32,536 bases of DNA from Phycisphaerae bacterium (GTDB lineage: Bacteria > Planctomycetota > Phycisphaerae > Sedimentisphaerales > Anaerohalosphaeraceae). The stretch is from positions 1-32,536 of the forward strand of contig JAAYCR010000049.1 in NCBI GenBank assembly GCA_012729675.1. The letters are read 5' to 3'. Positions 1 to 32,536 of this stretch are shown one piece after another. The notes beneath the pieces are model-generated. The model had not been told where the DNA came from and did not search any database. It saw nothing but the letters and a program-made list of their open reading frames with translations. A program made the position numbers and the translations under genes. How positions within the stretch are numbered: position 1 is the first letter of the stretch; every line of letters starts with the position of its first letter.

Positions 1-117
1 GCAAAACTGGCTACCAGAAAAGCGTATGGCTTTAAGAGCTTCAAAACGCTGGAATTGGCCTTGTATCACAATCTTGGTGCATTACCGGAACCGGTTGAAA
101 CCCACAAATTTTTTTGA
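1..117 (+). pseudogene. 3' end of a probable transposase (partial)
   Basis: An open frame enters from the left edge and ends at TGA 115-117, giving 38 residues. It contains AYGFKSFKTLELALYHNLG and then LPEPVETHKFF at the C terminus. I recognise this style of ending from DDE transposases of planctomycetes, probably ISL3-like, but the catalytic residues lie outside the window, so the family is a guess. The stop codon is only 11 bases before the next ATG, leaving no room for a normal terminal inverted repeat. This suggests either a decayed insertion sequence or a gene that only resembles a transposase. Whether the gene is intact upstream cannot be seen. Confidence 0.45.
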
Positions 118-128
118 AGAGGCACAAT

Positions 129-2135
129 ATGAAAAAGACAAACACACAATTCGAAAAAAATATCGCTCGCCTGGTCAAACTTGCCGGCGATTCCCAAGCC
201 CCGTCCGATCGTTTCACCGAAACCCTCGTTGATTCGGCTCTGGGAGAGCTTGGACAGGCACAAACCCGGCGGCAAAGGAGCTTCCGTATGAAATTCGTCA
301 CCAAAACCTTCATCAAAATCGCCGCCGTCGTCTTCATCGTCGTCGGCATCACAGCCATATTCACCATGACCGATGTGAAGAAATTCAGCCAACGTTCCTC
401 TGTCGCCCCTAGACAGATAAACGGACGAGCTGAATATGAGCGGGGCACAAATCATAATGCCCTATATCCAGAAATTGCCTTGGTATCGCCCCCGCCTCCG
501 ACTCCGACTTCGACAGAAGCACCTCGCGTAATGGCCCCCTCCCCAATAGAGCCCCCACCTGATATATCATTCTTCCCCTTTAGGGGGGGGGGAAGAGGAA
601 GAGCACAAATGGAGCTGCGGGAGGGGGAGGTGATAGACACTTTCACGCCGCCCCGCATGGCCCACGGCGGCACCACCCCGCCCAACGGTGAGCCGGTTGA
701 TGCGATGTTCTTCAAGAATTACGGCGTCAATCCCTTCATCGACACCGAAGACGACCACCTGTCCACCTTCGCCATCGACGTCGATACCGGCAGCTACACC
801 CTTAGCCGAAACTACCTCCAGCAGGGCAATCTGCCCCCGCGTGACGCCGTCCGCGTCGAAGAATTCGTCAACTATTTCGACTACAACTACTCCGCCCCGC
901 AGCGCGACACCTTCGCCGTTTTCTTTGAGGCCATGCCGTGGAGCTTCGGCCATGAGCGTCAAAATACCTACCTGATGCGGATTGGCCTCAAGGCCTACGA
1001 AGTCCCCGATGAATTGCGCAAGCCCGCCGTCCTGACCTTCGTCATCGACGTATCCGGCTCGATGAGTCGCGAAGATCGCCTCGAACTGGTCAAGAAAAGT
1101 CTGCGTCTGCTCATCGACAAACTCCGTCCCGAGGACAAAATCGGCATCGCCGTCTATGGCTCACGCGGCCATGCCGTCCTTGAGCACACAACCCTGGCCC
1201 GCAAAGACGCCATCCTCGAAGCCATCGACGCTCTCCGCTCCGAAGGCTCCACCTACGCCGAAGAAGGCATCCGCATCGGCTACGACATGGCCCAGGCCGC
1301 CTACACCCCCGGCCATATCAACCGCGTCATCCTCTGCTCCGACGGCGTGGCCAACGTCGGCCGCACCGGCGCCGACCAGATTCTCGACATCATCAAAGAA
1401 AAGGCCGACAATGGCATCACCCTCTCGGCCTTGGGCTTTGGCATGGGCAACTACAACGACGTCCTGATGGAACAGCTCGGCAACAAAGGCAACGGCTACT
1501 ACGCCTACATCGACACCCTCAATCAGGCCCAGCGACTGTTCGGCAACCTGACCGGCGTCCTTCAGGTCGTCGCCCGCGATGTCAAAATCCAGGTGGACTT
1601 CAACCCCGACGTCGTCCGCAGCTACCGCCTCATCGGCTATGAAAACCGCGACGTCGCCGACGAGGACTTCCGAAACGACACTGTGGACGGCGGCGAGATC
1701 GGGGCCGGCCACGCGACCACCGCCCTCTATGAACTCAAACTCTGGCCTGAAAAAGAAGGGCACATCGCAACAACGCAAATCCGCTACAAAGACCCCGACA
1801 CGTGGGAGGTCACGGAAATCGCCGCCGACTTCAACACCGTGCAGATTACCCATAGCACCGACGCCATCAGCAACGCCTTTGCCCTGGCCTCGGTCGTCAC
1901 CGAGTTTGCCGAAATCCTCCGCGAAAGCTACTGGGCCAAAGGTGCCGACCTGGCTGACACACTGGCCCGTGTCGAGATGATTTACGAAAACAATTCCGAT
2001 GACCCGGACATCGCCGAGCTGAAAGACCTCATCGCCCGCGCCACCCAACTGCTCAAAAACAAACAGCAGCAGACAACGTCGTCACCCACCCCCGACCCAG
2101 ACCTGATCCCCACAGACATCGAGTATCGCCGGTAA
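129..2135 (+). CDS. YfbK-type von Willebrand factor A domain protein, membrane anchored
   Basis: Protein of 668 residues. The start is ATG 129 because GAAGAGG lies six bases upstream; an in-frame TTG at 114 is less likely. Residues 1-55 are a charged cytoplasmic segment and residues 61-80 are one transmembrane helix. A Pro-rich and Gly-rich linker runs from about 115 to 190. Residues 195-290 match the domain that precedes vWA in YfbK proteins (NPFIDTEDDHLSTFAIDVDT). The vWA domain follows with an intact metal site, DVSGSMS (Asp307, Ser309, Ser311). The last 180 residues match the YfbK C-terminal domain. The short N-terminal part plus one helix resembles proteins encoded next to ECF sigma factors in planctomycetes, but no sigma gene is visible here. 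The linker contains a run of ten G bases. Function is probably metal-dependent protein binding outside the membrane; the ligand is unknown. Confidence 0.9.
   Translation: MKKTNTQFEKNIARLVKLAGDSQAPSDRFTETLVDSALGELGQAQTRRQRSFRMKFVTKTFIKIAAVVFIVVGITAIFTMTDVKKFSQRSSVAPRQINGRAEYERGTNHNALYPEIALVSPPPPTPTSTEAPRVMAPSPIEPPPDISFFPFRGGGRGRAQMELREGEVIDTFTPPRMAHGGTTPPNGEPVDAMFFKNYGVNPFIDTEDDHLSTFAIDVDTGSYTLSRNYLQQGNLPPRDAVRVEEFVNYFDYNYSAPQRDTFAVFFEAMPWSFGHERQNTYLMRIGLKAYEVPDELRKPAVLTFVIDVSGSMSREDRLELVKKSLRLLIDKLRPEDKIGIAVYGSRGHAVLEHTTLARKDAILEAIDALRSEGSTYAEEGIRIGYDMAQAAYTPGHINRVILCSDGVANVGRTGADQILDIIKEKADNGITLSALGFGMGNYNDVLMEQLGNKGNGYYAYIDTLNQAQRLFGNLTGVLQVVARDVKIQVDFNPDVVRSYRLIGYENRDVADEDFRNDTVDGGEIGAGHATTALYELKLWPEKEGHIATTQIRYKDPDTWEVTEIAADFNTVQITHSTDAISNAFALASVVTEFAEILRESYWAKGADLADTLARVEMIYENNSDDPDIAELKDLIARATQLLKNKQQQTTSSPTPDPDLIPTDIEYRR
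583..592 (+). repeat. Homopolymer run of ten G inside the vWA gene
   Basis: Ten consecutive G bases encode part of the FRGGGRG linker between the membrane helix and the vWA domain. The run sits next to a CCCC tract, so CCCCTTTAGGGG can also pair. A tract of this length is prone to slippage, and a one-base change would stop production of the vWA domain. Confidence 0.9.
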
Positions 2136-2163
2136 TCCTGTCTGCATCTCCATCCAACAATAC

Positions 2164-2190
2164 GGGCAGGCCCTCACGCCTGCCCTTTTT
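2164..2190 (+). terminator. Intrinsic terminator of the vWA gene
   Basis: Inverted repeat GGGCAGG (2164-2170) and CCTGCCC (2179-2185) with an 8-base loop, followed directly by TTTTT. It lies 28 bases after the vWA stop. On the other strand no T run follows the stem, so it should act only on the plus strand, not on the convergent acyltransferase gene. Confidence 0.85.
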
Positions 2191-3168
2191 CTATTCTAAT
2201 GGTTTTTTCTGCCGCTCTTCTTTCGGGCGGTGTTTCCAGCGGCGGTGCAACCACCAGTACTGCGTCGGGTCCTGGCGGATGAAGTCCTCGATGGCCTTGG
2301 TATATTGCTGCGTGATCCACGCCAGCGGGTCGGGCTTGTCGGCCCATTCGTCAGGCGTAATCAGCCGTGTACATTCCAGCTCAAAGAAAAAACGATCCCC
2401 CACCCGCCGCGTGCAGCCAATGCCGATGGGCAGGTTGTACTGCATCGCCAGCAGGCCGATGCTCTTATACGTGCTGGCCTTGCGGCCGAAGAAATCCACG
2501 AACACCCCCTTGCGCCCGGCATCCTGATCGGCAATAAACCCCAGCGTTGCCCCCTCGTGCATGATCTGCATGATCTGCTCGGTCGCCCCCTTCTTGTCGA
2601 TAATCTTCTGCCCCTTGCGCTCCCGGATGCCGTACAGATAACGGCTGATATAGGGATTATCCAGCGGCCGGGCGATGCTGTAGATGTTGAAGCCGAACAG
2701 CCCCAGCATATACCCGACGATCTCAAAATTCGCATAGTGCGCCGTCAGCAGAATCAGCCCCCGCTTTTCCTGCATCAGCCACTTGATGCGTTCGATGTTT
2801 CGCGGCGCACAATAGTCCCGCCAGTTGTCTTTGCGGACAATCCGCGGCGTATAAAAGATGTCGATCACCAGCATCGCCAACTGCTGGAACGACCGCCGCC
2901 CCACCTGCTCGCACCACGCCGTGTCTTTATCGGGGAAACTGGCCTGCAGGTTTTCCATCGCCCGCAGCCGCCCGCGTTTATAGACCCGCCACATCACGCT
3001 GCCCAACAAACACGCAAATTTCAGATTCGACCGCAGCGGAAACAGAAAAAGGATAAACAACCCCGCGCGCATCGCAGCATACCCCAGCCAGTCCAGCACG
3101 GCGTTACGCTGTTTTTTCTTCCTATTTTTTGGTTTTTCTGGAACATTCATTGGGTCTATAGCGTCCAT
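2191..3168 (-). CDS. Lysophospholipid/lipid A acyltransferase, LpxL/HtrB family
   Basis: Protein of 325 residues, the usual length for the LpxL/LpxM family. It transfers an acyl chain from acyl-ACP to a lipid A precursor or related lipid at the inner membrane. A basic N terminus is followed by a hydrophobic helix at about 28-46. The HX4(D/E) catalytic motif is present as HYANFE (His144, Glu149), and the family features FIADQDAGRKGVFVDFFG and the Trp-rich end DPTQYWWLHRRWK are visible. The start at 3168 is chosen for length; Met7 at 3150 is possible and neither has a strong ribosome site. It diverges from sppA and has a strong promoter just upstream. A role in outer-membrane lipid synthesis is inferred from the family; the acyl acceptor is unknown. 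Confidence 0.88.
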   Translation of the reverse strand: MDAIDPMNVPEKPKNRKKKQRNAVLDWLGYAAMRAGLFILFLFPLRSNLKFACLLGSVMWRVYKRGRLRAMENLQASFPDKDTAWCEQVGRRSFQQLAMLVIDIFYTPRIVRKDNWRDYCAPRNIERIKWLMQEKRGLILLTAHYANFEIVGYMLGLFGFNIYSIARPLDNPYISRYLYGIRERKGQKIIDKKGATEQIMQIMHEGATLGFIADQDAGRKGVFVDFFGRKASTYKSIGLLAMQYNLPIGIGCTRRVGDRFFFELECTRLITPDEWADKPDPLAWITQQYTKAIEDFIRQDPTQYWWLHRRWKHRPKEERQKKPLE

Positions 3169-3197
3169 TATTGAAATTACAGGTCGATAACTGTGCC

Positions 3198-3225
3198 ATT
3201 ATGCCGCACTCAAGATAAATGTCAA
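3198..3225 (-). promoter_or_regulatory. Sigma70-type promoter for the acyltransferase gene
   Basis: Read on the minus strand: TTGACA at 3225-3220, a 16-base spacer, then CATAAT at 3203-3198. The predicted start of transcription is about 20 to 25 bases before ATG 3168. The -35 hexamer lies 8 bases from the -35 of the sppA promoter on the other strand. Confidence 0.7.
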
Positions 3226-3233
3226 GCCCGGTG

Positions 3234-3263
3234 TTGACAGGGCTTTCGGGGTAGGGGTATAAT
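3234..3263 (+). promoter_or_regulatory. Consensus sigma70-type promoter for sppA
   Basis: Perfect TTGACA (3234-3239) and perfect TATAAT (3258-3263) with an 18-base spacer. The leader to ATG 3332 would be about 60 bases. The -35 boxes of this promoter and the divergent one form an inverted repeat, TGTCAA-8-TTGACA, so the two RNA polymerase sites are back to back and very close. Confidence 0.8.
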
Positions 3264-3331
3264 TATCAGAAGACAGAACATAGGAACCCAAAATACAGAA
3301 TTTAGAGACGAAAGCCGGAAGGGAACAAATT

Positions 3332-4384
3332 ATGGAGTATGACCACCCCGCAATGCCGCCGGAGCCTGAAAAACAGATGTTCCAGCACGCCGCACCGCCT
3401 GCTGAACCCAGGAAAAAAATCGGCGTCTGGTCGGTTTTATCGACGATTATGTTGTTTTTTTCGATTTTGGTCAACGGCGTGCTGCTGGTGACGGTGATCG
3501 CTATGGGGGCAATAATGACCACGTCCGCCACAAGCCGAACCACCGAGACCATCCTTGAAAAGACACTGATCGACGGCAACCGAAACCAGAAAATCGCGGC
3601 CATCCGCATTGAGGGGGTGATCGACAGCCGGATGAGCGACTGGGTCGCAATGCAGCTTGACGCCGCTCGGTGCGACACGACGGTCAAAGGCGTCATCATC
3701 CGCATCAACAGCCCCGGCGGCGACGTGGCGGCCAGCGACCAAATCCACTACGCCATCAGCCGCTACAAAGAACGCACCGGCAAGCCCGTGCTGGCGTTTA
3801 TGCAGTCGGTAGCCGCGTCCGGCGGGTACTATTCAGCGGTCGCCTGCGACCAGATCATGGCCGAGCCGACCACGATCACCGGCTCCATCGGCGTGATCAT
3901 GAGCCATCTGGTCGTCAAGGATCTGCTCGAAGAAAAACTGGGCATCAATCCCGTCGTCATCAAAAGCGGCGAACGCAAGGACTGGCCGAGCCTGTACACC
4001 GAGACCACCGACGAGCAGCGGCAGTATCTCGACGAACGCATCATCCAGCCCGCCTACGAGCGGTTTGTGCAGTTGGTCGCCGAAGGACGAAAGGGGCGGC
4101 TCACCGAGGCCGAGGTGCGTGTCTTGGCCGACGGCGGTATCTTTACCGCGCCGGACGCCCTGACCAGCAAGCTGATCGACCAAATCGGCTATTTTGAGCA
4201 GGCGGTCGAGTCGCTGGCGCAAAAGGCAGGCCTGACCCGTCCGCTGGTGGTCGAATACAGTGAACGCTTTTCGGTGCTGTCGATCTTCGGCGCCGAGGCC
4301 AACCGCGGCCTGACGCTCGACGCCGACCTCCTCGAAAAACTGCTCATCCCGAAACTGATGTATCTATGGGACGGACGGCGATAG
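3332..4384 (+). CDS. sppA: Signal peptide peptidase SppA, S49 serine protease
   Basis: Protein of 350 residues, matching the short, single-domain SppA form. It cuts remnant signal peptides within or at the membrane. Residues 1-30 are Pro-rich and cytoplasmic; 32-60 form one membrane helix. The protease core begins near 88 with AAIRIEGVI. RINSPGGDVAAS is the oxyanion region. The nucleophile is Ser163 in SVAASGGYYSA, and the general base is predicted to be Lys216 in SGERKDWPS; the Ser/Lys dyad is intact. AAGGGA upstream serves as ribosome site. It is transcribed from the strong promoter at 3234-3263, divergently from an LpxL-like acyltransferase, which suggests an envelope-maintenance link. Confidence 0.95.
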   Translation: MEYDHPAMPPEPEKQMFQHAAPPAEPRKKIGVWSVLSTIMLFFSILVNGVLLVTVIAMGAIMTTSATSRTTETILEKTLIDGNRNQKIAAIRIEGVIDSRMSDWVAMQLDAARCDTTVKGVIIRINSPGGDVAASDQIHYAISRYKERTGKPVLAFMQSVAASGGYYSAVACDQIMAEPTTITGSIGVIMSHLVVKDLLEEKLGINPVVIKSGERKDWPSLYTETTDEQRQYLDERIIQPAYERFVQLVAEGRKGRLTEAEVRVLADGGIFTAPDALTSKLIDQIGYFEQAVESLAQKAGLTRPLVVEYSERFSVLSIFGAEANRGLTLDADLLEKLLIPKLMYLWDGRR

Positions 4385-4431
4385 AGGCCAACTGGAAACA
4401 ACGTTCGCAGTTCAAAGCTTCAGCGTGTTAA

Positions 4432-4458
4432 ATTCGGTGTCCCCGGTGTATTCGGTGG
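4432..4458. repeat. Three tandem 9-base units after sppA
   Basis: Three consecutive units, ATTCGGTGT, CCCCGGTGT and ATTCGGTGG, share the core CGGTG with an exact 9-base period. They lie in the 130-base gap between the sppA stop and the convergent AMMECR1 gene. No open frame uses them convincingly and they do not form a terminator hairpin. Confidence 0.6.
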
Positions 4459-4514
4459 TTTTACCCTGTTGGCACGAGGACGAAGTAAAAATCGTCTAAG
4501 GGGCAGCATTGTGT

Positions 4515-5087
4515 TTATGATTCGACTCTGATCTGATCCCACGGCGCACCGAAGACCTCTGCGCTGAATAGATACACCTCGACACCTTTTTTCTTCCATG
4601 CATCCCATGGCAGCCCCGCCTTGTGCGTGCAGCAATAGCCGAGAAACTCCTCGGTGTCCCAGCCGGTTTCATCGGCAACCTGCGGCAGAAAGCAGCCGCT
4701 CCGCACGCCGTCGGTGATATAGATGCCGTCGATGCCCAGGCGCAGGCTCATCGGGTCGTCGGTCTTCTGCATCGGCGTCAACGCGGAGATTTCAATAAAC
4801 AGTTCGGGCAATTCCGCCGCCGTGATACGGTCGTGCGTAAATCGAGGGTCGTGCCGGGCCGACGAAACGGCCATCTGCGCGACCATCTGGCACAGCGGCT
4901 TTTCCGCCTCAAACTGCCCGATGCACCCCCGCAACTCGTCGCCGTTCTTGAGTGTCACAAAACACCCCCGCGGCTCATTCAGCACTGCATCGTCGCACCC
5001 CCCTTTCGGAACCGGCTTGCCCGCAATGACCGCCGCAACTGTCCGTTTGGCAATCGCAAGCAGCGTCATTTTATGGGTTTCATTCAT
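4515..5087 (-). CDS. AMMECR1 family protein
   Basis: Protein of 190 residues, a single AMMECR1 domain covering almost the full length. The signature EPRGCFVTLKNG-DELRGCIGQFE lies at about 39-60, followed by AVSSARHDPRF, IEISALTPM and the C-terminal PQVADETGWDTEEFLGYCC segment. The molecular role of the family is not settled; in many bacteria and archaea it is encoded next to a Memo-like protein and a radical SAM enzyme. Neither partner is adjacent here. The radical SAM enzyme at 12849-14168 is a different, B12-type protein. It follows the YqaA-type gene on the same strand after 119 bases, so the two could be cotranscribed. Confidence 0.9.
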   Translation of the reverse strand: MNETHKMTLLAIAKRTVAAVIAGKPVPKGGCDDAVLNEPRGCFVTLKNGDELRGCIGQFEAEKPLCQMVAQMAVSSARHDPRFTHDRITAAELPELFIEISALTPMQKTDDPMSLRLGIDGIYITDGVRSGCFLPQVADETGWDTEEFLGYCCTHKAGLPWDAWKKKGVEVYLFSAEVFGAPWDQIRVES

Positions 5088-5123
5088 CTTAATTGCCTAA
5101 ATACAGATGCGCTGGGAATTTCC

Positions 5124-5149
5124 CATCGGTCTGCTGCACAGAACCGATG
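5124..5149. other. Hairpin between the YqaA-type gene and AMMECR1
   Basis: CATCGGT (5124-5130) and ACCGATG (5143-5149) form a 7-base stem with a 12-base loop. An adjacent palindrome, GGGAATTTCCC (5114-5124 region), may extend the structure. There is no T run, so it is not an obvious intrinsic terminator; it may stabilise or process the transcript. Confidence 0.4.
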
Positions 5150-5206
5150 CCACCCAACCCGATTTATAATCATTAATTTTCAGCATACTTGGGCTGAAGC
5201 ACTAAA

Positions 5207-5902
5207 CTACTCAAACAAATGCCCAACCTTGCGCAGTACATAGACCAGCACGGCTAGTAAAATGATCGCGATGACGGTGGCGATGTTGAAGTATTTTTCA
5301 ATCAGCGTACGGGCGCGTTGACCAAAGAGCCGAAACAGCACGCCTTCGCCGCCGAACCGCATCGCCCGAAAGATCAGGCTCACGCCGATGAACTTCCAGA
5401 CCGACACCTCGGCCATCCCCCCGACCCAGCTAAACAGCATATACGGCACCGGCGTCAGGGCTGAGATGGCAATCGCCCAGAAGTCGTACCGCTGGTAATA
5501 ATCCAGCGCCAACTGCGCCTTGTCGCCCAACTGAAGCGGCCCGACGCTGATCTGCTCAAAAAACGCCACAACACGCTCCGGCCCAATCGCAAGCCCCAGC
5601 AAAAACGCAATCGTCCCCCCCAGCACCGAAAACACCGAACACGTCAAGCCGTAATGAATCGCCTTCTGCGGCTTGCCCATACTCAACCCGATCACCAGCA
5701 CATCGGCCGGAATCGGCACACAGATCGGCTCGACAATCGCCAGCACAATCAGCGCCGGCACGCCGAACCGCGTATCCGCCCACCCGATCACCCAATCATA
5801 CAGCCGTCGATGCCAGTGCCACCATGCGGTCGACTTCGAAGAGGCAGTAGGGGCTATCTCCGTCGATGTCGTCTCTGTCGTCGGCGGCATATTCAGTCCC
5901 AT
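5207..5902 (-). CDS. YqaA/DedA-like membrane protein with a VTT domain
   Basis: Protein of up to 231 residues with a short polar N terminus and about five hydrophobic segments. The core [20 protein letters not shown] and the later [19 protein letters not shown] fit the VTT (SNARE-associated) family, specifically the YqaA branch. DedA-type proteins help move lipids or maintain membrane potential, but the substrate of this branch is unknown. ATG 5902 overlaps the last codons of ilvD by ten bases (stop 5893-5895), and a second ATG at 5890 follows the ilvD stop directly. Either way translation is probably coupled to ilvD. Neither start has a strong ribosome site. Confidence 0.85.
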
Positions 5903-7563
5903 TTCAGCACGGCGCCGCTGTCGGCACTGGTGGCCATCGCGGCGTATTTGGCCAGGCAGCCATAGGTGATACGCGGCGGACGCGGCTTCCAGGCGGCTTT
6001 GCGTTTAGCCAACTCGGCCTCCGACACCTCGACGTTGATCGTGCGGTTCGGGATGTCGATTGTAACGGTGTCGCCGGGATTGATCAGTGCAATCGGCCCG
6101 CCCATCGCCGCTTCGGGGCTGACGTGGCCGATGCAGGCGCCGCGCGTGCCGCCCGAAAAGCGGCCGTCAGTAATCAGCGCAACCGACTCGCCCAGCCCGG
6201 AGCCCATAATGTAGCTGGTGGGGCTGAGCATCTCCTGCATACCGGGGCCGCCCTTGGGGCCTTCGTAGCGGATGATCACCACATCGCCGGCCTTGACCTT
6301 GCCGCCAAGGATGCCATCGCAGGCCTCTTCCTGACTTTCAAAGATAACGGCCGGACCGGAATGTTTAAGCATCGACGGCGCAACACCGGCGGATTTGACG
6401 GCGCAGCCGTTGGGGGCGAGATTGCCCCGCAGAATGGCCAACCCGCCCTGTTTGGAGTAAGCTTTTCCAACCGTGTGGATGCAGTCGGGGTTCTTGATCG
6501 CCGCCTCGGCAATGTTCTGGCCGAGCGTCTTGCCAGTGACGGTCTTGCACTCCAGATTCAGCAAGCCCGGAATCGTGCTGATTTCCTTTAAAATCGCGCT
6601 GATGCCCCCGGCGGCATCGACATCCTCAATGTGCCAGTCGCTGGAAGGGGATACCTTACAGATATTGGGACACTTTTCGCTTATGGCGTTTATGCGATCC
6701 AGATTATACTGAATATCGGCCTCAGTGGCAACCGCCAGTGAATGAAGAACCGTGTTGGTCGAACCGCCCATCGCCATATCGAGGACAAAGGCATTATCAA
6801 TCGACTTTTCCGTCAAAATGTCCAGCGGCTTAAGGTCTTCATTGACCATCTCGACAATACGACTGCCCGCCTTTTTGTACAATTCCTGACGCTTGGGATC
6901 CACTGCAAGCACCGTTCCGTTGCCGGGCAGCGCCAACCCGATGGCCTCACACAGGCAGTTCATACTGTTGGCCGTAAACATCCCCGAACAGCTTCCCTGC
7001 GTCGGACAGCCGGCGAATTCCAACTCGGTCAGACGCTCTTCAGTGATCTTGCCGGCGTTAAACCCGGCGACCGCCTCAGAAATGGTGATCAGGTCCGCGG
7101 GTTTGCCGTCTTTGGTCTTGCCGGCCTTCATCGGGCCCCCGGAGACAAAAATCGTCGGGATATTGACCCGCATCGAGGCCATAAGCATTCCCGGCACCAC
7201 TTTGTCGCAATTCGGGATACAGATCATCCCGTCAAAGCAATGTGCCCGGCACATCGTCTCGACCGCGTCAGCGATGATTTCGCGCGAGGCCAGGGAGTAT
7301 TTCATCCCGACGTGTCCCATCGCGATGCCGTCGCAGACAGCAATGGTATTGAATTCAAACGGCACCCCGCCGGCGTCGCGCACCGCCTGCTTGACCACCT
7401 TGGCCACCTCGTGCAGGTGCACATGCCCCGGCACAATGTCGCAGTAGCTGTTGGCAATCGCGATAAACGGCTTCTTGATGTCGTCCGACGTCAGCCCGCA
7501 CGCCCGGAGCAGCCCCCGATGCGGCGCCCGCTGAAACCCCTGCTTGACACTATCACTTTTCAT
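5893..7563 (-). CDS. ilvD: Dihydroxy-acid dehydratase (IlvD)
   Basis: Protein of 556 residues, the normal length. It dehydrates 2,3-dihydroxy-3-methyl(butano/pentano)ate in valine, isoleucine and leucine synthesis. The Fe-S cluster ligands are visible as Cys41 ([10 protein letters not shown]), Cys119 ([12 protein letters not shown]) and Cys192 ([16 protein letters not shown]). The C-terminal [19 protein letters not shown] segment is intact. ATG 7563 is chosen because GGAG lies nine bases upstream; an in-frame GTG at 7578 overlaps that ribosome site. No other ilv or leu gene is nearby. The downstream YqaA-type gene overlaps its end, so they share a transcript. Confidence 0.96.
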
Positions 7564-7628
7564 AAACTTAATCTCCACAATAACGAAAATCAGATTAATT
7601 TGGATTCGCGGCCTTCAATTTTCACGAT

Positions 7629-7657
7629 ATTATAGCTGTCAGCGACGATTTCTTAAA
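7629..7657 (-). promoter_or_regulatory. ilvD: Probable promoter of ilvD
   Basis: On the minus strand a perfect TATAAT sits at 7634-7629, with a weak -35 (TTTAAG) 17 bases further up. The leader to ATG 7563 would be about 60 bases, too short for a T-box or an attenuation peptide, and none is visible. Confidence 0.5.
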
Positions 7658-7908
7658 CCGAAAAATCAAAAACAGTCGATTTAAACGTCGGTTGGAGGGA
7701 ATTTTTTTCAGTAGTGTCATAGTAAGGAACTATTGAGGTATGTGAAATGTAGCCCGCATAGCGACATGAGGAAGCCACGCGTCTTAATAAACTTGTGGTG
7801 TATGGGAAACAGCAATCCCTCCGCCCCTTCACGCACGCGCAGCAGGCGGGAAGGAGCAGGGGGACAATCACTGCTTTACGGTACATGCCATGGCGGGCGA
7901 GGCTGCAT
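7658..7908. other. Gap between ilvD promoter and the dockerin gene, no confident gene
   Basis: About 250 bases. The half nearer the dockerin gene is GC-rich and contains loosely complementary CCCCTTC and GAAGG tracts around 7820-7860, which may fold. Open frames cross it on both strands (7653-7940 minus, 7733-8029 plus) but they are rich in Cys, Arg and Ser, run into the dockerin gene and have no ribosome site. The text looks like an interspersed repeat or decayed sequence rather than a gene. No intrinsic terminator was found for the dockerin gene. Confidence 0.5.
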
Positions 7909-10900
7909 TTACATCCCCCATTCCTCAGCCATGATGGCAAAATCTCGCAAATCTATCTTACAATCATTTTCAGCGATATCCGCTTCAAGCGGACAATCCG
8001 CTGGATTTCCACTCTGTAGCCATTCTTGAGCAAGTATCATAAGGTCAATCAGTGTGACATGACAATCTCCGGTCAAGTCTGACTTCAGTGTACAGGATAT
8101 GCCCACGGAACCACCGCCGGATGCCGTTATTAGAATTCCGTCCCAATCGGCGGAATAAGCATAAATACCTCCCCATAGCAAGGCTTGAACAACATATTCA
8201 ACAACTCCATTATCATCTGTAACTGCGAAGTATTCTTCCGCTGTTCCGTCACCGTCGCTGTCAAAAGTGAAGACCACCGTCTGGCCTGCGATGGCGTGGC
8301 CGGAACCGTTCTTCAGCGTCGCCCGCAGGGTACCTTCCGAAACGCCGCCATTAAGAATCAGCGTCACATCGTCCACCGTCAGTGTCGCGCCATCGATGAC
8401 ATCGCCGATGCCGTTGTGGTTGCTGTCGGCCTGGTCGGAATTATACACCGTCGGGGCGTTGTCAAATGCCATCGCCAGCGCATAATCGCCCATCGTCATC
8501 GGCTGGCCGTTAACTTTAACAAAGTCCAGCAGCGTCATCCACATCTCCCATCGATCGGGATCAACCATGTTGTTTTCACGGTTGATACCGTCCGGTGCCG
8601 ATGGGCACGACGTCAGTCGATCCTGATCATTGCAATACCGCGTACTCCATTCCACTTCCTCGATCAGCCATGTATTGAGTTGCCCGTATTGGGTAATGGT
8701 ATTCAGATATTGAGCGTAGTTGGCATGTCCCTTCAGTTCAGGATCCACTTGCCGATCGGCGCTGGCGTGGAATATCCCGAATTGGTCAAACTGTTCATGA
8801 TGCGACCCTTCGGGGGTAAAGATCGAATTGCCTTCTTCCCACACACTGGCACTGAAGGCCGCAAATCCCAGTTGAGCCGTCGCTTCCCGGCTGAGAGTGT
8901 CCGAGGTATTGAAGGGCGGCGAATAACTGATCAGCGGATTGGCGGCGTTAGTCCAGTCGATCTTGTCAGACGTATCCGGGTCGGCCCCGCCATCCTGAAG
9001 CCACCAGTCCAGATAATCGCCCGCCAGCGTTCGCTGGCCGACGCGAAGATACTGGAACATCTCGGCGACCGTAAAGCCGCACGTCTCGCACGAATAGAAA
9101 TTCCGGTCGGGCATCGTCGCCCAGTCGCCCAGCGGCGTATTGTTATTATGGTACGTCCCGTGCTGACCGATCTCAAGGTTGGGGTTGTCAAGCCGCGCAT
9201 TAATCCACCGGATCGGATCGGGATCGCCGAATGCGTTCCACAGCTTTTTGGGAATGACCACCAGCGTAATCGGAACCTCTTTGCCGCCCGGCAGATCCGA
9301 CGGAACCTGATAGCCGAGTGTTGCGGGATCATCGCCGATGCCGTTATAGCTGAAATTCTTGTTCAGTTCCCATTCTTCGGGGCTGAGAATCGCGCCGTCG
9401 GTCATCGTCTGCGTAAATTCATTCTGAAAGGCACGCCCCAGTGCGTCAATGCGAAGAATGAAATGCGTATCGCTCTGCGACCAGATCGCCTTGGCCTGCT
9501 GCGCCTTCTCGTACAGCACCGGACAAAGCGGCCCGTCGAAAATCCCGTCGTCGTCCGAATCGACGTTATACAGCGGATCGCAGGCGTCGCCGACCCCGTC
9601 GCCGTCGCTGTCCATCTGGTCAGGGTTGTACACAAACGAACAGTTGTCGAATTCATCGAGAATGCCGTCGTTGTCATCGTCTGGATCAGCCGGATCGCCG
9701 AAGCCGTCCTGGTCATTATCCAACTGATCGCGATAATTCAAGCCGCCGTCGTCATTGATGTCCAGCCGCGGGAAGTTCGGATGCAGCGGGGTATTATCAT
9801 AGAGATCGATGATGTCGTCGCCATCGGTATCCTTTCGGTCGGTCAGCAGGCCCGTCAAAACCGCTTCATAGTTGCCGAACACCACATCCGTAAAATTATC
9901 CGTCAGGGGATTGATATCTCCGACCGCCAGACCTTTGGCATCAGTACCGTTTTGCCCGATAATGCCGGCATTCAGAAAACGCGGCCAGCCATTGCCATCA
10001 TTTCCCGAATTGAGCCACAAATCAACGGCCCCTTCCCATGTGCTGCCGTCGCCCCCGGTGACAAAGTCCACCAGGCTGTCCCCATTGAAATCGCCGCAGG
10101 CGATTGTGATGGGGGCAAAGAGACTATGGAGCTGTGCATAAGCATAGGGGCGCGTTCCGGTACTGACATTATTGTATCGGATCGGTTTTCCGTTTATATC
10201 CCCAAACGAACCCGAGCCGTCATTCTGATAAACATAAAGATAGCCGGCCCTGTCGGTAACCAACAGGTCAAGGTCGCCGTCTCCATCCATATCTCCCAGG
10301 GCCAAACCATACGCATGAGGATAGGAGCCGGTTGTGGTCGGAGGATAATACGGCGGCGTTTCAGGATCCAGGATGTTTTCTGCCGAAACGATGATTTCGC
10401 CCGATGACCATGTCGGCTGACCGCTCGGGTTGTTGCCCGAATTGCGGAACAGAATAATGTCCGCACGTCCGTTGGCCGACGCCGTGATATCGCCGCCGAT
10501 AATATCAACATCATTATCCCCGTCCACATCCCCGGAAGTAACCGCCGCACAATATTCACCGATATCGCCGACGATAACAATCCCGGCTTGAGGATTGGCT
10601 AAGGACCCGTTCGCCTGGAAGGTCCCGTCTCCGTTTCCTGGATAAAGGTGGATTTCTCCATTGTAGATGTCGTAGTCGGCCAAATCGACAGTCATCGACA
10701 GCACAAAATCCATCTGGTTATCGCCGTTGAAATCTGCAACGGATAGACCATAGGCATTGTTGTAGGCTTGATTGACCACTCGCCCGGCATGGGTAAAACC
10801 GCCGCTTCCGTTACCGATGAACAATACCACATACCCGTTTGTCTGCCCGCTGATGATGTCAGCAATGCCGTCTCCGGTAAAATCGGCAATGCCTATGCCG

Positions 10901-11037
10901 AAAGCCCGTGTAGCGTCAGCGATCGATACGAGGGTGACTTGATTAAAACCCGGCTGGAGGACATCGGCAAAGGACACCGCAGAGCCGAAGACAAGTGCAA
11001 CAACCGCTATCCTGAACATGATGCTTGTTCTTTTCAT
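7909..11037 (-). CDS. Exported FG-GAP / thrombospondin-3 / NodB-like / dockerin protein
   Basis: Protein of 1042 residues. ATG 11037 is chosen because GAGG lies seven bases upstream and it gives a clean signal peptide, residues 1-24, probably cleaved after SFA. Residues 25-400 hold about six FG-GAP/VCBS calcium-binding repeats (ADFTGDGIADI, GDVDGDNDVDI, GDMDGDGDLDLLV, GDFNGDSLVDF). About 400-500 are thrombospondin type 3 repeats (DSDGDGVGDACDP). About 505-840 resemble a NodB polysaccharide deacetylase: HFILRIDALG, IGQHGTYH (His pair near 626-630), SYSPPFNTSD and LGFAAFSASVW appear in family order, but the usual Asp-Asp pair is reduced to one Asp. A further calcium motif and an Ig-like region follow. 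The last 60 residues are two dockerin-type repeats (DLTGDCHVTLIDLMILAQEWL; DCKIDLRDFAIMAEEWG). Likely a secreted or surface carbohydrate-processing protein; the enzyme assignment is tentative. Confidence 0.85.
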   Translation of the reverse strand: MKRTSIMFRIAVVALVFGSAVSFADVLQPGFNQVTLVSIADATRAFGIGIADFTGDGIADIISGQTNGYVVLFIGNGSGGFTHAGRVVNQAYNNAYGLSVADFNGDNQMDFVLSMTVDLADYDIYNGEIHLYPGNGDGTFQANGSLANPQAGIVIVGDIGEYCAAVTSGDVDGDNDVDIIGGDITASANGRADIILFRNSGNNPSGQPTWSSGEIIVSAENILDPETPPYYPPTTTGSYPHAYGLALGDMDGDGDLDLLVTDRAGYLYVYQNDGSGSFGDINGKPIRYNNVSTGTRPYAYAQLHSLFAPITIACGDFNGDSLVDFVTGGDGSTWEGAVDLWLNSGNDGNGWPRFLNAGIIGQNGTDAKGLAVGDINPLTDNFTDVVFGNYEAVLTGLLTDRKDTDGDDIIDLYDNTPLHPNFPRLDINDDGGLNYRDQLDNDQDGFGDPADPDDDNDGILDEFDNCSFVYNPDQMDSDGDGVGDACDPLYNVDSDDDGIFDGPLCPVLYEKAQQAKAIWSQSDTHFILRIDALGRAFQNEFTQTMTDGAILSPEEWELNKNFSYNGIGDDPATLGYQVPSDLPGGKEVPITLVVIPKKLWNAFGDPDPIRWINARLDNPNLEIGQHGTYHNNNTPLGDWATMPDRNFYSCETCGFTVAEMFQYLRVGQRTLAGDYLDWWLQDGGADPDTSDKIDWTNAANPLISYSPPFNTSDTLSREATAQLGFAAFSASVWEEGNSIFTPEGSHHEQFDQFGIFHASADRQVDPELKGHANYAQYLNTITQYGQLNTWLIEEVEWSTRYCNDQDRLTSCPSAPDGINRENNMVDPDRWEMWMTLLDFVKVNGQPMTMGDYALAMAFDNAPTVYNSDQADSNHNGIGDVIDGATLTVDDVTLILNGGVSEGTLRATLKNGSGHAIAGQTVVFTFDSDGDGTAEEYFAVTDDNGVVEYVVQALLWGGIYAYSADWDGILITASGGGSVGISCTLKSDLTGDCHVTLIDLMILAQEWLQSGNPADCPLEADIAENDCKIDLRDFAIMAEEWGM

Positions 11038-11140
11038 GACCATTCCTCGCAATAAAGACTGTATATATTTGCGCACCCTCCCACCTTTGCCTGTAATTGG
11101 CTTACAGACCGTTTTCCTTTTGCGCCTTCGATAACTCGTA

Positions 11141-11854
11141 TCAGGAGCGCTTACGCAGACCCAATGCACCCAGTCCCAGAAAGACCAGGGTCGCCGGCTC
11201 GGGAACCGCCACAAATTCCCACATCACCCCCGCCGAACGCATCGAAACATAGGAGTTTGAATGGGCAACCTGGGAAACGGTATATGTTTGACCTGCAGTC
11301 AAAAGAACTTGGTCGGCAATTTTGAGCCATACCCCGCTACCCCCGCGGATTAGTGAACCCGGCATATAATCCCATGTTTCGGCAATCCAGTTGGAGCCGT
11401 CACGATTCATGTCAACATTCGTCCAAACGGCATCTGCCCCGTCACTGGTGACAGTAATGTTACACAAGGAGGATACTCCCGTTGTGTCCAGCCAGGTAAT
11501 ATAGACATTGTAATAGCCAGTTTGACCTCCTGTCTCGTTGGTCGTGTACAGGCCGTTGCCAAAATACTGATAAGCCGGAACATCCCAATTATCAACATCC
11601 ATTCCCGGAGTATAGGAATAAACATAGGTATCCTTGGCCGGGTCAACGGCACTACCACCGAAAACACTGTTTGTCGCGGTCAAGCCGGGGGCAGTTCCTG
11701 CGGTTGAGGGTGAAGGGGCTGTCGGTCCGTTGTGGTAAAAGTGATCGGATGCAAGCCCACTGGAATGGGGTTCGACAACAAACGCCGCAAAAACCGGCCC
11801 GGCAAATGTCATCAACACAAGCAAACCAACTGTAACAAAGATTCGGTTTTTCAT
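11141..11854 (-). CDS. PEP-CTERM sorted exported protein
   Basis: Protein of 237 residues. ATG 11854 has GGAGGG seven bases upstream, and the signal peptide MKNRIFVTVGLLVLMTFAG begins there. The C terminus is a classical PEP-CTERM signal: VPEPATLVFLGLGALGLRKR, that is a PEP motif, a short hydrophobic helix and a basic end. Such proteins are processed by an exosortase and exported, often as envelope or matrix glycoproteins. The middle (about 25-210) is Thr, Asn, Gly and Tyr-rich with beta-strand character and no recognisable domain. It lies 103 bases upstream of the dockerin protein on the same strand, so both may be secreted together. No exosortase gene is in the window. Confidence 0.9.
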   Translation of the reverse strand: MKNRIFVTVGLLVLMTFAGPVFAAFVVEPHSSGLASDHFYHNGPTAPSPSTAGTAPGLTATNSVFGGSAVDPAKDTYVYSYTPGMDVDNWDVPAYQYFGNGLYTTNETGGQTGYYNVYITWLDTTGVSSLCNITVTSDGADAVWTNVDMNRDGSNWIAETWDYMPGSLIRGGSGVWLKIADQVLLTAGQTYTVSQVAHSNSYVSMRSAGVMWEFVAVPEPATLVFLGLGALGLRKRS

Positions 11855-11988
11855 CTTAGTACCCTCCGAAACAAAAGTTAAAAAATGGTTAAAAACGGAT
11901 AGTGATCGACCTTGAAGATTTGACATGCCCAATAATACAATATTTTCCCTTCCATTTTAAACTCCCGTACCTCTGCTCAACTGCGACC

Positions 11989-11997
11989 ATTATATCA
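11989..11997 (-). promoter_or_regulatory. Possible extended -10 promoter of the PEP-CTERM gene
   Basis: On the minus strand TGATATAAT (11997-11989) gives an extended -10 element, TGnTATAAT. The -35 region is poor. The leader to ATG 11854 would be about 130 bases. Confidence 0.45.
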
Positions 11998-12353
11998 CAC
12001 ATTTAAATTAAAATGGGTATTGCACGCAAAAAAAAATAGCAATTCAAATTAACTACCAAATTGAATCTTTTTTAGTATCGCTAAGCCTTTTGATAAAAAA
12101 GCTTTATAGCTATTATGAAAAAGGGAGCACTACATGATTCAAAGTAAAAAATATGAACCAAAGATGATATTTTTCTTGCAGCAATAATCTGCGGACCCCA
12201 TGCTGACGGAAAATATTGATATACTAACATCGGAAACCGGGAAAATTCAACAGCAATAGGTATCTTGGTATAATATATCGGCATAATAAACACTTAAAAA
12301 TCCGAAAAATGGCTCAGGTCAATAGAATAACTGCCACCCTAAAAAATCCGTGG
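11998..12353. other. AT-rich gap between PEP-CTERM gene and archease, no confident gene
   Basis: The stretch is clearly richer in A and T than its neighbours. One 70-codon minus frame (12081-12293) exists but has no ribosome site and an odd composition rich in Ile, Phe and Tyr. It may hold distal control sequence for the PEP-CTERM gene. Otherwise I see nothing in it. Confidence 0.5.
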
Positions 12354-12372
12354 CATGGGCATCTTGCCCATG
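12354..12372. repeat. REP-like palindrome, copy 1
   Basis: CATGGGCA-TCT-TGCCCATG, a perfect 8-base stem with a 3-base loop. A degenerate second version, GGCCATCTTTGCC, follows at about 12388-12400. The same element, with a paired base change, recurs at 27202-27220. It lies beyond the 3' end of the archease gene. Confidence 0.75.
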
Positions 12373-12436
12373 AAATTCGTGTCGTACGGCCATCTTTGCC
12401 ATGCACTATTCAATTTTTTGAGGTTGCCTTACATAT

Positions 12437-12847
12437 TCACACATCCACAACGCACTGGGCGACCCATTGGCGATCGTCGAGCTGGAAGACTTTCAGTTCC
12501 ATATATGTCGCGGCCTTGACGCCGACCGAGATCGCGTGCCGCTGCGAGTCGAACGCCTCGCCCCACGCCCGGCCGCACAACCGCGTCCCGTCGATGGACA
12601 CGGCAAACCGCCCGAAGAGCATCTTGCGCACCTCCATCTCATAGATCAGGGCGTTCAGCCAGTCGGCAAACAGCAAATCCAAATCATCGGCCGTGCAGAC
12701 GACCTCGACGCATGTTTCGCTGCGCACCGCGTCCACATCATAAATCACCGCCGCCAGCGCCCGCGCCCCTTCGGCAAACGCCTCTTCGACCGTCGCCCCC
12801 ACGCCGCGCACTCCCACATCGGCAATATGCTGAAAATGTTCCCACAT
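12437..12847 (-). CDS. Archease family protein
   Basis: Protein of 136 residues, the normal archease length. Family features are the N-terminal HIADVGVRG motif with Asp10, TVEEAFAEGARAL, IYDVDAV, LLFADWLNALIYE, the GEAFDSQRH segment, VKAATYMELKV and a C-terminal Asp in VAQCVVDV. Archease activates the RNA ligase RtcB in tRNA splicing or RNA repair, using an acidic metal site. ATG 12847 is preferred because AAGGAG lies upstream; it begins one base after the stop of the radical SAM gene (TAG 12851-12849). The pair must be cotranscribed and probably translationally coupled. No RtcB gene is in the window, so the partner is unknown. Confidence 0.9.
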   Translation of the reverse strand: MWEHFQHIADVGVRGVGATVEEAFAEGARALAAVIYDVDAVRSETCVEVVCTADDLDLLFADWLNALIYEMEVRKMLFGRFAVSIDGTRLCGRAWGEAFDSQRHAISVGVKAATYMELKVFQLDDRQWVAQCVVDV

Positions 12848-12848
12848 C

Positions 12849-14168
12849 CTACACACTCCTTAACGCCGCACGCTTGTTCAGTTGGCGGCACAGGTCTTTG
12901 TAATACCCCACCGTCTCGTCGCCAAGCGAGAGGATAGGAAACGCGGTCTTGTTGTGGCACAGCGGCTCGTCCAGATCGACCAACCCCCGGCACAACTCGC
13001 CATCCGGTGTGCCGGGAATGGGTGAAAAATCGCTGAGCATCACACGAATCCCCAGCGATGAGGCAAACCGCATCGACTCCTCAAGCTGCTGGGCCGCAAA
13101 CCGCGGGTGGCCCAGCATCTCGTAAGCCGTCACCTGGGACAAATCCACCCCGGCTCGTCGGAGATGCTCCACCGCCGCCGCAAGGTCGGCCGAGACCACC
13201 TTCGCTCCCCCGCCGTTGTGAAAATCCGCCGCCCGGCTCTCAAAGCCCAGATAAAACGTCTTGACCCCCGCTCGCACCATCAGCCGTGCCGCCTCGGCCG
13301 TCAAAAACCGGGCGTGTAAAGCATTCGGCGTATGAAAATTGATGTCCAAACCGCGACCGATAACCGCTTCGAGGAATGGGAACAGTACTTTTTCCGGCTG
13401 GAACAACAGGGCATCGTCATAAAAAGCGACATTTCTTGCCCCGCACCGTACCAGAAACGCCGCCTCCTCAACACACGCCTCCACCGACCGGGCGGCGAAC
13501 GTGACCCCCGACTGGGGCACATAGCAATACGAACACGCAAACGGACAGCCCCGCGTCAGCTTGATGACCCCCGTTGCCAGAGATGGGTACAGTTCCCAAG
13601 CCGGGAGTACCGCCCCCGCCGGGCATGGGATGTTCAGCAGGCTAAACAGCGGCTCCAGATTATCTCCGGCGACCACAAGATCGGGGCCGAGCGAGCGGGC
13701 ATGAGCGGTGCAGCAGGTGGCGTAAAACCCGCCCAAGACGACTTTTGCACGCGGATGCAACCGGCGGACATCCTCAATCACCTCGCGCACACCGGGGTAC
13801 CAATAGGTCAGCGAAGTCTGGATGAGGACGGCATCCGGTGCGGTTTGCCCGCTCAAAAACGCCTGAAAATGCGCCCGCTCTGTCCCAAATCGATTGTAAT
13901 AGCGCGGAATTTGCCTAAAAACCGTCGGCTTGGGCAGCCGCTGCTTGGGGTAGGGACCACAGCCCCAAGCGTTGGTTTTGGCGGCCTCGGCGGGCGAAAA
14001 ATCAGGGTGCTGACGATCCACAAAATCATACAAACATAGCTCGGCGTATCCCCGCAGCAGCCCCCCTGTCCTCAGCAGGCCGTAGGGCTTGAGCCAAAAA
14101 TCGTAGGCCGAAAAATCATAAATCGGCGGGTTTACCAGTATAATTCGCGGCTTCATCTGCCCTATCAT
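12849..14168 (-). CDS. B12-binding-type radical SAM protein
   Basis: Protein of 439 residues. The N-terminal half (about 5-175) begins IILVNPPIYDF and includes DAVLIQTSLTYWYPG and VVLGGFYAT, a cobalamin-binding-like Rossmann region of the kind found in B12 radical SAM enzymes. The radical SAM core starts near 200 with KLTRGCPFACSYCYVPQ; Cys208, Cys212 and Cys215 form the CxxxCxxC motif that binds the 4Fe-4S cluster. FHTPNALHARF and TFYLGFES are typical of the barrel. The product is unknown. Met5 at 14156 is an alternative start. It ends one base before the archease gene, so the two act in one operon; a link to RNA processing or modification is inference only. Confidence 0.87.
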   Translation of the reverse strand: MIGQMKPRIILVNPPIYDFSAYDFWLKPYGLLRTGGLLRGYAELCLYDFVDRQHPDFSPAEAAKTNAWGCGPYPKQRLPKPTVFRQIPRYYNRFGTERAHFQAFLSGQTAPDAVLIQTSLTYWYPGVREVIEDVRRLHPRAKVVLGGFYATCCTAHARSLGPDLVVAGDNLEPLFSLLNIPCPAGAVLPAWELYPSLATGVIKLTRGCPFACSYCYVPQSGVTFAARSVEACVEEAAFLVRCGARNVAFYDDALLFQPEKVLFPFLEAVIGRGLDINFHTPNALHARFLTAEAARLMVRAGVKTFYLGFESRAADFHNGGGAKVVSADLAAAVEHLRRAGVDLSQVTAYEMLGHPRFAAQQLEESMRFASSLGIRVMLSDFSPIPGTPDGELCRGLVDLDEPLCHNKTAFPILSLGDETVGYYKDLCRQLNKRAALRSV

Positions 14169-14211
14169 AACGATTTTTTACCGATTTTCTGTAATTTTCC
14201 CCGAAAAACAC

Positions 14212-14239
14212 TTGCAAAACCAAAATAATTTTCTATAGT
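14212..14239 (+). promoter_or_regulatory. rpmB: Promoter of rpmB
   Basis: TTGCAA (14212-14217), a 16-base spacer and TATAGT (14234-14239). The leader to ATG 14322 would be about 75 bases. TTGCAA is its own reverse complement and sits in the short gap with the divergent radical SAM gene. Confidence 0.6.
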
Positions 14240-14321
14240 TGTAAGGCTTTAGCGAATAGAACGATACAGGAACAAACGACCGCGGCCGGATAAGGCCGAA
14301 CAGACAAAACGGGAGTCGATT

Positions 14322-14588
14322 ATGGCACGAGAATGTTATTATTTGGGTAAAAAGACCAAAGCCGGCAAAAGCTACGCCACACGCGGCAAGGCCAAGTATC
14401 TCGGCGGTGTCGGTACAAAAACCACCGGTATCACCAAACGCAAGTTCAAAGCCAACATCCAGAAGGTGCGGGCGATTATCGACGGCAAGGTCTGCCGCAT
14501 CCGCGTCTCGGCCAAGGCCCTGCGCATGGGACTGGTCACCAAGCCCCCCAAACGCGACCGCAGCGGCGTCCAGTCTGCGGCCGAATAG
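14322..14588 (+). CDS. rpmB: 50S ribosomal protein bL28
   Basis: Protein of 88 residues, close to the usual bL28 length. The family core is visible: KRKFKANIQKVRAIIDGKV followed by RIRVSAKALRMGLV. The zinc-binding Cys pairs of the C+ form are absent; only one Cys (residue 5) remains, so this is the zinc-independent form. GGGAG lies upstream of ATG 14322. The gene stands alone with its own promoter and terminator. Confidence 0.93.
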   Translation: MARECYYLGKKTKAGKSYATRGKAKYLGGVGTKTTGITKRKFKANIQKVRAIIDGKVCRIRVSAKALRMGLVTKPPKRDRSGVQSAAE

Positions 14589-14612
14589 TCCCGCCGACAA
14601 CTACGAATTTCC

Positions 14613-14646
14613 AAGGCAAGCCCCTTCACCGGCGCTTGCCTTTTTT
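14613..14646 (+). terminator. Intrinsic terminator of rpmB
   Basis: AAGGCAAGC (14613-14621) and GCTTGCCTT (14634-14642) form a 9-base stem with a 12-base loop; the T run continues to 14646. It lies 25 bases after the rpmB stop and before the convergent pseudouridine synthase gene. The minus strand has no T run after the stem. Confidence 0.85.
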
Positions 14647-14661
14647 ATTGCGCGGTTGCCG

Positions 14662-15435
14662 CTACTTGAGGCCGGTGGCGCGGCGGAGGTAGGCCAGTTG
14701 GGTGGCGGAGAGTTTCTTGCACTGGCCGGACGGGATGCCCTTTAGCTCGATATCGCCGATGGCGGTGCGTTTGAGGCCTTTGACCTTATAGCCCACACGG
14801 GCGAACGAGCGGCGTAGCTGGCGGTTCAGCCCCTGGCGGATGATGATTTCAAGCGTCGTTTCCAGATTCGTGCGGCGGATCACGCGCAGCGCGGCGCGTT
14901 CGGTCTTGCCCTCGGCCAGCCAAACGCCTTTTTTGAGCTTCTCGATGTCGTCCCCTTCCATCCGCCCGCGAATGACAACCTCGTATGTCTTCGGCAGTTC
15001 ATACCGGGGGTGCGTCAGGCGATTGGTCAGTTCCGCGTCGTTGGTCAGCAAAATCAGCCCGGTCGTCTCGGCATCCAGCCGTCCGACGCAAAACACCCGC
15101 TCTTTGCACGGCGCCAGATCGACCGCCATCGCCCGTCCCTGCGGATCATGGCTGGTGCAAATCACGTTTTTGGGCTTATTGAGCAGAAAATAGACCTTGC
15201 TTTCGGCCCGAATACGGCGGCCCTCAATGCGGATGTCATCCTTGTCGGGGTCGGCAAACGCCGGCAGCGTGTTGATCACCTCGCCGTTGACCGTCACCGC
15301 CCCGCCGAGAATCAACTGCTCGCACCGCCGCCGGGAGTCGATCCCCGACGCGGCCAGAATCTTCTGCAAACGGATTGGCTTGGTCTGGCCCGCCGCGGGG
15401 CTTTTTTCGGTTTTTTTCTTTTGGGTCGTCATCAT
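14662..15435 (-). CDS. Pseudouridine synthase, RsuA/RluB/RluE/RluF family
   Basis: Protein of 257 residues. A Lys-rich start is followed by an S4 RNA-binding domain at about 21-68 (IRLQKILAASGIDSRRRCEQLI). The catalytic domain has VYFLLNKPKNVICTSHD and the catalytic Asp121 in GRLDAETTGLILLTND, then LPKTYEVVIRG and GLNRQLRRSFARVG. These features fit the single-site rRNA enzymes of the RsuA/RluB group, most likely RluB, which modifies 23S rRNA; the exact target cannot be decided by eye. ATG 15435 is directly followed by a second ATG, so the start is uncertain by one codon. Confidence 0.92.
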   Translation of the reverse strand: MMTTQKKKTEKSPAAGQTKPIRLQKILAASGIDSRRRCEQLILGGAVTVNGEVINTLPAFADPDKDDIRIEGRRIRAESKVYFLLNKPKNVICTSHDPQGRAMAVDLAPCKERVFCVGRLDAETTGLILLTNDAELTNRLTHPRYELPKTYEVVIRGRMEGDDIEKLKKGVWLAEGKTERAALRVIRRTNLETTLEIIIRQGLNRQLRRSFARVGYKVKGLKRTAIGDIELKGIPSGQCKKLSATQLAYLRRATGLK

Positions 15436-15523
15436 CGACGATACCCTACCCTATCCACCCTCCAAAAACAACGAAAATCATCCTTTGCGCCGCCGCAGGC
15501 TGAAGGTTGTGATGATTTTGACG

Positions 15524-15551
15524 TTGACTTTTGGGATTCAGGGGGTACAAT
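15524..15551 (+). promoter_or_regulatory. Promoter of the acyl/ketosynthase operon
   Basis: TTGACT (15524-15529), a 16-base spacer and TACAAT (15546-15551). The leader to ATG 15643 would be about 85 bases. It is the best promoter found upstream of the block that runs to comEC. Confidence 0.65.
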
Positions 15552-15642
15552 CTCCGCTTTAATTTGGGCAAAAAACGGGATGTCCATTAAAAAAGCGTAA
15601 AAATAGCTGGAAAAATGTACGTTATAGGCTAAAATTCCACGA

Positions 15643-16116
15643 ATGAAATTTGTACTGATTGACAAAGTTTTAGCTCTTGAGCCGGGCACGTCGCTGACGG
15701 CGGTCAAGAGCGTTTCGCTGGCCGAGGAGTACCTGGCGGATCATTTTCCGATCTTTCCGGTCTTGCCGGGTGTGCTGCTGCTGGAAGGACTGGTCGAAAG
15801 CGCCTCGTGGTTAGTACGAAACAAGAGCCATTTTGCCCAGAGCATGGTGCTGCTTGAAAGCGCACGGAATGTGCGGTACAAAAGCTTTGCGGCGCCGGGG
15901 ATGCAGATTCGCTATACGGTCTCGACCAAGGCGATTGAGGAAAACACCAGCAGTTTTTCCGGCGTCGGCGTCTGCGGCGATGAGGAAATCGTCGCGGCAC
16001 AATTCACGCTGCGGCATTTTAACCTGGCGGACGAAAACCCGAAGATGGCCCACGTGGACGGGCAGATCATCAAGGCAATGAAGGCACGCTGGGGCCTGTT
16101 ATATGGAATCGAGTAA
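15643..16116 (+). CDS. FabZ-like 3-hydroxyacyl-ACP dehydratase, first copy
   Basis: Protein of 157 residues with a single hot-dog fold. The active-site pair of FabZ is retained: His34 in LADHFPIFPVLPG and Glu48 in LLLEGLVES. The second half is beta-rich as expected. It would dehydrate 3-hydroxyacyl chains carried on an acyl carrier protein. It resembles the second dehydratase at 16842, with the active-site residues at the same positions, so the two are ancient paralogues; the surrounding sequence has diverged (GVLLLEGLVESASW against ECLMIEAMAQTAG), which suggests different chain or subunit preference. No good ribosome site precedes ATG 15643. A 224-base repeat-containing gap separates it from the acyl carrier protein. 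Confidence 0.85.
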   Translation: MKFVLIDKVLALEPGTSLTAVKSVSLAEEYLADHFPIFPVLPGVLLLEGLVESASWLVRNKSHFAQSMVLLESARNVRYKSFAAPGMQIRYTVSTKAIEENTSSFSGVGVCGDEEIVAAQFTLRHFNLADENPKMAHVDGQIIKAMKARWGLLYGIE

Positions 16117-16128
16117 CTTGAAATTATA

Positions 16129-16269
16129 AAATCCGAAATTCGAATCTCGAAATACGAAACAATATCAAATGACCAAATGCAAATGTTCAAAACACGTTCG
16201 TAACGACTGAATGCTGTGTTTGTAACAATTGGATTTTCGGATTTTGAATTTGTTTCGAATTTCGGATTT
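16129..16269. repeat. Repeat-rich spacer with 16-base inverted repeat
   Basis: AAATCCGAAATTCGAA at 16129-16144 is repeated exactly in reverse orientation at 16254-16269. Further partial copies of CGAAAT and TTCGGATTT lie between. The AT-rich sequence has no plausible gene and sits between the first dehydratase and the acyl carrier protein gene. Confidence 0.75.
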
Positions 16270-16340
16270 CGTGCTTCGAATTTGCGTTTATAACTGAATA
16301 TTCAAATTGGATTAATGGATTGTATCGGAGGCAACACACT

Positions 16341-16733
16341 ATGGCAATGAGCCGTGACGAGATTTTTGAGCAGGTTAAAGAGGCGCTGGTCGATGCACTG
16401 GGGCTGGACGACGACGATGTGACGCCGGAGGCGACGCTGATGGGCGACCTAGGCGCCGAGAGCATCGATTTTCTGGATATCGTGTTCCGCCTGGAAAAGG
16501 CGTTTGAGATCAAGGTCCCGCGGGAAGAGCTGTTCCCGGCCGAGGCGGTGCTGAACCATCCGGAATTTGTCAGCGGCGGCAAGGTGACGGCGGCGGGACT
16601 GGCGGAACTGAAAGCCAAGATGCCCCACACCGACCTGAGCGGCTTTGAGGCCGACCCGGATGTCAATAAGATTGCCGACCTGTTTACGGTGGATGCAATC
16701 GTGAACTTTGTCGAAACAAAGGTCAACGGCTAA
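16341..16733 (+). CDS. Acyl carrier protein, long variant
   Basis: Protein of 130 residues; ordinary acyl carrier proteins have 75-85. The phosphopantetheine site is DLGAESIDFLDI, with Ser41 as the attachment residue. Helices I and II (about 5-20 and 41-56) are typical, with the acidic helix II that docks to ketosynthases and dehydratases. About 50 extra residues (58-108, FPAEAVLNHPEF... SGFEADPDVNK) come before the last helix, DLFTVDAIVNFVET. ATG 16341 has GGAGG nine bases upstream. Flanked by dehydratases and ketosynthases, it is almost certainly the dedicated carrier of this cluster. Confidence 0.9.
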   Translation: MAMSRDEIFEQVKEALVDALGLDDDDVTPEATLMGDLGAESIDFLDIVFRLEKAFEIKVPREELFPAEAVLNHPEFVSGGKVTAAGLAELKAKMPHTDLSGFEADPDVNKIADLFTVDAIVNFVETKVNG

Positions 16734-16740
16734 AACCTTA

Positions 16741-16811
16741 ACCATGAAGTGCATGAAGCACATGAAGAAATACTATAAATAAAACTTCGTGGTCTTCCTG
16801 TTCTTCATGGT
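16741..16811. repeat. ATGAAG repeat element, copy A
   Basis: The left end has ATGAAG at 9-base intervals (ACCATGAAG, TGCATGAAG, CACATGAAG; 16741-16767). The right end (16785-16811) is an imperfect reverse complement ending in TTCTTCATGGT. The 71-base element can fold into a long hairpin. A 145-base relative lies at 25781-25925. It fills most of the gap between the carrier protein and the second dehydratase. Confidence 0.75.
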
Positions 16812-16841
16812 TTCATTCTTTTTCTGTTGGAATCGTGTCAG

Positions 16842-17333
16842 ATGCGCTGGATTTGGATTGACAAGTTTCTGGAGTTTGAAAGCGGCAAGCGAGCGGTGGC
16901 CTTAAAGAACGTCACCCTGGCCGAGGAGCACCTGCACGACCATTTTCCGGGCTTTCCGATGATGCCGGAGTGCCTGATGATCGAGGCGATGGCGCAGACG
17001 GCGGGCATTCTCGTCGGCGAGGCACGGGGGTTTGCCGAAAAGGTCGTGCTGGCCAAGATCAAAAAGGCGGCGTTCCATCATTATGTCCGGCCGGGGGATA
17101 CAATCACGCTGCACGCCGAGATGGAATCGATCGCGCCCGAGGCGGCCAGTACCATCGGCGAGATACGCCGCGGCGACGAACTGATCGCCCAGATCAGTCT
17201 GATGTTCAGCCATGTCGATAAAAACCTGGCGGGCAAGAAATTTCCCGAAGAGAATTTTGTGTTCACCGATATGTTTAATTCCCTGCTGACCGGCTTTGTC
17301 GAGACGCATCCGGATGCGGAGTTGTCGCGATGA
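16842..17333 (+). CDS. FabZ-like 3-hydroxyacyl-ACP dehydratase, second copy
   Basis: Protein of 163 residues from ATG 16842; an in-frame TTG at 16827 is less likely. The FabZ signature is strong: LHDHFPGFPMMPE with His34 and MIEAMAQTAG with Glu48, followed by KIKKAAFHHYVRPGD. It is closer to ordinary FabZ than the first copy. The last 25 residues (EENFVFTDMFNSLLTGFVET) extend beyond typical FabZ. Its TGA stop overlaps the ATG of the next ketosynthase by four bases (ATGA at 17330-17333), which implies coupled translation and a shared pathway. Confidence 0.9.
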   Translation: MRWIWIDKFLEFESGKRAVALKNVTLAEEHLHDHFPGFPMMPECLMIEAMAQTAGILVGEARGFAEKVVLAKIKKAAFHHYVRPGDTITLHAEMESIAPEAASTIGEIRRGDELIAQISLMFSHVDKNLAGKKFPEENFVFTDMFNSLLTGFVETHPDAELSR

Positions 17334-18646
17334 ACGGGCGGCGCGTCGTGATTACCGGGTTGGGGGTGGTTTCGCCTCTGGGGCTGACGGCGGACGAATT
17401 CTGGCAGGGGCTGCTGGATGGCCGCAGCGGGATTGCACCGATCAAAGCGTTCGATGCGGGGACGTTTCCGTGCTCGCTGGCCGGCGAAGTGCCGGAGTAC
17501 AAGTTGCGGGATTACGTGCCCAAGTCCTACCGCAAGGCAACCAAGCTGATGAGCCGGGATATCGAGCTGTCAGTGATCGCCGCGGACGAGGCATTCAAGA
17601 GTGCCGGCGCGATCACGAAGGCAGCCGAAAGCGGGACGCCGACGTTTGAGCCGACGCGGCTGGCGATTTGTTTCGGGGCGGGGTTGATCAGTTGCGATCT
17701 GAACGAACTGGCCGAGTGCGTGGCCAAGGCTGTAACAGACGGCACGTTTGACCTGCGCAAGTGGGGCACAGCGGGGATGGAAAACCTGACGCCGCTGTGG
17801 CTGCTCAAGTATCTGCCGAATATGCTGCCGTGTCATGTGGGGATCATTCACGATATTCAGGCGCCGAGCAATACCATCACCTGCGGCGAGGTCAGTGCGT
17901 ATATTGCGATTGCCGAGGCGGCGGAGGTGATTCTTCGCGGCGATGCGGATGCCGCCGTCGGGGGCGGGGCCGAGGCGAAGGTCAACCCGATTGTGATGAT
18001 GCGGCAATGCCTGCTCAAGCGTTCGACGACCGAACATAACGACTCCCCTGCCGCCGCGTGTCGGCCGTTTGATGCCAAGGCCAGCGGCTCGGTCTTCGGC
18101 GAGGCGGGCGGGGCGATCTTGCTGGAGGAGTTAAAGGCCGCGCAACAGCGAAACGCGCCGATTTTGGCCGAGTTTGCCGGGTCGGCATCGGGCAACAGTC
18201 TCAATCCGCAGATTGCGCATCTTGAAGCGGACGGGCTGGGGCTGGCAATGACGATTGAGGCGGCGCTGGCCGAGGCGGGGATCCGGGTCGAAGATATCGA
18301 TTTGATTATCCCGACGGGGACGGGAATTCTGCTGGACGACCGGGCGGAGGCGCTGGCACTGGAGCGGGTGTTCGGGACAAAACTGGACAATATTGATGTG
18401 TGGGCGATTAAGGGGATGGTCAGCCATACAGGCGCAGCGGCCGGGTCGCTGGATGTCGCGGCGGCGGTCAAGGCGATCCAAACGGGCAAAATCGGCCCAA
18501 GCGTGAATTTCCAAACGCCCGCGGCGGGCTGTCGGCTCAAACTGACGCGAGGGGTCGTTGAAAAACCAATACGAAATGTGCTGTGCTGCGGGTACTCGTT
18601 CGGGGGGCAGACCGCGGCAGTGATTGTCAAGAGGTTCGAGGCGTAA
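17330..18646 (+). CDS. Beta-ketoacyl synthase-like protein lacking the first catalytic His
   Basis: Protein of 438 residues, the length of FabF. It starts VVITGLGVVSPLG as FabF does. The nucleophile is present as Cys185 in NTITCGEVSA, in a changed setting (FabF usually has ACATS). Where FabF has the first active-site His (NAHGTST), this protein reads IIPTGTGILLDD (about 327-336), so that His is gone. The second His is kept in KGMVSHTGAAAGS (Lys361, His366), and the C-terminal CCGYSFGGQ is normal. It overlaps the dehydratase by four bases and abuts a canonical ketosynthase. It may be a chain-length-factor-like partner or a ketosynthase with altered decarboxylation chemistry; unlike classical chain-length factors it keeps the Cys. 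Confidence 0.88.
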   Translation: MNGRRVVITGLGVVSPLGLTADEFWQGLLDGRSGIAPIKAFDAGTFPCSLAGEVPEYKLRDYVPKSYRKATKLMSRDIELSVIAADEAFKSAGAITKAAESGTPTFEPTRLAICFGAGLISCDLNELAECVAKAVTDGTFDLRKWGTAGMENLTPLWLLKYLPNMLPCHVGIIHDIQAPSNTITCGEVSAYIAIAEAAEVILRGDADAAVGGGAEAKVNPIVMMRQCLLKRSTTEHNDSPAAACRPFDAKASGSVFGEAGGAILLEELKAAQQRNAPILAEFAGSASGNSLNPQIAHLEADGLGLAMTIEAALAEAGIRVEDIDLIIPTGTGILLDDRAEALALERVFGTKLDNIDVWAIKGMVSHTGAAAGSLDVAAAVKAIQTGKIGPSVNFQTPAAGCRLKLTRGVVEKPIRNVLCCGYSFGGQTAAVIVKRFEA

Positions 18647-19966
18647 ATGAAATATCGCGTGGTCATTACGGGAATGGGCGTTGTGTGTCCTTTGGGACAC
18701 AGCACAGCCGAACTCTGGGACGGCCTGATGACGGGCAAATCCGGGGCCGACTACACGACGCTGTTTGACGCGACGACCTTTCCGACGCAGTTTGACGCCG
18801 AGGTCAAAGGTTTTGACTTGGGCCGGTTTGTCAAGAATACCGACCTGCACAGCTCCGGCAATCGTGGGACGCAGTTTGTGCTGGGCGCGTGCGTGCAGGC
18901 GTGTCAACAGGCGGGCATCGATGTCGAGACCAGCAGCCCGACCGACGGCATCGACCGGCGACGGATGGGTATCTATCTGGGAGCGGGCGAAGGGCCGGTG
19001 GACTTTGACGCCTTCTTTTCGGCGCTCGTCGAGGGATGGGACGACACGGCCAAAGGTGTGGATTGGCAAAAATGGGGACAGGTTGCTCTGTCGCGGCTCA
19101 GCGCGATCCGCGAACTGGAACAGGAGCCGAATATGCCGGTTTCGCATCTGGCGCTCCTGACTGGGGCGCGGGGCATCACGCGAAGCTGCCTGACGGCGTG
19201 TGCGGCCAGCACGCAGGCGGTCGGCGAGGCGGCGATGCTGGTGCGACACGGCAAGGCCGAGGTAATGGTCGCCGGCGGGGCGCATTCAATGATTCACCCG
19301 CTGGGCGTAACGGGCTTTAACCGGCTGACCGCCCTGTCGCGGCGGAATGACAGCCCCAAGACCGCCTCACGGCCGTTCTCGGCCACGCGGGATGGCTTCG
19401 TCATCGGCGAAGGCGGCGCGGTGGTGATCCTGGAAACGCTCGAATCAGCAAAAAAACGCGGGGCGACGATTCTCGCCGAGGTCATCGGCTTTGGCAGCAG
19501 CAACGACGCCTTTCGCGTGACGGATATGCACGAAGAAGCACGCGGGGCCTGTCAGGCGCTGCGGGCGGCCCTCAACGACGCGGGATTAACAGTCAACGAT
19601 ATTGACTACATCAGCACGCACGGAACGAGCACTTCGGAAAATGATTCCGTGGAGACGCTGGCCATCAAAACGGTCTTCGGCCGACAGGCCCCCAAGGTTC
19701 CGTGCAGCAGCCCCAAGAGCCAGATGGGGCATCTGATCGGGGCGACCGGATGTGCAGAGCTGATTACCTGCATCTTGGCGATACAGCAGCAGACGCTTCC
19801 GCCGACAATGAACCTCAACGACCCGGACCCGGCGCTGGATCTGGATTATGTGCCGAACACCCCGCGAAAGGCCAAAGTCGATATCGCCCTGAACGAATCG
19901 TTCGGCTTCGGCGGGCAAAATAACGTAGTCATCATCAAACGCTATACAGAGGACGGATATCGATGA
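18647..19966 (+). CDS. Beta-ketoacyl-ACP synthase, FabF-like, complete active site
   Basis: Protein of 439 residues. The Cys-His-His triad is intact: Cys185 in LTACAASTQ, His325 in ISTHGTSTS and His362 in PKSQMGHLIGATG. It opens VVITGMGVVCPLG and ends LNESFGFGGQNNVVI, as in FabF. The ATG follows the stop of the preceding ketosynthase without a gap, so the two are probably made in equal amounts and may form a heterodimer. It would elongate acyl chains on the carrier protein encoded at 16341. Its own stop overlaps serS by four bases. No FabG or FabD gene is present, so reduction and malonyl loading must use enzymes encoded elsewhere. Confidence 0.93.
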   Translation: MKYRVVITGMGVVCPLGHSTAELWDGLMTGKSGADYTTLFDATTFPTQFDAEVKGFDLGRFVKNTDLHSSGNRGTQFVLGACVQACQQAGIDVETSSPTDGIDRRRMGIYLGAGEGPVDFDAFFSALVEGWDDTAKGVDWQKWGQVALSRLSAIRELEQEPNMPVSHLALLTGARGITRSCLTACAASTQAVGEAAMLVRHGKAEVMVAGGAHSMIHPLGVTGFNRLTALSRRNDSPKTASRPFSATRDGFVIGEGGAVVILETLESAKKRGATILAEVIGFGSSNDAFRVTDMHEEARGACQALRAALNDAGLTVNDIDYISTHGTSTSENDSVETLAIKTVFGRQAPKVPCSSPKSQMGHLIGATGCAELITCILAIQQQTLPPTMNLNDPDPALDLDYVPNTPRKAKVDIALNESFGFGGQNNVVIIKRYTEDGYR

Positions 19967-21234
19967 TTGACATAAAAGTGATTCGTGAAAATCCGCAGCG
20001 ATTTAAGGACGGGACCAAGGCCAAGCGGTTTAATGTGGATATTGACCGGCTGCTGGAAGTCGATGCCGCGCTGCTGGAGGCGAAGAAGAAGCTGCAGGAG
20101 ATTTCCACCGAAAAGAACCGCCTGGGCAAAGAAATTCCGAAGCTGTCGCCGGAACAGCGAAAGGCGGCACTGGAGACGCTCAGTACGCTTAAGGAACAGG
20201 AAGCAACGCTCAACGAGCAGACCAAAAGCCTTCAGCCGGAGTTTGACGATCTGATGGGGCAGGTCCCGACGCCGCCGGCGCCGGAAGTGCCCTACGGCGA
20301 GGATGACACGCAAAACGTCGAGCTTCGCAGATGGGGCACGATCCGGGCGTTTGACTTTGAGCCGGAAGACCATATCCAGCTTGGGCAGACGCTGGACATT
20401 ATTGATATGGAACGCGGCGTCAAGCTGGCCGGGACGCGGAATTATTTTCTCAAGGGCGACGGGGCGCTGCTGCATTGGGCGGTACTGCGGTTTGCGCTGG
20501 ATGTTATGGTCAGCAAGGGCTATACGCCAATGATGGTACCGCTCTTGATGCGGGACGAGGCGATGCGGGGAACGGGGTATTTCCCCGGCGCCGAAGAACA
20601 GACGTACCAGATGGAGCGAGACGGACTGAACCTGGCAGGGACGGCGGAGGTCCCGCTGACGGCGTATCATTCCGGCGAGATTCTGGCCGAAGCCCAACTG
20701 CCGATCAAGACGGTCGGCCTGAGCACCTGCTTTCGGCGTGAGGCGGGCGCAGCGGGCAAAGACACCTACGGCCTGTACCGCATCCACCAGTTCGACAAGG
20801 TCGAACAGGTCATCGTCTGCGAAAACGATGAGGAAAAGAGCAAAGAGTATCATCTGGAGATTCTGGCCAATTCCGAGGCGGTGCTGCAGGCCATGAATCT
20901 GCCCTACCGCGTGGTGAACGTCTGCACGGGCGATCTTGGCCGCGGACAGGTGCAAAAATACGACATCGAGACGTGGATGCCGTCGCGCAACAGCTTCGGC
21001 GAAACCCACTCGGCCAGCCGCTTCTATGACTTTCAGGCACGGCGGATGAACCTGCGGTACAAGACTGCCGGCGGCAAAAACGTGTTCTGCCATACGCTGA
21101 ACAACACCGTGATCGCCTCGCCGCGCGTGCTGATACCGATTCTGGAGTTGTATCAAAACGCCGACGGCACAGTCACCATCCCCGACGTGTTGCGGCCATA
21201 CATGGGCGGAAAGGAACGCATCGAACCAAAGTAA
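19963..21234 (+). CDS. serS: Seryl-tRNA synthetase
   Basis: Protein of 423 residues, normal for bacterial SerRS. Residues 1-105 form the antiparallel coiled-coil arm that binds tRNA-Ser (MIDIKVIRENPQRF, then a Lys/Glu-rich helical pair). The class II catalytic domain has the TAEVPLTAYHSGEIL segment, motif 2 FRREAGAAGKDTYGLYR at about 257-273, and motif 3 NNTVIASPRVLIPILE near the end, with its Arg retained. The ATG lies inside the stop overlap of the upstream ketosynthase (ATGA 19963-19966). Cotranscription of serS with a ketosynthase cluster is unusual but fits a compact operon. Confidence 0.97.
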   Translation: MIDIKVIRENPQRFKDGTKAKRFNVDIDRLLEVDAALLEAKKKLQEISTEKNRLGKEIPKLSPEQRKAALETLSTLKEQEATLNEQTKSLQPEFDDLMGQVPTPPAPEVPYGEDDTQNVELRRWGTIRAFDFEPEDHIQLGQTLDIIDMERGVKLAGTRNYFLKGDGALLHWAVLRFALDVMVSKGYTPMMVPLLMRDEAMRGTGYFPGAEEQTYQMERDGLNLAGTAEVPLTAYHSGEILAEAQLPIKTVGLSTCFRREAGAAGKDTYGLYRIHQFDKVEQVIVCENDEEKSKEYHLEILANSEAVLQAMNLPYRVVNVCTGDLGRGQVQKYDIETWMPSRNSFGETHSASRFYDFQARRMNLRYKTAGGKNVFCHTLNNTVIASPRVLIPILELYQNADGTVTIPDVLRPYMGGKERIEPK

Positions 21235-21257
21235 GTTACAGTGAAGGAGATTAATGC

Positions 21258-23846
21258 TTGAACGGAAGGGGTTTTGATCGGGATCGCCTGATCCGGCATA
21301 ATCTGGAGCGGTTTTTGCCGGAGGCCGAACCGCTAAACCGTTGGGAGCGGCTGGCGGCGTCCACCCCCCTCCTGCTGCCTGCGATTGCCTTTATCACCGG
21401 AATTTTTGTGCAGGCCTTTTTTGATCTCCCGTTGTGGGTCGGAGTGGGGATTTCGATACTAACAGCCCTTGTATTTGTCTATTCGCTTTTCATTTCCAAG
21501 GCCTCCTTACGCCGTCTCATTATCTCTTGCGTCGCAGCTGTTGCCGCCTTTGCGGCCGCCGGAATGCTGCGTTATGCGGCGTTTGCCCTGCAGGAGCCGG
21601 AACATGTTGTCCGGCTGACCGGCACGGAGCGCCGGCTGGCAACCCTTGAGGGGGTCATTATCTCGCCGATTCATCACGACGAACGCACGACATGGACGTT
21701 TGCCGACTATTTTCCCACGCCGCCGCAGAGCAGTTTTTATCTCTCGGTGCGGGCACTGGAAACACCGGAAGGGCCGCGCGCAGCGTCCGGCCTGGTGCGT
21801 GTCCAAGTCGCCGAGATCGCCCGTCATCTGGCACAGGGCGACCGGGTGCGGCTGTACTGCTGGCTGAGCGGGTTCGACGGTCCGGCCAATCCCGGCCAGT
21901 TTGATATGCAGGCCTATATGCACCGGAACGGGGTGCTGCTGGGCGCGTCCGTTCCGGCCGCCGACGGAGTGGAGGTACTCGCGCACCGTCAATGCGGAGT
22001 CATCGCCGGCTTGCGTCAATTGTTCAAAGGCTATACCAGCGGTGCACTGTTTGAGGAAGCGGACTATCCGCACGAAACCGCATCACTGGCCGCGGCGCTG
22101 CTGCTGGGAGAACGCGGCGATCTGGACGCCAAGACTTATGCGGCGTTTCAGCGTACCGGGCTGGCACACTTTATCAGCCTGTCGGGGATGCACGTGGGGA
22201 TTCTGGCCGGGTCGCTGTGGGGGCTGAGCCGATTTTTGGGCGTGCCCAAACCGATGCGGGCGGCGGTGTGTCTTGTGCTGCTGCTCAGCTACGGACTGGT
22301 CGTGCCGCCGCGTGCGCCGACGGTGCGGGCGATCTTTCTGGCGTGCTTTTTCTTTTCAGCCGTCATGATCAATCGCCGCACCCGCCCGCTCAATACCCTT
22401 GCACTGTCAGCACTGGTTCTGCTGGCGGTGCGGCCGGCGGATGTGTTCACCGCAAGCTGGCAGTTGTCCTTCACCACCGTGCTGGGGATTATCCTGCTGT
22501 ACGACCCGATCTATCAGCGGTTGCTGTCGTGGACGGTGTTTAAGGCGGTGGAGCGGCTGCCCGAACGCCTAACGCAGCGCACGGCAGTACAATGGACGCT
22601 CAAAGGTGGCGATGCGTTTGTGCGGCTGCTGTCAGTGGGGTTTGCAGCGTGGCTGGGCGGAGCGGGATTTTTGCTGTATCATTTTCACAGCATCAATCCC
22701 CTGTCGGCACTGTGGACCGTACTGGCGACGCCGTTTGTGCTGGTGATTCTCTATGCGGGGTATCTGAAGATCGTCCTTGCGCCGCTGTTTCCGACGGCAG
22801 CGATGCTGTTTGCCCTGCTGTTGGATATTGCCTGCCGCGGGTTGTCATCGATTGTCTCGGCGTTTTCAACGGTCGGCTGGTCGGAACTGCTGATCGGCAA
22901 AACGTCCGTCTGGGCGATTACGGGCGGTTACGCCGTCCTGCTGATGATGCGGCTTGCACCACGGCGGATTGCGGTCAAAATCTGCCTGGTGCTGCCGGTG
23001 TTGTTCGGACCGCTGTCGTGGATGCAGTTCCAAAACGGACGCGACACGCTGACAATGACGTGTCTGTCGGTCGGGCACGGACAGGCGGTGTGCCTCTCCT
23101 TTCCGGACAAGATGCAGTGGCTGGTGGACGCCGGGTCGATCTCCGTCAAAGACCCCGGCGGGCGGGAGGTGCTGCCGTATTACCGCTACCGCGGGGTCAA
23201 CCGGCTGGATGCAGCCATCCTCACACACGGCGATATGGATCATCTCAACGGCCTGCCGGAGGTGGTTTCGACCCTCCCGACCGCCGGTGTATATGCCAAC
23301 GCCGGTGTCTTTGACAAAGCGAAAACCTCGTCGTCGGCGTCCTATTTGATCCAGCAGTTGAACACCCTCGGCGCGGAATTGCAACCGATTGAATCGCTGG
23401 ATACGCTCCCGAAAAATGTAACCGTCACAATGCTCTGGCCGGACGAAGAAACCGCCGCCCATACGGCCTTGGACGACAACGACAGATCGCAGGTGATCTG
23501 GATCGAATACGCCGGACGCAGTCTTCTGCTGTGCGGCGACATTGAACTATACGCCCAGAACGCCATCCTTGAGCGATACCCGTCCCTGCGGGCGGATGTG
23601 ATTGTCCTGCCGCATCACGGCTCAACGAACAATCTGAATACCGGTTTTGTCGCAGCGTTTGATCCGAAGATTGTGATTGCCTCCTGTGCCGCCGGCCGCG
23701 TCGAAAATGCCTTTCGATCGGACGCCGAAAGCGGCATCGCGACCTTTTATACCCCGATTGACGGAGCGGTAACAGTCAATATAAAAGCCGACGGCGCGCT
23801 GAGCGCCATCGGCTTTAAAAGTCAAACAACAGTGCACCTGCACTGA
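21258..23846 (+). CDS. comEC: ComEC/Rec2 family DNA-uptake channel
   Basis: Protein of 862 residues. The N-terminal part has hydrophobic helices at about 30-105, then the ComEC OB-like domain (GLVRVQV to QFDMQAYMHRNGV, about 110-235). The competence membrane domain follows with AALLLGERGDLD and HFISLSGMHVGILAG (about 300-320) and many helices up to about 590. The C-terminal metallo-beta-lactamase domain has LTHGDMDHLNG (about 656-666), LLCGDIE and VLPHHGS. The protein forms the inner-membrane channel for single-stranded DNA. The start used is TTG 21258 with GGAG eight bases upstream; ATG 21253 with the same ribosome site opens only an eight-codon frame. It lies 23 bases after serS. Confidence 0.93.
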   Translation: MNGRGFDRDRLIRHNLERFLPEAEPLNRWERLAASTPLLLPAIAFITGIFVQAFFDLPLWVGVGISILTALVFVYSLFISKASLRRLIISCVAAVAAFAAAGMLRYAAFALQEPEHVVRLTGTERRLATLEGVIISPIHHDERTTWTFADYFPTPPQSSFYLSVRALETPEGPRAASGLVRVQVAEIARHLAQGDRVRLYCWLSGFDGPANPGQFDMQAYMHRNGVLLGASVPAADGVEVLAHRQCGVIAGLRQLFKGYTSGALFEEADYPHETASLAAALLLGERGDLDAKTYAAFQRTGLAHFISLSGMHVGILAGSLWGLSRFLGVPKPMRAAVCLVLLLSYGLVVPPRAPTVRAIFLACFFFSAVMINRRTRPLNTLALSALVLLAVRPADVFTASWQLSFTTVLGIILLYDPIYQRLLSWTVFKAVERLPERLTQRTAVQWTLKGGDAFVRLLSVGFAAWLGGAGFLLYHFHSINPLSALWTVLATPFVLVILYAGYLKIVLAPLFPTAAMLFALLLDIACRGLSSIVSAFSTVGWSELLIGKTSVWAITGGYAVLLMMRLAPRRIAVKICLVLPVLFGPLSWMQFQNGRDTLTMTCLSVGHGQAVCLSFPDKMQWLVDAGSISVKDPGGREVLPYYRYRGVNRLDAAILTHGDMDHLNGLPEVVSTLPTAGVYANAGVFDKAKTSSSASYLIQQLNTLGAELQPIESLDTLPKNVTVTMLWPDEETAAHTALDDNDRSQVIWIEYAGRSLLLCGDIELYAQNAILERYPSLRADVIVLPHHGSTNNLNTGFVAAFDPKIVIASCAAGRVENAFRSDAESGIATFYTPIDGAVTVNIKADGALSAIGFKSQTTVHLH

Positions 23847-23849
23847 ACC

Positions 23850-23870
23850 CTGTCGGCAAGAAGCCGGCGG
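23850..23870. other. Hairpin between comEC and the OmpA-like gene
   Basis: CTGTCGGC-AAGAA-GCCGGCGG folds into an 8-base stem with two G-U pairs when transcribed from the plus strand. A second small palindrome, CAGTGCA-CC-TGCACTG (23830-23845), overlaps the comEC stop. No T run follows either, so termination is only a possibility. Confidence 0.4.
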
Positions 23871-23879
23871 GAAAGACAA

Positions 23880-24563
23880 CTACCGCATATGCACCACGAT
23901 CTCCACGCGGCGATTTTTGGCCTTGTTGGCGGCGGTGGTATTCGGTGCAACTGGACGGGCTTCGCCACTGCCGACCGCCCGAATATTCTCTGGCTGCATC
24001 CCGCGACCGACCAGATACCGCAGCACAGTCAACGCACGAGCCGCCGACAGATCCCAGTTGTCCTGCCACTTGTCTTTGGTTTTGCTAATCGGGTCAGTAT
24101 CGGTATGGCCGACAATGTCAATCTTGCGGCCGCTGTAACGCTGGCGGATAACGCTGTAAATGTGATCCAGTTCCTGACTGGTGGTGCTCTTGAGCGCCGC
24201 CTGGCCGGAGGCAAAGAGAATCGTATTCGGCAGCGTTACCGTAATCGTCCCGGCCTGCTCATCGACAGCCACGTCGCCAACCTGAAAACCGGTCGCTTGG
24301 GCGGGGGTCGCCTGCCGCTGGTCGATCTGGCGTTTCATCTCTTCCAGTTGGCGCTGCGCCTGCGTCAACTGCTGGCTGAGCTGCGCCTTTTCGGACGCCG
24401 ACATATCCAGCGTGCCGACACAATTCTCGTACAGCCCCTTGAGATTCTGGTGCTCAACATCCAGCTCGGTGTACCGCTGCTTCCAGTTCGTACAACCGGT
24501 CATCACCGCCATCACGGCCGCCAAGCCCGCCATCAAAACGATTTTGCGTCCAACCCTACTCAT
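23880..24563 (-). CDS. OmpA-domain lipoprotein
   Basis: Protein of 227 residues. GAGG lies five bases before ATG 24563. Residues 1-23 are a lipoprotein signal with the lipid-attachment Cys24 in VMTGC. Residues 35-95 are a predicted coiled coil rich in Gln, Glu and Leu (SEKAQLSQQLTQAQRQLEEM). The OmpA-like peptidoglycan-binding domain covers about 115-227, with ILFASGQAAL, VGHTDTDPI and NWDLSAARALTV. It should tether the outer membrane, or a protein complex, to peptidoglycan. It starts 20 bases after the stop of the prepilin peptidase gene on the same strand, so an operon and a role near a pilus or secretion system are possible. Confidence 0.92.
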   Translation of the reverse strand: MSRVGRKIVLMAGLAAVMAVMTGCTNWKQRYTELDVEHQNLKGLYENCVGTLDMSASEKAQLSQQLTQAQRQLEEMKRQIDQRQATPAQATGFQVGDVAVDEQAGTITVTLPNTILFASGQAALKSTTSQELDHIYSVIRQRYSGRKIDIVGHTDTDPISKTKDKWQDNWDLSAARALTVLRYLVGRGMQPENIRAVGSGEARPVAPNTTAANKAKNRRVEIVVHMR

Positions 24564-24583
24564 AACGACCTCGCTTTCATTTT

Positions 24584-25774
24584 TTATTGAAGGTTTGTCC
24601 CGTACAGATTCGAAATCAAAGTTTTAAGACTGTCGTAAAAGATGATAACCAGAAACACCGCCGCTGACAAGAACGGACCGTAAGGAATTTGGCGTATTTT
24701 TTTGAAAATCGCCTGATAGAGCGCCCAAGCAATCCCGAAAAACGGGGCGATGAAGAAGGCCAAAACGACCCAGAACGGACCGATGACCGCCCCGGCCGCT
24801 CCCATCAGGTGAACGTCGCCCAGTCCCATCGCCTCCCTGCCGAAGGCCAGCGTACCGATAATTCGCGTCGCCCAGACGACCGCACAACCCGAAAAATAGC
24901 CCGCCAGCGAGCCAAACCCGTACATGACAGCCGGGTATTCCACAAACGTTGTCCACTTGTCGGCCAACGCCGGGAGTTGGATCAGTTTCATCGCTCCCAC
25001 TGCACAAAGAATTATCGGCAGAACGAAAATGATTTCTTTGACGATTTCTTTTCGGTCGTTGTATTCCGGTTCGGGGGTGTCGGGGTTGATCGCTTTGTCC
25101 GCCTCATAAGCCGCATCAAGCTCATAGCTGGGGCGAATCAGGCCGAACCGCATTGCCACAAGTGAAATTGCCGTGCCGACAGCCGCCCCCCCGGCCATCG
25201 CCGCAATCTTGGCAGACGCCCCGGGAAAAAGCGAACCCCGCAAAAGAACATCCGCATCAAGTACCCAGCCGGACGCAATCGAAGCGGCAATCCCGACGGC
25301 CGTCACAAACCAGCAAATCTGAATAGGGATAATCCATAGCTCAAGATCGATAGCAGACGCCGCCAGAAACGCCGCGATCAGTGTCATCACGGCCAGATAG
25401 AACAGCCAGCCCCCGCTGAAAAATTGCTCCATCGCCCCGCCTTCCAACCCGGTCTGCCGCCCCTCAAAATAGAAAACCCACAAATACACACCGGCAAAAC
25501 ACAGTGCCGTCAGCAGTTCGACCAGAAAATACCGAATCGAAATGCCCGCCCCGCACCGACGGCACTTGCCGCGAAGGAGCACCCAGGACAGCATCGGGAT
25601 GTTGTCATAAAAGCGGATGGGCTTATCGCAGGCCGGACACGCCGAGCCAGGGCTGACGAGCGATTTTTCTCGCGGCAGCCGATAGATCACCACATTGAGA
25701 AAACTACCCACGCACGCGCCCATCGCGACGATAAACCCAAACCAAATCCATTCTGCAATCACAGGGCCATCCAT
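24584..25774 (-). CDS. Type 4 prepilin peptidase, long form
   Basis: Protein of 396 residues; most prepilin peptidases have 220-290. The methyltransferase-like N-terminal domain (GACVGSFLNVVIYRLPRE) is present with the zinc pairs Cys46/Cys49 and Cys71/Cys74. The two catalytic Asp residues are Asp143 in SAIDLELWIIP and Asp320 in GLGDVHLMGAAGA. Between them are about 175 residues, where 55-65 is usual; the extra part includes a hydrophilic loop (about 215-245, EADKAINPDTPEPEYNDRKE) and two added helices. It cleaves leader peptides of type IV pilins or pseudopilins at the cytoplasmic face. Only seven bases separate ATG 25774 from the repeat element downstream of argG. Confidence 0.93.
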   Translation of the reverse strand: MDGPVIAEWIWFGFIVAMGACVGSFLNVVIYRLPREKSLVSPGSACPACDKPIRFYDNIPMLSWVLLRGKCRRCGAGISIRYFLVELLTALCFAGVYLWVFYFEGRQTGLEGGAMEQFFSGGWLFYLAVMTLIAAFLAASAIDLELWIIPIQICWFVTAVGIAASIASGWVLDADVLLRGSLFPGASAKIAAMAGGAAVGTAISLVAMRFGLIRPSYELDAAYEADKAINPDTPEPEYNDRKEIVKEIIFVLPIILCAVGAMKLIQLPALADKWTTFVEYPAVMYGFGSLAGYFSGCAVVWATRIIGTLAFGREAMGLGDVHLMGAAGAVIGPFWVVLAFFIAPFFGIAWALYQAIFKKIRQIPYGPFLSAAVFLVIIFYDSLKTLISNLYGTNLQ

Positions 25775-25780
25775 TTTCTA

Positions 25781-25925
25781 ACCATGAAGAGCATGAAGCA
25801 CATGAAGGTAATTAAAAGCACTAAAGCTTAAGCACTAAATCATAAACAAGATCAAAAACTAAAATTTTAAAAATCCTGTTCTTCCTGCTTAAAAACAACT
25901 TCATGCTCTTCATGTGCTTCATGGT
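25781..25925. repeat. ATGAAG repeat element, copy B
   Basis: The left end ACCATGAAG-AGC-ATGAAG-CAC-ATGAAG (25781-25807) and the right end (25899-25925) are 27-base inverted repeats; the AGC and CAC spacers are exchanged between the arms. The middle is AT-rich and contains AAGCACTAAA twice. The 145-base element fills nearly the whole gap between argG and the prepilin peptidase gene. Confidence 0.8.
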
Positions 25926-25935
25926 AAATTCGTTA

Positions 25936-27156
25936 TTACTTTTCTGTTTGTCGCTGGACGAGGCCGGAGACCTTCATCGGCAGGCCGAACAGGCGGATAA
26001 AGCCCGTCGCGTCGGTCGAATTGTATTCTTCGCCCATCGTAAAGCTGGCCAGATGCGGGTTATAAAGGCTCTTGGGACTCTTAACGCCCGCCAGCGTCGC
26101 CTGCCCTTTGTACAGTTTGAGCCGCACCGTGCCCGTCACGGTTTCCTGCGTCACGTTGACAAACGCATCCAGCGCCTCGCGGAGCGTGCAGAACCACTGG
26201 CCGTAATAGACCAACTCGGCGTACTTGAGGGCGACCTGCTGCTTGTAGTGCAGCGTCTCGCGGTCGAGCGTCAGCATCTCCAACGCCCGGTGGGCGGTCG
26301 TCAGGATCGTGCCGCCGGGGGTCTCATACACGCCGCGAGACTTCATCCCGACCAGACGATTCTCGACCAGGTCGGCCACCCCGACGCCGTGCTTGCCGCC
26401 GATGGCGTTGAGCGTTTCGATGAGTTTGACCCCGCCGACCGCCTTGCCGTTGAGCTTGACGGGCACGCCCTGCTCAAAGCCGATCTCGACATACTCGGCC
26501 CGATTAGGCGTCTTGGCAATGGGACGGCACAACACCAGCATCTCATCCTTCGGCTCGTTCCAAGGGTTTTCCAGATCGGCCCCCTCGTGGCTGATGTGCC
26601 AGAGGTTGCGGTCGCGCGAGTAGATTTTCTTCTTGGTCTGGTCGATGGGGATGTTTCGCTTGCGGGCGTAGTCGATGGCCGCCTCCCGGCTGGTCAGCGT
26701 AAAATTGGGGTCTTTCCACGGGGCGACGATCTTCAGCGCCGGGTCCAGCGCCATAAACGTCAACTCGAACCGCACCTGATCGTTGCCCTTGCCGGTGGCG
26801 CCGTGCGAGACCGCCGTTGCCCCGGTGGCGTGGGCGACATCGACCTGATGCTTGGCGATCAGCGGCCGGGCGATGCTCGTGCCCAGCAGATAGCCGTTCT
26901 CATAGACCGCCCCGCTCTTGAGCATCGGCCAAATATAGTCCTCGACAAATTCCTTCCGCAGGTCCTTGACCACGCACTTGACCGCCCCGGTGGCCAGGGC
27001 CTTCTTCTGGATGCCCTTGAGCTCATCGCCCTGCCCCAGCTCGGCGGCAAACGCCACGACCTGATAGCCGTAGGTCTCCTTGAGCCACGGCAAAATCACA
27101 CTCGTATCCAGCCCGCCGCTGTAGGCGAGCACCACTTTTTCCGCTTTCTTGGCCAT
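25936..27156 (-). CDS. argG: Argininosuccinate synthase
   Basis: Protein of 406 residues, the family length. It joins citrulline and aspartate using ATP in arginine synthesis. The ATP-binding loop is AYSGGLDTS at residues 11-19. Later family segments are [38 protein letters not shown] and [15 protein letters not shown] 27156 is chosen because it gives the usual N terminus and AGGAG lies 11 bases upstream; an 18-residue upstream extension is unlikely. No other arg gene is nearby. It has its own strong promoter. Confidence 0.97.
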
Positions 27157-27201
27157 ACGCGTATCAACTCCTGTTCGTAAAAAAGAGACAAAATAACGCA
27201 G

Positions 27202-27220
27202 CACGGGCATCCTGCCCGTG
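27202..27220. repeat. REP-like palindrome, copy 2
   Basis: CACGGGCA-TCC-TGCCCGTG, a perfect 8-base stem with a 3-base loop. Compared with the copy at 12354-12372, the third stem pair changes from T-A to C-G, keeping the pairing. It lies in the predicted untranslated leader of argG. Confidence 0.8.
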
Positions 27221-27266
27221 AGTAAAACATAAATTCCGATACTTTTAAATCCTTTAATTTGGTGAA

Positions 27267-27294
27267 ATTATAGACACTCGCCGAAATATTTCAA
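27267..27294 (-). promoter_or_regulatory. argG: Promoter of argG
   Basis: On the minus strand TTGAAA (27294-27289), a 16-base spacer and a perfect TATAAT (27272-27267). The leader to ATG 27156 is about 105 bases and contains the REP-like hairpin. No ARG-box-like operator was recognised. Confidence 0.75.
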
Positions 27295-27380
27295 GCGTTT
27301 TTATCCCCTTTTCGCACGGGTGGCATCGGCTCGGGGCATTATAACAAACGCCCGGCGCAGCAGGTTCCGCACCTTTTACA

Positions 27381-27401
27381 TTTGACCTTTGACCTTTGAC
27401 A
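27381..27401. repeat. Three tandem TTTGACC heptamers
   Basis: TTTGACC-TTTGACC-TTTGACA, period seven, in the gap between the argG promoter and the divergent lipoprotein promoter. The repeated TTGAC could mimic -35 elements, but no matching -10 follows at the right distance. Confidence 0.7.
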
Positions 27402-27461
27402 TATCACCCGCCACCAAGCGGCCGCACCGCATACCGCTAAAGATATATGGCGAATATCGGC

Positions 27462-27490
27462 TTGAATTTACAGCTTAAACGTGCTATAAA
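27462..27490 (+). promoter_or_regulatory. Promoter of the lipoprotein/AsmA-like operon
   Basis: TTGAAT (27462-27467), a 17-base spacer and TATAAA (27485-27490). The leader to ATG 27567 would be about 70 bases. Confidence 0.65.
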
Positions 27491-27566
27491 GGCAAACGGA
27501 AGTTGAGATGGTTTGAGGAGGGAAGAAAACAGTCTTTTTCAGGAAACACAAGATAACGGAGACACA

Positions 27567-28202
27567 ATGACAAGATCGCAGCTCAGTCTTTTTTGTTCGG
27601 CCTTTCTGCTTTTGCTATGGATCTGCTCTGGGTGCTCGACGGTACGCGTCAGCGATCCGGCCGCGACGGCCACACAGCAATATATGACCTCCGAGGCGGT
27701 CGCCAAGGCGATTGCCCAACTCACGTTCGATTCGCTGCGAGGGCGGCGGGTGTTTGTTGACAGCTCTTATCTCTCCGAAGCGGAAAGAGGGTTTGCCTCG
27801 GCGGAGTTTCGGGCGGCGGTGCTGCGGGCAGGCGCCTATCTGCAGGCCGATCGCGAAAAAGCGGAAATCATGATCGAGGTGCGCAGCAACGGCATCGGCA
27901 TCGACCGGTATCAAAGCATGGTGGGTCTGCCGGCCATTTACGGCCCGCCGGTGGGGTCGGAGGCCGCGGGAGCCGGGGCCATCACCCAAACCGTCGTGAC
28001 CCCCGAAATCGCCCTGACCAAGCATATCAAGCAATTTGGATTTGCCAGTCTTTCATACACGGCGTACTGGATCGACACGGGTGAAATCGTGGCCGAAAGC
28101 GGCCCGTTTGTGGGCAAGACATTTCGCGAAGACTGGTGGTACTTCGGCTTTGGACCGCGAACCATCGGAAATGTACCGGTGGTGGATCTTACCCAGCGGT
28201 AG
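27567..28202 (+). CDS. Lipoprotein, similar to planctomycete DUF6655-type proteins
   Basis: Protein of 211 residues. ATG 27567 has GGAG five bases upstream and opens directly into a signal peptide. The probable lipid-attachment Cys is residue 23 in WICSGCS; a Cys at the -3 position is unusual. The mature part has SEAVAKAIAQLTFDSLRGRRVFVDSSYL, a segment AEIMIEVRSNGIGID, a Gly/Pro-rich middle and a C-terminal YWIDTGEIVAESGPFVGKTF. I believe this matches a planctomycete family of unknown function (DUF6655); the assignment is from memory. It is followed after 31 bases by the AsmA-like gene, so both probably act in the envelope. Confidence 0.8.
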   Translation: MTRSQLSLFCSAFLLLLWICSGCSTVRVSDPAATATQQYMTSEAVAKAIAQLTFDSLRGRRVFVDSSYLSEAERGFASAEFRAAVLRAGAYLQADREKAEIMIEVRSNGIGIDRYQSMVGLPAIYGPPVGSEAAGAGAITQTVVTPEIALTKHIKQFGFASLSYTAYWIDTGEIVAESGPFVGKTFREDWWYFGFGPRTIGNVPVVDLTQR

Positions 28203-28233
28203 CGTCTAACAAATTGTCATTCAGAGGCACACT

Positions 28234-30174
28234 ATAAAGCTAAAAAAAGCCATCCGGTTTTTCGTCAAGCTGATCGTGGTAATCAGCATCCCGATCATCG
28301 TGCTGGTCGTGCTGTTTGAAACCGGCACGGCGGGTCGCTATCTGTTGACCGCCGCCGGCGGCAGAGTCGGGCTGGATCTGTCGGCCGAGAAGGTCAAAAT
28401 CGGCTATGGCGGGACACTGCGGCTGCGCCGATTTTCTGCGGCGTTTTCGGACAAAGAATCGCCCTTCTTCACCGCCCACGCCATCGACATTTCGATGAAC
28501 AGCCTGGCCGATATGCTGACGCGCCGCGACGTGAACGTCGCCGACATTCGGCTGGTCAACCCCGTGCTGACGCTGCGCACCGACGAGGCCGGACAGTTGA
28601 ATATCCTCCAACTGGCGGAACTGCGACGCCCCAGCGCCAAACGCCCGGATTTGGAGGAGGCCGAACCGCTGAAGATTCCCGCCGTCACACTGATCAATGG
28701 AACGGTCCACTATGAGCCATTCGACGCTGAGCCGATTACCGTTTCGCGTATTCAGTTTGACAGCGCCGTGGCTGACGACGAGGCGATTGCGCTCCGGCTT
28801 TCTCTGCCGGGGCAGAACACCCTCAGCGGCACGCTGCATCCCGAAACACTGGCCCACACGCTGACGCTTCAGATCGAAAATGTCGCCGCCCTGCCCGACC
28901 CGGCCAAAACCGACCTGCCCGGCACGTTCAGGATCGTGGCGGACTGGCACAGCGAGGCGGTTATGCGGCAGCCATTCCGTTTGGCCGGGGATTTGCATAT
29001 CCGGCGGATGACGCTGGACGGCGCCGAGGCGGCACTGCAAGCGACTGTCGAGATCGGGCCGGAAACCGCCGCCGCACAGCTTCGGCAGCTTCGGCTTGAC
29101 CCGTGGCCGTTATGGGCACAACAGGACGAACCGCTCGATCCGCTGACAGCCGAACAGGGAACCATCACTCTGGAGTATGCCAATCGGTCTGTCGCCGTCA
29201 ACGACCTGAACATCGCCCTGCTGAACGGGCAGACCGAGATCAACGCGACGCTGTACCCGCAGCAGTGGAACAATAGCCGCGGCCAGATACGCTTTGACGC
29301 GATAGACCCGGGGCCGTTGGTTGATCAGGACATCTTCAAAGACGCCATTTTGAGCGGTGCGGTGACGATTGAACCGGCGACGGATGCGCGGGCGATGGAG
29401 CCGATGGCCGTGGCGATGAAGCTGCACCTTGCCGGCCCGATACTTGAAACCGCCGGACTGGAGGAAATCCGCGCGAACGGCTATCTCGGCAGCACGCGGC
29501 TGGTAACTGACGACGCCGAGATTCCGATTTTCGGCGGACGAATTTTGCCATGGATCAGCCTGACCCGTCGAAACGGCGAGTTCTTCTTTCATCTGATCGC
29601 CGACGTCAAAGACATTGAAGTGCAGCGGGTCGCGCACACCTTCACCGGCCAGGACGAAATCATCCCCGGCAAACTGTCAGGCACACTGCGCGGCCGCAGT
29701 TCCGGCAGCCTGCAAACCCTCTCCGGCAGCGCCGATATTGCGCTGACCGAGTCGGACTTGATGAACACACCGATTATCGGAGCGGTCTATAGTGGATTGA
29801 ATCTTTCATTCCGGGATCTGGACCCCAAGGGCAGCGGGGCCGTCAAGCTGTCCGCCCACGGCGAAAAGGTCGAGATCATGAGCTTTGAGTACTTCAATCG
29901 CGGCGTCGAAGTCCGCGGCGCCGGGGCCGTCGAAGCCGTCACACGGGGCAAAGAATCGCCGATAAGCGGCTTTGCCACCGGCTCAATGCGGCCGCTGCGC
30001 GACACCCCTATCCCCGGTATGCGCGAGCTGGATCAACTGCTCCGCGGCCTTCAGGTGGGACTGGCAAGCGTCAAAATCGAAGGCACGCTCGGCGACGCAC
30101 AACCACGGCTGGTGCCGCTGCCGGAAGTCCAAAACGCCCTCCGCGCCCTGCTCTGGCAGCAGCGTGGCGATTAG
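28234..30174 (+). CDS. AsmA-like membrane-anchored protein, apparent ATA start
   Basis: Protein of 646 residues if it starts at ATA 28234. AGAGG (28223-28227) lies six bases before that ATA, and the frame then reads KLKKAIRFFVKLIVVISIP, a normal signal anchor (basic residues, helix at about 11-28). The first standard start, GTG 28276, has no ribosome site and removes the basic residues; CTG 28270 is little better. The rest is beta-rich. The N-terminal part (AEKVKIGYGGTLRLRRFSA, then DIRLVNPVLTLRTDEAGQLNI) and the C-terminal part (VKLSAHGEKVEIMSFEYFNRGVEVRGAGAV) fit the AsmA/TamB-like superfamily, which moves phospholipids or assembles outer-membrane proteins across the periplasm. The exact subfamily is uncertain. 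Confidence 0.85.
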   Translation: MKLKKAIRFFVKLIVVISIPIIVLVVLFETGTAGRYLLTAAGGRVGLDLSAEKVKIGYGGTLRLRRFSAAFSDKESPFFTAHAIDISMNSLADMLTRRDVNVADIRLVNPVLTLRTDEAGQLNILQLAELRRPSAKRPDLEEAEPLKIPAVTLINGTVHYEPFDAEPITVSRIQFDSAVADDEAIALRLSLPGQNTLSGTLHPETLAHTLTLQIENVAALPDPAKTDLPGTFRIVADWHSEAVMRQPFRLAGDLHIRRMTLDGAEAALQATVEIGPETAAAQLRQLRLDPWPLWAQQDEPLDPLTAEQGTITLEYANRSVAVNDLNIALLNGQTEINATLYPQQWNNSRGQIRFDAIDPGPLVDQDIFKDAILSGAVTIEPATDARAMEPMAVAMKLHLAGPILETAGLEEIRANGYLGSTRLVTDDAEIPIFGGRILPWISLTRRNGEFFFHLIADVKDIEVQRVAHTFTGQDEIIPGKLSGTLRGRSSGSLQTLSGSADIALTESDLMNTPIIGAVYSGLNLSFRDLDPKGSGAVKLSAHGEKVEIMSFEYFNRGVEVRGAGAVEAVTRGKESPISGFATGSMRPLRDTPIPGMRELDQLLRGLQVGLASVKIEGTLGDAQPRLVPLPEVQNALRALLWQQRGD

Positions 30175-30221
30175 CCGCCCGCTCTTGTGAAATGAGAAAA
30201 CCCTCGCCCTTTAACGCACAG

Positions 30222-32536
30222 TTATGGTATAATCTGCCAATTCAGTTTAGGATAGCTGAATCCTTCGTCGATTGCCCAAATATTGACAAAATCCCAACCG
30301 ACAAAGCTGGCCTGTTGCCGAATCTCAATATCGGTTAATGCTTCTCCATATCCATTGTCCGGCCCGACCGTATCCAGGAAATAACAGGATGCTATAACAA
30401 GTTTCGACTGGTATCCTATCAATGCGCCCACTCTATAGTTCCCGCTGACACTGCCGACTGAATAACTATTTGACACATTACATTCGTGTGTGTACCCTAA
30501 CAGTCCGCCGATATCGCGGTTTCCGCTGACAGTACCGGTCGCATAACAATTGACCACGCTATCCCGCAGACACTCGCCAATCAGACCTCCTACCGCAGAT
30601 CCCCCTTCAACATTTCCCGTTGCGTAACTTGTAGAAACTGTGCTGTCGACATTATTGTATCCTATCAAGCCGCCGATAAAATAACTGCTCCCGCAGACAT
30701 TAGAGGCCGAATAACCGTTTAAGATGTTGGCGCCATTATTGTATCCTATCAAGCCGCCGACAGTGGAATCTCCATACACTTGACCGATGGAATAACACCC
30801 TGATACATTCCCTCTGACTGTTGCTCCCAAAAGACCGCCCACATTATGCATACCATAAATTTCAACCGCTGTGCTGCAGTTTGAGATATCACCGTATCCA
30901 AAAGAACCGGCTAATCCTCCGACGGAATGATCGCTATGGGCAGAAATTTGACCGCCGGCAAAACAACCGGCAACTGTACTCTTGGTGATAGTTCCTGCAA
31001 GAAGACCAACATTATAGCTTCTGTCACTGCCTGTCGTTATTGAAGCGTTTTCGATTATTAGATTTCGGATTTCCGCGTCATCAACATATCCAAACAGTCC
31101 AAGATATGCCTTGCTTTGACCTGCAGTATCGATCCGAAGTTGACGAATAGCGCATCCCTTGCCGTCCCATTGCCCCGTAAACGGGGTGCCTTGAAAACTG
31201 CCATCAACCATCGTGCCGGCGGCAATGACAGCGGTATTGAACGTGTGCTCCGACAGATCGATATGATTGACCAATTCAAACCGCTTATCCATCAGTGACT
31301 GCTCTGTGCCAATCGCCACCAGTTGTTCTGCTGTCGAAACATAATATCCACCCGCTCCGTCTCCCGGAAGCGCTATGACATTCAAATTGACTTGCACCTC
31401 TTGGAGGCTATCGAGAGCGTCTTCAGTGTAAATATCAAACGCGTAGGAATACTCGCCTTCCAAAAGTCCGGCGATATTAAACGAAAGTGTAACGGATTGG
31501 CTCTGGTTGCTTGCAAGGGTACCGCCGACCGGATTGATGGACAGCCACACTGGTAGCCCATCCTTGAAATCGATGCTCCAGTCTAATGGCTCGCCTCCGT
31601 CGTTCATTAACGTCAGAGTACGGGATTTGGGCGGCGAGATGCCTTCTAAAAGCGCCAATGAAAACGACTCCGGACTGCGGTTCAGGATGCCCGGCCCTCG
31701 CACGGTAAAGAAGCGGCGGTCTTTAATTGCGTAGCCGTCGTCAAAGAACAGCCGCACCTCATAATCTCCCGGCTCGCTGATGCCCGCAAACTCGACCGTG
31801 CCGTTTGTGATTCCGGCCGTTCCCATCTGCGTCCCGTCGGTATAAAACCACTGCTGCATAACGCCCGACCACGGATCAATGCCGGCGCCCTTTTGACAAA
31901 TACCCAGCCAGTCGCCAGCATTTCCCGGCACATCGGCAAAATCTACGCTTATCCGTTCGTTCTCCCCGACGCTTCCGGCCACCGTAAGCGTCGGGTCGAT
32001 ATTCAGCGTCAGCCAATTGTCTGAAAAGGTAAGCAAGTCTTGCAGACCAACGCTGCCGTCTCTGTCAAAGTCGCTGCGAATGGGTTTCTTGAACGTCTGC
32101 CAGTGCTCGGCAAAAACCGAAAAATCCTCATAGTTGACCCAATCATCTCCGGTAGCCTCCGCCGGATTGCCCCGACTGACCACCGACAAACTGGCCTCGG
32201 CCGTATTCCCGTACGCCCCGGCGTTGATGCGCTTCCCGTGCGGCCAGGGTTCGTTGCCGTAATCGTCGTCCGGATGGCCAATATCAATCCCCGGACTGGT
32301 CACGTTATCTTTGACCCATTGTTCGCTAAACGCATCCCATCGACCCTGCTGTGACTTCAAATGGAAGTCCCCGGATTCAGCATCCGCAAAAAAAGGAAAT
32401 TGACCATAATTGTACTGTCCAATTTCATTAAAGTTATATAAGTCTATATTACGATTAACTTTCCAGGGGATTTGTCCCCATGGAAAGGAATTGTCATGGA
32501 ACGACGTTATGAGATTCGAAAACGTGAAATACTGCA
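30222..32536 (-). CDS. GLUG-repeat surface protein with internal dockerin-like segment (5' partial)
   Basis: The frame is open to the right edge, so the N terminus lies outside; 770 residues are visible. The first 60 visible residues end in ADAESGDFHLKSQQGRWD, followed by SPGIDIG and KRINAGAYGNTAEAS, the usual end of planctomycete right-handed beta-helix domains. A dockerin-like pair follows (VNYEDFSVFAEHW; DFDRDGSVGLQDLLTFSDNWL). Next come an Ig-like part and a BACON-like repeat (LTLMNDGGEPLDWSI to LSINPVGGTLASNQSQSVTLSF). The C-terminal 300 residues hold eight GLUG units of about 26 residues, with cores such as VGGLAG, VGGLLG and IGGLIG. Likely a large secreted or surface adhesin or polysaccharide-binding protein. 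An in-frame TTG near 32360 is not the true start. Confidence 0.88.
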   Translation of the reverse strand, partial: QYFTFSNLITSFHDNSFPWGQIPWKVNRNIDLYNFNEIGQYNYGQFPFFADAESGDFHLKSQQGRWDAFSEQWVKDNVTSPGIDIGHPDDDYGNEPWPHGKRINAGAYGNTAEASLSVVSRGNPAEATGDDWVNYEDFSVFAEHWQTFKKPIRSDFDRDGSVGLQDLLTFSDNWLTLNIDPTLTVAGSVGENERISVDFADVPGNAGDWLGICQKGAGIDPWSGVMQQWFYTDGTQMGTAGITNGTVEFAGISEPGDYEVRLFFDDGYAIKDRRFFTVRGPGILNRSPESFSLALLEGISPPKSRTLTLMNDGGEPLDWSIDFKDGLPVWLSINPVGGTLASNQSQSVTLSFNIAGLLEGEYSYAFDIYTEDALDSLQEVQVNLNVIALPGDGAGGYYVSTAEQLVAIGTEQSLMDKRFELVNHIDLSEHTFNTAVIAAGTMVDGSFQGTPFTGQWDGKGCAIRQLRIDTAGQSKAYLGLFGYVDDAEIRNLIIENASITTGSDRSYNVGLLAGTITKSTVAGCFAGGQISAHSDHSVGGLAGSFGYGDISNCSTAVEIYGMHNVGGLLGATVRGNVSGCYSIGQVYGDSTVGGLIGYNNGANILNGYSASNVCGSSYFIGGLIGYNNVDSTVSTSYATGNVEGGSAVGGLIGECLRDSVVNCYATGTVSGNRDIGGLLGYTHECNVSNSYSVGSVSGNYRVGALIGYQSKLVIASCYFLDTVGPDNGYGEALTDIEIRQQASFVGWDFVNIWAIDEGFSYPKLNWQIIP

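Follow-up and report, generated by a model that had tools for sequence, protein, structure and literature searches.

How translation begins in a 646-codon frame that has none of the three common start codons at its beginning is the question raised by the window, by which we mean the whole 32,536-nucleotide stretch of DNA analysed here, contig 39 of a 96-contig MAG (2.80 Mb, 99.92% complete, 0.39% contaminated). On the plus strand, an in-frame TAA at 28207-28209 precedes a frame that stays open from 28210 to the TAG at 30172-30174, and no in-frame ATG, GTG or TTG occurs between this TAA and the GTG at 28276-28278, the first common start codon. A preliminary description had proposed that the gene starts at ATA 28234, behind a ribosome site and ahead of a basic signal anchor, and both elements were confirmed. 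The motif AGAGG (28223-28227), containing the GAGG core (28224-28227), is separated by the 6-nt spacer CACACT (28228-28233) from the ATA (28234-28236), which opens a frame of 646 codons plus TAG (28234-30174); the codons from ATA onward encode KLKKAIRFFVKLIVV. Read from ATA, the best 19-residue hydropathy window scored 3.07 and was preceded by four basic residues, with the hydrophobic anchor at residues 9-27 (28258-28314). Read from GTG 28276, the best window scored 2.17 and no basic residue preceded it, in agreement with the earlier statement that this start would cut off the basic residues. A gene for a DUF6655 lipoprotein-like protein of 211 aa, read from ATG 27567 on the same strand (27567-28202; Pfam DUF6655, E 7.6e-20, over cut-off), ends 31 nt before the ATA.

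We then quantified the Shine-Dalgarno (SD) pairing with the 16S tail of the genome. The duplex energy was -5.8 kcal/mol at ATA 28234, compared with -2.9 kcal/mol at both GTG 28276 and CTG 28270, -3.1 at ATT 28213 and ATT 28219 and -0.5 at ATC 28252. In the earlier description of GTG 28276 and CTG 28270 as standard starts, the term is loose for CTG, which does not belong to the three common starts. For calibration, the median was -6.2 kcal/mol at 195 orthologue-anchored starts of the same genome and -2.9 kcal/mol at 3,240 random sites, 25% of which reached -4.9 or lower. A 4-base SD core located 4-10 nt upstream was found at 112 of the 195 own starts (57%) and at 2,259 of 31,619 ATA triplets (7.1%; 1.35 Mb of the genome, both strands); because 7.1% of ATA triplets carry such a core, the combination of SD and ATA is by itself only suggestive, that is, weak evidence for a start. 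Furthermore, the duplex energies of the AsmA-like gene in its relatives were spread widely (-8.0, -3.8, -7.6 and +1.6 kcal/mol), so the SD is no firm marker in this gene. A start at another codon, most plausibly GTG 28276 with a shortened N-terminus, would sacrifice all basic residues and part of the anchor, and each of the alternative codons has a weaker duplex than the ATA. As 83 of the 195 own starts are without the simple SD core, its lack at GTG 28276 disfavours this codon short of excluding it, and together with the orthologue starts described below we regard this alternative as very unlikely.

Orthologues provided the more decisive comparison. Among 161 genomes searched, 24 other than the own genome matched the protein at E<=1e-20, and starts were read in four of them. 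In the congener G003, the gene begins with TTCGAGGGGTATCT-ATG, which lines up nucleotide by nucleotide with TTCAGAGGCACACT-ATA in the window, and in the congener G002 it begins with TTCAAGAGATACCGACTT-ATG; when the proteins are aligned, the two congeners have their ATG codons in the same column as the ATA. A third congener, G001 (77% complete), gave no match to the gene. By profile-model coordinates, the starts of two distant orthologues lie within about five codons of the ATA place and precede basic residues and a hydrophobic anchor; the start in G139 is a GTG, inferred from its GAGG (an in-frame TTG is also present nine codons upstream), and that in G107 is an ATG without an SD. In each of the five cases (window, G003, G002, G139 and G107), a DUF6655-like gene directly precedes the gene, as identified by profile in the window and by reading translations in the other four. 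None of the four relatives starts at the position of GTG 28276, and the check on close relatives that had been suggested for the ATA position returned ATG in both congeners holding the gene. A near-cognate codon therefore occupies the start place of the orthologues, and a canonical start is absent there. The relatives settle the start position at the ATA place. Since the congeners have ATG there and the distant orthologues start nearby, a canonical start, most simply ATG, is ancestral for the gene, and the own genome differs from its congeners by one transition. The other 20 matching genomes include 16 in which the order-level homologue lies inside an open frame of 1,098-1,203 aa (for example L166 and L168-L173) and the best match listed for it spans chiefly the C-terminal half of the own protein (646 aa); the form found in the genus may be a shortened version.

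The ATA is known from a single MAG, and it is one base away from the codon of both congeners. An error in the consensus, or a rare allele from a minority strain in a population that otherwise has ATG and an ordinary gene, is accordingly the main rival explanation, which we consider possible but clearly the less probable account. We looked for a second assembly of the species and found none. The site is 4.3 kb from the contig end, and the MAG looks clean of frame errors, with one weak candidate among 242 queries, a figure that says little about substitutions. To the same rival belongs the result of a survey of start codons, in which 60 contigs of G003 (0.82 Mb) were set against 81 stretches of the own genome, the window among them (1.35 of 2.80 Mb). 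The initial 933 reciprocal best ORF pairs were reduced to 291 by removing overlapping shadow ORFs and then to 242; the second step took out 49 pairs on account of identity below 38%, an alignment that fell short of roughly 90 residues or the lack of a start within range in G003. At the place of the G003 start, the own genome has a canonical codon in 195 of these 242 pairs. The remaining 47 were read by eye: many reflected slippage, a canonical start lying within a few codons, and several weakly anchored pairs were ambiguous, some of which may be non-coding frames. The AsmA-like gene alone combined a near-cognate codon, a kept SD and no canonical start nearby; as it had been known before the survey, its recovery there does not count as a separate discovery.

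Genome-wide use of ATA as a start was rejected, there being no second clear case among these 242 pairs, which cover about half of the genome. The ATC, ATT, CTG, AAG and ACG cases had a canonical start in frame nearby or upstream, except L137, which lies deep inside the alignment without an SD. In a minus-strand ORF of L048 (G000:C28:1-20000), the ATG start of G003 likewise falls opposite an ATA of the own genome, but the probable start is a GTG in the same frame, located three codons further upstream and preceded by a GAGG; the GTGA at this site contains TGA in another frame. An altered initiation machinery was likewise discarded, as the anti-SD tail of the 16S rRNA and the initiator anticodon were both normal. 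A search by exact matches with an initiator-type anticodon-loop pattern, with the first anticodon base left free, gave one match, CAT, in a tRNA-Met. IF3 is present, and the genome contains a PF01171 match over cut-off, which we take to indicate that AUA is decoded in the ordinary way during elongation. Editing of the third base of the ATA from A to I was also set aside: its context, UAA, departs from the UACG motif of TadA.

We next asked what the gene encodes and whether it is maintained. Proteins of the AsmA/DUF748 family carry a membrane anchor at the N-terminus and, after it, a long region rich in beta structure. The label 'AsmA-like' of the preliminary description depends on weak profile hits: the protein matched DUF748 at 32.1 bits (E 4.5e-8), below the cut-off of 50, and all three orthologues matched DUF748, one of them also AsmA (best E 6.7e-4) and one YhdP (0.0086). 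No match exceeded the curated AsmA or DUF748 cut-off, NCBIfam gave no match, and the search of solved structures returned nothing credible (best E 0.9). The structure model consisted mostly of strands, but its mean pLDDT of 44 was too poor for a fold search. From these weak profile hits, we describe the protein as probably AsmA/DUF748-like. Identities for the gene were 47.9% between the own genome and G003, 43.8% between the own genome and G002 and 56.8% between G003 and G002; the corresponding values for the upstream gene were 73.0%, 70.2% and 79.2%. These stand in similar proportions, so the own branch of the AsmA-like gene is not accelerated. Differences from G003 were least frequent at the second codon position and most frequent at the third (0.415, 0.279 and 0.583 for positions 1, 2 and 3). 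The gene is fast-evolving, with 5.8% of the 242 pairs equally low in identity, and the frame is intact and under constraint. In the available text of a study of start-codon evolution, no switch to AUA is listed among 61,358 ancestral AUG starts, and selection preserving AUG starts is reported to be weaker in fast-evolving genes (PMC5622118).

Another way to account for the ATA is that it marks the loss of the start; the gene would then be transcribed but yield practically no protein and be on its way to becoming a pseudogene, with other DUF748-like genes perhaps compensating. Initiation at AUA can be very weak, and the genome has three further DUF748-like frames, all below the family cut-off. 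In emm4 group A Streptococcus, ralp3 has ATA in one lineage and ATG in another, as with the present gene and its congeners; unlike here, the ATA occurs in both historic and emergent strains, and the authors suspect little translation, according to the part of the report available (PMC11238559). Against a silent gene stand the intact 646-codon frame and the unaccelerated own branch, although a very recent mutation would look alike. We judge this outcome improbable.

Collectively, these results make it probable that the ATA serves as a start codon of a rare and weak type. We assign a probability of roughly 0.6 to the reading that a single ATG-to-ATA change took place and that ribosomes still initiate at AUA, though less often and in a manner sensitive to IF3. 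Three elements of this reading are inferences: the reality of the base, the use of AUA and the extent of the reduction. In the proposed course, the ancestral canonical start, most simply ATG, would have become ATA by one transition in the species or strain, and the GAGG site would still position ribosomes at the ATA. The initiator tRNA (CAU) would pair with the AU of AUA and leave a third-position mismatch; IF3 would disfavour such mismatched complexes, and output may fall without having to vanish. The protein would retain its basic N-terminus and anchor and be produced at a lower, IF3-sensitive rate. The points in favour are the ATG of the congeners, an SD of -5.8 as compared to -0.5 to -3.1 kcal/mol elsewhere, 646 codons free of stops and the presence of IF3. 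The points against are that the change is one assembled base in one MAG, that the SD is average and not strengthened and varies among relatives, that no switch to AUA is listed in the count of ancestral AUG starts cited above, and that the AUA levels of E. coli reporters, at most 1% of those with AUG, would be near silence (Hecht et al. 2017, as cited in PMC12864459).

Published work lends support to the earlier claims that bacteria seldom initiate at AUA and that expression is lower when they do; IF3 acts against such starts. In Staphylococcus aureus, AUA start codons of infC, ccpN and citZ were shown by ribosome profiling and reporters, with non-canonical starts giving about 10% of AUG in poor medium and the AUA of ccpN up to 30% in rich medium; infC, ccpN and cvfC1 (AUU) have extended SDs, as far as the accessible text of that study describes (PMC13009471). 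The present gene resembles these in being a chromosomal gene with a candidate AUA start, and expression in S. aureus was below the AUG level; it differs in that its SD is average and that its AUA start is known from one MAG base alone. In E. coli O104:H4, an ATG-to-ATA change of rpoS lowered the protein up to 5-fold (PMC12864459, available part). This, too, is a single G-to-A transition of the start ATG in an otherwise intact gene, but the rpoS change arose in laboratory culture and the protein level was measured, whereas the window is known from sequence alone.

The preliminary description had further allowed that the AUA makes expression dependent on initiation factors, and infC of the same genus served as an internal yardstick for IF3 control. 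In the own genome, in G003 and in G002 this gene appears to start at ATC, and in G001 at ATT (L032 1252-1254 in G000:C31; L033, L034 and L031 on the minus strand), behind GAAAGG in all four genomes, with duplexes of -7.4 to -8.0 kcal/mol. A TTG that already lies within the conserved part is the closest of the common start codons; our survey mistook this internal TTG, which the genomes share, for the start of infC and was therefore blind to the gene. As excerpted, one report gives infC starts of ATT in E. coli and ATC in Streptomyces with IF3 autoregulation and, for Streptomyces sigR, a GTC start whose ribosome site is very extensive and whose regulation was tested (PMC5472188). The apparent infC starts of the genus match this autoregulatory habit; a narrow literature search, which is no proof of absence, found no paper on near-cognate infC starts in planctomycetes. 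As with infC and sigR, IF3 would be expected to act against the non-canonical start proposed for the AsmA-like gene. An extended or very strong SD of the infC or sigR type is absent at the ATA (-5.8 vs the own-start median of -6.2 and the genus infC values), and regulation was tested for sigR only. Moreover, no unusual mRNA fold surrounds the start (z -0.54; 0.44 and 0.81 in relatives), and the non-canonical codon is not conserved between species, both congeners holding the gene having ATG. Because the SD is average, the RNA fold ordinary and the ATA not shared by congeners, we conclude that the case is one of a single start-codon change with reduced expression rather than regulatory design. 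An AUA start fixed and kept by selection, placing an envelope gene under infC-like IF3 control, would make envelope building track initiation-factor supply in a planctomycete; the evidence leaves this barely credible, the least probable of the accounts considered. Taken as a whole, the earlier interpretation was partly supported: the relatives agree with a start position at the ATA, and control by initiation factors as a designed feature found no support.

If the base is real, the locus would provide a natural AUA start in a planctomycete and a candidate addition to a known, rare kind of near-cognate start. Gene finders restricted to ATG, GTG and TTG would misplace such a start and cut off the membrane anchor. 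Beyond the TAG of the gene, a large open frame occupies 30222-32534 on the minus strand and runs off the contig end; its translation shows numerous short repeats rich in glycine (GGLIGYN/GGLLG), which appear to resemble GLUG-type repeats.
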